Shown here: positions 1 through 54,271 of the stretch, piece after piece
How positions within the stretch are numbered: position 1 is the first letter of the stretch
Layout: each line of letters begins with the position of its first letter
From: an uncultured Bacilli bacterium
GTDB taxonomy: Bacteria; Bacillota_I; Bacilli_A; RF39; UBA660
Assembly (NCBI GenBank): GCA_947628345.1
Contig: CANQZM010000003.1
Location: forward strand, 1-54,271
Length of the DNA stretch: 54,271 bases
Reading direction: 5' to 3'
The notes under the pieces: generated by a model
The model's input: the letters and a program-made list of their open reading frames with translations, nothing else
Told to the model about the DNA's origin: nothing
Databases searched by the model: none
Position numbers and translations under genes: made by a program

Positions 1-1
1 T

Positions 2-49
2 GAAAAAAATCTTACTGTTGCAGATATAATTATAGAAAGAAATGCATAA
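2..49 (+). CDS. 3' end of a CDS truncated by the window edge (…EKNLTVADIIIERNA*)
   Basis: Open frame from the window edge to TAA at 47-49; too short to identify. Confidence 0.3.
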   Translation, partial: EKNLTVADIIIERNA

Positions 50-80
50 TTTTCTTAAATAATAAAAGGAAGTGATTCAA

Positions 81-497
81 ATGGAAAATAATATGATGAT
101 TCTAAATGGTGTCAATATTGGCATAAGTAAAATTGAATTAGATGAAAGTGATTTAAGAATTATTGATAAATCTGGTATATATTGTTTCCGAGTTTTTATA
201 TATTATAATTGGAATGAAATCGATAATATAAAAACTGGTGAAAAAGTAGAAATTAATTTTAATGAATATACATTATCAGAGAATAATGAGTCAGCATTAA
301 TTTGGCCAACTAATTCTTATGTAAAAAGAGTAACGAATGATTCTTTATGCTTTTATTTTCATTTTGAAAATATTTCAGAAACAATTACTTATATGAATCA
401 AAGAAATGCTTTTGATATTGTACCTAGTTCTCTTGAAGTTAAAGTTTTACTAAATCATAAAGATGCTAAGAATGGTTCTATTATCTATGAAATTTAA
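81..497 (+). CDS. hypothetical protein
   Basis: ORF with upstream GGAAGTG ribosome-binding site; ATG 81 fits better than the upstream start. Confidence 0.6.
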   Translation: MENNMMILNGVNIGISKIELDESDLRIIDKSGIYCFRVFIYYNWNEIDNIKTGEKVEINFNEYTLSENNESALIWPTNSYVKRVTNDSLCFYFHFENISETITYMNQRNAFDIVPSSLEVKVLLNHKDAKNGSIIYEI

Positions 498-605
498 TTC
501 CATCGAATTTGATGAATTTAGAAAAATTAAAAAGAATTTGAAAAAAAATAAAATTAGAAAATAAAAAAACTTAAAGAAGTTAAATAATTTATGGAAGTGA
601 TAAAA

Positions 606-1466
606 ATGAATGAAAATAAAACAATCATCAACTGGTATCCTGGACATATGGCAAAAACTAAAAAAGAAATTAAAGAAAAATTAAATTTAATTGATATTGT
701 CTATGAAGTAATTGATGCTAGAATGCCACTTTCTTCTAAGATAGTTGATATAGATGATTTAATTGGTAATAAGAGGCGTATTTTAATTATGACAAAATAT
801 GATCTTTGTGATAAGAATGAAACTGATAAATTTGTCAAATATTATGAGGCATTAGGTTATATTGTAGTTTTAGCTGATTTAATGAATGGAAATGGTGTAT
901 CTTTAATATTATCTAAAAGTCAAGAAATAATAGAAGAAGAAAATAATAAAAGAAAAAATAAAGGCCTAAAACCAAGAAGTATTAGGGCATTAATAGTTGG
1001 AGTACCCAATGTTGGTAAATCAACTTTAATTAATAGGTTAGTTGGTAAAAAATCGGCTAGTGTAGGTAATCGCCCAGGGGTTACTAAAAATCTTTCTTGG
1101 ATTCGTATCAACAAAGATATTGAATTGTTAGATTCACCAGGTATTTTATGGCCAAAATTAGAAAATCAAGAATCAGCTCATATTTTAGCAGCTCTTTCTT
1201 CAATCAAAGAAGAAATAGTAGATACCATGGATTTAGCTTGTTTTATTCTAACAAAGATGATGCAATTATATCCAAAACAATTAGAAAAAAGATATGGCAT
1301 TACAAAGTTAAGTGATGATTTTATTGAGGAGTTCGATATTATTGCCAAAAAAAGAGGTGCTTTAATGCGTGGTGGCGTTGCAGATTATGATAAAGTAGCA
1401 ACAATTATTATCAATGATTTAAAAGTTGGTAATTTAGGTAATGTAACTTTAGATAGAATTGATTAA
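606..1466 (+). CDS. rbgA: ribosome biogenesis GTPase YlqF/RbgA
   Basis: WYPGHMAKT start, circularly permuted GTPase motifs (TKYDLCD, GVPNVGKSTLINRL, DSPGILWP); GGAAGTG before ATG 606; adjacent to rnhB. Confidence 0.93.
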   Translation: MNENKTIINWYPGHMAKTKKEIKEKLNLIDIVYEVIDARMPLSSKIVDIDDLIGNKRRILIMTKYDLCDKNETDKFVKYYEALGYIVVLADLMNGNGVSLILSKSQEIIEEENNKRKNKGLKPRSIRALIVGVPNVGKSTLINRLVGKKSASVGNRPGVTKNLSWIRINKDIELLDSPGILWPKLENQESAHILAALSSIKEEIVDTMDLACFILTKMMQLYPKQLEKRYGITKLSDDFIEEFDIIAKKRGALMRGGVADYDKVATIIINDLKVGNLGNVTLDRID

Positions 1467-1508
1467 AAATAATTATTAGAAAGCAAATATAGAAGTATAG
1501 AGGTTTAT

Positions 1509-2516
1509 ATGAATAAGGAAAAAATATTAGAAGAATTGGAAAGGTTACCCATTAAAAAAGATAAGTATATTGTTATTGGTGAAAGTGCCTTAGTTTTACA
1601 AGAAATAATTGAAGAAGCTAAAGAAATTAATCTTGCTTGTAGTAAAGAAGTTTATGATAAAATTGATTGGGACAGAGCAACTAGTTTTTTTGACTCAGAA
1701 ATAAAATTTTTTTCTTGTTTTAAAATAGGCGTTAATTTTTATGATATAGAAAATGTAATTAAAATTAATGATTACTATATTACTAATTTAGAGTCGTGTT
1801 ATGAACTAAAAAAAATAGAAAATAAAAAGCAAGATCAAAAAATTATTCAGAAATTAGAAATGTTATTGTGTGAGGAAAATAATTATTACTGGTATGAAAA
1901 GCGTTTACATAAAAAAGGAATTTATCTAATAGGTGGTGTTGATGAAGTAGGTCGTGGTCCATTAGTGGGACCAGTAGTTGCTGCTTGTGTGGTTTTACCA
2001 AGAAAATTTAATTTAGAAGGACTTACTGATTCTAAAAAATTAAGTGAAAAGAAAAGAAATTATTTTTTTGAAGAAATTAAAAAACAGGCTTTAGGAATTG
2101 GTATTGGTGTAATAGATGAAAAAACTATTGATAATGTAAATATATATGAAGCTACAAAATTAGCTATGAAAGAAGCTATAAAAAACTGTCAACAAGAAGT
2201 TAAAATAGATCATATTTTAATTGATGCTATGCCTCTAGATGTAGATATTCCAACAACTTCTATAATTAAAGGGGATTTAAAGAGTATAACTGTTAGTGCA
2301 GCTAGTGTTATTGCTAAAGTAACAAGAGATAAGATGATGTATGACCTTGATTTAAAATATCCTATGTATGAGTTTAAAAACAATAAAGGATATCCTACTA
2401 AAAAACATGTCGAAGCTATTGAAAAATATGGAATTATAGATGAACATCGAAAAAGTTATGAACCAGTTAGTAGTTATGTTAAAAATCATAGTTCAGATAA
2501 TCTAAAAATAAAATAA
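1509..2516 (+). CDS. rnhB: ribonuclease HII
   Basis: GVDEVGRGPLVGPVVAACVVLP, DSKKLSEKKR, SVIAKVTRD motifs; extra N-terminal ~130 aa. Confidence 0.93.
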   Translation: MNKEKILEELERLPIKKDKYIVIGESALVLQEIIEEAKEINLACSKEVYDKIDWDRATSFFDSEIKFFSCFKIGVNFYDIENVIKINDYYITNLESCYELKKIENKKQDQKIIQKLEMLLCEENNYYWYEKRLHKKGIYLIGGVDEVGRGPLVGPVVAACVVLPRKFNLEGLTDSKKLSEKKRNYFFEEIKKQALGIGIGVIDEKTIDNVNIYEATKLAMKEAIKNCQQEVKIDHILIDAMPLDVDIPTTSIIKGDLKSITVSAASVIAKVTRDKMMYDLDLKYPMYEFKNNKGYPTKKHVEAIEKYGIIDEHRKSYEPVSSYVKNHSSDNLKIK

Positions 2517-2632
2517 ATAAATTAAACTAAAAATTTATAACTAAAACTTTAAATGTGTAAATATAATATTAATGAAACAAAAATTAATTTGACAAATTTT
2601 AATTTCATATGTATAAATGTATACGAGGAGTG

Positions 2633-4663
2633 ATGCAAGTGAAAAAAAATTTAGTAATTGTCGAAAGCCCTAGTAAAAGTAAAACTATTGAAAAATATTT
2701 AGGTGATGATTTTAAAGTCGTATCCTCTAAAGGACATATTAGGGATTTAGCAACTTCAGGTAAATTTGGATTAGGTGTTGATATAGATAATGGTTTTAAA
2801 CCTAATTATGTATCAATAACTGGCAAGAAAAAAGTAATAAATGATTTAAAAAAAGACGTCAAAGAAAGTAATACTATTTACTTAGCATCAGATCCTGATC
2901 GAGAAGGAGAAGCAATTGCTTGGCATTTGAAGGATGCTTTAGGAATTAAGGATGATAATTACAAGCGTGTTTTATTTAATGAAATTACCCATGATAAGGT
3001 AATAGAAGCTATTAATAATCCAACAGTAATTGATGATGATTTAGTTAAGAGTCAAGAAACTAGAAGAATTCTAGATCGAATTATTGGATTTAGATTGTCA
3101 AAATTATTGCAAAGTAAGATAGGCGCAAAATCAGCAGGGCGTGTTCAAAGCGTTGCCTTAAAACTAATTGTAGACAGAGAACGTGAAATTGAAGCTTTTA
3201 AAGCAGAAGAATATTGGACAATTACATCTAAGTTTGATGAGATTGAAGCAGATTTATTTAAATATAAAGAAGAAGATATTGAATTAAAAACAGAAACTGA
3301 TTGTGATAAAGTCTTAAATGAACTACAAAAAGATTATACAGTTGAAACTATTGAACAAAAGAAGAAAAATAGAAAAAGTAAATTTCCATTTATAACCAGT
3401 ACATTACAACAAGAAGCTTCAACAAAGCTAGGGTTTTCAGCTAAAAAAACTATGAGTATTGCTCAAAAGTTATATGAAGGTATTGATTTAGAAACAGAAA
3501 CAGTAGGTTTAATTACATATATGAGAACAGATTCAATTAGATTAAGTGATGAATTTGTTACAAGTGCTTCTAAATATATTTTAGATAATTATGGTAAAGA
3601 CTATATTGGATATGTAAAGAAAAGTACTAAAAAAGAAAATGTTCAAGATGCTCATGAAGCTATTAGACCAACTAGCATTATGAGAGAACCACTAAAGGTT
3701 AAACAATTTTTATCTAATGACGAATTTAAATTATATAGCCTAATTTATAAAAGAGCATTAGCTTCCTTGATGGCAGATGCAAAAGTCAATCAAACTACAA
3801 TTATTTTAGATAATAATGATTATAAATTTAAGATGACTGGGCAAATTTTAATTTTTGATGGTTATTTAAAAGTGTATAAAGATTATGAAACTAATGAAGA
3901 TAAAATTTTACCAGATATCAAAAAGGATGATATATTATCTACAGAATTGGTAGAAAAAGAACAACATTTTACTAAACCGCCAGCTAGATATACAGAAGCT
4001 AAGTTAATTAAAGAAATGGAAGAATTAGGAATAGGAAGACCATCTACATATGCTAAAATTATTGATACCATTAAAGAAAGAGGTTATGTAGAAATTGAAG
4101 ATAAAAAGTTTAAGCCTACAGAAGTGGGATTTGAAACAACTGATAAGTTACAGGAATTCTTTTCAGATTTAATTAATGTTGAATATACTAAAAATATGGA
4201 AGATGATTTAGATAAAATAGCTGAAGGTAATCTAGTATGGAATAAAGTCTTAGAACAATTTTATCAATTGTTTGAACCGCGTGTTGAAGATGCATTTAAT
4301 CAAATGGAAAAAGTAGCACCTAAAGAAACTGGAGAAATATGTCCTAATTGTGGTAGCCCATTAGTAATTAGAAAAGGAAGATATGGTGAATTTACGGCCT
4401 GCAGTAATTATCCAGAATGTAAATATATAAAAAAAGAAAAAGAAGAAGTTAAAGAAATTATGGATTGTCCAGAATGTGACGGAAAAATTATTGAAAAGAA
4501 AACTAGAAAGGGTAAAATTTTCTATGGATGTAATAATTATCCTAAATGTAAATTTGCCAGTTGGGATTTACCTACTACTGAAAAGTGTCCGGAATGTAGT
4601 AGTATTCTAGTTGTCAAAAATAAGAAGATAAAATGTAGTAAATGTGATTATGAAAAACAGTAA
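2633..4663 (+). CDS. topA: DNA topoisomerase I
   Basis: LVIVESPSKSKTIEKYLG, LASDPDREGEAIAWHL, TYMRTDS and C-terminal Cys4 zinc fingers; GAGGAG before ATG 2633. Confidence 0.96.
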   Translation: MQVKKNLVIVESPSKSKTIEKYLGDDFKVVSSKGHIRDLATSGKFGLGVDIDNGFKPNYVSITGKKKVINDLKKDVKESNTIYLASDPDREGEAIAWHLKDALGIKDDNYKRVLFNEITHDKVIEAINNPTVIDDDLVKSQETRRILDRIIGFRLSKLLQSKIGAKSAGRVQSVALKLIVDREREIEAFKAEEYWTITSKFDEIEADLFKYKEEDIELKTETDCDKVLNELQKDYTVETIEQKKKNRKSKFPFITSTLQQEASTKLGFSAKKTMSIAQKLYEGIDLETETVGLITYMRTDSIRLSDEFVTSASKYILDNYGKDYIGYVKKSTKKENVQDAHEAIRPTSIMREPLKVKQFLSNDEFKLYSLIYKRALASLMADAKVNQTTIILDNNDYKFKMTGQILIFDGYLKVYKDYETNEDKILPDIKKDDILSTELVEKEQHFTKPPARYTEAKLIKEMEELGIGRPSTYAKIIDTIKERGYVEIEDKKFKPTEVGFETTDKLQEFFSDLINVEYTKNMEDDLDKIAEGNLVWNKVLEQFYQLFEPRVEDAFNQMEKVAPKETGEICPNCGSPLVIRKGRYGEFTACSNYPECKYIKKEKEEVKEIMDCPECDGKIIEKKTRKGKIFYGCNNYPKCKFASWDLPTTEKCPECSSILVVKNKKIKCSKCDYEKQ

Positions 4664-4817
4664 AGAGATTACCAAATATTAAAAATGCAAATTATATTAT
4701 TAATTTGGATTTTTTTATTACTATAATATATTAAAACTTGCAATTTAACTAAATTTATGGTATAATTAGCAAGACTTCTAGATAATATCTTAAAATAATT
4801 ATGAGGGGGATTATAAT

Positions 4818-5906
4818 ATGGGTTATCAATTATGGTATGATGATTACATTAAAGTTAATAGTTATCTAAGAAATAAACAAAAAAATATATATCCATATCT
4901 TTATAAGTGTAAGCCTTTAAAACTTAACTCTAGTGATCAAAATGAAAAAAAGTATAGTATCAAGCAAATTGATAGTATAACTTGTAATTATAAAAATGAA
5001 GAAGAATTTATTCAAGATTTGAAAAAAATATCTGAAAATAGAATATTTGATAATCAAGAATATTCTTTAATATTAACTTCTGAGTATAGAGGAAAGATTA
5101 GAAATCAACAAGTGATATATAATGATAAATTACTACAATATTATGCTAGTTCAACACAAAATAAGCAAAAGTTAGATATTACTCCTAAATTACAGGAATT
5201 TATTGATTATATTAAAATTTTAGCAACAAATTCAACTACATCCAGTTATTTATTGAATCCCTATAATGTTACTGATATTAGTGAATATGATCAGGTTAGC
5301 TTGGATTTAGCCTTAGGTAAAGATGTTACAAAATTTGGTGATAATAATACTATTGTTAAACCAAGTTTAAGAACCTTATTGAGACATTATAATGGATTAA
5401 TCTCAAGTTTAAATTTAGGTGAAGAACAAGAAAATATTATGGAAGATATCAGAAAAATAGAAAAACAAATCCAAAACTATTTTACTGATTCATATAAAAA
5501 TCTAAGAGAAGTAATTGTTTGGGAAAAGATTTATCGAGATGTTTTAGAAAAATCTTTTGAAAATACAACTGATGAAGTAAAAAGAATAGTTTTGACTTCA
5601 CAAATAAATCAAGTTGATAGTGAAATTAATTATCGTAATGGTATTTCTGACAACCATTTTAAAGGTGATGTTTTATCATATAGTGATGCAGAAGCAATAT
5701 ACTTAAGTAAATGTGATAATGATGCTAAATATCAAGAAATAACTAATCCTAAAATGAAAGAATTATATGAATGGGGTGGAATTGACGCCGTTAGAGAATA
5801 TATGGATATTGATGAAATTTATCAAAATGGATTAGACGATGCTATTGCTATTGGGTTGATTCCATCAAATTATAAAGAAAAAAATTTTAAAGTTAAAAAA
5901 AAATAG
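4818..5906 (+). CDS. hypothetical protein
   Basis: Long ORF with GAGGGGG ribosome-binding site; family not recognised. Confidence 0.65.
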   Translation: MGYQLWYDDYIKVNSYLRNKQKNIYPYLYKCKPLKLNSSDQNEKKYSIKQIDSITCNYKNEEEFIQDLKKISENRIFDNQEYSLILTSEYRGKIRNQQVIYNDKLLQYYASSTQNKQKLDITPKLQEFIDYIKILATNSTTSSYLLNPYNVTDISEYDQVSLDLALGKDVTKFGDNNTIVKPSLRTLLRHYNGLISSLNLGEEQENIMEDIRKIEKQIQNYFTDSYKNLREVIVWEKIYRDVLEKSFENTTDEVKRIVLTSQINQVDSEINYRNGISDNHFKGDVLSYSDAEAIYLSKCDNDAKYQEITNPKMKELYEWGGIDAVREYMDIDEIYQNGLDDAIAIGLIPSNYKEKNFKVKKK

Positions 5907-5960
5907 TTTACTAAGTAGATTATTTTTTTTAAAATTTGGTATAATTGAGATGGTGGTATT

Positions 5961-6860
5961 ATGAAAGTAGCTAATTTAGATTCATATATTGATTATTTAA
6001 AATTTCAAAAAGCTTATTCCGATTACACTGTAGAAAGCTATTATAATGATATAGTAGAATTTTTAAATTATTGTAATCAAGAAGCATTGGATTATAAAAA
6101 AGTAGAATATAGTGATACCAGAATTTACTTGATGTACCTAAAAGAACAAAAAAAAGATACTAATGCTACTATTAATAGGAAACTTAGTGCATTAAGAAGT
6201 TTTTATAAATATTTAGTTAATCAGAAAGTAGTTAAAAGTAATGTTTTTAATTTATTAAATGGGCAAAAAAAAGCAAAAAAATTACCACGTTATTTTGAAT
6301 ACAACGAATTAGAAGAATTATTTAAAGTACCTGATACTAATACTGATATTGGACAAAGGAATCTACTTATTTTAGAAATGTTATATGCAACAGGAGTAAG
6401 AGTAGGAGAATTGGTTAATATCAAGATTAAAGATATTAATAAAAACAGTAGACAAATATTAATACTTGGAAAAGGTAATAAAGAACGAAATGTTTCCTAT
6501 GGCGAATATTGTGAAGATATTTTAAATAAGTATTTACTTTATGGTAGAGTTAATTTAAATAAGAATAATAGTGAATTTTTATTATTAAATCATTTAGGAA
6601 ATCAATTAACTGAACGAGGTGTTAGGTATATTTTGACCGAATTAATTAAACAGACTTCTTTATCTAAAAGTATTTCACCACATATGATTAGGCATTCTTT
6701 TGCTACTCATTTATTAAATGAAGGCTGTGATTTGTTAAGTGTTCAAAAATTATTAGGACATGAAAGTATTAGTGCAACTCAAATTTATACTCATGTTACT
6801 ACTGATAGATTAAAAGAAGTGTACTATAATAGTTTTCCTAGAGCAAAAAAAGATGATTAA
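5961..6860 (+). CDS. xerC: tyrosine recombinase, XerC/XerD type
   Basis: Catalytic motifs ATGVRVGEL, HMIRHSFATHLL, LLGHESISATQIYTHV; downstream of topA as in other Firmicutes. Confidence 0.85.
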   Translation: MKVANLDSYIDYLKFQKAYSDYTVESYYNDIVEFLNYCNQEALDYKKVEYSDTRIYLMYLKEQKKDTNATINRKLSALRSFYKYLVNQKVVKSNVFNLLNGQKKAKKLPRYFEYNELEELFKVPDTNTDIGQRNLLILEMLYATGVRVGELVNIKIKDINKNSRQILILGKGNKERNVSYGEYCEDILNKYLLYGRVNLNKNNSEFLLLNHLGNQLTERGVRYILTELIKQTSLSKSISPHMIRHSFATHLLNEGCDLLSVQKLLGHESISATQIYTHVTTDRLKEVYYNSFPRAKKDD

Positions 6861-6943
6861 TTAGTATTTATTGCAAAAAATGAGTTGTTTTGCTTTTATT
6901 TTTCTAAGTTTTTAGATATAATTAAATTGGTTTTAGAGATAAG

Positions 6944-7204
6944 GTGATCTATATGGATTTAGAATTTAAGACTCAGGAAGAATTATTTACAAGAGTAAAA
7001 CCAGCTCTACATGCTAAATTGCAAGAATTAAGAAGACTTAATTTTCAAGAAGTTACAGAGCAAGATTTATGGCACTTTCTAGCAACTAGTAAATGGAAAA
7101 AGTCTAAAAATTTAATGCTTTCTGATATTGTAAATGATATTATGCATATAGATAATCAAAAATTAAATTTGTATTTAAAAAAACAAATAGATGAAGAGGT
7201 GTAA
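6944..7204 (+). CDS. ComN-like post-transcriptional regulator family protein
   Basis: Small protein (…VTEQDLWHFLATSKWKKSKNLMLSDIVNDIM…) immediately upstream of secDF. Confidence 0.6.
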   Translation: MIYMDLEFKTQEELFTRVKPALHAKLQELRRLNFQEVTEQDLWHFLATSKWKKSKNLMLSDIVNDIMHIDNQKLNLYLKKQIDEEV

Positions 7205-7205
7205 C

Positions 7206-9488
7206 ATGAAAAGAACTAAAACAAACAAAAAGAATAGAAAAAAAGTTATTGTTTCAACAATGGTAATGGTTGTTTTAATAGTGGTGGTTATTCTAGGATT
7301 AATCCCAATTTTTCATAATTTGAAATTTGGATTGGATTTACAAGGTGGCTTTGAAGTTTTATATAAAGTCAAGAGTATTGATGGTTCTAAGATGAATAAA
7401 GAAAAACTAACCGCAACCTATAAAACTTTAAGTAAAAGAATTGATGCTTTGGGTGTTAATGAACCAGAGATTATCTTAGAAGGAGAAGATAAAATAAGAG
7501 TTAAGCTAGCAGGAGTTAAAGATCCAGATGAAGCTAGAAAACAATTATCAACAGTTGCTACTTTATCTTTCCGTGATACAGATGATAATTTACTTATGAC
7601 TAGTGATGTTTTAAAAGCAGGTGGAGCAAAAGTAAGTGAAGATTCTAGTGGTAATCCTGCAGTATTATTAACTATTAAAGATAAAAGTAAATTTTATCAA
7701 GTTACTAATAAAATTTCTAAACAAAGCAATAATATGATTGTTATTTGGCTAGATTACAATGGTGCTGAAGATAGTTATAGCAGTGAAAAATCTTACTGTG
7801 GTAGTAGTGGTTCCAATTGTTTAAGTGCCGCAACAGTATCAGAAGGATTTGCTTCTAATGTTATTATTCAAGGTAATTTTGAACTAGAAGAAGTTGAAAA
7901 TTTAGTTGATTTAATTAATAGTGGTTCCCTACCATCAAAACTTACAGAAATTTCCTCTAAAACAGTAGGAGCTTCATTTGGTGATGCTACTTTATCAAAA
8001 ACATTAATTGCTGGTATTATTGGTGTTTGTTCAATTATTATTTTATTATTACTTGTATATCACTTTGCTGGATTTATTTCTAGTATTGCCGTTTTATTAT
8101 ATACTTTCTTAGTCTTCTTTGTTTTTTGGTTAATTGGAGGGGTATTAACTTTACCGGGAATAGCGGCTTTGGTCTTAGGTATTGGTATGGCAGTAGATGC
8201 AACAGTTATTACCTTTGCTCGTATTAAAGATGAATTATATAGTGGTAAAAGCTTATCTAATGCTTTCAAGGCAGGTTCTAAAACCTCGTTAAGAACAATA
8301 CTAGATTCTAACCTAACTACACTATTAATTGCAATTATTATGTTTATCTTTGGAGAAAGTAGTGTTAAAGGTTTTGCAACTATGTTAATTATTACTATTA
8401 TAGTTACGATGTTTACTATGGTCTTTATTACTAGAGTTTTACTTAAATTATTTATTAAAACAGAATTCTTTGAAGATAAATTAAATTTCTTTATTAATGT
8501 ATCGAAAAAAGATATACCTGATGTTAATAAGAATGAATCAATTAAGAAAAAACCATTTGCTAAAGTTGATTTCTTAAAACAAACCAAAGTATTTGTTGGT
8601 TTATCATGTCTAATTATTATTGTTGGATTAGTAATGTTTTTAATAAAGGGATTTAATTTAAGTATTGATTATCAAGCAGGTAGTGATATTACAGTACAAA
8701 CAACTAGTAATATTACTAAACAAGATGTCAATAAAATCACTAAGGATTTAGATTTAGATTTAATTAGTTATAATAAAAGTGAAGACGAAGTTATTTTGAA
8801 AGTCAATAATGTTTTAGGACCAACAAAAATCAAAACTATTAACAATTATTTTGAAAATAAATATGAAAATGCTAAAGTTAATATTGGAGTAGTTTCTAAT
8901 GTTGTAAAAAAAGAGCTTACTAAGAATGCTATTATTTCAGTTATCTTTGCAATTATAGGAATTATTATTTATATTTCTTTACGATTTAAGGTAACTTATG
9001 CAATCTCTGCTGTTGTTGCTTTAATACATGATGTATTAGTAATTTTTGCCTTATTTGCAATATTCCATTTAGAAGTATCAGTTATGTTTATTGCCGCTGT
9101 CTTAGCAATTATTGGATATTCAATTAATGATACCATTGTTTGCTTTGATCGAATTAGAGAGAATTTAGGAACTGATAGTAAGATAACTAAACAAAAATTG
9201 ATTGAAGTATGTAATCAAAGTATTCGTGAAACTTTTATGAGAACAATTTATACATCAATTACAACATTACTTCCAGTTATTGCTTTAATTTTCTTGGGAT
9301 CTAAAGGTATATTAACATTTAATTTAGCTATGTTATTTGGACTTATTTCAGGAACTTACTCATCTATTTATATAGCAACTGTCTTATTTATTGCTTTAGA
9401 AAGTAAAAAGTTGAATAAAAAGTCACCTAAAAAGATAAGTTATGATGATGATTTTAAGGAAAAGAAAATAAAAGGAATTAATTGTTAG
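7206..9488 (+). CDS. secDF: protein translocase subunit SecDF (fused)
   Basis: GLDLQGGFEVLY, GMAVDATVITFARIKDE, YSINDTIVCFDRIRENL; two RND-like halves. Confidence 0.93.
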   Translation: MKRTKTNKKNRKKVIVSTMVMVVLIVVVILGLIPIFHNLKFGLDLQGGFEVLYKVKSIDGSKMNKEKLTATYKTLSKRIDALGVNEPEIILEGEDKIRVKLAGVKDPDEARKQLSTVATLSFRDTDDNLLMTSDVLKAGGAKVSEDSSGNPAVLLTIKDKSKFYQVTNKISKQSNNMIVIWLDYNGAEDSYSSEKSYCGSSGSNCLSAATVSEGFASNVIIQGNFELEEVENLVDLINSGSLPSKLTEISSKTVGASFGDATLSKTLIAGIIGVCSIIILLLLVYHFAGFISSIAVLLYTFLVFFVFWLIGGVLTLPGIAALVLGIGMAVDATVITFARIKDELYSGKSLSNAFKAGSKTSLRTILDSNLTTLLIAIIMFIFGESSVKGFATMLIITIIVTMFTMVFITRVLLKLFIKTEFFEDKLNFFINVSKKDIPDVNKNESIKKKPFAKVDFLKQTKVFVGLSCLIIIVGLVMFLIKGFNLSIDYQAGSDITVQTTSNITKQDVNKITKDLDLDLISYNKSEDEVILKVNNVLGPTKIKTINNYFENKYENAKVNIGVVSNVVKKELTKNAIISVIFAIIGIIIYISLRFKVTYAISAVVALIHDVLVIFALFAIFHLEVSVMFIAAVLAIIGYSINDTIVCFDRIRENLGTDSKITKQKLIEVCNQSIRETFMRTIYTSITTLLPVIALIFLGSKGILTFNLAMLFGLISGTYSSIYIATVLFIALESKKLNKKSPKKISYDDDFKEKKIKGINC

Positions 9489-9506
9489 ATAAAGGGGATT
9501 AATAAA

Positions 9507-11660
9507 ATGACAAAAGAAAAAAGTAATCTAACAGTTGAGGATTTAATAAATAAGATAAGTAGGTATATTGATGATAATGATAAAATAGAAGCAGTTCGTA
9601 AAGCATACCAATTTGCATCAGAAAAATATCAAGGCTGTTTCCGAAAAAATGGTGATGCTTATATACTTCATCCTTTAAATGTTGCACTTATTTTAACTGA
9701 AATATATGCCGATAGTGAAACTATTCAAGCTGCTTTATTACATGATATTTTAGAAAATACTGATACAACAAAAGATGAAATTGATGATAATTTTGGAGAT
9801 GAAGTAGCTAAATTAGTACAAGGAATTACTAAATTATCAAAAATTAAATTTTCAACTGAAAACGAATATTTAATTGATTACTATAAGAAAATAATAGTTG
9901 GTATTAGTGAAGATGTTCGAGTAATTATTATAAAACTAGCAGATAGATTACATAATATGAGAACTTTATGGATACTAGATAAAGAAAAACAAAAAATAAA
10001 GGCAAGAGAGTCGTTAGAAATTTTAGCACCAATTGCCCATCACTTAGGAATCCATAAAATTAAAAGCGAATTAGAAGATTTATCATTACGTTATTTAAAA
10101 CCCGATGTATTTTATGATATTGCTGAGAAGTTAAATACAACAAAATTAGAACGTGATAATACCGTTTATGAAATGCTACAAGAAGTATCTAATTTATTAA
10201 CTGAGCACAATATAAAACATGAAATTAAAGGAAGAAGTAAAAGTATTTACAGTATTTATAATAAACTTAATAAAGGTAAAAAGTTTTCAGATATTTATGA
10301 TTTATTAGCTTTACGTATTTTGGTAGATACAGAACAAGAGTGTTATTTGGCTTTAGGTATAATTCATTCTAAATTTAAACCTTTACCTAAAAGATTTAAA
10401 GATTATATTGCCATGCCTAAACCTAATATGTATCAATCACTTCATACAACTGTTTTTGGCTTAGATGGTTGTTTATTTGAAATTCAAATTAGAACTCATG
10501 CAATGGATGAGATAGCTGAAAATGGAATTGCTTCTCATTGGGCATATAAAGAAAATAAAGATGCTAAGGCCAATATGAATTCTCTTACAGATCAAAAACT
10601 ACAATTTTTTAAAACTATTATGGATTTAAATAGTGATAAAATGAGTAGTGAAGAATTTATTAACAGTGTTCAAGATGAAGTTTTAAATAATAATATTTAT
10701 GTTTTTACTCCTAAAGGTGATATTATTGAATTACCTAGAGGTGCAACTCCACTAGATTTTGCATATAAAATTCATACTAAGGTTGGAGAAACAACGGTAG
10801 GAGCAATTGTTAATAATAATATTGTACCATTAAATTATGAATTAAAAGATAATGATATTGTTAAGATAAATACTAATAAAAACTCAACTCCATCTAAAGA
10901 ATGGATTGGTATTGCTAAAACTACCCAAGCAAGAAATAAAATTAAAAGTTATTTTTCTAAAAACGAAAAAGAAATTAATATTGAAAGAGGTAAATATCTA
11001 CTAGAAAAAGAACTTCGTAAAAGAAAGATTGTCTTTAACGATTTCTTTACTGAAAAAAATATTGAAACTATAAAAAAATCACTTAAATTGGATGACTTAG
11101 AAGATATTTATCTAGTAATTGGAAACAATAAAAACTCAGCTAGCTTTGTTATTAATTTAATTAATAAGTATAAAGAAGAAGTTATACCTAAGGCTGCCAA
11201 ACCATTTGAAAAACCAACTGATTTTGATATTATTGTTTCAGGAATTGATAAAGTAAAAGTTAATTTAGCTAATTGTTGTAATCCGATTTTTGGTGATGAT
11301 ATAGTTGGTTATATTACTAAAGGAAATGGTATAACCATTCATAGAAAAACTTGTCATAATATTACGATGATTGAAAATAGAACTGTTAATGTTGCTTGGA
11401 ATAATGATACTAAATTGGATAAAAAATATTTAACTATTTTAGTAGTTTATTCTAATACTAATGAAAATAAAATGTCTGACTTAGTTCAAAGATTATCAGC
11501 TATAAGTATTAATATTGAAAGTATTAAAACAATTAGTAAAGATAATGATAAGGTATACCAATTAGATATTTATCTTAAAGGATTGGAACAGTTAGATCAT
11601 GTTTTAAAGCAATTAGAGAAATTATCCTATATTTATAAGGTAGAAAGGTTAATTAGATGA
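9507..11660 (+). CDS. rel: bifunctional (p)ppGpp synthetase/hydrolase, RelA/SpoT family
   Basis: HD domain (AALLHDILENTD), RelA domain, TGS (VFTPKGDIIELPRGATPLDFAYKIHT), ACT-like C-terminus. Confidence 0.94.
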   Translation: MTKEKSNLTVEDLINKISRYIDDNDKIEAVRKAYQFASEKYQGCFRKNGDAYILHPLNVALILTEIYADSETIQAALLHDILENTDTTKDEIDDNFGDEVAKLVQGITKLSKIKFSTENEYLIDYYKKIIVGISEDVRVIIIKLADRLHNMRTLWILDKEKQKIKARESLEILAPIAHHLGIHKIKSELEDLSLRYLKPDVFYDIAEKLNTTKLERDNTVYEMLQEVSNLLTEHNIKHEIKGRSKSIYSIYNKLNKGKKFSDIYDLLALRILVDTEQECYLALGIIHSKFKPLPKRFKDYIAMPKPNMYQSLHTTVFGLDGCLFEIQIRTHAMDEIAENGIASHWAYKENKDAKANMNSLTDQKLQFFKTIMDLNSDKMSSEEFINSVQDEVLNNNIYVFTPKGDIIELPRGATPLDFAYKIHTKVGETTVGAIVNNNIVPLNYELKDNDIVKINTNKNSTPSKEWIGIAKTTQARNKIKSYFSKNEKEINIERGKYLLEKELRKRKIVFNDFFTEKNIETIKKSLKLDDLEDIYLVIGNNKNSASFVINLINKYKEEVIPKAAKPFEKPTDFDIIVSGIDKVKVNLANCCNPIFGDDIVGYITKGNGITIHRKTCHNITMIENRTVNVAWNNDTKLDKKYLTILVVYSNTNENKMSDLVQRLSAISINIESIKTISKDNDKVYQLDIYLKGLEQLDHVLKQLEKLSYIYKVERLIR

Positions 11661-12091
11661 GAATTGTTGTCCAAAGAGTATTATCTTCTAGTGTTGAAGT
11701 TAATAACAGGCAAGTTGGAAAAATTAATCAAGGTTTAACTTTACTAGTTGGATTTCATCAAGATGATACTATTGATAAATTAGATAAAATGGTTCGAAAA
11801 ATTGTTAATTTAAGAATATTTGATGATTCCAATCATATAATGAATAAATCAGTACTAGATATTGATGGCAGTATTTTATCAGTTTCACAATTTAGTTTAT
11901 ATGCTGATACTAAAAAAGGTAATAGACCAAGTTATAAACAAGCCATGAAAAGTGAAGATGCTGTTAAATTATATGATGAATTTAATAAAAGATTAAAAGA
12001 ATATATAGAAGTAGAAACAGGTATTTTTGGTAGTGATATGAAGTTAAATATAGAAAATGATGGACCTATTACGATTATTCTAGAGGAGTGA
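11657..12091 (+). CDS. dtd: D-aminoacyl-tRNA deacylase
   Basis: MRIVVQRVLSSSVEV…, VSQFSLYADTKKGNRPSY, GPITIILE; overlaps the rel stop. Confidence 0.95.
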   Translation: MRIVVQRVLSSSVEVNNRQVGKINQGLTLLVGFHQDDTIDKLDKMVRKIVNLRIFDDSNHIMNKSVLDIDGSILSVSQFSLYADTKKGNRPSYKQAMKSEDAVKLYDEFNKRLKEYIEVETGIFGSDMKLNIENDGPITIILEE

Positions 12092-12094
12092 TAG

Positions 12095-13159
12095 TTGATG
12101 TTTTCTAACAAACTTAATTATAAAATTATCAATTTTGCAGCGTTGATGCTTCTTTTTTATATGACTTTTTCTAATATTGGTATTTGGTTAAGTTTAGTTA
12201 AAAAAATTATTGAAGTTATTGCTCCTATTTTATTTTCTTTTGCCTTTGCTTATTCTTTATATCCTTTAGTATTAATACTTAAAAACAAAAAATTGACTAA
12301 ATTATTAGCAGTTACTATAACTATAATTAGTTTTACTCTTATTTTTATATTAATTATTAATAAAAGTTTACCTATTATTTATGAACAATTAGTCTTATTT
12401 TCCAAATATATTTTAACTTTTATAAATCAATTTAGTAATCGTTTTAATATTAATATAGGTATAGAAAAATTTCATTTATTAGATTATTTAAACACAATTA
12501 TTACTCAACTTAGTAATATAATTAGTAAAAGTACTATTACTATTTTTAATAAATCAGTTAACTTATTTATACAATTATTAACTGGCTATCTTTTTGGAAT
12601 ATATTTTTTATGGAATATGGATAAGATAAGACAAGAAGTTAAAAATATAAGTTTAAAAATATCAATTAAGTTGTATAATTATTTAAAAATAGTAGATATT
12701 GAAATTAATAATTATGTTAAAGGTTTAATTTTATCAATGATTATTCAGTTAGTAGAATATTCACTCCTATTTTTATTAATAGGACACCCTAATTGGTTAT
12801 TGTTAGGTATTTTAGCTGCTGTTAGTAATATAATTCCTTATTTTGGGGCTTTAGTTACTAACATTTTAGGAATTATTATTGCTTTTAATGTTTCGACTAG
12901 AGTTTTAATTGGAACTATCTTAGTATGTATTATTTGTCCTTTTATAGATAATTATCTAATTATGCCAAAAATTTATAAAAAAACTAATGATATTAATCCA
13001 TTTATCGCAATAATTTTAATAACTATTAGTGGTTCTATTTTTGGATTAATGGGAATTATAATTATTTTACCTATCTATTTATTATTACGAACTACTTACT
13101 TGTATTTAATAGATAATTATAAAACGAATTTAAGAAAAATTAAGATAACTCACTTCTAA
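12095..13159 (+). CDS. AI-2E family transporter (putative permease)
   Basis: Multi-TM protein with GxxxxxPxxGALVxxxxG-like motif (AAVSNIIPYFGALVTNILG). Confidence 0.8.
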   Translation: MMFSNKLNYKIINFAALMLLFYMTFSNIGIWLSLVKKIIEVIAPILFSFAFAYSLYPLVLILKNKKLTKLLAVTITIISFTLIFILIINKSLPIIYEQLVLFSKYILTFINQFSNRFNINIGIEKFHLLDYLNTIITQLSNIISKSTITIFNKSVNLFIQLLTGYLFGIYFLWNMDKIRQEVKNISLKISIKLYNYLKIVDIEINNYVKGLILSMIIQLVEYSLLFLLIGHPNWLLLGILAAVSNIIPYFGALVTNILGIIIAFNVSTRVLIGTILVCIICPFIDNYLIMPKIYKKTNDINPFIAIILITISGSIFGLMGIIIILPIYLLLRTTYLYLIDNYKTNLRKIKITHF

Positions 13160-13218
13160 CGAAGAACGTTTACTTTTTTTTTGACATAGGTTATAATGAA
13201 GAAGAAAGAAGTGATAAT

Positions 13219-14523
13219 ATGAAATATTACTGTATAGGAATTAAGGGTTCTGGTATGTCTACTTTAGCTCAAATTTTAAAAGATTTAGGTAATGATGTAT
13301 CTGGTTATGATGATGCTAAAGATTATAAGTTTACGCAAAAAGGATTAGAAGAACGTAATATTCCTATTTACTATGATGGTAATCATACTTTAGATAAAGA
13401 TACAATTGTTACATATTCTGTTGCTTTTTCTAAAGATCATAAAGAATTAAAACGTGTAGAACAACTAGGATTAACAATAAAAAAATACAATGAAATAATT
13501 GGGGATATTGTTGATTTATTTGATACTATTAGTGTTTCAGGTACTCATGGAAAAACTACAACTTCTTCTATAATTAAACATATTTTAGAAGAAACTATAG
13601 GTGACTGTAACTATTTTATAGGGGCTGGGGATGGACATTTAAATAAAGATAATAAATATTTTGTTTTAGAGTCAGATGAATTTAATCGTCATTTTTTAGC
13701 TTACCATCCTAAATACAGTATAATTACAAATATAGAGGCAGAACATTTAGAAATTTATAAAGATATTGATGATATTAGAACTACTTTTGAAAAATTTGCT
13801 AATCAGACAAAAGAATTAATTGTAGCTTGTGGAGATAATAAAGAAATTAGGAAAATAAATTTTAAGACAAAAGTATTATTTTATGGATTTAACGATGATA
13901 ATGATATAATTATTAAAAATCAACAATTAACTTCAACAGGAAATAGTTTTGATTTATATATAAATAACCAGTTATATGATCATTTTGAAATGCCTTTATA
14001 TGGAAATCATATGACTTTAAATGCTGCAGCTGCAATTGCTATTTGTAATCATTTAAAAATAGATAAAGAAAAACAGAAACAGGCATTAAAAACTTTTAAA
14101 AATGCCGCTAGACGTTGTAGTGAAGAAAAAGTAGGAGATACTATTATTATTGATGATTATGCCCATCATCCTACAGAAATTAAAGTAACTATAAAAGGGA
14201 TAAAGCAAAAATACCCTAATAAAAAAATTGTAGTAGTATTTAAACCTAATACTTATTCAAGAACTAAAGATTTTACTAAACAGTTTATTGAATCCTTATC
14301 CATGGCTGACAAAGTATTTTTAACAGAAATCGAATCAAATCGTGAAAAACCAGAAGACTATCCTGGCATATCTTCTTCCCTTATTGTAGATGAAATAAAA
14401 AATGGGGAAATAATATCAGAAGAAACCATTCAAAAATTAGAGCCATACAAAAATGAAGTTATTTGTTTTATGGGTTGTGCACCAGTTGCTCATCTAATTA
14501 GTGAATTTAAAAAAATATTATAG
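13219..14523 (+). CDS. murC: UDP-N-acetylmuramate--L-alanine ligase
   Basis: GIKGSGMSTLA, VSGTHGKTTTSS, DDYAHHPTEI motifs. Confidence 0.94.
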   Translation: MKYYCIGIKGSGMSTLAQILKDLGNDVSGYDDAKDYKFTQKGLEERNIPIYYDGNHTLDKDTIVTYSVAFSKDHKELKRVEQLGLTIKKYNEIIGDIVDLFDTISVSGTHGKTTTSSIIKHILEETIGDCNYFIGAGDGHLNKDNKYFVLESDEFNRHFLAYHPKYSIITNIEAEHLEIYKDIDDIRTTFEKFANQTKELIVACGDNKEIRKINFKTKVLFYGFNDDNDIIIKNQQLTSTGNSFDLYINNQLYDHFEMPLYGNHMTLNAAAAIAICNHLKIDKEKQKQALKTFKNAARRCSEEKVGDTIIIDDYAHHPTEIKVTIKGIKQKYPNKKIVVVFKPNTYSRTKDFTKQFIESLSMADKVFLTEIESNREKPEDYPGISSSLIVDEIKNGEIISEETIQKLEPYKNEVICFMGCAPVAHLISEFKKIL

Positions 14524-14601
14524 AGCTTTAGGCTCTTTTAATTAGCCTTTTTTTGGATAATTAATTTTAAATCTATAACATATTCTTTAATAGGTGATTT
14601 T

Positions 14602-14844
14602 ATGTTGAATCGAGTTAAGGAATATATAAATGATAATGAATTTAGATTAACAATATTTGAAAACCAGATTTATGCGATAAACTATTTAAGAATAATCTCT
14701 TTAGAAGATGAGTACATTTCTTTAATTACTAAAAAAGGGAAAGTCATTATAAAGGGAAACAATCTTTGTTTAAATAAACTATTAGATAATGAAATCTTAA
14801 TAAGTGGTTCAGTTACTAGTATTGAGGTTGATTTTAATGAATAG
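14602..14844 (+). CDS. yqfC: sporulation protein YqfC/YabP family
   Basis: Short β-rich protein typical of YabP/YqfC; directly upstream of yqfD. Confidence 0.8.
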   Translation: MLNRVKEYINDNEFRLTIFENQIYAINYLRIISLEDEYISLITKKGKVIIKGNNLCLNKLLDNEILISGSVTSIEVDFNE

Positions 14845-16021
14845 TAGATACAAAGTAAAAATAATTGGCAAAGATCCAAAACGTTTTGTTAAGGAAATAA
14901 TTACTAAGAAAATTTCAATTTATCAGGTGGAAAATTTAGATAGTGATCCTATAATAATAGTAGATGAAGAGGGATTAGCAAAATTAAAAGAAATTAAAAC
15001 TAGTTATAAAATAAAAGTAATAAGAGAATATGGCCTAATTAGAATTAAACACTTAATTAAAAAATATTCTTACTTTTTAATGGCTTTATTAGTAGGTAGT
15101 TTACTTCTTTTATTACTTTCTAATATGATATTTACAGTAGAAGTACAACATTCTAAAAGTGAAATTAGAAATCTTATTAAACAAGATTTAAAATTGTATG
15201 GAATTTCTAAATATAAATTTAGAGTTAGCTATAATAAAAAAGAAGAAATCAAGAAAAAGATTTTAGCTAAGGAAACTGATAAAATCGAATGGTTAGAAAT
15301 AGAACGTATCGGTACTAAATATTTAGTAAAAGTAGAAGAACGTATTAAAAATGAAGTAAAAACTGATAATAAAGCCCAAAATATTATAGCTAAAAAAAAT
15401 GCAATGATTTTAAGAATTAGTGCTACTTCTGGAGAAGTAGTTAAAAAGAAGTTTGATTATGTTCAAAAAGGAGATGTCTTAATCAGTGGCTTTATAACTA
15501 AAGATGAAAAAATTGTTTCTAAAACTAAAGCTATTGGTAGTGTATTTGGTGAAGTTTGGTATCAGGTACAAGTAGATTTACCTAAAGCTTATAAAGTAGT
15601 TAATAAAACTGGTAAAAGTAAAAAAAGATTAGAATTAACTATTTTTGATAAAAATATTTTTCTATTTGATTTTAATAAATATAAAACCTACCAAGTAGAA
15701 AAAAAAGAACTATTAAGAAATAATATATTACCAGTCAGTCTTAACTATGCAACTATTTACGAAACTAATGAAATTTCTAAAAATTATGATATTTCTAATG
15801 TTTCAAATGAAGCTATCAAATTAGCTAGTAATAAATTAAAACAAAAATTAGGTCCTAAAGACAAAATAATTTCTAAAAAAGTTTTGAAAAAAACTGAAAG
15901 AGATAGTAGAATAATAGTAGATGTATTTTTTAAGGTAGAAGAAGACATTACAGAAGAAGAAAGTATCGAAAATATTAAAATAGAAGACATTGAAGGTGAA
16001 AAGAGTGGAACAAGTAACTAG
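14837..16021 (+). CDS. yqfD: sporulation protein YqfD
   Basis: N-terminal soluble segment, single TM, ISATSGEVVKKKFDYVQKGDVLISGFI; ATG 14837 overlaps the yqfC stop. Confidence 0.85.
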   Translation: MNSRYKVKIIGKDPKRFVKEIITKKISIYQVENLDSDPIIIVDEEGLAKLKEIKTSYKIKVIREYGLIRIKHLIKKYSYFLMALLVGSLLLLLLSNMIFTVEVQHSKSEIRNLIKQDLKLYGISKYKFRVSYNKKEEIKKKILAKETDKIEWLEIERIGTKYLVKVEERIKNEVKTDNKAQNIIAKKNAMILRISATSGEVVKKKFDYVQKGDVLISGFITKDEKIVSKTKAIGSVFGEVWYQVQVDLPKAYKVVNKTGKSKKRLELTIFDKNIFLFDFNKYKTYQVEKKELLRNNILPVSLNYATIYETNEISKNYDISNVSNEAIKLASNKLKQKLGPKDKIISKKVLKKTERDSRIIVDVFFKVEEDITEEESIENIKIEDIEGEKSGTSN

Positions 16022-16601
16022 AACAATTCAAGGTATTATTAACCTCACATGGCCAATGATTTTAATATCAGTAGTAATTATTGTATCATTACGAATAACC
16101 TATCTAATTAAAAATAAACAACACTTAACATTATATAAAGAATTATTAATGCTATCTTTTATTATTTATATATTATGTTTATTCCAAATAGTTACTTTTC
16201 AAGATGATGTTATGTGGAGTAGTAATAATTTTATTCCTTTTAAAGAAATATTTAGATATAGATTAGGAAGTAGATTATTTTTAAAAAACGTTTTAGGTAA
16301 TGTTGTTTTATTTCTACCATTTGGTTTTTTTACAAGTTATTACCTTAATCCTAAAAAATCATATTCTGTAATTATTTTAACCTTAATAGCATCCATCTCT
16401 ATTGAAACGGTACAATTAGTAATTGGTAGGGTTTTTGATGTTGATGATATTATTCTTAATTTAATTGGTGGAATTATTGGTTATTTAGGATATTGTTTTT
16501 TAAGAAATATTGGTAATAAATTACCTAATTTTATGAAATCAGAAATATTTTTAAATATTATTTCAGTAATTATTTTACTAGGAATAATTAGTTTACTGTA
16601 G
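16005..16601 (+). CDS. VanZ-like family membrane protein
   Basis: NFIPFKEI…LKNVLGNVVLFLPFGFF…ETVQLVIGRVFDVDDIILNLIGG; GTG 16005 probable start. Confidence 0.8.
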   Translation: MEQVTRTIQGIINLTWPMILISVVIIVSLRITYLIKNKQHLTLYKELLMLSFIIYILCLFQIVTFQDDVMWSSNNFIPFKEIFRYRLGSRLFLKNVLGNVVLFLPFGFFTSYYLNPKKSYSVIILTLIASISIETVQLVIGRVFDVDDIILNLIGGIIGYLGYCFLRNIGNKLPNFMKSEIFLNIISVIILLGIISLL

Positions 16602-16615
16602 GTAGGAGAGTAGTT

Positions 16616-17065
16616 ATGAATAAAATAGAAATATTTAATGAAACAGCATCAATAGTAAAAGAGTTATCTAAATTAAAAGAAGTACTAGAGTATGCAGTTA
16701 AAAAAGAAAAATTAAAAAATGTTGAATTTAATGTTATTATTGTAGATAATAATTATATACATAAATTAAATAAAGAATATCGTAATATTGATAGAGTAAC
16801 AGATGTAATTACTTTTGCTTTAGAAGATGATAATGTGGTAATCAATGCCGGAAATACTAGAGTATTGGGAGATATTTATATTTCAATAGATAAAGCTAAA
16901 GAGCAAGCTGTAAATTATGGTCATTCTTTTGAAAGGGAATTAATTTTTTTAGCAGTCCATGGTTTTTATCATTTGTTAGGTTATGATCATATGAATGTAG
17001 AAGAAGAAAAAATAATGTTTAGTAAACAGGAGGCAGTATTAGATGAGTGTAAAATTCAAAGATAA
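16616..17065 (+). CDS. ybeY: endoribonuclease YbeY
   Basis: HGFYHLLGYDH zinc motif; RVTDVITFAL. Confidence 0.93.
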   Translation: MNKIEIFNETASIVKELSKLKEVLEYAVKKEKLKNVEFNVIIVDNNYIHKLNKEYRNIDRVTDVITFALEDDNVVINAGNTRVLGDIYISIDKAKEQAVNYGHSFERELIFLAVHGFYHLLGYDHMNVEEEKIMFSKQEAVLDECKIQR

Positions 17066-17450
17066 TAAAAAAATATTAGATAAAAAAAGATTACGTAACA
17101 GTTTTAAATTTGCTTTAGAAGGAGTTAGAACTGCATATAAAACTGAGCAAAATTTAAAAATACATACTATTATGGCTATTATTGTCATTATTTTAGGGTT
17201 TATTCTAAAAATAACCTATTTAGAATGGTTTGTTTGTTTAATTGTAATTGGATTAGTTCTAATGGCGGAATTTTTTAACACCGCATTAGAAAATATTGTT
17301 GATATGATAACAACAGAAATTAATCCATATGCTAAAAATGCGAAAGATATGGCTAGTAGTGGAGTTTTGGCTATGTCAGTAATTTCTTTTATAGTTGGAT
17401 TAATTATTTTTGGTCCTAAAATTATTAGCATAATCGGAGGGTTACTATGA
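17043..17450 (+). CDS. dgkA: diacylglycerol/undecaprenol kinase
   Basis: FALEGVRTAYKTEQNLKIH, EFFNTALENIVDM, AKDMASSGVL. Confidence 0.92.
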   Translation: MSVKFKDNKKILDKKRLRNSFKFALEGVRTAYKTEQNLKIHTIMAIIVIILGFILKITYLEWFVCLIVIGLVLMAEFFNTALENIVDMITTEINPYAKNAKDMASSGVLAMSVISFIVGLIIFGPKIISIIGGLL

Positions 17451-18334
17451 AATGCGGGTTTGTTAGTTTAGTTGGTAGGCCTAATGTTGGTAAAAGTACA
17501 CTTTTAAATAATATATTAGGACTTAAATTAGCTATTACTTCTAATGTAAGCGGTACAACTAGAAATATAATTCAAGGAATTTATAATGATAAAGATTCAC
17601 AAATTATTTTTGTAGATACTCCAGGTATTCATAAGCCAACTCATAAATTAGGTAATGTTATGAATAAAAAAGCTTATGATCATACTGAGGGTGTTGATGT
17701 CATTTTATTTTTAATAGATATTGATAAAGGTTTTGGTAAAGGAGATTTATTTGTTTTAAATCAAATTAAAGATAAAAATATTCCTGTTTTTCTCCTATTA
17801 AATAAAATTGATAAAATAAAAAATAAAGAATTATTACTAGAAAAAATTGCAAGTTTACAAAAGTTATATAATTTTGCAGAAATTATTCCTCTTTCGGCAC
17901 TTAAAAATGATAATATTTCTACTTTAATTGAATGTATAAAGAAATATTTAGACGAGGGAGATAGAGTCTATCAAGAAGAAGAATTAACTAATGTTTCAAC
18001 TAGATTTATTATGGCTGAATTTGTTAGAGAAAAAGTTTTAGAACTAACAAGAGATGAAATACCACACACTGTTACTTGTTATGTTGAAAATTATGAAGAA
18101 GATGATAAAGTTGTTCATATTCAAGTGTTAATTGTAGTGGATAGGGATAATATTAAAAAAATTATTATTGGTAAAAATGGTTCTATGTTAAAAGAAATTG
18201 GTTCTAGAGCTAGAATTGACATGGAAAAGTTTTTAGGTAAAAAAGTATATTTAGAAAGTTATGTTAAAACACTAAAAAATTGGCGTGATCAAGAAAAATA
18301 TTTTGAAGAATTAGGCTTAAAAGATAGTGAATAA
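17447..18334 (+). CDS. era: GTPase Era
   Basis: GRPNVGKSTLLN, DTPGIHKP, KH domain GKNGSMLKEIGSRAR. Confidence 0.95.
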   Translation: MKCGFVSLVGRPNVGKSTLLNNILGLKLAITSNVSGTTRNIIQGIYNDKDSQIIFVDTPGIHKPTHKLGNVMNKKAYDHTEGVDVILFLIDIDKGFGKGDLFVLNQIKDKNIPVFLLLNKIDKIKNKELLLEKIASLQKLYNFAEIIPLSALKNDNISTLIECIKKYLDEGDRVYQEEELTNVSTRFIMAEFVREKVLELTRDEIPHTVTCYVENYEEDDKVVHIQVLIVVDRDNIKKIIIGKNGSMLKEIGSRARIDMEKFLGKKVYLESYVKTLKNWRDQEKYFEELGLKDSE

Positions 18335-18376
18335 ATAATTAATAAAATCACCACTATAATAATAGAGGTGAATACA

Positions 18377-18466
18377 ATGAATGATCTTATTTGGGATTTA
18401 TTTAAAAAAACAGGAGATATAAAATATTATATGTTATTAAAAGAAATGAACAGAAGAAGGGATTAA
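18377..18466 (+). CDS. yqzL: YqzL family small protein (MNDLIWDLFKKTGDIKYYMLLKEMNRRRD)
   Basis: 29-codon ORF absent from the supplied track; AGAGGTG ribosome-binding site; W-x-LF-xxTG-xxxxYxLxKE pattern and era-yqzL-recO position match the YqzL family. Confidence 0.8.
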   Translation: MNDLIWDLFKKTGDIKYYMLLKEMNRRRD

Positions 18467-19210
18467 ATGAAAATCGAAGAAGTAGAAGGTATCATTGTAG
18501 GTGAGGTTAACTATAGTGAATCAAGCAAAATATTAAATGTTTTGACTAAAGAACACAAAATGATTGGAATTATTTCTAAAGGATGTCGTAATATTAAAAA
18601 CAAGTTACGTGCAGTAAGTAGAAAATTAATCTATGGTAAATTTAATATATATTATAAAGAAAATGGTCTTTCTACGTTAATTAGTGTTGACATTATAAAT
18701 TCATTTAATAATATATTAACTGATATTAGTAAAATTTCTTATGTTTCTTATATTGTTGATTTAGTATCTCAAGTTTCTAAACAAAACGATGAAGATAATT
18801 TATTTGATCTATTAAAAGCCAGTTTACTTAAGATAGAAGAGGGTTATAATCCTCAAATTGTAATGTGTATAGTGGAATTAAAACTTCTATCATACTTAGG
18901 AGTTGCACCTATTTTAGATGGATGCAGTTTTTGTGGTAGTACTAAAAATATAGTAGCCTTAAATGCCAGTAGTGGTGGATATGTATGTTCTAATTGCCAT
19001 CACAACGAACCATTGACTGATGAAAAAATTATCCATTTAATTAGAATGCTTTATTATGTTGATATTGAAAGTATAACTAAATTAGAGATTACTAATAAAT
19101 ATTTAAAAGAAATAAATAAATTTTTAGATGATTATTATGATAGATATACAGGACTTTATTTAAAAAGTAAAAGTTTTCTAAAACAATTAGATAAATTAGA
19201 ACAGGTTTAA
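18467..19210 (+). CDS. recO: DNA repair protein RecO
   Basis: EGIIVGEVNYSESSKILNVLTKEHKMIGIISKG; Cys4 (CSFCGS…CSNCHH). Confidence 0.93.
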   Translation: MKIEEVEGIIVGEVNYSESSKILNVLTKEHKMIGIISKGCRNIKNKLRAVSRKLIYGKFNIYYKENGLSTLISVDIINSFNNILTDISKISYVSYIVDLVSQVSKQNDEDNLFDLLKASLLKIEEGYNPQIVMCIVELKLLSYLGVAPILDGCSFCGSTKNIVALNASSGGYVCSNCHHNEPLTDEKIIHLIRMLYYVDIESITKLEITNKYLKEINKFLDDYYDRYTGLYLKSKSFLKQLDKLEQV

Positions 19211-19288
19211 TAAAAATGTTCATAAAAGTTTTTTACAAATAAGTAATTTTATAATAAAATGTAGGACACTAGGAAGTGAGATGGTTAT

Positions 19289-20653
19289 ATGTCATATAAT
19301 AAAATATTTGAGGAATTTTTAGAAGAAATTCAAAATGAATCATATGCATCAGTAGATGAAGTACGTAAAGTTACTTACGATATGTTACAAATTATTCAAA
19401 ATAATAAAGATGCTACGCCAGAGGAATTAGTAGAAAAAATAATAGTAGATAATGTTAGATTATTAGAAGATATTAAAAATTCTTATCCTATTCCTGGATA
19501 TACTGTAGGAGTTACTGTTAACAATATTAATGTAAAGTTATTTGGTGGAGATATTGATTCTATGCAAAGAAAAATGCCTGATAATGCTTTATTTGATATT
19601 GCATCAATGACAAAATTTTATACTCAAATAGTTGCTTATAATTTAATAAAAGAAAAAGTATTTTCTCTTTCTGCTAAAATTAGTGATTTAGATCCTAAAT
19701 TTGAAAATTTAAATGATTTAACAGTAAGAGATATACTAACTTTTACAACTAATATAGCAACTAATGGACGTGTTGAGGATGCTAACACTGTTACAGAAGC
19801 ATTAGATAGATTATACCAATCTAGTGTTGTTTCTAAAGGAGAATATCAATATACTGATATTGGACTTATGATAATGAAAGAAGTAATGGAAAACACTACT
19901 GGTATTTCTTATGCTGATTTAGTAGATAAATATATTATAAAACCGTTAGGATTAAAAGATACTCATTTAATAGTACCAAAACAAAAAATAGATTTAGTTA
20001 CGGGAACACCTAATGCTAAGATGGGTAAAGTAAATGATCCTAAAGCTCTAGCTCTAGGAGGATATAGTGGTCATGCTGGAATAGTTGCTTCCAGTGATGA
20101 TTTAATCAAATTAGCTAAAGGAGTAACAGAGGGAATTATTCTTCCAAAAGAAGGACTAAAAGATGCTTATACTCCTGGTGTTAAGCCTATTCGTGGTGTG
20201 ATGGGTAATACTTATACTTCTCATGAAAAAGGAATAGACGCTAGTTATGTTGATAAATTAGAACCTATTACTAATTTTGCTATTCAAGGAAGTACTCGAG
20301 TTCAAATGAACATAAGTAAAACTTGGAAAGGAGCTGCTACTATCTTATTCAATCCAGCTTCTATGTCACTTGAACAAGCCTTAGAAGAAGAAACTAAGAT
20401 TAATGAGAAAAGAGCATTAAATAATCAAGCTCCTCTATCCTTAGTAAAGCATTTCAAATTTAACCAAAAAGGTGATGCTATCGAATACGACTTAATTAAT
20501 CCTGTTCAAATGGCACCAAGTGGCAAAACGGTTGAACCAGTTACTACTGAAAATGCCAAACTTGCTTTACGACTTAGATTCCTAAGTAAAGTAATTGACG
20601 CTTATGATAAAAATTATACTAAGGAAATTACTGTTAGTAAAAATATCAAATAG
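19289..20653 (+). CDS. serine hydrolase, beta-lactamase/D-Ala-D-Ala carboxypeptidase-like fold
   Basis: SxxK motif in FDIASMTKFYTQ, Y-x-D in YQYTDIGLMIM, HAG in YSGHAGIVAS. Confidence 0.8.
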   Translation: MSYNKIFEEFLEEIQNESYASVDEVRKVTYDMLQIIQNNKDATPEELVEKIIVDNVRLLEDIKNSYPIPGYTVGVTVNNINVKLFGGDIDSMQRKMPDNALFDIASMTKFYTQIVAYNLIKEKVFSLSAKISDLDPKFENLNDLTVRDILTFTTNIATNGRVEDANTVTEALDRLYQSSVVSKGEYQYTDIGLMIMKEVMENTTGISYADLVDKYIIKPLGLKDTHLIVPKQKIDLVTGTPNAKMGKVNDPKALALGGYSGHAGIVASSDDLIKLAKGVTEGIILPKEGLKDAYTPGVKPIRGVMGNTYTSHEKGIDASYVDKLEPITNFAIQGSTRVQMNISKTWKGAATILFNPASMSLEQALEEETKINEKRALNNQAPLSLVKHFKFNQKGDAIEYDLINPVQMAPSGKTVEPVTTENAKLALRLRFLSKVIDAYDKNYTKEITVSKNIK

Positions 20654-20657
20654 ATTA

Positions 20658-20686
20658 TTGACATGATAACAAAAAATTAGTAAGAT
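20658..20686 (+). promoter_or_regulatory. sigma-A-type promoter for the T-box/LOG/glyS transcript
   Basis: TTGACA (20658-20663), 17 nt spacer, TAAGAT (20681-20686). Confidence 0.7.
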
Positions 20687-20692
20687 TAAAAT

Positions 20693-20822
20693 GAATGTTG
20701 TGATGACCGGGGTGGAATCTCGACCAGCAGTATATAGAAAGTGATTCTTCTAGAATAAATAAGGTGGAACCGCGGGGTAACTCGTCCTTATATAAGTTCT
20801 AGAAGTTTTTGTTTTTTAAGGA
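20693..20822 (+). promoter_or_regulatory. T-box riboswitch (compact), presumably tRNA-Gly responsive, upstream of LOG-family gene and glyS
   Basis: T-box core AAGGTGGAACCGCGGGGTAACTCGTCCTT (20761-20789) and TTCTAGAAG followed by TTTTTGTTTTTT; only ~68 nt between predicted start and core. Confidence 0.85.
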
Positions 20823-20829
20823 GGAGTAG

Positions 20830-21375
20830 ATGAATTTATTTGTTGGAAGTAGTTCTTATAATGAGATTAGTAAAAATTATTTAGAAGATGCCAAAGAACT
20901 AATGGAAGAAATTGCTAAAATACCTAACCTTAATCTAGTAATTGGGGCATGTCAAAAAAATTGTGGTATTATTGATATTTGTTATGAGAAATTTAGAAAA
21001 AATGCTAAGCAAATATGTGGTATAACTTTAAAAAAGTATCATGATAATAATGACTTAGAAGTTGATGAAACTATTGAAGTAGATACAACCATGGACCGCA
21101 CTAAATTAATTTATCAAAAGAGTGATTTTATTTTATTCTTACCAGGAGGACTTGGAACTCATAGTGAATTATTTTCAATACTTAGTGAAAAGATAGAAAA
21201 AAACGATAATAAAACAGTAATAATTTATAACAAAGACTTTTTTTATACACCTATAATTAAAGAATTATACTACTTATATCAAAATAAATTTATTAAGAAA
21301 AATATAAGTGATTATTGTTTAATTGAAAGTGACAAAGAAAAACTTATAAAGTTAATAGAAAAGGAGAGTATGTAA
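20830..21375 (+). CDS. LOG-family / TIGR00725-like Rossmann protein
   Basis: LPGGLGTHSELFSIL (PGGxGTxxE). Confidence 0.7.
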   Translation: MNLFVGSSSYNEISKNYLEDAKELMEEIAKIPNLNLVIGACQKNCGIIDICYEKFRKNAKQICGITLKKYHDNNDLEVDETIEVDTTMDRTKLIYQKSDFILFLPGGLGTHSELFSILSEKIEKNDNKTVIIYNKDFFYTPIIKELYYLYQNKFIKKNISDYCLIESDKEKLIKLIEKESM

Positions 21376-22746
21376 ATGTCAAAATTAACGATGGAAAAAT
21401 TAGTAGCATATTGTAAACAATATGGATTTATCTTTCAGGGAAGTGAGATATATGGTGGTTTAGCTAATACTTGGGATTATGGACCATTAGGAGCTAGATT
21501 AAAAAATAATATTAAAGATTCATGGCGTAAGAGATTTATTCAAGAACGTCCTAATGCTTATGAAGTTGATGCAGCAATTTTAATGCATCCAAAAGTTTGG
21601 GAAGCAAGTGGTCATGTTCAAAGCTTTTCAGATCCTTTAGTAGATTGTAAGGAATGTAAAATGCGACATAGAGTCGATAATTTAATTGATGAATTTAATC
21701 CTGATGCTCATGCTGATGGTATGACAGAAGAAGAAATGATGCAATATATCAAAGATAATCATATTCCATGCCCTAATTGTGGTAAACATAATTTTACAGA
21801 TATTAGAGAATTTAATTTAATGTTTGAAACTCATCGAGGAGTTACTAAAGATAGTAAGGGATTAGTTTATTTACGACCTGAAAATGCTCAAGGTGAATAC
21901 GTTAATTTCTTAAATGTTCAAAGAACTATGAGAGCTAAATTACCATTTAGTATTGGTCAAATTGGTAAAGCTTTTAGAAACGAAATAACTCCTGGTAACT
22001 TTACTTTTAGAACAATTGAATTTGAACAGATGGAATATCAAACCTTTTGTAAAGAAGGAACAGACAGTGAGTTATATAATTATTTTAAGGACTTTGCTAA
22101 AAAGTATTTTGTTGATTTAGGAATTAAAGAAGAAAAATTAAGATTTCATGATCACGAAAAATTAGCTCATTATGCCAAAGAAGCTTGTGATATTGAGTAT
22201 GAATTTAATTTTGGATGGGGAGAGATAAATGGTACTCATAATAGAACTGATTACGATTTATCACGTCATGAAGAATACTCAACAGTATCACAACAATATC
22301 TTGATCCAGAAACCAATGAAAAATTTATTCCATATATAATTGAATCAACTGTAGGGTGTGATAGAACTGTTTTAGCAATTTTAGATAATTCATATGAAGA
22401 AGAATTACTAGAAAATGGTGAAACAAGAGAAGTAATGCATTTTCATCCCTATCTTGCTCCATACAAGGTGTCAGTACTTCCTCTTGTTAAAAAGTATCAT
22501 AGTAATGAGGCAACTAAAATTTATGAAGAACTTTCTAAAAAATTTATGTGTTCATATGATGAAGCAGGTAGCATTGGAAAAAGATATCGTAGACAAGATG
22601 CAATTGGAACTCCTTTCTGTATCACGATTGATGATAATACTATAAATGATAATACTGTAACAGTAAGAGATAGAGATACAATGGAACAAATTACATTATC
22701 ATTAGATGAAGTATCAAAATATATTGAAGAAAAGATTGTATTTTAA
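21376..22746 (+). CDS. glyS: glycyl-tRNA synthetase (dimeric class II)
   Basis: QGSEIYGGLANTWDYGPLGARLKNNIK, class II motifs; downstream of T-box. Confidence 0.96.
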   Translation: MSKLTMEKLVAYCKQYGFIFQGSEIYGGLANTWDYGPLGARLKNNIKDSWRKRFIQERPNAYEVDAAILMHPKVWEASGHVQSFSDPLVDCKECKMRHRVDNLIDEFNPDAHADGMTEEEMMQYIKDNHIPCPNCGKHNFTDIREFNLMFETHRGVTKDSKGLVYLRPENAQGEYVNFLNVQRTMRAKLPFSIGQIGKAFRNEITPGNFTFRTIEFEQMEYQTFCKEGTDSELYNYFKDFAKKYFVDLGIKEEKLRFHDHEKLAHYAKEACDIEYEFNFGWGEINGTHNRTDYDLSRHEEYSTVSQQYLDPETNEKFIPYIIESTVGCDRTVLAILDNSYEEELLENGETREVMHFHPYLAPYKVSVLPLVKKYHSNEATKIYEELSKKFMCSYDEAGSIGKRYRRQDAIGTPFCITIDDNTINDNTVTVRDRDTMEQITLSLDEVSKYIEEKIVF

Positions 22747-22757
22747 TATTTAACTTA

Positions 22758-22786
22758 AAAGGAAATAAAATTCCTTTTTCTTTTGT
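22758..22786 (+). terminator. intrinsic terminator after glyS
   Basis: AAAGGAA…TTCCTTT hairpin followed by a T-rich tract. Confidence 0.55.
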
Positions 22787-22853
22787 TGACAAATATACTA
22801 GTTTAATTGTTTAATATATTTAAATAATAATAAAGATTACAAGGAGATATTAT

Positions 22854-23576
22854 ATGAAACCAATTATTGGAATTCCATTAAGACCAGAAAAAGATGCTGA
22901 AACAGATTTATATATGTATACAATTTATGAAAATCTTATTAGAAGTCTTCAATCTTTAGGGGCAGATATTATGCCTATAGTTCCACCATTAGAATGTGAT
23001 AGTAGTAAAACTAAATATAGTGATTATGAATCTTTATCAGACGAAGGAATAAAAACCTTAAATCGTTTTTTAAAACTTTGTGATGGGTTTATTTTACCAG
23101 GAGGAAATAGATATGTTCCAACTAATCAATATATTATAGAATACGCTATTAGAAACGATATTCCAATTTTAGGCATTTGTTTTGGTATGCAAGAAATGGC
23201 ATGCTTTAGAAAAGATTTTCTGGTTGATAAAATTGATTCTAGTACAATAAAACATTGTCAAAATAAAACAGATGATTTTCAACACTCAATTTATATAAAA
23301 AAAGATTCACTTTTATATGAGATAATGCAAGAAGACAACATTAAAGTAAATAGTTTTCATAATTATAAAGTAAGACCAAGTGATTATTATGAAATAGTTG
23401 CTAATAGTGAAGATGGTATAATTGAAGCGATAGTTTATCCTAAAAATACATTTAATATGGGAGTTCAATGGCATCCAGAGCGCCCTAGTGATGCTGATAT
23501 TTATTCTCAAAAATTATTGAAGTATTTTATAGAAAAAGCAACTTTAAAAAATAGTAGTATACCAAAATCAATATAG
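22854..23576 (+). CDS. gamma-glutamyl-gamma-aminobutyrate hydrolase-like class I glutamine amidotransferase
   Basis: FILPGGNRY, ILGICFGMQEM (nucleophile Cys), VQWHPERP. Confidence 0.85.
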   Translation: MKPIIGIPLRPEKDAETDLYMYTIYENLIRSLQSLGADIMPIVPPLECDSSKTKYSDYESLSDEGIKTLNRFLKLCDGFILPGGNRYVPTNQYIIEYAIRNDIPILGICFGMQEMACFRKDFLVDKIDSSTIKHCQNKTDDFQHSIYIKKDSLLYEIMQEDNIKVNSFHNYKVRPSDYYEIVANSEDGIIEAIVYPKNTFNMGVQWHPERPSDADIYSQKLLKYFIEKATLKNSSIPKSI

Positions 23577-23656
23577 AATTTTCTTAAAAAAGTTGTTTTT
23601 CAAATAAAGTTGTATTATAATTCTCAATAAGAAGAATATAAATGGAGGAAAATAAA

Positions 23657-25249
23657 ATGGATGAAAATTTATCAAATAGTGAAATGATACCTAACAATTC
23701 TAACAAGAAGAAGAAAAAATCTGGAAAAGTATTTTTAATTGTATTATTAGTATTAGTCCTTGTAGTGGGTATTATAGTAGTATTAAAATTTATACCTCAA
23801 TTAATAAAGAAAGATGAAACTAATAATATAGAATCTAAAAAAGTATATTCCAAATATAGAATGGATGGTAACGGTCTTCAGAATTTTGATTTATCTTTTC
23901 TAAAAATAGAAAATTCTGATAATAATATTATTTATAGTCCACTATCTATTAAATATGCATTAGGAATGCTTAATGAAGGAGCTAATAAGAATACAAAGAA
24001 ACAAATAACTGATGTTATTGGTGATTATAAAATTAATAAATATACTACTAATAATAACATGTCATTTGCTAATGCTTTGTTTATAAAAGATAATTATAAA
24101 GAATATATTAAAGCTAATTATACGGATAATTTAACTAATAAATATAATGCTGAACTTATATATGATTCATTTCAAACACCAGATAATGTAAATAAATGGA
24201 TTAGTGATAAAACATTTGGATTAATTAATCAATTAGTTAATGATGTTTCTGAAACAAAATTTATGCTTATAAATGCACTTGCTATTGATATGGAATGGAA
24301 CAAATTAATTCAAGCAACTAGTAAAACATTAAAGGATGCATATTCTGTACAATATAAACATGAAGATTTTTCAGATTTTGTTGAGATTATTATGGGTGAT
24401 AAATACCCATCTGTAGCATTTAACAACAGTCAAATAAATGCCAAAGCAGTAGAAATAGGTGCAGCTATTAATAACTATGATATTATAAGTGACCTTGGTG
24501 AAGATAATATTAGACAAACTATTACAAAGGAATACACGGAATGGTTAGCTCAAGGTGATAATATTTGTGGAAATGATTTACCTGTTGATCAATACGTTAA
24601 CAAATTTATTGAAGAATTAAAGTCAAATTATGGACAAGTAAAGTCATCAACTGATTTTATGTTTTATGATAATGATCATGTTAAAGCTTTTGCCAAAGAT
24701 TTAAAAGAATATTCAGGTACAACATTACAATATGTTGGTATTATGCCTAAAGATCAAGATATTAATCAATACATCGAAAATGCCGATAATAAAAAAATTA
24801 ATGATATTATTACTAATTTAAAAACTATTGAATTAGATAATTTTACTAAAGGTAAAGTAACAGAAATATCAGGATATATTCCACTATTTAAATATGATTA
24901 TGAATTAAAATTAAATAATGATTTAAAGGAATTAGGAATTACTGATATTTTCAATAAAGAAAAAATGGATTTATCTAATATGACTTCAGATAAAAATATT
25001 GTGATAGATACAAAGCATAAAGCAAATATAGAATTTTCAAATGAAGGGATTAAGGCGGCAGCAGCTACTATGGTAAGTGGTTTAGGTGCAGCAAGTTGTG
25101 GATTTGAGCATTTGTATAAAGTACCAGTAGAAAAAATTGATTTAACTTTTGATAAACCATATATATTCTTAATCAGAGATAAGAATAGTGGAGAGATTTG
25201 GTTTGTTGGAAAAGTTGTTCAGCCAACTGAAAATAATATAATTAATTAA
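23657..25249 (+). CDS. serpin family protein with N-terminal transmembrane anchor
   Basis: NNIIYSPLSIKYALGMLNEGANKNTKKQI, NALAIDMEW, hinge NEGIKAAAATMV, DKPYIFLIRDKNSGEIWFVGKV. Confidence 0.9.
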   Translation: MDENLSNSEMIPNNSNKKKKKSGKVFLIVLLVLVLVVGIIVVLKFIPQLIKKDETNNIESKKVYSKYRMDGNGLQNFDLSFLKIENSDNNIIYSPLSIKYALGMLNEGANKNTKKQITDVIGDYKINKYTTNNNMSFANALFIKDNYKEYIKANYTDNLTNKYNAELIYDSFQTPDNVNKWISDKTFGLINQLVNDVSETKFMLINALAIDMEWNKLIQATSKTLKDAYSVQYKHEDFSDFVEIIMGDKYPSVAFNNSQINAKAVEIGAAINNYDIISDLGEDNIRQTITKEYTEWLAQGDNICGNDLPVDQYVNKFIEELKSNYGQVKSSTDFMFYDNDHVKAFAKDLKEYSGTTLQYVGIMPKDQDINQYIENADNKKINDIITNLKTIELDNFTKGKVTEISGYIPLFKYDYELKLNNDLKELGITDIFNKEKMDLSNMTSDKNIVIDTKHKANIEFSNEGIKAAAATMVSGLGAASCGFEHLYKVPVEKIDLTFDKPYIFLIRDKNSGEIWFVGKVVQPTENNIIN

Positions 25250-25273
25250 ATTTTAAGAAAATAAAAAATTTCC

Positions 25274-25303
25274 TTGACAAATTAACTATTATTTGCATAT
25301 AAT
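25274..25303 (+). promoter_or_regulatory. promoter of the infC-rpmI-rplT operon
   Basis: TTGACA (25274), 18 nt spacer, TATAAT (25298-25303). Confidence 0.8.
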
Positions 25304-25309
25304 AGTAGA

Positions 25310-25435
25310 GTCAAGAAAAAGGAAAGAGATTATATCCACCTGATTGCCAGTAGCGATAGGTAAATGCCTTAAGTTTTTATTATATAACTATTATTAGGTA
25401 AAGTGGGTATAATTTATATCCACTTTTCTTAGTTT
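25310..25435 (+). promoter_or_regulatory. infC operon leader with candidate attenuator (L20-leader-like)
   Basis: Terminator-like AAGTGGGTATAA-TTTA-TATCCACTTTTCTT; upstream TTATATCCACCT can alternatively pair with AGTGGGTATAA; operon encodes L20. Confidence 0.65.
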
Positions 25436-25450
25436 ATGGAGGTGTTAGTT

Positions 25451-25984
25451 ATCGCAAAGAATAATGATAACATGCTAATCAACGATCAAATTAGAGTACG
25501 TGAGGTTTTGGTAATTGGACCAAATGGAGAACAAGTAGGAGTAAAGTCAATTGAAGATGCTTTAACACTAGCTTCTTATGCTGCACTTGACTTAGTACTT
25601 ATTAGTCCTAATGCAAATCCACCAGTTTGTAAAGTTATGGATTATAATAAGTATCGTTATGAAAAACAGAAAAAAGCCAAGGAAGCGTTAAAAAAGCAAA
25701 AAGCAAATATGTCTGAATTAAAAGAATTTAGATTATCTCCAGTTATTGATATAGGTGATTTTGAAACCAAATTAAGAAATGCTACTAAGTATTTACAAAA
25801 AGGAGATCGTGTTAAATTAACAATTAGATTCAAAGGTCGTCAAATGGCACATACAGAATTAGGAAAAGAGGTTCTTTTACGTTTTGCTAGTCGAGTTGAT
25901 GATTGTGCAGTAGTAAAAGATCAAATAAAACTTGATGGTAGAGTAATGACTATGTTGTTAGAACCAAAAAAAGATAATAAGTAA
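25451..25984 (+). CDS. infC: translation initiation factor IF-3 (probable AUC start)
   Basis: NDQIRVREVLVIGPNGEQVGV…; the ATG at 25436 lies inside the GGAGGTG ribosome-binding site and ATC 25451 is correctly spaced. Confidence 0.92.
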   Translation: MAKNNDNMLINDQIRVREVLVIGPNGEQVGVKSIEDALTLASYAALDLVLISPNANPPVCKVMDYNKYRYEKQKKAKEALKKQKANMSELKEFRLSPVIDIGDFETKLRNATKYLQKGDRVKLTIRFKGRQMAHTELGKEVLLRFASRVDDCAVVKDQIKLDGRVMTMLLEPKKDNK

Positions 25985-25998
25985 TAGGAGGAATAAAT

Positions 25999-26175
25999 AT
26001 GCCAAAAATAAAAACTCATAAAGGATATGCAAAGGTATTAAGAGCCAATAATAAAATTGGAAAACCAGGTAGTAGACATAATACAGGAAAGAAATCAGCT
26101 AAATTTAATAGAAGCTGCCGTAATGGATCAACTCTATCTAAGGCTGATTACAACAGATTAAAAAATATTATCTAA
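25999..26175 (+). CDS. rpmI: 50S ribosomal protein L35 (58 aa)
   Basis: Not in ORF track; MPKIKTHKGYAKVLRANNKIGKPGSRHNTGKKSAKFNRSCRNGSTLSKADYNRLKNII; AGGAGG ribosome-binding site; between infC and rplT. Confidence 0.95.
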   Translation: MPKIKTHKGYAKVLRANNKIGKPGSRHNTGKKSAKFNRSCRNGSTLSKADYNRLKNII

Positions 26176-26203
26176 TTATTAAAAATATATAGGAGGAAAA
26201 AAC

Positions 26204-26782
26204 ATGGCAAGAGTAAAAAACGGAGCAGTAACAAAAGCTCGTCATAAAAAAGTATTAAAACAAGCAAAGGGTTACTTTGGTAGTAAACATAGATTATATA
26301 AAACTGCTAAAGAACAATTAATGCATTCTGGTCAATATGCATTTAGAGATAGAAAGCAAAGAAAAAGAGAATTTAGAAAGTTATGGATTACAAGAATTAA
26401 TGCAGCTTGTAGACAAAATGATATTAGTTATTCAAGATTTATTGAAGGCTTAACTAAAGCAGGTGTAGAAGTAAATCGTAAAATGTTATCAGAAATTGCA
26501 ATTAATGATCCTAAAGCATTTACAAAACTTGTCCAAGTAGCACGTGATGGTAAAGCTGGAAAAGTTAGTAAAAATGAAAAAATGGTAGTAAATGAAGTAA
26601 CTATTAATAGTAGTGAAAAAAAGACTGCTGCTAAAACTGTAAAAGTAGATAAAAAACCTACTAAAGAAAAAGAAGATTTATCTAGCTTAACTTTAGCAGA
26701 ATTAAAAGAAAAAGCTAAAGAAGCAGGAATTAAGGGATATTCAACAATGAAAAAAGCTGATTTAGTCGCAGCTTTAAAATAA
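26204..26782 (+). CDS. rplT: 50S ribosomal protein L20 with C-terminal Rho_N/SAP-like extension
   Basis: Canonical L20 [38 protein letters not shown]… plus ~75 aa tail ending [31 protein letters not shown]. Confidence 0.95.
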
Positions 26783-26868
26783 ACATATTAGTGAATTTAT
26801 TTATCTAGTGCCTTTTAGGTGATAAGTATTAGAAACTAATAGAAGTAAAAAACGAAAAGGAGAAAAAT

Positions 26869-27837
26869 ATGACAGTAATTTCAATGAATTATTTATTAGA
26901 AGCAGGTGTTCATTTCGGACATCAAAGAAGAAGATGGAATCCAAAGATGAAGGAATACATCTATACTACAAGAGATGATATTTATATTATCGATTTATCT
27001 AAAACAGTGAAAAAGATAGAAGAAGCTTATGAGGCTTTAAAAGCAATCGCAGAAGCAGGTGGAAAGGTATTATTTGTTGGTACTAAAAAACAAGCTCAAG
27101 AAGCAGTAGAAGAAGCAGCAACTAGAACTAATATGTACTTTATGAATGAAAGATGGCTTGGAGGAACTCTAACTAACTTTAAAACAATTAGAAGTAGAGT
27201 TAAAAGATTAGAGGATATTGAAAAACAAGAAAGTGACGGAACATTTGATTTATTACCAAAAAAGGAAGTAATTAGTATTAAGAAAGAATACGATAAGTTA
27301 AATAGAAATCTAAGAGGTATTCGTGAGATGAAGAAACTTCCTCAAGCTTTAGTAATAATCGATCCACGTAAAGAGGAAATTGCTATTAAGGAAGCTCACA
27401 TTTTAGGCATTCCAGTATTTGGTATTGTAGATACAAATTGTGATCCTGATGTAGTTGATTATGTTATTCCGGGTAATGATGATGCAGTTCGTTCTGTTAA
27501 ATTATTAATTGGAGCTTTAACAAATGCTATTGCAGAAGTAAATGGTAATGAAATCATTGATTATGTAACCGATGAAGATAAAGCTAAGGATAGTAAGAAA
27601 ATAGTTAAGAAAGAAAATACTAAAAAGGAAGAAAAAGTTGAAAAACAAGTAGAGGAAGATATAGTTAAAACTACTCCTAAAAAAGAAGAAAAAATTGAAA
27701 AAGTAGAAAAAGAAGATACTAAGAGTGTAGATTTAACTGATTTAACTTTGGCAGATTTAAAGAAAAAAGCTAAAGAAGTAGGAATTAAAGGTTATTCAAC
27801 AATGAAAAAAGCAGAGTTATTAGATGCTTTAAAGTAA
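26869..27837 (+). CDS. rpsB: 30S ribosomal protein S2 with C-terminal Rho_N/SAP-like extension
   Basis: [19 protein letters not shown]…; tail ends [31 protein letters not shown]. Confidence 0.96.
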
Positions 27838-27901
27838 ATAAAAAGGGAAGGAGGAGGTAACTTCTCCATTTTATATAAAAGTAAATTATAAGGAGGATAA
27901 A

Positions 27902-28783
27902 ATGTTTAAAGCAAGTGATGTAAAAGAATTAAGAGAGAAAACAGGAGCAGGAATGCTTGATTGTAAAAAAGCCTTAGAAGCAACAGAAGGGAATATGGAA
28001 AAAGCAATAGATTGGTTAAGAGAAAATGGTATTGCTAAAGCTGCTAAAAAGGAAACAAGAATTGCAGCTGAAGGATTAACCTTAGCTAAAGAAGATTTAA
28101 ATAATGCAACTATAATTGAAATAAATTGTGAAACAGACTTTGTTGCTAAAAATGAAGAATTTAAAGCAATGGCAGATAATATACTTACCACTCTATTAAA
28201 AAATGATGTTAATACTATGGAAGAAGCTAATAAATTAAAATTAGCAAATAGTGATGAAACAATTGAAGAGGCAGTTGTTAATCTTACTGCTAAACTTGGA
28301 GAAAAGATTAGTTTCCGTAGATTTAAAAAATTAACTAAAACTGATAATCAATATTTTGGTATCTATTCTCATATGGGTGGAAAAATAACAGCTTTGGTTG
28401 TAGTTGATGGAGCTAATAATGAAGTTAGTAAAGATGTCGCTATGCACGTTGCTGCTATGAACCCAACCGCTGTGAAAAGAAGTGATGTTGATCCTGAATT
28501 AGTAGAAAGAGAATCACACATTATTAAAGAACAAGTTTTGGCAGAAGGTAAACCTGAAGCTATAGCTGAAAAAATGGTAACAGGAAGATTAAATAAATTT
28601 TATAAAGAAATTTGTTTAGAAGAACAACCATTTATTAAAGAAAATTCAATGGATGTTAAAACCTATGTAGAAAATAATAATGGAACTATTATTGATATGG
28701 TTAGATTTGCCGTTGGTGAAGGTATTGAAAAGAAACAAGAAGATTTCGCTGAAGAAGTAATGAATCAAGTTAACGGAAACTAA
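27902..28783 (+). CDS. tsf: elongation factor Ts
   Basis: VKELREKTGAGMLDCKKALEATEGNMEKAIDWLRE. Confidence 0.97.
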   Translation: MFKASDVKELREKTGAGMLDCKKALEATEGNMEKAIDWLRENGIAKAAKKETRIAAEGLTLAKEDLNNATIIEINCETDFVAKNEEFKAMADNILTTLLKNDVNTMEEANKLKLANSDETIEEAVVNLTAKLGEKISFRRFKKLTKTDNQYFGIYSHMGGKITALVVVDGANNEVSKDVAMHVAAMNPTAVKRSDVDPELVERESHIIKEQVLAEGKPEAIAEKMVTGRLNKFYKEICLEEQPFIKENSMDVKTYVENNNGTIIDMVRFAVGEGIEKKQEDFAEEVMNQVNGN

Positions 28784-28787
28784 TTAT

Positions 28788-29351
28788 ATGAAAAAAGTAG
28801 TATTTATTTTCGTAATATTCTTATTTTGTATAATGATAACTGGATGTTCTGTTAAAAAGGTACAAGAACTAACTGATGCCGAAAAATTTAGTAATGAATA
28901 TAATGTTTCAAAAAATAATCCCTTTGTGTATACTAACATTAATAATATTATTGATATATTAGAAAAAGGAACTGGTATTTTCTTTTTAGCAAGTCCTGAT
29001 AATGAAGGATCAATTAGAGCTGCTTCATATATTTTAGATATTGCTAAAAAAGAGAATATTGAAAATATTTATTATTATAATCCTAACAAAATAAAAACTA
29101 AAAATACCAAAAATTATCAAAAATTAGTTGAATATCTAGTACCTAGTCCCATTGATGATAAAGAACAACAAGATGAATTAGAAATATCTATACCTACTTT
29201 TTATTCGGTAAAAGATGGTAAAATTTTATGTATAAGTACTAATTTTTCAAATGAGGAAGAAATTTCAGAAGACTATTTAACTAAAAAAAGAATCCAAAAT
29301 ATTAAAAATTTATACTTAAAAATTTTAAAATATGAAGAATGCACTAGTTAG
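28788..29351 (+). CDS. putative lipoprotein, possibly thioredoxin-fold
   Basis: Signal peptide with lipobox ITGCS; IFFLASPDNEGSIRAASYILDIA resembles a redox fold lacking CxxC. Confidence 0.6.
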   Translation: MKKVVFIFVIFLFCIMITGCSVKKVQELTDAEKFSNEYNVSKNNPFVYTNINNIIDILEKGTGIFFLASPDNEGSIRAASYILDIAKKENIENIYYYNPNKIKTKNTKNYQKLVEYLVPSPIDDKEQQDELEISIPTFYSVKDGKILCISTNFSNEEEISEDYLTKKRIQNIKNLYLKILKYEECTS

Positions 29352-29507
29352 TGTATTTTTTTTGATCATTATATAATAATGAATTTTATAGTTATAATTA
29401 GATTTTTAGTTAAATTGATAATCATATAAAATTTAGTTTATTTATTGCAATTTTTAATCAATTATTTTATAATAAAAATATAAGATAAGTGATAAAGGAG
29501 AATAAAA

Positions 29508-30599
29508 ATGGAAGAAAACAATAATAAAAATATTGAAAATGATATGAGTAATACTTTTGTAGCTGAAGTGGGTCAAAAGTCAGCCATTGCAAATAATGAT
29601 ATAGAAGAATTAATTCCTCAAAATACAGCTACTAATTTTTCAGAAACAACAAATACACTAGATTCTGAAAGACCAGCAGTTATACCTGCAGAAAATGTTA
29701 ATAATGTATCTAATGTCAACGATTTATCTGATATTAATAATTTAGCTAACGAGGATATTCCAGGATTTGAAAAAGAATCTACAATATATTCAGAACCTAA
29801 ACAAAAAAAGACAAATCCATTATTAATAATTTTATTAATTATCATTGCTTTAGCTGTAGGAGCAGGTGGTAGTTATTACTATTTTGAAATACTTAATCAA
29901 AAAGAAGTGAACTCCCAAAATACTGGAAATAAAGAATCTAAAACTGATAAAGTTAGTAGTGAGGAGTTAAAACCAGATAGTATCTTAGTTAATAGTTTAA
30001 TTAAGAGGTATGATGCTTATGTATTATCTTCTATTGAAATTTATCAAACTTTATATAGTAAAGAAAAAATGTTAGCTAATGAAATGAGTGAAGATGATAT
30101 TAAGTATTTAGCTGCTAAAACAGCCTTAAGTATGAGTGATGTTAAAGGAAAAATGTCATTTACCAGTGAACAACTTCATGAAGCTGCTCAGATGTTATTT
30201 GGACCAAGTGTTGCTATTACAGATGGTGATATTAATTTAATGGCAAATAAACAGGGTGTGGTATTTAAGTATGATAATGCTAATCAAACATATAATTATC
30301 AAGCTCCAGATGGTTTAGGAGGCATGAATACAGTTACAATGGATCGTAAGACTGTTAAAGCAGTTAAAAATTCAGATAATATTGAAATTACAGTAGTTGT
30401 TGCTGTTTTAGATAGTGCAACTAATAAAGTTTATAAAAATTATACCGATAGTGCTGCTTATGATGAAATTAGCGATGTTGCTGCAGATAACTTTGATATT
30501 AATAATAATTACACTGACTTAAATCAATATAAATATGTATTTAATTATGATACTGATAATAATAATTATTATTTAGAAAGTATTGAATTAGTTAAGTAG
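29508..30599 (+). CDS. hypothetical single-TM membrane protein
   Basis: Acidic N-terminus, one TM (NPLLIILLIIIALAVGAGGSYYYF), extracytoplasmic domain. Confidence 0.6.
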   Translation: MEENNNKNIENDMSNTFVAEVGQKSAIANNDIEELIPQNTATNFSETTNTLDSERPAVIPAENVNNVSNVNDLSDINNLANEDIPGFEKESTIYSEPKQKKTNPLLIILLIIIALAVGAGGSYYYFEILNQKEVNSQNTGNKESKTDKVSSEELKPDSILVNSLIKRYDAYVLSSIEIYQTLYSKEKMLANEMSEDDIKYLAAKTALSMSDVKGKMSFTSEQLHEAAQMLFGPSVAITDGDINLMANKQGVVFKYDNANQTYNYQAPDGLGGMNTVTMDRKTVKAVKNSDNIEITVVVAVLDSATNKVYKNYTDSAAYDEISDVAADNFDINNNYTDLNQYKYVFNYDTDNNNYYLESIELVK

Positions 30600-30668
30600 A
30601 AATTTTTCTACTTTTTCTTTATTTTATTTTTTGAATATATTATAATGATAATATGAGGAGAGATAAAA

Positions 30669-31214
30669 ATGAGTGATGATTTAATATTAGAAATAGAAGA
30701 AAAAATGCAAAATGCTATAGATGCTTATGAACAAAGATTAAAAACAGTAAGGGCAGGGCGTGCTAATCCATCCAGTCTAGATGGTATTTCAGTTGACTAT
30801 TATGGAACGATGACACCTCTAAAACAATTAGCTACTATTTCAGTACCTGAGGCTACTCAACTATTAATTAAACCATTTGATAAAAGTTGTTTAAAGTCTA
30901 TTGAAAAAGCTATTTTTGAATCAAACTTAGGGTATACTCCTAATAATGATGGAGAAACCATTAGAATAGTTATACCAGCTTTAACTGAAGAAAGAAGAAA
31001 AGAATTAACTAAGCAAGTAAAAGCAATTTCAGAAGATGCTAAAGTTTCAATTAGAAATGCTAGACATGAAGGTATTGAAAAAGCTAAAAGATTAGAATTA
31101 CCAGAAGATGAACAAAAAAATATAGAGAAAAATATTCAAGATTTAGTTAATGACTATAACAAAAAAATAGAGACTATTTTAAAAGAAAAAGAACAAGAAT
31201 TATTAACGGTATAA
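30669..31214 (+). CDS. frr: ribosome recycling factor
   Basis: LKTVRAGRANPSSLDGISVDYYG; KSIEKAIFESNLGYTPNNDGETIRIVIPALTEERRKEL. Confidence 0.96.
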   Translation: MSDDLILEIEEKMQNAIDAYEQRLKTVRAGRANPSSLDGISVDYYGTMTPLKQLATISVPEATQLLIKPFDKSCLKSIEKAIFESNLGYTPNNDGETIRIVIPALTEERRKELTKQVKAISEDAKVSIRNARHEGIEKAKRLELPEDEQKNIEKNIQDLVNDYNKKIETILKEKEQELLTV

Positions 31215-31285
31215 ATTTATATTATTATTGACAAAATTAAGATACATATGTTATAATATTGCTCAAATTTAAAGGAGTGATAAAA

Positions 31286-31942
31286 ATGAAAATAAATATT
31301 AATCCGACAGCACTAAAAAAGGGTTTATTATTAACTGGTTTATCTTTAATGTGTACTTCAGTATCTGGATGTAGTAAAGAAAAACCGCAAGTCAATAATT
31401 CTATTAATTATACAGAATTAGCTAATGACATTATAATGTTATCATCAGCTGATACAATAAATGTATTAAATACTTATAACAGTACATTAAAAAGTACTAA
31501 GTTAAATATAGACGATCTAGAATGGTTATCGAGTTGTTGGAATGGTATAATATCATTAAAGCGTGATAACGAAACATATACTCAGGTTTCATATGATTCT
31601 TATAATATTTATACTGATTATGATAATTCTCAAACTTTAATCATTGATTCTTTTAATTCTATATTACCACATATTGATCAATTGACAGGAAAAAAAGTAG
31701 ATTCTTTATCGGGAAATCCAATTCCTTTAAGAAGTTTTATTTATGAAAATAACATACAACCTAAAGGTTATACTTTTCCAAAAACACGAGCTTGGAGTGA
31801 TAGTGATAAGGAAAGTATAATTAAGAAGTATGGAGAAGAAGTTTGGGAGGCTACAACAAATTTTGGTATTCCTATCAAAATGTATGATGTTAAAGACTTT
31901 TATACTAAAAAGGAAAAAAATTATGTAAAATGTTTGTTATAA
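31286..31942 (+). CDS. putative lipoprotein, unknown function
   Basis: Signal peptide with lipobox SVSGCSK; GGAGTG ribosome-binding site. Confidence 0.55.
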   Translation: MKININPTALKKGLLLTGLSLMCTSVSGCSKEKPQVNNSINYTELANDIIMLSSADTINVLNTYNSTLKSTKLNIDDLEWLSSCWNGIISLKRDNETYTQVSYDSYNIYTDYDNSQTLIIDSFNSILPHIDQLTGKKVDSLSGNPIPLRSFIYENNIQPKGYTFPKTRAWSDSDKESIIKKYGEEVWEATTNFGIPIKMYDVKDFYTKKEKNYVKCLL

Positions 31943-31974
31943 ATTTATCATAATGTTATAATATAGCTATCGAC

Positions 31975-32180
31975 AGTGATTAAGAAGTAGTAATAAATGA
32001 TTTATTTATAGAGAGATTGCATTTGGTGGAAGCAATTAATAATAGTTTATGAATTCGTCTTAGGAGTCCTTATTAATAGTAAGCGTATTTCTTGCGTTAA
32101 AAGATTTAAGCGTATAGTATTAACTATAAATTAAGGTGGTACCGCGAACATTTCGTCCTTATGATGAAATGTTTTTATTT
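31975..32180 (+). promoter_or_regulatory. T-box riboswitch, pheST leader
   Basis: AGAGAGATTGCATTTGGTGGAAGCAATT stem-I motif, GAATTC (candidate UUC specifier), T-box AAGGTGGTACCGCGAACATTTCGTCCTT and ATTTCGTCC…GATGAAATGTTTTTATTTT terminator. Confidence 0.92.
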
Positions 32181-32195
32181 TGAGGAGGAAAAATA

Positions 32196-33245
32196 ATGAA
32201 ATATGAACAAATAAACAAAGTAAAAGAAATGTTAGAACAAGATATTAAATCTATTTTTGATATCAAAGAATTGAATGATTTAAAAGTAAAATATTTAGGT
32301 AAAAAAGGTTTAATTAGTGAATTAAATCAGTTGATTCGTGATATTCCAAATGAAGATAGAAAAGACTTTGGTCAGGCAGTTAATGAAGTTAGATCTTTTT
32401 TTAATGATTTTTATGATACTAAAAAACAACAATTTGAAGAAGAAACTTTGAATAAAAAATTAGAAAGTGAAGCTATTGATATTTCATTGCCAGCTGCTAA
32501 AGTTACCCAAGGAGCTCCAAGTATATTAGAAAAGTTGATTGAGGAAGTAGAAGAAGTTTGTATGGCAATGGGTTATGACGTTGTAGATGGACCAGAAATC
32601 GAAGAAGATAAATATAATTTTGAAATGTTAAATATTCCAAAAGGACACCCTGCCCGTGATGCCCAAGATACTTTCTATGTTGAAGGTGAAGAGTTATTAT
32701 TACGTAGTCAAACGTCACCAGTTCAAGTACGTACAATGTTGGAAGGTAAAGGTGTTACTCCAATTAGAATGATTTGTCCTGGTAAAACTTATAGGAGAGA
32801 TGATGATGATGCTACTCATTCACATCAATTTATGCAAATAGAAGGATTATTAGTAGATAAAAATATTTCCTTATCCGATTTAAAAGGTACAATTGATATT
32901 ATTGTTAAAAAATTGTTTGGAGAAGATATTGAAACTAGATTTAGACCGAGCTACTATCAATTTACAGAACCATCTGTAGAAGTAGATATTAGTTGCTTTA
33001 ATTGTAAAGGCAAAGGGTGCAGTATTTGTAAAAAGACTGGTTGGATTACTGTTGCTGGTGCAGGAGTAGTTCATCCTAATGTGTTACGAATGAGCGGCTA
33101 TGATCCAAAAGAATGGAGTGGCTTTGCTTTTGGTTTTGGAGCTGAACGTCTTGCTATGCTTAAATATGATATTAATGATTTAAGAGTATTTTATAATACA
33201 GATTTAAGGGAAAGCAAAATTTTTGATAGAGAGGAGAGTCTATAA
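32196..33245 (+). CDS. pheS: phenylalanyl-tRNA synthetase alpha subunit
   Basis: GHPARDAQDTFY, LRSQTSPVQVRTM, FGFGAERLAMLKY. Confidence 0.97.
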   Translation: MKYEQINKVKEMLEQDIKSIFDIKELNDLKVKYLGKKGLISELNQLIRDIPNEDRKDFGQAVNEVRSFFNDFYDTKKQQFEEETLNKKLESEAIDISLPAAKVTQGAPSILEKLIEEVEEVCMAMGYDVVDGPEIEEDKYNFEMLNIPKGHPARDAQDTFYVEGEELLLRSQTSPVQVRTMLEGKGVTPIRMICPGKTYRRDDDDATHSHQFMQIEGLLVDKNISLSDLKGTIDIIVKKLFGEDIETRFRPSYYQFTEPSVEVDISCFNCKGKGCSICKKTGWITVAGAGVVHPNVLRMSGYDPKEWSGFAFGFGAERLAMLKYDINDLRVFYNTDLRESKIFDREESL

Positions 33246-35617
33246 TGATTAGTTTAGAATGGGTTAAAGATTATGTTAATATAGAAGATCAAGATCCACA
33301 GGAATTAGCCGTTAAAATTACTAAAGCAGGAATTAATGTTGAATCAGTAATTTCTCATAATATTGATAATTTAGTGATTGGCGAAATTGTGAAATGTGTA
33401 GATCATCCTGATAGTGACCACTTACATATTTGTTCAGTAAATATTGGAACAGATGGATTACAACAAATTGTTTGTGGAGCACCCAATGTCAGAGAAGGTT
33501 TGAAAGTAATAGTAGCCCTTCCTGGAGCTATCTTACCTGGTAATTTTGAAATAAAAACTAGTAAGATTAGGGGGATTGAATCTAATGGTATGATTTGTGC
33601 TTTATTTGAATTAGGAGTTGAAGAAGAAACTGAAGAAAATTATGCTAAAGGAATTCATGAACTAGATGATAATGCACCAATAGGTCAAAATCCATTAAGA
33701 TATTTAGGCTATGAAGATACCCTATATGAATTAGATGTCCATAAACACCGTAATAATGATTGTTATTATCATATTGGTTTTGCTTATGAAATTGCAGCCA
33801 TTTTAAATAGAAAAGTAACGTTACCAGAGGCTAACTATAATGAAATAGAAGATTCAATTAATAATCATTTTAATCTAAAAGTCGATACTGAAAAATGTCC
33901 ATTTTATCTAGCTAAGATGGTAACAGATGTAAAAATAGGTGAATCCCCTGAATTTATCAAGCGCAGATTAATCTCTGCTGGTATGAGGCCAATTAATAAT
34001 GTTGTTGATATTTCAAATTATGTTATGCTTGAATATGGACAACCTCTTCATTTTTTTGATAAAGATAAATTAGGTAATAATATTTTAGTCCGTAATGCTA
34101 AAGAAAATGAAGAAATTATAACTTTAGATGGTAAATGTAGACATTTAAAAGCTAATGATATTGTAATAACAGATGGTAAAAAGGCTGTGTGTATTGCTGG
34201 AATAATGGGTGGAGAAAATACCGAAGTGGATAATAACACTAAAACCATTTTAATTGAGAGTGCTATCTTTGATGCAGTTAATATTAGAAATACTGCTTCT
34301 AGATTGGATTTAAAAAGTGAGGCTTCTATTAGATATGGTAAGGGATTAAATTATGAATATACAAAGCTAGCAATTGATAGAGCGTGTTATTTACTTGAGA
34401 AATATGCCGATGCCAAAATTTTAAGTGATATGGTTACTTATGATAATATTGATAAAGCTGCTAAGGTTGTAAAATTTACTCCAGACGATGTTAATAAAAT
34501 TTTAGGTATTAAAATAAGTGCAGATGATATGAAAATAGAATTAGCTAGGCTAGATTTTGATTATAAGTTAAAAGATGATTTGTTTGAAGTTACTATTCCA
34601 TCAAGAAGACTTGATATTGATCCAAATGTAAACGATATAGCAGAAGAAATTGGTCGTCTTTATGGATATCATAATCTAGTATCTACTTTACCAAGAGTAC
34701 CAATTAGAAGAGGGCAATATATTGGTGATGTTAAATATCGTAAAAAAATATCTAAAAGATTACGCTCATTAGGCTTAAATGAAGTTAAGACCTATACGTT
34801 AGTATCAAAAGAATTAACTAAAGATTTTAGTTTTAATAATAAAGAAAATATTTTATTACCTAATCCAATGAGTAGTGATAAAGCTTATGTACGTACTAGT
34901 ATAATACCTTCTTTATTAAATGTTTATAATTACAATAAAAAAAGAAAAGTAAATGACATTTTAATCTATGAAATAAGTAAAACTTATGATAATAATTTTA
35001 AAGAAGAAAGTTTAATTTCAGGATTGTTATCAGGGACATATATTGGAAATGAATGGGCAACTTCAGTAAAAGTTGATTTCTATTTAGTAAAAGGAATTAT
35101 TGAAAACCTTCTTAATTATATTGGATTTAAAAATAGATATAGTTTTGAAATAGGGGATAATAATTCACTTCATCCTGGCATAAGTGCTAAAATTTTACTT
35201 GATAGAGAGCCAATTGGTTATCTAGGACGTATTCATCCTAAAATTTCTAAAGATGAAATATATGTATTTGAACTTTCCTTAAATGAACTTATGAGAAAAA
35301 TAAAACCACTTAAATTTAAACCAGCTAGTATTTATCCTGGTATTAAAAAAGATATGGCATTTATTGTTTCTAAAGATATTACTGCTGGTGAAATTATGGA
35401 AACAATTAAGAAAAACGGTGGACGCTTATTAGAAAGTATTTCTGTTTTTGATTTATATATGGGAGACAAAGTTAATAATAATGAAAAATCTATTGCATTT
35501 TCATTATACTTTGAAGATCCTAATAAAACCCTAAGTGATGACGAAGTAATGGTTATCTTTAATAAAATTATTGAAAAAGTTACTACTAGTTATAATGCCA
35601 AGTTAAGAGATAATTAA
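33245..35617 (+). CDS. pheT: phenylalanyl-tRNA synthetase beta subunit
   Basis: MISLEWVKDYVNIED, RBD-like N-terminus, C-terminal anticodon-binding-like domain. Confidence 0.97.
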   Translation: MISLEWVKDYVNIEDQDPQELAVKITKAGINVESVISHNIDNLVIGEIVKCVDHPDSDHLHICSVNIGTDGLQQIVCGAPNVREGLKVIVALPGAILPGNFEIKTSKIRGIESNGMICALFELGVEEETEENYAKGIHELDDNAPIGQNPLRYLGYEDTLYELDVHKHRNNDCYYHIGFAYEIAAILNRKVTLPEANYNEIEDSINNHFNLKVDTEKCPFYLAKMVTDVKIGESPEFIKRRLISAGMRPINNVVDISNYVMLEYGQPLHFFDKDKLGNNILVRNAKENEEIITLDGKCRHLKANDIVITDGKKAVCIAGIMGGENTEVDNNTKTILIESAIFDAVNIRNTASRLDLKSEASIRYGKGLNYEYTKLAIDRACYLLEKYADAKILSDMVTYDNIDKAAKVVKFTPDDVNKILGIKISADDMKIELARLDFDYKLKDDLFEVTIPSRRLDIDPNVNDIAEEIGRLYGYHNLVSTLPRVPIRRGQYIGDVKYRKKISKRLRSLGLNEVKTYTLVSKELTKDFSFNNKENILLPNPMSSDKAYVRTSIIPSLLNVYNYNKKRKVNDILIYEISKTYDNNFKEESLISGLLSGTYIGNEWATSVKVDFYLVKGIIENLLNYIGFKNRYSFEIGDNNSLHPGISAKILLDREPIGYLGRIHPKISKDEIYVFELSLNELMRKIKPLKFKPASIYPGIKKDMAFIVSKDITAGEIMETIKKNGGRLLESISVFDLYMGDKVNNNEKSIAFSLYFEDPNKTLSDDEVMVIFNKIIEKVTTSYNAKLRDN

Positions 35618-35652
35618 AACAAACGAAAAACGGATTTTATCCGTTTTCTTTT
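35618..35652. terminator. bidirectional terminator between convergent pheT and sspI
   Basis: GAAAAACGGATTTTATCCGTTTTCTTTT hairpin. Confidence 0.75.
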
Positions 35653-35864
35653 GTACCTTCAGCAACACGATTTTTGATAATTTCAAGCATTTCATTTTTT
35701 AATCTTTGATCAGCACCTTGCCAAACAATTTCAAAAAATACACCCATACCAGGTAGAGTTACTTCATCTTTAGATTCGATTGATTCATTAATAGCACTCT
35801 GTAAGCTATCATAATCATCACCTTTAAAATTATTAATTATATGATCTCTTATACTTATATTCAT
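35637..35864 (-). CDS. sspI: small acid-soluble spore protein SspI family
   Basis: MNISIRDHIINNFKGDDYDSLQSAINESIESKDEVTLPGMGVFFEIVWQGADQRLKNEMLEII matches the SspI pattern. Confidence 0.88.
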   Translation of the reverse strand: MNISIRDHIINNFKGDDYDSLQSAINESIESKDEVTLPGMGVFFEIVWQGADQRLKNEMLEIIKNRVAEGTKENG

Positions 35865-35982
35865 AATTTTCCTCCTACTTTTATATTGTTGTTATTTAAA
35901 AATTTTATACATAAAATTTTTGGTTACTTTATAATAAAAAAGTGATATAATATAGAAAATATTTTATTAGGAAGTAATTATT

Positions 35983-36837
35983 ATGAGTTTATGTTGGAAT
36001 CAATTTGAAAAAACTGAAACAGTTACCCAATATGAAGAAGAAAAACTTTTTGATAAAGTTTTTACTGAATGCAGTAAAAAAAATATCATTAATAAAGGCA
36101 AAAAAAATATGACTAAAAAACAAATATGCTTAAAGTATTTAAACTATTATCATATGACTAAAAATATTGATAATTTAAAAATTATTTTTGATATTTTAGA
36201 TAACTACAATTTTAATTTAGAATCAGAAATATATTATGCAATTAATACATTGGCTTATTTAAAAAATGTGAAACATAATAAAAAAATGATACAGAGACTT
36301 TTAAGTTCGCCAATTATAGATGATATTAGTTTTAATGATGGTATTTTTAATGTATCTAGTCAAAAATGTGGTGATTACAGTTTTGGTGTTGCTTCATATT
36401 TTTTAAAGGATAATAAAGATATCAATGATTATATAACAACAAATAAAAAAGAATTAGAAATGTGTTGTCATGATAATATAGAATTTTTGACAAAACAATA
36501 TCCAAATTTATATGCAGTAACTACTAAATCTTTATCCTTTTTTGCAAATTACCGATACTATCATTCTTATGCATATGATGATACTAATGATATAGTAATA
36601 GATTTATGTCTTAATGCTATTATGAATAGGGAAGATTATGAACGATTACAGCATCCTATAATTGTTTCACAAATACAAAATAAAGATATTGATACGGAAT
36701 TTGCAAATATTGAAAAATCATTTTATAATTTATCAGAGATAAATACTAGGCTTTTAATAATTGCTTTACACAAAGAATATATAGCTAGTAAATTAAATAA
36801 TTCTAATCAAAAAGTGTTAACTAAAGTAAATAATTGA
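35983..36837 (+). CDS. hypothetical protein
   Basis: ORF with ribosome-binding site; no family recognised. Confidence 0.55.
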   Translation: MSLCWNQFEKTETVTQYEEEKLFDKVFTECSKKNIINKGKKNMTKKQICLKYLNYYHMTKNIDNLKIIFDILDNYNFNLESEIYYAINTLAYLKNVKHNKKMIQRLLSSPIIDDISFNDGIFNVSSQKCGDYSFGVASYFLKDNKDINDYITTNKKELEMCCHDNIEFLTKQYPNLYAVTTKSLSFFANYRYYHSYAYDDTNDIVIDLCLNAIMNREDYERLQHPIIVSQIQNKDIDTEFANIEKSFYNLSEINTRLLIIALHKEYIASKLNNSNQKVLTKVNN

Positions 36838-36846
36838 TAAAAATTC

Positions 36847-36875
36847 TTGGATAAAATAAACCTATATGTTATAAT
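36847..36875 (+). promoter_or_regulatory. promoter of stand-alone ncRNA
   Basis: TTGGAT, 17 nt spacer, TATAAT. Confidence 0.7.
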
Positions 36876-36881
36876 TAAATT

Positions 36882-37062
36882 ACCTAAAAGATGCGATACT
36901 GGCAACTCATAAAACCCACTAAAGTAACGATACGGGAGTTCGGATCAGTTATCCGTGTTGAAGACCTATATTAATAGGGATCCTAAAGATAACGTATGGA
37001 CACCCACCTGTAAATGTGCAGGTTTTATCGTTTCGCTAAGACGCTCTTTTGGGCTTTTTTTA
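36882..37062 (+). ncRNA. stand-alone ~180 nt structured RNA, possible 6S RNA
   Basis: Own promoter; long closing stem CCTAAAAGATGCG/CGCTCTTTTGGG then T7; internal stems ATAAAACC/GGTTTTAT, ACCTG/CAGGT, CGGAT/ATCCG; close to tcdA (6S is often near there in Firmicutes). Confidence 0.6.
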
Positions 37063-37180
37063 TGCTATTGTACTTTTTAAAAAAACACTGCAAAATCAGT
37101 AATTTTATAATAATCTATCTTACTAAAAAATTGTTTTTTTCTAGCATATGTGTTATAATATCAGAACGGAGGGTGGTAAT

Positions 37181-38002
37181 ATGTTAGTAATGCCAATTTT
37201 AAATACTAATAGAAATGGTGTTTCTAAAATATTTTTTGTAGAAGTTGAACTAAAAAAGTCACAAAAAATTAAAGAGGGAACAGTTATAAAAGGAATTAAT
37301 GAAAGTGATGTTACTTTAAATGGTAATTCGTTCAATAATTCTTCATATGAAAATAAAAGTGTTCATCCTAATAGAACTGTTAATTTCCTAAGAGATTTTA
37401 ATTATCAGGCAAATAAGCGAGATTTTTTAGTCTCAACAAAACATTATAGTGATTCTGATAGCTATGATTTGTATAGTATTCCTATGCCTCCAAGGAAAAT
37501 AACAGCAGGATTGGATAACTTATATGGAAGTGTTATCCTTGATATCAAAAACAGAATTCCTGATATAGATCAAGGTAATTATTTATCTTTAAAGCAGCTA
37601 AATCTTGATAAACATATAACTACTGATAAAATGGATAAATTAAAATATTGTGTATCAATTGAAAAAGACAAAATCAAAAGAAATAATCTATTTCAACTAA
37701 ATAATGTTAGTGATTTATCTAAAACAGTAGATTTTATGAAATTGTTTAATTTTACAATAATTAAAAATGCTACTTTAACAGAAACAGAATTAACCCATTT
37801 GTTGGATGCTTTAAAAGCTATTAATACAAGTGATTTTAATAAATTATCACAAATTTATAATATTGCTAAAGATAATAAAGAAGTTTATTCCAAACTAACG
37901 AATATTAGTAAGGTTATAGATAATAAACCACTTAATTTAATTCAAAGTAGATCAAAATCAAAAGTATTGGTGAAAACAAATGACACAAACAAAGCAGCCT
38001 AA
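37181..38002 (+). CDS. hypothetical protein
   Basis: GGAGGGTGG ribosome-binding site before ATG 37181; own TATAAT at ~37152. Confidence 0.6.
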   Translation: MLVMPILNTNRNGVSKIFFVEVELKKSQKIKEGTVIKGINESDVTLNGNSFNNSSYENKSVHPNRTVNFLRDFNYQANKRDFLVSTKHYSDSDSYDLYSIPMPPRKITAGLDNLYGSVILDIKNRIPDIDQGNYLSLKQLNLDKHITTDKMDKLKYCVSIEKDKIKRNNLFQLNNVSDLSKTVDFMKLFNFTIIKNATLTETELTHLLDALKAINTSDFNKLSQIYNIAKDNKEVYSKLTNISKVIDNKPLNLIQSRSKSKVLVKTNDTNKAA

Positions 38003-38684
38003 TGAGTTTTCTAGATTGGAAAGTTTAATTGGAAAGAGTAATTTATCTAAAATAGAAAATACATATATTTTAGTTATAGGTCTAGGTGGGGTTGGTAGTT
38101 ATGCTGCTGAAGCATTAGTTAGAAGTGGTATTTTGAATATAATTATTGTTGACTATGATGTAGTTGATATTACTAATTTAAATAGACAAAATATTGCTCT
38201 TCATTCTACTATTGGTAAATACAAAGTGGATGTTTTAAAAGATAGACTTTTAGATATTAATCCTAATCTTAATATAAAAACTTATAGAACTTTTTTTGAT
38301 GATAATTGTAAAGATAAGATTTTAAGTAATAAAATTGATTTTATAGTTGATTGTTGTGATAGTGTTGATAGTAAAAAAATGTTAATTAAAGAAGCTTTAA
38401 TTAGGAAAATTGATATTATTTCTTCAATGGGAACAGCTAATAAATTAGATCCAACAAAATTAGAAATTGTTGACATAAGAAAAACATTTAATGATCCATT
38501 GGCTAAGAAAATCAGAAAATTTATAAACGATGAAAAAATTAAAGAAAAGGTAATGGTTTTATCATCTACTGAAGTTCCAGTTAAAAAAGGCAATATTTTA
38601 GGTTCAACAGCATTTGTACCTAGTAGTGCTGGGTTATTAATTGCTAGTTATGTTATAAATAAAATAATAAGTAATTCCAACTAG
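37980..38684 (+). CDS. tcdA: ThiF/E1-like tRNA threonylcarbamoyladenosine dehydratase
   Basis: VIGLGGVGSYAAEALVRSGI, DYDVVDITNLNRQ, DCCDSVDSK. Confidence 0.9.
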   Translation: MTQTKQPNEFSRLESLIGKSNLSKIENTYILVIGLGGVGSYAAEALVRSGILNIIIVDYDVVDITNLNRQNIALHSTIGKYKVDVLKDRLLDINPNLNIKTYRTFFDDNCKDKILSNKIDFIVDCCDSVDSKKMLIKEALIRKIDIISSMGTANKLDPTKLEIVDIRKTFNDPLAKKIRKFINDEKIKEKVMVLSSTEVPVKKGNILGSTAFVPSSAGLLIASYVINKIISNSN

Positions 38685-38699
38685 GAATTACTTTTTTAA
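38670..38699. terminator. terminator after tcdA
   Basis: AGTAATTCCaactaGGAATTACTTTTTT. Confidence 0.75.
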
Positions 38700-39001
38700 A
38701 TGTAGAAAATAGGTTTATTATCGTTTTCAATATTATTATTCATTGCACTAGTCGTATCAGTAGTGTTACTTGAATTAGAGGTAGTAGTATCTTTCATCGC
38801 ATCAGCTATTTTAAACATAGTTTTAGCATTATTAATAATTGGTTTAACTTGATATACTATTGGAATTGCTTGATTAATAATACCTAACGATTTTTGTGCA
38901 TTAGATAGTAAACTTCCCCAATTAATTCTTCTTAAAGCACCTGCTCCAAATAATCTACTAAATAATCCAGCTCTTTGATATAAGAAAGGATTGTTATACA
39001 T
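38696..39001 (-). CDS. YqfQ/VrrA-like protein (sporulation-associated family)
   Basis: Short N-terminus then WGSLLSNAQKSLGIINQAIPIVYQVKPIINNAKTMFKIADAMK, resembling the YqfQ core. Confidence 0.5.
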   Translation of the reverse strand: MYNNPFLYQRAGLFSRLFGAGALRRINWGSLLSNAQKSLGIINQAIPIVYQVKPIINNAKTMFKIADAMKDTTTSNSSNTTDTTSAMNNNIENDNKPIFYI

Positions 39002-39121
39002 ATGACGCCACCTCTATTACAATATATGTTAATGTACCTATTTTGTTCTAAAAATAAGTTGTGTATCTAAAAAATTATGTTATAATTAATACTAGATAGA
39101 ATAATTTGGGAGATGAGTTTA

Positions 39122-40456
39122 ATGGATTTATTTAAGAAAAAAAACAAACAATTTATACAAAAAGATCAAGCTCAAGCTACTGCAAATGCTACAACTCAGA
39201 GCAATTTTGAAGGTATAACCTCTAAAAATCATGTACAATCTAATAAACCCTTAATCCCTTATAGATATACAGTTTTAAATGCTTCTAATAAAAAAGAAAC
39301 AGGTATATTTGCAGCTGAAAATGAAAGTGACGTTAGAAATTTTTTAACAGCACAAGGTTATCAAATTTTAAAAGTAGAAGTTAAAAAATTTTATGATATT
39401 GAATTGGGTGGTAATGGTAAATTAAAAACATCTGCATTAGCCTTCTCACTTACTCAATTATCTACTTATATCAAAGCTGGAATTCCATTGGTGGATGCGG
39501 TTCGTATAATTGCTAGACAATCTAGAGATCCAGGTGAAAAAAAAGCATATAATAGATTAGTTTATGATTTATTAAAAGGTGAAAATTTATCAGATGCCAT
39601 GATGAAACAAGACAAGAAATTTCCAAAACTTTTAATTAACATGATAAAAACAGCAGAAATGACAGGTGATTTACCTACTATTTTGGATGATATGGCTGAT
39701 TATTATACTTCAATGGAGCAAACTAGAAAACAAATGATAAGTGCTATGACATATCCTGCTGTAGTATTGTGTTTGGCTATTGGTGTTTTGATATTTATGT
39801 TGATATACTTAGTACCACAGTTTGTTGATTTATTTGAAAGTCAAGAAGCTACTTTACCAGCAATAACAATAGCTATTATTAATATTAGTAACTTTTTTAA
39901 AAAGCATTTTATTTTAATAATAGGTGGTACACTTGGATTTATTTTGTTATTTAGATTTTTATATAAAAATATTATAGTTTTTAGAACTTTTATTCAAAAA
40001 ATATTGATGCATCTACCAGTTTTTGGAAATATTATCATTTACAATGAAATAGCTAATTTTACAAAAACTTTTGCATCTTTGCTAAATCATGGTGTTTTTA
40101 TTACTGACAGTATGGAAATTTTATATAAAATTACTAATAATGAAATATATAAAAGAATCATTCATAAAACCTTAGATAATTTGGGAAAAGGTGAATCTGT
40201 TTCAAAGGCATTTAAAGGCGAATGGGCTGTTCCTATTGTTGCCTATGAAATGATTGTAACAGGAGAAAATACAGGACAGTTAGGTCTTATGATGGACAAA
40301 GTTGCTGTGCATTTTCAAAGCCTTCACAAAAGTTTAATTAATCAAGTTAAAAGTTTAATTGAGCCATTTATGATTATAGTTTTAGCTGTTATAGTTGGAA
40401 TTATATTAGTATCTATAATTGTTCCAATGTTTGATCTATATGGCAAAATTCAATAG
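39122..40456 (+). CDS. pilC: type II secretion/type IV pilus assembly inner-membrane protein (GspF/PilC/ComGB family)
   Basis: Two repeated T2SSF domains (FSLTQLSTYIKAGIPLVDAVRII…; FTKTFASLLNHGVFITDSMEIL…). Confidence 0.88.
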   Translation: MDLFKKKNKQFIQKDQAQATANATTQSNFEGITSKNHVQSNKPLIPYRYTVLNASNKKETGIFAAENESDVRNFLTAQGYQILKVEVKKFYDIELGGNGKLKTSALAFSLTQLSTYIKAGIPLVDAVRIIARQSRDPGEKKAYNRLVYDLLKGENLSDAMMKQDKKFPKLLINMIKTAEMTGDLPTILDDMADYYTSMEQTRKQMISAMTYPAVVLCLAIGVLIFMLIYLVPQFVDLFESQEATLPAITIAIINISNFFKKHFILIIGGTLGFILLFRFLYKNIIVFRTFIQKILMHLPVFGNIIIYNEIANFTKTFASLLNHGVFITDSMEILYKITNNEIYKRIIHKTLDNLGKGESVSKAFKGEWAVPIVAYEMIVTGENTGQLGLMMDKVAVHFQSLHKSLINQVKSLIEPFMIIVLAVIVGIILVSIIVPMFDLYGKIQ

Positions 40457-40464
40457 GTGATAGT

Positions 40465-41229
40465 ATGGATATATGGTATGATATAACTTTCTTTGTATTT
40501 GGTCTTTATATGGGTTCTTTTTATACTGTTGTAGGGTTGAGATTACCTATAAAGGCTAATTTTATTACTGGTAGATCAGTTTGCGATGAATGTAAACACC
40601 AACTATCATTATTAGATATGATCCCCATAGTTTCCTATTGCTTTTTGAAGGGCAGATGTCGTTATTGTGGCAGCAAAATAGATCATTTTTCTACTTGTAT
40701 TGAATTTTTTACCGGGTTGCTTTTTATGGTATCCTTTTATAGTTTTGGATTCACTTGGAATTTAGTTTTAGCATTAGGTATTGTCTCTTTATTAATCATT
40801 GTAATAGTTAGTGATTTGACTTACTTAATTATTCCAGACGGATTACTAATCTTTTTTAGTATTTACTTCATCATATGTAGAATTTTTATTAGTGGATTAA
40901 TGTCTGCTTTATATCACATTGGTGTAGGAATCTTTTTATTCTTTGTTATGTATGGTATCATGCTCTTGGGTAATAAAGTTTTTAAAAAGGAAAGTATGGG
41001 TGGAGGAGATGTCAAATTGATGTTTTTGTTCGGTTTAGTTTTAGACCCATTATTAGGAACCTTAACAATTTTTTTTGGTAGTTTATTTGCATTACCCATG
41101 GCTATATTTTTGTATTTAAGAGAACAGGAAAAAGTGATTCCATTTGGCCCTTTTTTATTAGTTGCTTTCGCCTTTATCTTTTTTACTAAAATGACTTCAT
41201 TAGATGTAATTAAATTTTTAGGATTTTAA
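40465..41229 (+). CDS. pilD: prepilin peptidase (A24 family)
   Basis: FGLYMGSFYTVVGLRLP, CDECKHQLSLLDMIPIVSYCFLKGRCRYCG, SDLTYLIIPD, GGGDVKLM. Confidence 0.93.
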   Translation: MDIWYDITFFVFGLYMGSFYTVVGLRLPIKANFITGRSVCDECKHQLSLLDMIPIVSYCFLKGRCRYCGSKIDHFSTCIEFFTGLLFMVSFYSFGFTWNLVLALGIVSLLIIVIVSDLTYLIIPDGLLIFFSIYFIICRIFISGLMSALYHIGVGIFLFFVMYGIMLLGNKVFKKESMGGGDVKLMFLFGLVLDPLLGTLTIFFGSLFALPMAIFLYLREQEKVIPFGPFLLVAFAFIFFTKMTSLDVIKFLGF

Positions 41230-41252
41230 CTAAATCCTTTCTTTTTTTTTAT
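41226..41252 (+). terminator. terminator after prepilin peptidase
   Basis: TTTAGGATTT…AAATCCTTTCTTTTTTTT. Confidence 0.65.
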
Positions 41253-41282
41253 TTTTAGTTTATTATATAGTTGGTGGTTAAT

Positions 41283-42584
41283 ATGACTAGTAATATAACA
41301 ATTTTACCTGCAGATACGTATACAGTAATAAATAAAACTATACTTAATAATAATGATCGAAAATTAATTACAATGTTATACCAGCCTATAATAGGGTATA
41401 TGGCTGTATCTTTATATTTTACTTTAATTGATGATTTAGATAAATTAGAAATTTTAAGTGATGATTTGACTCATCATCACTTAATGTCTACCATGCAATT
41501 AAAATTAGAAGATATTGTTGAATCTCGTGAAAAATTAGAAGCTGTTGGACTTTTGAAGACTTTTTATAAAAAAGGGAATATTAATCATTATGTATATTTG
41601 ATATATTCACCAATTTCTGCTCATGAATTTTTTAATCACCCAATCTTAAATATTGTTCTTTATAATAATTTAGGGAAAATAGAATATGATAAATTAATAA
41701 ATTATTATAAAATACCAAGACTTAATTTAAAAGATTATATTGATATTACTTCTTCATTTAATAATGTTTTTACTCCTGTTGCTGGTAAAACTTTAGACAT
41801 AAACGATGATTTAGTTAAGAAAAATAGTAATTTACTTCAGTTAAATAATCTAATAAATTTTGATTTATTAATATCATCTATTCCTAAAGAAATGATAAAC
41901 GAAAAATGCTTTACTGAGGAAACTAAATATTTAATTAATTGTTTGGCATATACTTATAAAATAGATGAATCAGTAATGACTTCACTAGTTAGAGACTCAA
42001 TTAATGAAAAAGGGTTAATTGATAAAACCTATTTAAGAAAGAATTGCCGTAATTATTATCAATTTGAGGAAGGTGGCAAACTTCCAACACTTATTTATAA
42101 TAAGCAACCAGATTATTTGAAAAAACCAGAAGGTGATAATAGTAAATGGGCTAAAATGGTTTATACTTTTGAAAATGTATCACCGTATGATTATTTAAAA
42201 GCAAAATATAAAGGTGCTGAACCTACTAGTAGAGACTTAAAATTAGTTGAAAACTTATTATGTGACCAAAAATTATCACCTGGAGTAGTTAACGTTTTAT
42301 TAGCTTATGTTTTAAAAATTAATAATCAAAAATTAAACAAAAATTATATTGAAACTATAGTTGGACAATGGAAAAGACTAAATATTGAAACAGTTGAAGA
42401 TGCTATGAAAATAACAGAAAAAGAGCATAAAAAATTGAAAAAAATAATTAATAAAGAAGAACCAAAGAAAAAAATTAATAAAGAAGAAACTCTACCTGCA
42501 TGGTTTAATAAAGAACTAGATAGACAAGAACCAACTAAAGAAGAAAAAGATGAACTAAATAAAATATTAGAAGAACTTATATAA
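41283..42584 (+). CDS. dnaB: replication initiation/membrane attachment protein DnaB (Firmicutes type)
   Basis: DnaB N-terminal region plus DnaD-like C-terminal segment (SPGVVNVLLAYVLKINNQKLNKNYIETIVGQWKRLNIETVEDAM). Confidence 0.85.
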   Translation: MTSNITILPADTYTVINKTILNNNDRKLITMLYQPIIGYMAVSLYFTLIDDLDKLEILSDDLTHHHLMSTMQLKLEDIVESREKLEAVGLLKTFYKKGNINHYVYLIYSPISAHEFFNHPILNIVLYNNLGKIEYDKLINYYKIPRLNLKDYIDITSSFNNVFTPVAGKTLDINDDLVKKNSNLLQLNNLINFDLLISSIPKEMINEKCFTEETKYLINCLAYTYKIDESVMTSLVRDSINEKGLIDKTYLRKNCRNYYQFEEGGKLPTLIYNKQPDYLKKPEGDNSKWAKMVYTFENVSPYDYLKAKYKGAEPTSRDLKLVENLLCDQKLSPGVVNVLLAYVLKINNQKLNKNYIETIVGQWKRLNIETVEDAMKITEKEHKKLKKIINKEEPKKKINKEETLPAWFNKELDRQEPTKEEKDELNKILEELI

Positions 42585-42777
42585 ATACATTATGTAAAAA
42601 CTTGTAAAGTAAAATAATTATAATGCATAAATATTTATTGAAATATGGTCAAAATTAATAAATTTTATAATAAAAATGACATGTTTTAATAAATATTTTT
42701 ACTTGCCAATAATAAGTTAATATGATAATATTAGAAAGTAGGTAACCGAAGATAGTAAATAAAGGGTGAAACAATAA

Positions 42778-43278
42778 ATGGATAAATACTATTATAATGA
42801 AGAATTTAATCGGATTATAAAACCGATATTAGATAATAAAGAGTTTATGAAAGTAAAAAGTCAATCTCATCATGGAATTAGTAGATTGGAACATCTTTTA
42901 AGAGTTTCTTATTATTCGTATTTAATTACTAAAAGCTTAGGTCTTAATTTTAATGAAACTACTAGAGCTGCCTTATTACATGATTTTTTCATAAATGAAA
43001 CTAAAAATGAGTCAGCATTTAAAGCTTTGCAAAATCATCCTAAGTATGCGCTTAAAAATGCTCAGAAATATTATAATTTAACAGATAGAGAACAAGATAT
43101 TATTAAAACTCATATGTTTCCAGTAACATTTACACCTCCTAGATATATAGAAAGTTGGATTGTAGATATAGTTGATGATGTTGCTGGAATTTATGAAAAG
43201 TATAAAAGTGGTTGTCATGAAATGAAAACAGCCTTAACATTCTTGTTTATATTCTTTATTAATTTTATTCAAAAATAG
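42778..43278 (+). CDS. HD-domain phosphohydrolase
   Basis: HGISRLEHLLRVSYYSYLITK…AALLHDFF…H…IVDDVAG. Confidence 0.75.
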   Translation: MDKYYYNEEFNRIIKPILDNKEFMKVKSQSHHGISRLEHLLRVSYYSYLITKSLGLNFNETTRAALLHDFFINETKNESAFKALQNHPKYALKNAQKYYNLTDREQDIIKTHMFPVTFTPPRYIESWIVDIVDDVAGIYEKYKSGCHEMKTALTFLFIFFINFIQK

Positions 43279-43377
43279 TTATAATTTAGTAACTATTTTT
43301 GTTTGTTTTATTATTGAAAAATTATCTTATATATATTATAATTTTTATAATATTCCAAATATATTTGAAAATTAGAT

Positions 43378-43454
43378 GTCCTTGTAACTCAGTTGGATAG
43401 AGTATCCCTCTCCTAAAGGGAAAGTCGGCAGTTCGAATCTGCCCAAGGACACCA
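43378..43454 (+). tRNA. tRNA-Arg(CCU), CCA encoded
   Basis: Cloverleaf: GTCCTTG/CAAGGAC acceptor, ACTC/GAGT D-stem, TCCCT-CTCCTAA-AGGGA anticodon arm, GGCAG-TTCGAAT-CTGCC T-arm, ACCA. Confidence 0.95.
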
Positions 43455-43474
43455 GGTTGATAGGAAACTCGGAC
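43451..43474 (+). repeat. R1 repeat copy 1 (overlaps tRNA-Arg CCA end)
   Basis: ACCAGGTTGATAGGAAACTCGGAC. Confidence 0.75.
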
Positions 43475-43547
43475 TTTTAGAGTTCGAGTTTTAAAATGAT
43501 TAAATTTATGATAGAATATTTATTAAATTTAAAATTGATATTTGTCA

Positions 43548-43576
43548 ATTTAGAAAACACACTTGCATATTGACAA
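43548..43576 (+). repeat. R2 repeat copy 1
   Basis: ATTTAGAAAACACACTTGCATATTGACAA. Confidence 0.75.
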
Positions 43577-43602
43577 AGTCAATATACTTATGGGGGGATA
43601 AG

Positions 43603-44391
43603 ATGGATAAAAATATATTATTAATAATCAATCAATTTATTGAAAAAATGGAATATTTACAAAATGAACATGTGCTAGGCATATATTTTTATGGAAGTTA
43701 TTTAACTGGTTATAATAATAAACATTCAGATATTGATTTACATGTTATTTTTGATAACAATGATTTAAAACATTTAATTAGAGGCTCAACGTATATTGAA
43801 GGAATAAGAATTGAATATTTTGAAAAACCTATTGGGGATATATATTTATCTATACAAAATGATTACCAAAATCAAAATAATGCTTTATTGTCAATTATAG
43901 GAACATCAAAAATAATAATTGATAAAAAAGGATTTTTAAAACAGCTGCAAGACTATACAAAGGAAAAGTTTTCTAAACCTTTACCTCTATTAGATCAAGA
44001 AGATGCAAGGGAATATGTGTCAATTATTAATAATAGAATGGAAAAATTAAGAATAGCTGCAGAAGAAAATAGTCCCTATTTTATTCATTTATATCATTTA
44101 ACGTTAGAAAAAATTAGAAAATTTTATCATAGATTAAATGGTTTACCTGAGGTTCAAACTTCAAAGGTTTTTAGAGTATATACTGATGAAAATTATAGAA
44201 AATCATTTTACAAAGATAAAATACCTGAGGATGATTTTATACAAATGTATTTACGATCAATTACTTATATGACTAATGATAAAGATTTATTGTTACAAAA
44301 TGCTGAGAGTTTATTTAATTATTCAAAAAGAAATGTTTTATTAAACGAGAAAGAAGATTATAGAATTCTTATTAAAACCCGTAATAAATAG
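43603..44391 (+). CDS. nucleotidyltransferase-domain protein (Pol-β-like)
   Basis: GIYFYGSYLTGYNNKHSDIDLHVIF (GSxxxGxxxxxSDIDL); GGGGGG ribosome-binding site before ATG 43603. Confidence 0.8.
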   Translation: MDKNILLIINQFIEKMEYLQNEHVLGIYFYGSYLTGYNNKHSDIDLHVIFDNNDLKHLIRGSTYIEGIRIEYFEKPIGDIYLSIQNDYQNQNNALLSIIGTSKIIIDKKGFLKQLQDYTKEKFSKPLPLLDQEDAREYVSIINNRMEKLRIAAEENSPYFIHLYHLTLEKIRKFYHRLNGLPEVQTSKVFRVYTDENYRKSFYKDKIPEDDFIQMYLRSITYMTNDKDLLLQNAESLFNYSKRNVLLNEKEDYRILIKTRNK

Positions 44392-44521
44392 TTGTCGCAC
44401 TTCTTCCCTTAGGGCACCATTGGGAAATCTGTTCGAGCTATTCGAACTTTTGATATAGAATCAATCGAGAGATTGGTTTTTCTTTTGTTAGAAAAAATCA
44501 TAGTCGGAAAGGTTGGTGTCT

Positions 44522-44644
44522 ATGGTAAATATAATCAAAAAAGAAATTGATATGGAAGAATCCTTAAAGAAAAGAATAGATCTGCGCTTAACAGTAAAAA
44601 AAGTGTACTTCAAAAAACACTTGTCAAAAGACAGCCTAATTTAA
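44522..44644 (+). pseudogene. short possibly truncated ORF (MVNIIKKEIDMEESLKKRIDLRLTVKKVYFKKHLSKDSLI)
   Basis: 40 aa ORF in a repeat-rich region; no intact family recognised. Confidence 0.3.
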
Positions 44645-44793
44645 CTATTGCAAATCATATTAAGTATATGTAAATAAATTATGGAAGTGGCATTAAAACT
44701 ATTGCTACTTTTTCTTTGTTTGTTAAAATATATTTAGTGATTGATTCTTACAATGTTGTTTTGAGAAAAGTTGTAAATAACTTTCTCAACTGC

Positions 44794-44816
44794 ACTAGAT
44801 TGATAGGAAACTCGGG
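44794..44816 (+). repeat. R1 repeat copy 2
   Basis: ACTAGATTGATAGGAAACTCGGG. Confidence 0.75.
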
Positions 44817-44843
44817 AAATTTCTGAATATTAAGCAAAACGAC

Positions 44844-44872
44844 TTGTCAAAAAGTCGTTTTTATGATATATT
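44844..44872 (+). promoter_or_regulatory. promoter of candidate antitoxin RNA, TA locus 1
   Basis: TTGTCA, 17 nt spacer, TATATT. Confidence 0.7.
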
Positions 44873-44879
44873 GAATATG

Positions 44880-44986
44880 TCAAGGAAACTTGCATAAAAT
44901 AAAAATGGAACATTCAATATCGCATGTCGAGTGTTGCCATATAGTGGCATCACCTAAATCATTGCTGAGTTAGGTGATTTTCTTTT
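44880..44986 (+). ncRNA. candidate type I antitoxin RNA, locus 1
   Basis: Starts ~7 nt after the -10; CAAG-GAAA-CTTG hairpin, GGAACATTC…GAGTGTTGCC hairpin, ends at terminator shared with the opposing toxin. Confidence 0.65.
44949..44978. terminator. bidirectional terminator shared by toxin mRNA and antisense RNA, locus 1
   Basis: ATCACCTAA…TTAGGTGAT followed by TTTCTTTTT on the + strand. Confidence 0.75.
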
Positions 44987-45069
44987 TATATTAAAACCAT
45001 AAATAGTAATAATACTAATAGGAAGATAAGAATGATTAAAGATAGAATTAAAAAATCCTTCTTGTTCAT
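44986..45069 (-). CDS. candidate type I toxin peptide (MNKKDFLILSLIILIFLLVLLLFMVLI)
   Basis: 27 aa charged N-terminus plus one TM helix; GGGAGGCG ribosome-binding site; not in ORF track. Confidence 0.75.
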   Translation of the reverse strand: MNKKDFLILSLIILIFLLVLLLFMVLI

Positions 45070-45131
45070 TATATCGCCTCCCTTCTTTTATGAAGTTTGG
45101 CAATCACCCAACTATTAAATGTTCCATACAT

Positions 45132-45160
45132 ATTATACCAAACAAATGTTCTTTGTTCAA
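45132..45160 (-). promoter_or_regulatory. toxin promoter, TA locus 1
   Basis: Minus strand TTGAAC, 17 nt spacer, TATAAT. Confidence 0.75.
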
Positions 45161-45184
45161 CACTTTTTCACTAAATTTATGACG

Positions 45185-45213
45185 ATTTAGAAAACACACT
45201 TACATATTGACAA
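45185..45213 (+). repeat. R2 repeat copy 2
   Basis: ATTTAGAAAACACACTTACATATTGACAA, one mismatch from copy 1. Confidence 0.75.
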
Positions 45214-45354
45214 CTAATATGCGGGTGTATGTAATTTTAGTAAACTAATTTGGCAGGAACTACAAAGTTTAGAAATTTAACATTTAAAGGATTTTGTGAT
45301 ATTATATTTCTCAATTTAAGGGGGATATTATAAAAAAAAAAAGAATCTTTGTTA

Positions 45355-45912
45355 ATGCTCGAATATATGATATCAGAAGGATTTAATCCTAATAATTATG
45401 AAAAAATATTAGAATTGTTACAATCTGCACCATTATCATTATCAAAAGATTTAACAAAATATAATCCATATTTATTATCAGATAAAGTAGTTTATTCAGA
45501 GTTAGATGAATATGGCATTGATGGAGCATATGGTTATTTAGAAAATTCAGAAATTGTTGTTCCTAAAACAATTGAAAATGATATGCGATTTTTGTATACT
45601 CCAAACAAAATTCCATATAAAAAGCATAGCTATGGAGCTCCAAACATTAATGAATTCGATGTAGCCGTATTTTGTGAAGATTCATTAGCAGAAAATTTTA
45701 CTAATATTTATAAAACTGTTATTAATAGTTTGAATTTCAATAATGTATATTTTGGATTTATCACAGAAATGTATCCTAAAATAGATCATGGTGATCAAAG
45801 GTTAGTTTATGTTTTCCGTCAGTTAATGAATAAATTTAATAGTGGTTATAAGTTATCATATGAAACAATTAGTGAAGAAAATAAAAAATTATATTTAATT
45901 AAGAAAAAATAG
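45355..45912 (+). CDS. hypothetical protein
   Basis: ORF; Shine-Dalgarno-like AAGGGGG at 45317 is ~30 nt from ATG with an A11 run between, so the start is uncertain. Confidence 0.5.
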   Translation: MLEYMISEGFNPNNYEKILELLQSAPLSLSKDLTKYNPYLLSDKVVYSELDEYGIDGAYGYLENSEIVVPKTIENDMRFLYTPNKIPYKKHSYGAPNINEFDVAVFCEDSLAENFTNIYKTVINSLNFNNVYFGFITEMYPKIDHGDQRLVYVFRQLMNKFNSGYKLSYETISEENKKLYLIKKK

Positions 45913-45960
45913 AGGTGTCAAAGATATAAAAATTGTTTTTAGTCTTTGTCGCCTCTTTTT
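45912..45960 (+). terminator. intrinsic terminator
   Basis: GAGGTGTCAAAGA…TCTTTGTCGCCTCTTTTTT hairpin and T tract. Confidence 0.75.
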
Positions 45961-45961
45961 T

Positions 45962-46252
45962 GATAAAGAAGATATAAAGGAAATTAAGGATTATATTGAA
46001 CAAACTACTGAAACTACAAATGATTTAACTACTATACTTGAAAAATATAAGGAAGATTTAAAAATTCACTCTAACGAAGTAAAAACTTACAACAAAAGAT
46101 TTATAATCATGATGGAAAAATTCTTCTCTACCAATCAATATGATAACTTTATTAATGATTTATACAATGAAAATATATTTGATGATGACGATCTAAAATT
46201 TATTGAAAACATTAAAAAAGCAATGGAAAATATGATGATTTTGAAAAAATGA
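45962..46252 (+). pseudogene. 5'-truncated ORF (DKEDIKEIKDYIEQTTETTNDLTTILEKYKEDL…)
   Basis: 97-codon open frame beginning in the previous terminator with no start codon until late. Confidence 0.5.
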
Positions 46253-46321
46253 TGATTTTGAACGATAATTGTTTGAAACAAAAAAGTATGATAAAATAAT
46301 AGATAGTTAATGGAGGTTTAT

Positions 46322-46924
46322 ATGAGTAATTTAAAAGAAGAATATGATAAAATTATTGAACAAAGAAAAAAAATCCTTGAGGAAATGAAACCACTTGGAG
46401 AAAATGAAATAGTAAAAAGATATATGGAGCTAACAGAACAAAATGAAAGTTTATTTAATCAACAACTTAGTTTATATAAAGAACTAAAAATGGAAAAATA
46501 TGCATCTTGTGATCATATATTGGTATACTCCCAAATAGATTATGATAGATATGAAGGACGTACATATAAAAGTTGTGGATGTATAAAGTGTGGTTTAGAC
46601 AATAGTGTTTTAAATGGAGATAGAGAATGGCTATCTGGTAGTCGACAAATAATGTACGATTACCTTAGAAAAAATAGAATTTATAACAAAGGTATTGCAT
46701 CTGAAGTTTTATGTGACTTAGACTTAGCACAAGCAATATATTCTAAAATCAAACAAGCACATCCTGATATTGATGATGAAACAGCTAGAAAATACTTTGA
46801 AATAGCTTTAGACGACATAAGAAATATTAAAGTAAGTGATGATAGAAAAGCTAGTAGAGCAAAAAGATTATCTTTAAAGGATAATTTCAAAAGATGGAAT
46901 AGCGGCGATGTTTGTAGTAATTAA
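46322..46924 (+). CDS. hypothetical protein with putative zinc-binding Cys/His cluster
   Basis: ORF with GGAGG ribosome-binding site; CDH…CGCIKCG. Confidence 0.6.
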   Translation: MSNLKEEYDKIIEQRKKILEEMKPLGENEIVKRYMELTEQNESLFNQQLSLYKELKMEKYASCDHILVYSQIDYDRYEGRTYKSCGCIKCGLDNSVLNGDREWLSGSRQIMYDYLRKNRIYNKGIASEVLCDLDLAQAIYSKIKQAHPDIDDETARKYFEIALDDIRNIKVSDDRKASRAKRLSLKDNFKRWNSGDVCSN

Positions 46925-47158
46925 AAATGCATGAAAGTAACAGAAAATAATTGCTACTTTTTATTTGATAAAGTTATATTGAAAAATTGATATTAGATAG
47001 TATTAATTCCTAATTTGACGACGAGTTGTAGATAACAATCGCTATCGCACTATTGTAAATCTGTTCGAACTTTTTTGGACTTAATATAAAAAAGATAACC
47101 CCTTAGGTTATTTTAATATGCTTGTCAAAATACCTAGAGGGGTTAATAATTTTGTTAA

Positions 47159-47461
47159 AGACAAAATATACCTAAAGAATACAAAGATTCTATATTACAA
47201 TATTTTGAAACGATATATTTTCCTGAATTTGCAATACCAAGTTTTTTAGTTAATATAAATATGATAGTTGGAATCGAAAATAAAAAAAGGATTACACCAA
47301 TAAATAATATATATTTTTATGAACTTAATGATATCATTTTAAAAAATCAAAGTGATTTTTTGGAATATGAAAAATGGTTATTTGCGAATGGAACAAACAT
47401 ATCAAAGGATTTAGTGTTAAAAAAAAGTAAGAGTTTATTTCCAATAAATAGTAGAAAATGA
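47159..47461 (+). pseudogene. 5'-truncated ORF (RQNIPKEYKDSILQYFETIYFPEFAIPSFLVNINMIVGIENKK…)
   Basis: Open frame extends upstream of ATG 47261 to a TAA with no start codon. Confidence 0.45.
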
Positions 47462-47489
47462 AAAAGTTATAGACATCTACGTCATCAGC

Positions 47490-47512
47490 ACCAGATTGAT
47501 ATCAAACTCGGA
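47490..47512 (+). repeat. R1 repeat copy 3
   Basis: ACCAGATTGATATCAAACTCGGA. Confidence 0.75.
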
Positions 47513-47539
47513 AAATTTGAGTAAAAATAGAGAACGTAC

Positions 47540-47568
47540 TTGATAAAAGCACGTTTTTATGATATATT
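47540..47568 (+). promoter_or_regulatory. promoter of candidate antitoxin RNA, TA locus 2
   Basis: TTGATA, 17 nt spacer, TATATT; paralogous to locus 1. Confidence 0.7.
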
Positions 47569-47574
47569 GAATAT

Positions 47575-47687
47575 GTCAAGGAAACTTGCATAGAATAAAA
47601 AAGGATACATTTGATAGCAAGAATCAGATGTTATCCCTTCTGGATTGCATCTGAAATCAACGACTGTTGAAATCAGATGTTTTTTAT
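47575..47687 (+). ncRNA. candidate type I antitoxin RNA, locus 2
   Basis: GAATATGTCAAGGAAACTTGCATA start shared with locus 1; GGATACATTTGA…TCAGATGTTATCC hairpin; strong terminator. Confidence 0.65.
47648..47686. terminator. shared terminator, TA locus 2
   Basis: CATCTGAAATCAACGACTGTTGAAATCAGATGTTTTTT. Confidence 0.8.
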
Positions 47688-47764
47688 TATTTAAATAGTA
47701 AGGTGATTACTATAAAAAATAATAGCAGAATTATAATAAATAGAGATATTTCTCTTTTTGTCAT
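47687..47764 (-). CDS. candidate type I toxin peptide (MTKREISLFIIILLLFFIVITLLFK)
   Basis: 25 aa single-TM peptide; AAGGTGGTGG ribosome-binding site; not in ORF track; same arrangement as locus 1. Confidence 0.75.
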   Translation of the reverse strand: MTKREISLFIIILLLFFIVITLLFK

Positions 47765-47842
47765 AATTAACCACCACCTTTCTTTTATCTTCTGATAATT
47801 GAAAGGGAAAACACCTGATATATTTCAAATGTATCCGATAGC

Positions 47843-47871
47843 ATTATATCAAACAAACGTTTTTTAAACAA
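47843..47871 (-). promoter_or_regulatory. toxin promoter, TA locus 2
   Basis: Minus strand TTGTTT, 17 nt spacer, TATAAT. Confidence 0.6.
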
Positions 47872-48108
47872 CATTTTTATTCTAAATTATGTTAATTTAG
47901 AATAAACTTATCTATTTCAAATACAACATATTTTTAATTGAAATCTATTAGTGTTTATAAGTATATTATTATGAAGTAATTAAAAATCAATATGTCAAAA
48001 AATCCAGACTATGATGATTTATATGATAAAGTAATAAATTTATTAGATAATAATGGCTTTTTCTTATCTCATGATAAATAAAAATTAAGATATGAAATAA
48101 AAAAGTGA

Positions 48109-48175
48109 ATCCTGCACAATATTGAGGATTCACTAATAAGTTTGCACTTAATCTTGTCTAAGTGTTTTTTATTCT
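48109..48175. terminator. two consecutive terminator-like hairpins
   Basis: AGTGAATCC…GGATTCACT and GCACTT…AAGTGTTTTTT. Confidence 0.6.
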
Positions 48176-48206
48176 AAATTCATAAGTATACTATATCATT
48201 GGGTAA

Positions 48207-49325
48207 TTAGTAATTATGTATATTTACAAAACCACCACTTAAATCAATTCTTAATGATTTTAATTTAGTATATGAGCAATCACCATTAACACAAGAATTT
48301 ACCTTTTCTATAAAATTGTTTATTTCATCATTAGAAAAGTCAGTATTTAGCGTACTAATAATATATTTTAACTCATCATCACTATAAGAGGAAATATCAT
48401 AATATAAATCTAAATCAACTTTGGTTATATTACCATTTTTATTAATATTATATTTTATAGTAGATGTCCTAGTATTAGAAACTATTTTTTCAAAATTACA
48501 ATTTCTATTTATAGAATAACCATAATTATTCAAATTAGTTTGTATGAATTCACAAGTATTATTAATATTAGATTTATTTTTATTATTATTACTAATTCCT
48601 ATAAATAAATCTATCATTGAAAATATGAAAAATATGCATAGTACAATTAAACTTCTTACTAATACACGTGATAAAAGTGAACTTTCACTACCATTATTTT
48701 TAGTTATATTCATTCCTTCATATAATTTTGGAATAACTAATTTTTTATTACCATCACAAATATATATCAATGAATATTTTGTTTCTTTTATCAATTTAGG
48801 GTTATTATAAATTTTCTTTTTATAAATATCGGTATCAAAGAATTTATTAACAAATTCTTGATTGGTATTAAGCTTTGTTAAGTTATCTATAGTATTCATA
48901 TTTATAGCTGCATTTCCTGCCATAACCGATGTTGAATTAGTAATATTTTCTGCCATATATGTTGTCATTATAGCATCAAATGCTAAATCCTTACCTTTTA
49001 TTTTTTCAGAATTTATTATTCTACCTTTTATGATTTTATTATCTTCAAATTTATAAGAGTATAAGGGAGTAATCAAAAATTTATAAAGACCAATCCCAAA
49101 TATAAGGGCAAATATTATAATATAGGTTACCATAACTATTCCTAAATTATCTAATATAAATGCACTTACAATATCAAAAAAATCACTCAAAAATAAATAT
49201 GGAACTATCACAAATAAAAAAGTACTAAACATTGATATTAGTCCTACAAAACCCCATACTGATATATTAAGGGCTTTTGTTTTTCTCTCAAATTTAAAAG
49301 ATGGATAAAAAATATTATTGTTCAT
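48207..49325 (-). CDS. hypothetical multi-TM membrane protein
   Basis: 372 aa ORF; two N-terminal TM segments and a third central TM. Confidence 0.65.
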   Translation of the reverse strand: MNNNIFYPSFKFERKTKALNISVWGFVGLISMFSTFLFVIVPYLFLSDFFDIVSAFILDNLGIVMVTYIIIFALIFGIGLYKFLITPLYSYKFEDNKIIKGRIINSEKIKGKDLAFDAIMTTYMAENITNSTSVMAGNAAINMNTIDNLTKLNTNQEFVNKFFDTDIYKKKIYNNPKLIKETKYSLIYICDGNKKLVIPKLYEGMNITKNNGSESSLLSRVLVRSLIVLCIFFIFSMIDLFIGISNNNKNKSNINNTCEFIQTNLNNYGYSINRNCNFEKIVSNTRTSTIKYNINKNGNITKVDLDLYYDISSYSDDELKYIISTLNTDFSNDEINNFIEKVNSCVNGDCSYTKLKSLRIDLSGGFVNIHNY

Positions 49326-49472
49326 TAAAAAATCAACTACCTTTCATAATTACTATATCATAAACATTTTTACTTTTAGTAGTTATTTAAAAAAATTGTA
49401 AATTTTATAATTAAAAATGTAAAATATATTGTATAATAAAAGCGTATTATAATTTTTAATTGGAGGTCAAAT

Positions 49473-51140
49473 ATGAAATATGATGTCTGTGTATTAGGAG
49501 GATGTTCTTTAGCTCAAACATTCTTCCAAAAAGTAGATGGTACTTATGCTGATACTCCTGATATTATCTCGCCTGGAGGTAAAGGTGCTAATCAAGCAGT
49601 TGCTGCTTCTAAAGCAGGAGCAAAAACTGTAATGTTAACAAGAATTGGGAAAGATGATATAGGTAAGAAAATATTAGATAATTTAGATTTTTATCAGGTA
49701 GATACTACTAATATTGAAATAGTTGAAGGCTTAGAAAATGATTATTCTAATATTTATATAAAACTTGAAGATAAAGATAATTATATAGAAAGATTTAGTG
49801 GGGCAATAAATAGTTTTACTAAAGATATAGTAGACAAATATCAAGATATTATTTTAAAATCAAAAATTATTGTATGTCAATTAAAAGTACCAAAAGAGGT
49901 TACTGAATATTTGATAAATTTTTGCTATAAAAATAATAAAATATTAATATTAACACCATGTCGACCAGAAAAATTATCTATAACAGAAAAAGAAAATATA
50001 GATTTAATTGATAAGATTTCAATAATTACTTGCAATAGAAAAGAATGTACCACTATTTTTAATACAGATGATATAGAAACTTGCGTAAAAAAATATCCTA
50101 ATAAATTAATTGTAACATTAGGTAGTGAAGGCTTAATTTATTACAATGGTAAAAGAACAATAAGGATGCCTTCAATAAAAACAGAAGTAATTGATACTAC
50201 TGGTGCTGGAGATACTTTAAATGGTAATTTAAGTGCATTTTTATCAAGAGGAATGGATTTACAACATGCCTTAAGAAAAGCTATGTATGCATCAGCTATG
50301 AAATTAATGCAAGAAACAGCCCAAGCTGGTATGCCTTATTATGAAGATTTAGAAAATTTTATTCAAAATGAGAGAAATAAGAAATTTGATTACAGTAATG
50401 AATTAAATTTAGCATTAGACATAATTAAAGATGCCTATGATATGGTTAAATATACTACCAAATTTAAAATAAGTACAAAAGAAGATTATACGTTAGTAAC
50501 TGATATGGACTTATATATAGAAAAGTATTTAATAAAAAAAATAAGAGATAAATTTCCTCAAGATAATTTTGTTACAGAGGAATATAACTCAAATAATAAA
50601 TTAACAAATAGAAGTTGGATTATTGATCCGATTGATAGAACATCACATTTTATTAAAAATGATGGTTTATGGGGAATACAATTAGCATTTTATGATAATG
50701 AGGCAACTAGATTTTCTATAATATATCTACCTGATAAAAAAGAATTATATTATGCAGCAGAGAATATAGGAGCATTTTTAAATAATAATAAAATATTACC
50801 AACAGATGCTGTCCCATTAAATCAGGCTATAGTTGAATTTGGAGGTTCAATATATAAAGAAAGAGATGTTAAAAAAGTTCTACTTGATGATTTTATTACA
50901 GATAATCATTTAATAATCTCAAACGTATTACATGTTAATTCTTGTTGTATTTCATATACAAATTTAGTTTCTAACAAAACAGATGCATTAATAATTTCTT
51001 CTAAAAAGGCTTGGGATATAATGCCTGGAGAATTTTTATGTAAGGTATGTGGTATTCCTATTTATTATTTAGATTCTAATAAAAATGTAAGACTTATTAC
51101 AAAAAATAATGAAATTAAAAAGCTACTTTTACATAAATAA
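49473..51140 (+). CDS. fusion: PfkB/ribokinase-family kinase + inositol-monophosphatase-like phosphatase
   Basis: N-term SPGGKGANQAVAASKAGA and DTTGAGDTLNGNLSAFLSRG; C-term TDMD…VTEEY…IIDPIDRTSHF…AWDIMPGEFL; GGAGG ribosome-binding site. Confidence 0.88.
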   Translation: MKYDVCVLGGCSLAQTFFQKVDGTYADTPDIISPGGKGANQAVAASKAGAKTVMLTRIGKDDIGKKILDNLDFYQVDTTNIEIVEGLENDYSNIYIKLEDKDNYIERFSGAINSFTKDIVDKYQDIILKSKIIVCQLKVPKEVTEYLINFCYKNNKILILTPCRPEKLSITEKENIDLIDKISIITCNRKECTTIFNTDDIETCVKKYPNKLIVTLGSEGLIYYNGKRTIRMPSIKTEVIDTTGAGDTLNGNLSAFLSRGMDLQHALRKAMYASAMKLMQETAQAGMPYYEDLENFIQNERNKKFDYSNELNLALDIIKDAYDMVKYTTKFKISTKEDYTLVTDMDLYIEKYLIKKIRDKFPQDNFVTEEYNSNNKLTNRSWIIDPIDRTSHFIKNDGLWGIQLAFYDNEATRFSIIYLPDKKELYYAAENIGAFLNNNKILPTDAVPLNQAIVEFGGSIYKERDVKKVLLDDFITDNHLIISNVLHVNSCCISYTNLVSNKTDALIISSKKAWDIMPGEFLCKVCGIPIYYLDSNKNVRLITKNNEIKKLLLHK

Positions 51141-51361
51141 AAATTATATAAATGAAAATAATAAAAAATAGTAAAGATACATATAATAATTATATACATT
51201 TTGAATAAATTATTACTTTACTAAATTACAAAATATTGTATTACCTAAATCGATTGTTTAGGTAATTTTCTTTTTATATTAATATCATAAATTATATTTC
51301 ATTAATTTAAGTTTTAAGACAGTTTGTTTTATAATAGAATAATATAGGAGTTGATTTAGAA

Positions 51362-52438
51362 ATGACTGTATCTAGAGATACTTATGTTGAAGTTAATTTA
51401 GCAAATATAAAAGATAATGTTTCAAAAATTATAAAAAAGTATAATCAATATAAATATTATTTTGGGGTTGTTAAGGCAGATTGTTATTCACATTATGGAA
51501 TTAAACCAATTAGGGCTATGATAGCTGGTGGTGTGAACTATTTAGCCGTTTCTAGTTTAGAAGAAGCTTTAGAAATAAGAACTAAAATAAAAAAGATACC
51601 TATATTATGTTTAGGAATTATTCCAGTTGACTATTTAGCCATTTGTCAAAAAGAAAATATTACTTTGACTGTTAATTCTTTGGAGTACGCTAAAAATTTA
51701 GTTAAGACACCTCACCACAAGCTAAAAGTTCATATAAAAATTAATACAGGTATGAATCGTTTAGGAATAAATGATAAAGTTGAAGTAACTGAAACTTATC
51801 AAATTCTACTTAATAATAAAATAGAAGTAGAAGGAATTTATACTCATATTTATAATGCAGCAAATCGAAAGGATACTTATCAGCAATTTGAAAATTTTGA
51901 TAAATTAATTACTAACCTTAAAGATAAGAATATTCCAATTATTCATATTGCTGCTAGTGAGGGATTAGTTTTGTATAAAAAATTAGACTACGTTAATGGA
52001 GTAAGATTAGGCATTATGATGTATGGATTTACTACAGATAAAACATTGGCATTAAATTCTACCTTTGCTTTATATAGTAAAATAATTCAAATTAATAAAC
52101 TTAAAAAAGGTGAAACAGTAGGATATGGTGCCAAATATGTAGCTAAAACCAATCAAACAATAGGTGTAGTAGCAATTGGATATGCTGATGGAATTATCAG
52201 GAAAAATACTGGAAGATATGTTTATATTAACGATAAAAAATATAAAATAGTTGGTAATATTTGTATGGATATGTTGTTTGTAAAAATAGATGATAATGTT
52301 AAATTATATGATAAGGTTACTATCCTTAAAGATTTAGATCATATTAAATATGTAGCAAAATATTTAAAAACCATTCCTTATGAAGTACTATGTAATATTG
52401 GTAAAAGAGTAGCTAGAATTTATTTAGAAAAAGATTAA
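51362..52438 (+). CDS. alr: alanine racemase
   Basis: VVKADCYSHYG (PLP Lys), HIKINTGMNRLG, GYADGI, GNICMDMLFV. Confidence 0.92.
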   Translation: MTVSRDTYVEVNLANIKDNVSKIIKKYNQYKYYFGVVKADCYSHYGIKPIRAMIAGGVNYLAVSSLEEALEIRTKIKKIPILCLGIIPVDYLAICQKENITLTVNSLEYAKNLVKTPHHKLKVHIKINTGMNRLGINDKVEVTETYQILLNNKIEVEGIYTHIYNAANRKDTYQQFENFDKLITNLKDKNIPIIHIAASEGLVLYKKLDYVNGVRLGIMMYGFTTDKTLALNSTFALYSKIIQINKLKKGETVGYGAKYVAKTNQTIGVVAIGYADGIIRKNTGRYVYINDKKYKIVGNICMDMLFVKIDDNVKLYDKVTILKDLDHIKYVAKYLKTIPYEVLCNIGKRVARIYLEKD

Positions 52439-52504
52439 AATTTACTTTTATAAATAGCTAATCTGTATTATAATAATTAATATAGTAGTGTGGAGTTAAA
52501 TATA

Positions 52505-54175
52505 ATGAAAAAAATCAAAACAATGCATAAGAAAAAACTAATTATAATCATTATTACATCAATTTTAATTATATTATTGATGATTTTTGGTATTTTTGAA
52601 TATATTCAGTATAAAAATGAAAAAGCCAGATTAAACTTAATTACAGATATTAAAAATTCTTATAGTAAATATATTGTTTTGAAAAAGGATGCTAATATTT
52701 ATAACAAAAAACATGAAGAAATAGGTCATACTAATCAAAAATTATTCTTAGAAATAACTAAAGTTAAGAAAAAAGATGTTCCTTTTTATCAAATTAAAAA
52801 TACTTCTTACTATGTGTATTATAAAGATGTAGCAAAAACAAAAACAAAAGAAGATAATAATTTATATCCACATTATATTAATTTAAATAAAGATGTTGTT
52901 ACTAAAACAAATGCTAAACTATACTATAATACACAGCTAGTGCTTACTTTAAAAAATTCAATGACCTTACCAATTAAATTTATTGATGATGATGTTTATT
53001 ATGTTGAATATTTAAATAAAATATTTGCGTTAAAAAATGAAGACGTTGTGAAAGTGACTGATACTGCTACTAATACTAATCCAGAAGCTGACTATATTAG
53101 TATTATTAATTATAATAAAATCGCAACTACATGTGAAAGTGATGATTGTGTTTCGCTAGCTACTATTGAAGAAGAGTTAAATTACTTAACAAGTGATGGA
53201 TTTTATGGAATTAACTTTAAAGAATATAAAAATTGGTTAAAATCTAATATCCGTTTACAACCTAAAGCTATTCTTTTAATGACTTCTACTGAGACAGATG
53301 AAGTTAAACAATTAAATGAAAAATATCAAAATATAATTAATATAGGTAATGCTAGTGATGATATAAAATTTCTTGATAATAATAACAAGACTACTAAAGA
53401 TAGTAATTTAACTAGTTTGTCTAGGTATAATGTTAAATTAAATACAAAATTAGATACATTTAAAAAAATGGTTTTAGGAGAAAATGTTCCTATTGAAGTA
53501 AAAAAGGAAACTAATAATCAAAAAATAGCAGTTATTAATTATCATTTTTTCTATGATGCAACTAGTGAGATATGTAATGAAAATATTTGTTTAGATATTC
53601 AAAATTTTAGACAAGAACTTGATTATTTGAAAGCTAATAATTATAAAACTCTAACTATTGAAGAGTTTAGAGCATGGATGTATAATGAAATAGAGCTACC
53701 TACTAATAGTGTTTTATTAACCATTGATGATGGCGCTCTTGGTACTGGTACACATAATGGTAACAAATTAATTCCTATTTTAGAAGAATATAATATGCAT
53801 GCAACCTTATTTTTAATTACGGGATGGTGGGATATAAATAATTATCGATCACCTAACTTAGATATTGAATCACATACTTATGATATGCATAATACTGGCC
53901 CATGTGGAAAAGCACAAATGATTTGCGCTAATCATGATGAGCTAATGAATGATCTTCAAAAGTCTATTAGTATCACCAATAGTACAAAAGCCTTTTGTTT
54001 TCCATTCTATACATTTGATGATGAAGCTATTCAAGCTGTTCAAGAATCAGGTTTCAAACTAGCTTTTATTGGTGGTAGCAGAAAAGCAAGTAGATTAGAT
54101 AATAAATTTAAAATTCCTAGATATCCTGTTCACAAAGGAACAACCTTAGAACAATTTATTAACATGGTTAGTTAA
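52505..54175 (+). CDS. membrane-anchored polysaccharide deacetylase family protein
   Basis: N-terminal TM; NodB-like VLLTIDDGALGTG, HATLFLITGWW, DIESHTYDMHN. Confidence 0.85.
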   Translation: MKKIKTMHKKKLIIIIITSILIILLMIFGIFEYIQYKNEKARLNLITDIKNSYSKYIVLKKDANIYNKKHEEIGHTNQKLFLEITKVKKKDVPFYQIKNTSYYVYYKDVAKTKTKEDNNLYPHYINLNKDVVTKTNAKLYYNTQLVLTLKNSMTLPIKFIDDDVYYVEYLNKIFALKNEDVVKVTDTATNTNPEADYISIINYNKIATTCESDDCVSLATIEEELNYLTSDGFYGINFKEYKNWLKSNIRLQPKAILLMTSTETDEVKQLNEKYQNIINIGNASDDIKFLDNNNKTTKDSNLTSLSRYNVKLNTKLDTFKKMVLGENVPIEVKKETNNQKIAVINYHFFYDATSEICNENICLDIQNFRQELDYLKANNYKTLTIEEFRAWMYNEIELPTNSVLLTIDDGALGTGTHNGNKLIPILEEYNMHATLFLITGWWDINNYRSPNLDIESHTYDMHNTGPCGKAQMICANHDELMNDLQKSISITNSTKAFCFPFYTFDDEAIQAVQESGFKLAFIGGSRKASRLDNKFKIPRYPVHKGTTLEQFINMVS

Positions 54176-54271
54176 TGCATGTGTTATAATTAAGAAGGAG
54201 TCTAACTATTAAAAGTCAAGTACATTTTAATAGAAAGATATAAATTGGAAAAAATCCCACGCCAAAAAGAT

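Follow-up and report, generated by a model that had tools for sequence, protein, structure and literature searches.

A single-chain PfkB kinase and IMPase-like phosphatase fusion in a small clade of uncultured Bacilli

The window analysed here, a 54,271-nucleotide stretch of DNA from an uncultured Bacilli bacterium, encodes a ribokinase-like PfkB kinase domain and an IMPase-fold phosphatase domain on one polypeptide (Table 1). Judged by its sequence conservation across species, this fusion is a genuine enzyme architecture, shared by a small clade of uncultured gut Bacilli. In the reading that we favour, with roughly even confidence, it would carry out two linked steps in the salvage of a single metabolite pool; we prefer this both to a fusion of two unrelated activities for co-expression and to a kinase/phosphatase switch.

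Each half of the window protein clearly belongs to its superfamily. The first matches the Pfam PfkB profile (PF00294) with 150.6 bits against a gathering cut-off of 25.8 (E 7.8e-44) and contains the GGKGxN motif and a DTxGAGD motif with its catalytic Asp; the second matches Inositol_P (PF00459) with 108.8 bits against a gathering cut-off of 27 (E 4.4e-31) and retains Glu369/370, Asp385, Asp388, Thr390 and Asp515. The PfkB profile match begins at residue 33 in the window copy and near the N-terminus in the other intact fusions. Sequence and fold searches of the PDB led from the first half to ribokinases, a PDB sequence search led from the second half to IMPases, and the AlphaFold model (mean pLDDT 93.1, pTM 0.87) is a confident two-domain fold. 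The description of the gene in an earlier note on this DNA, as a single-chain PfkB kinase and IMPase-like phosphatase, is thus upheld by one open reading frame, both Pfam domains and seven intact homologues. A missed stop or frameshift joining two genes, which the same note had named as a possible artefact, was rejected because the architecture is unbroken in seven other MAG species.

Table 1. Coordinates in the window of the fusion gene, its domains and its active-site features
Feature	Position	Strand	Basis or remark
PfkB–IMPase fusion CDS	49473..51140	+	ATG start, 555 aa, single unbroken 555-codon ORF
Shine-Dalgarno-like ggaggtc (GGAGG) 5' of fusion ATG	49461..49467	+	sequence
PfkB/ribokinase-like domain, residues 33-288	49569..50336	+	Pfam
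Inositol_P (IMPase-fold phosphatase) domain, residues 314-536	50412..51080	+	Pfam
Ala14 (GCT)	49512..49514	+	position of ribokinase Asp16; the other fusions and the stand-alone orthologues all have Asp here
Lys138	49884..49886	+	aligned with ribokinase Glu143; Lys throughout subfamily
DTTGAGDT motif, catalytic base Asp247	50193..50216	+	Asp247 at the position of ribokinase Asp255
TEE motif, Glu369/Glu370, metal-ligand region, IMPase motif C	50574..50582	+	sequence motif, alignment
DPIDRTSHF, IMPase motif A, residues 385-393	50625..50651	+	Gly389Arg, codon AGA at 50637-50639
WDIMPG, IMPase motif B, Asp515	51012..51029	+	sequence motif, alignment

A scan of genome contigs yielded seven further intact full-length fusions (L001–L007; 553–555 aa, 64–77% identity) in MAGs whose labels read uncultured Bacilli, Erysipelotrichaceae or Bacillales, which brings the species known to carry the intact fusion to eight, the window species included. 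In a ninth copy of the same architecture (L009:6001-7676), frameshifts disrupt the kinase half, and this copy represents either a pseudogene or an assembly error. Within an order-level sample the whole fusion was present in 2 of 385 genomes, namely the window's own and G409, which is probably the genome that carries L005. No other fusion was encountered among 395 genomes of the class and 392 of the phylum, an absence that is provisional since these draws are samples, and no phage or plasmid record covered 80% of the fusion in one place. A description of a PfkB–IMPase fusion was not found in the open-access literature (most subscription journals lay outside that search); we regard the protein as a new architecture built from well-known domains, a novelty that such a search does not prove. 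Should both domains prove active, the fusion would tie an unassigned diverged ribokinase to an unassigned phosphatase and offer a route to the substrate of both.

Other fusions were also met. The same-family genome G023 encodes a 400-aa chain with a cytidine/deoxycytidylate-deaminase-type domain and an IMPase domain (L020:1045-2244, + strand). IMPase domains with C-terminal extensions of ~200 residues and no Pfam match are found at L016:1546-2841 (+) and L036:862-2166 (-); the extension at L016 contains GHSIG and resembles an alpha/beta hydrolase. A LacI-family regulator and a ribokinase domain share one 618-aa chain in genome G047 (L012:1504-3357, -).

Phylogenetic trees place all fused IMPase domains in one clade (support 100/100), and these sequences show a single origin of the fused phosphatase. 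The kinase halves, together with stand-alone orthologues, likewise form a clade (100/100) that is separate from the true ribokinases, among which is one sited in an rbs operon (L046). The window copy groups with L001, L002 and L003 in both the kinase and the IMPase tree (99/98 each), and such matching groups are consistent with both halves having been inherited together. Stand-alone orthologous kinases occur in two lineages: L008, and three genomes of the genus g118 whose kinases belong to the same subfamily (66–67% identity). The latter nest inside the fusions with moderate branch support (86/84), a position that suggests that they have lost the phosphatase domain. A degenerate IMPase remnant 3' of the stand-alone kinases was looked for and rejected, none being found. 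In either half of the fusion, pairwise comparison gives a dN well below dS, which shows that the clade as a whole is under purifying selection; with synonymous sites close to saturation, dN/dS values (well below 1) are usable only as evidence of constraint. General relaxed selection on the window copy was unsupported by this coarse test, there being no acceleration and few private changes.

The g118 genomes keep the kinase and contain no detected IMPase gene, which indicates that the phosphatase is dispensable there and counts against a strict switch and equally against a two-step reaction in which both steps are obligatory. The earlier note had seen opposing activities in the two halves and a potential kinase/phosphatase switch; we weighed this idea together with that of a futile-cycle controller acting on one sugar phosphate. 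The two domain types do lie on one chain, and bifunctional PFK-2/FBPase-2 provides a precedent for such a switch (with folds unrelated to PfkB and IMPase), but Pfam identifies no regulatory domain in the fusion beyond PfkB and Inositol_P, and retention of the kinase alone in g118 did not bear the idea out; we judge it the least probable of the readings weighed here. Stand-alone kinases, present in two lineages, count in favour of the view that two unrelated housekeeping activities have been fused only for co-expression or stability, with a general sugar-phosphate/IMPase phosphatase that shares no metabolite with the kinase. That IMPase domains in the same bacterial family are joined to other partners (L020, L016 and L036) also speaks for this explanation, whereas co-inheritance of the domains within one fusion clade and the well-ordered inter-domain arrangement in the predicted model speak against it, and we consider it doubtful.

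The kinase active site points away from plain ribose. The ribose contacts of E. coli ribokinase are Asn14, Asp16, Gly42, Lys43, Asn46, Glu143 and Asp255 (PMC9604405), of which Gly42, Lys43, Asn46 and Asp255 are kept in the window copy as G36, K37, N40 and D247. The remainder of the set is altered: the Asn14 position is occupied by Ser, Ala or Thr in the aligned fusions and stand-alone orthologues, the Glu143 position by Lys (K138) in every one of them, and the Asp16 position by Ala in the window copy. Since the subfamily has exchanged two ribose contacts, Asn14 and Glu143, the kinase substrate is likely something other than plain ribose, and we infer that two lysines may accept an anionic substrate. 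An acidic or phosphorylated substrate would explain the replacement of ribokinase Glu143 by Lys138, and where a kinase is paired with a phosphatase, the phosphate taken off may differ from the one put on. It is conceivable, if rather unlikely, that the kinase phosphorylates an already phosphorylated or acidic sugar and the phosphatase takes the phosphate from another position, amounting to an ATP-driven phosphate relocation confined to this clade, with the sites of the window copy retuned and not lost.

The acidic metal ligands of IMPases are located in motifs A (DPxD), B (WD) and C (EE), and the key active-site residues listed for IMP include the glycine of motif A (PMC3871819); with respect to a phosphate contact of that glycine, the literature gave only this listing (PMC3871819). 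In the other seven intact fusions the motif is DPIDGT or DPMDGT, with Gly389 in 7/7 and Arg in 0/7, and the window gene has the only Arg at this position among the IMPase motifs of the loci compared. The reading DPIDRTSHF in place of the usual DPIDGTxNF, to which the earlier note had drawn attention as a possible sign of altered activity or specificity, is therefore real but private to one genome: it is a substitution of the window copy, not a signature of the specificity of the fusion, and DPIDRT is unsuitable as a family signature. Arg389 lowers the claim that the window phosphatase is active, and leaves its membership of the IMPase fold intact. Within that fold, NCBIfam profiles give no narrower name: HisN is the best sub-threshold match (82.8 bits against a cut-off of 275.15), the IMPase model scores 60.3 bits against 332, and the second half falls far below all of the HisN, SuhB-IMPase and CysQ equivalog cut-offs.

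The replacement at residue 14 (D14A) is a second private change of the window copy that the earlier note had missed, so that its proposed alignment check of the catalytic residues has a mixed outcome: most are present, and G389R and D14A affect residues that do not vary among the seven other intact fusions. In E. coli pseudouridine kinase the equivalent of Asp16 binds the 2' and 3' hydroxyls (PMC9247573). Only five substitutions are private to the window copy, and the location of two of them (D14A and G389R) among 14 literature-defined active-site positions out of 555 has a hypergeometric P of 0.006, computed after seeing the data. This copy may thus be weakened at both ends. That it has recently been inactivated or moonlights, with both sites disabled and the fold kept, is a possibility that we rate at somewhat below even; it concerns the window copy and not the family, and is compatible with any of the mechanisms discussed. 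A second IMPase gene in the same genome (G000:C1) adds to the post hoc enrichment in its favour, as loss of the fused phosphatase activity could be tolerated. Conversely, the reading frame, ribosome-binding site and overall constraint are normal, the private changes are few, and each of the two is a single-base change that could be a strain variant or an assembly error.

The genes around the fusion differ at nearly every locus, with the exception of a short downstream stretch common to L003 and L006, and the fusion gene therefore appears to stand alone; assignment of function by gene neighbourhood failed for the same reason, and this variation among neighbours counts against the salvage reading that we favour. 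In L003 and L006 the fusion is also followed, after ~2.2 kb, by a second PfkB kinase gene that is only distantly related (L003:7043-7948 and L006:9872-10777). In the window, a divergent 372-aa ORF (48207-49325, - strand) with only a sub-threshold SMODS match starts ~147 bases from the fusion start. The next genes encode an alanine racemase (alr) and a polysaccharide deacetylase, a pair that is syntenic (64–65% identity) in the same-genus genome G004, which has no fusion at that site; the contig thus fits the genus and is not obviously misbinned. Phosphopentomutase DeoB is present in most intact carriers (G000, G409, G737, G739, G741 and G742), and a phosphopentomutase bypass role for the fusion is accordingly not needed.

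Returning to the linked salvage steps that we favour, the window copy keeps its catalytic residues with the exception of D14A and G389R, and in four genomes (G737, G738, G742 and G409) no IMPase other than the fused domain was found. A single joining event would have linked a PfkB kinase of diverged ribokinase type to a Mg2+-dependent phosphatase with the IMPase fold. Throughout the clade the two domains are most likely both catalytic, acting one after the other on a single pentose- or nucleoside-like metabolite. The kinase would phosphorylate a terminal hydroxyl with Asp247 as base, and the phosphatase (Glu369/370, Asp385, Asp388, Asp515) would remove a phosphate from the same compound or from a downstream product, the net effect being salvage or phosphate relocation as opposed to a regulatory switch. 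In the window copy, where D14A lies in the sugar pocket of the kinase and G389R in the phosphate loop of the phosphatase, one or both sites are probably impaired or altered.

The fusion can be compared with several known systems. In HldE, too, a PfkB kinase is joined to another enzyme of its own pathway, in that case a nucleotidyltransferase; a separate HAD-type phosphatase of the pathway acts on the bisphosphate product of the kinase. The present fusion differs in its partner domain and is only weakly similar to HldE. On Rhizobium plasmids, adjacent and co-directional genes for a ribokinase and then an IMPase lie behind a sugar ABC transporter, so that the same two domain types recur in the same order and on the same strand, there as separate genes in another phylum. 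This independent and distant pairing makes a shared pathway plausible; the proteins are only about 22% identical to the fusion, and the analogy may be coincidental. The plasmid cluster (L109:7893-9722 and L110:7893-9725) comprises genes for a sugar ABC transporter, a phosphotriesterase, an amidotransferase-like protein, BtpA/SgcQ, TenA, the ribokinase and the IMPase.

The comparison extends to the parent families themselves. Ribokinase (RbsK, PfkB family, TIGR02152) has the same fold as the kinase half and provides its best PDB structural matches, and the GGKGANQA, N-x-x-E and DTTGAGD motifs and the equivalents of Lys43, Asn46 and Asp255 are retained. The kinase half nevertheless scores 193.8 bits against the TIGR02152 equivalog cut-off of 299.65, and in addition to the exchanged ribose contacts the fusion subfamily has a shortened lid region and lies outside any rbs operon. 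Similarly, the phosphatase half resembles the IMPase family (PF00459; IMPase/HisN/SuhB/CysQ) in possessing motifs A, B and C and all of the acidic metal ligands, and departs from it in being joined to a kinase and, in the window copy, in its motif A arginine.
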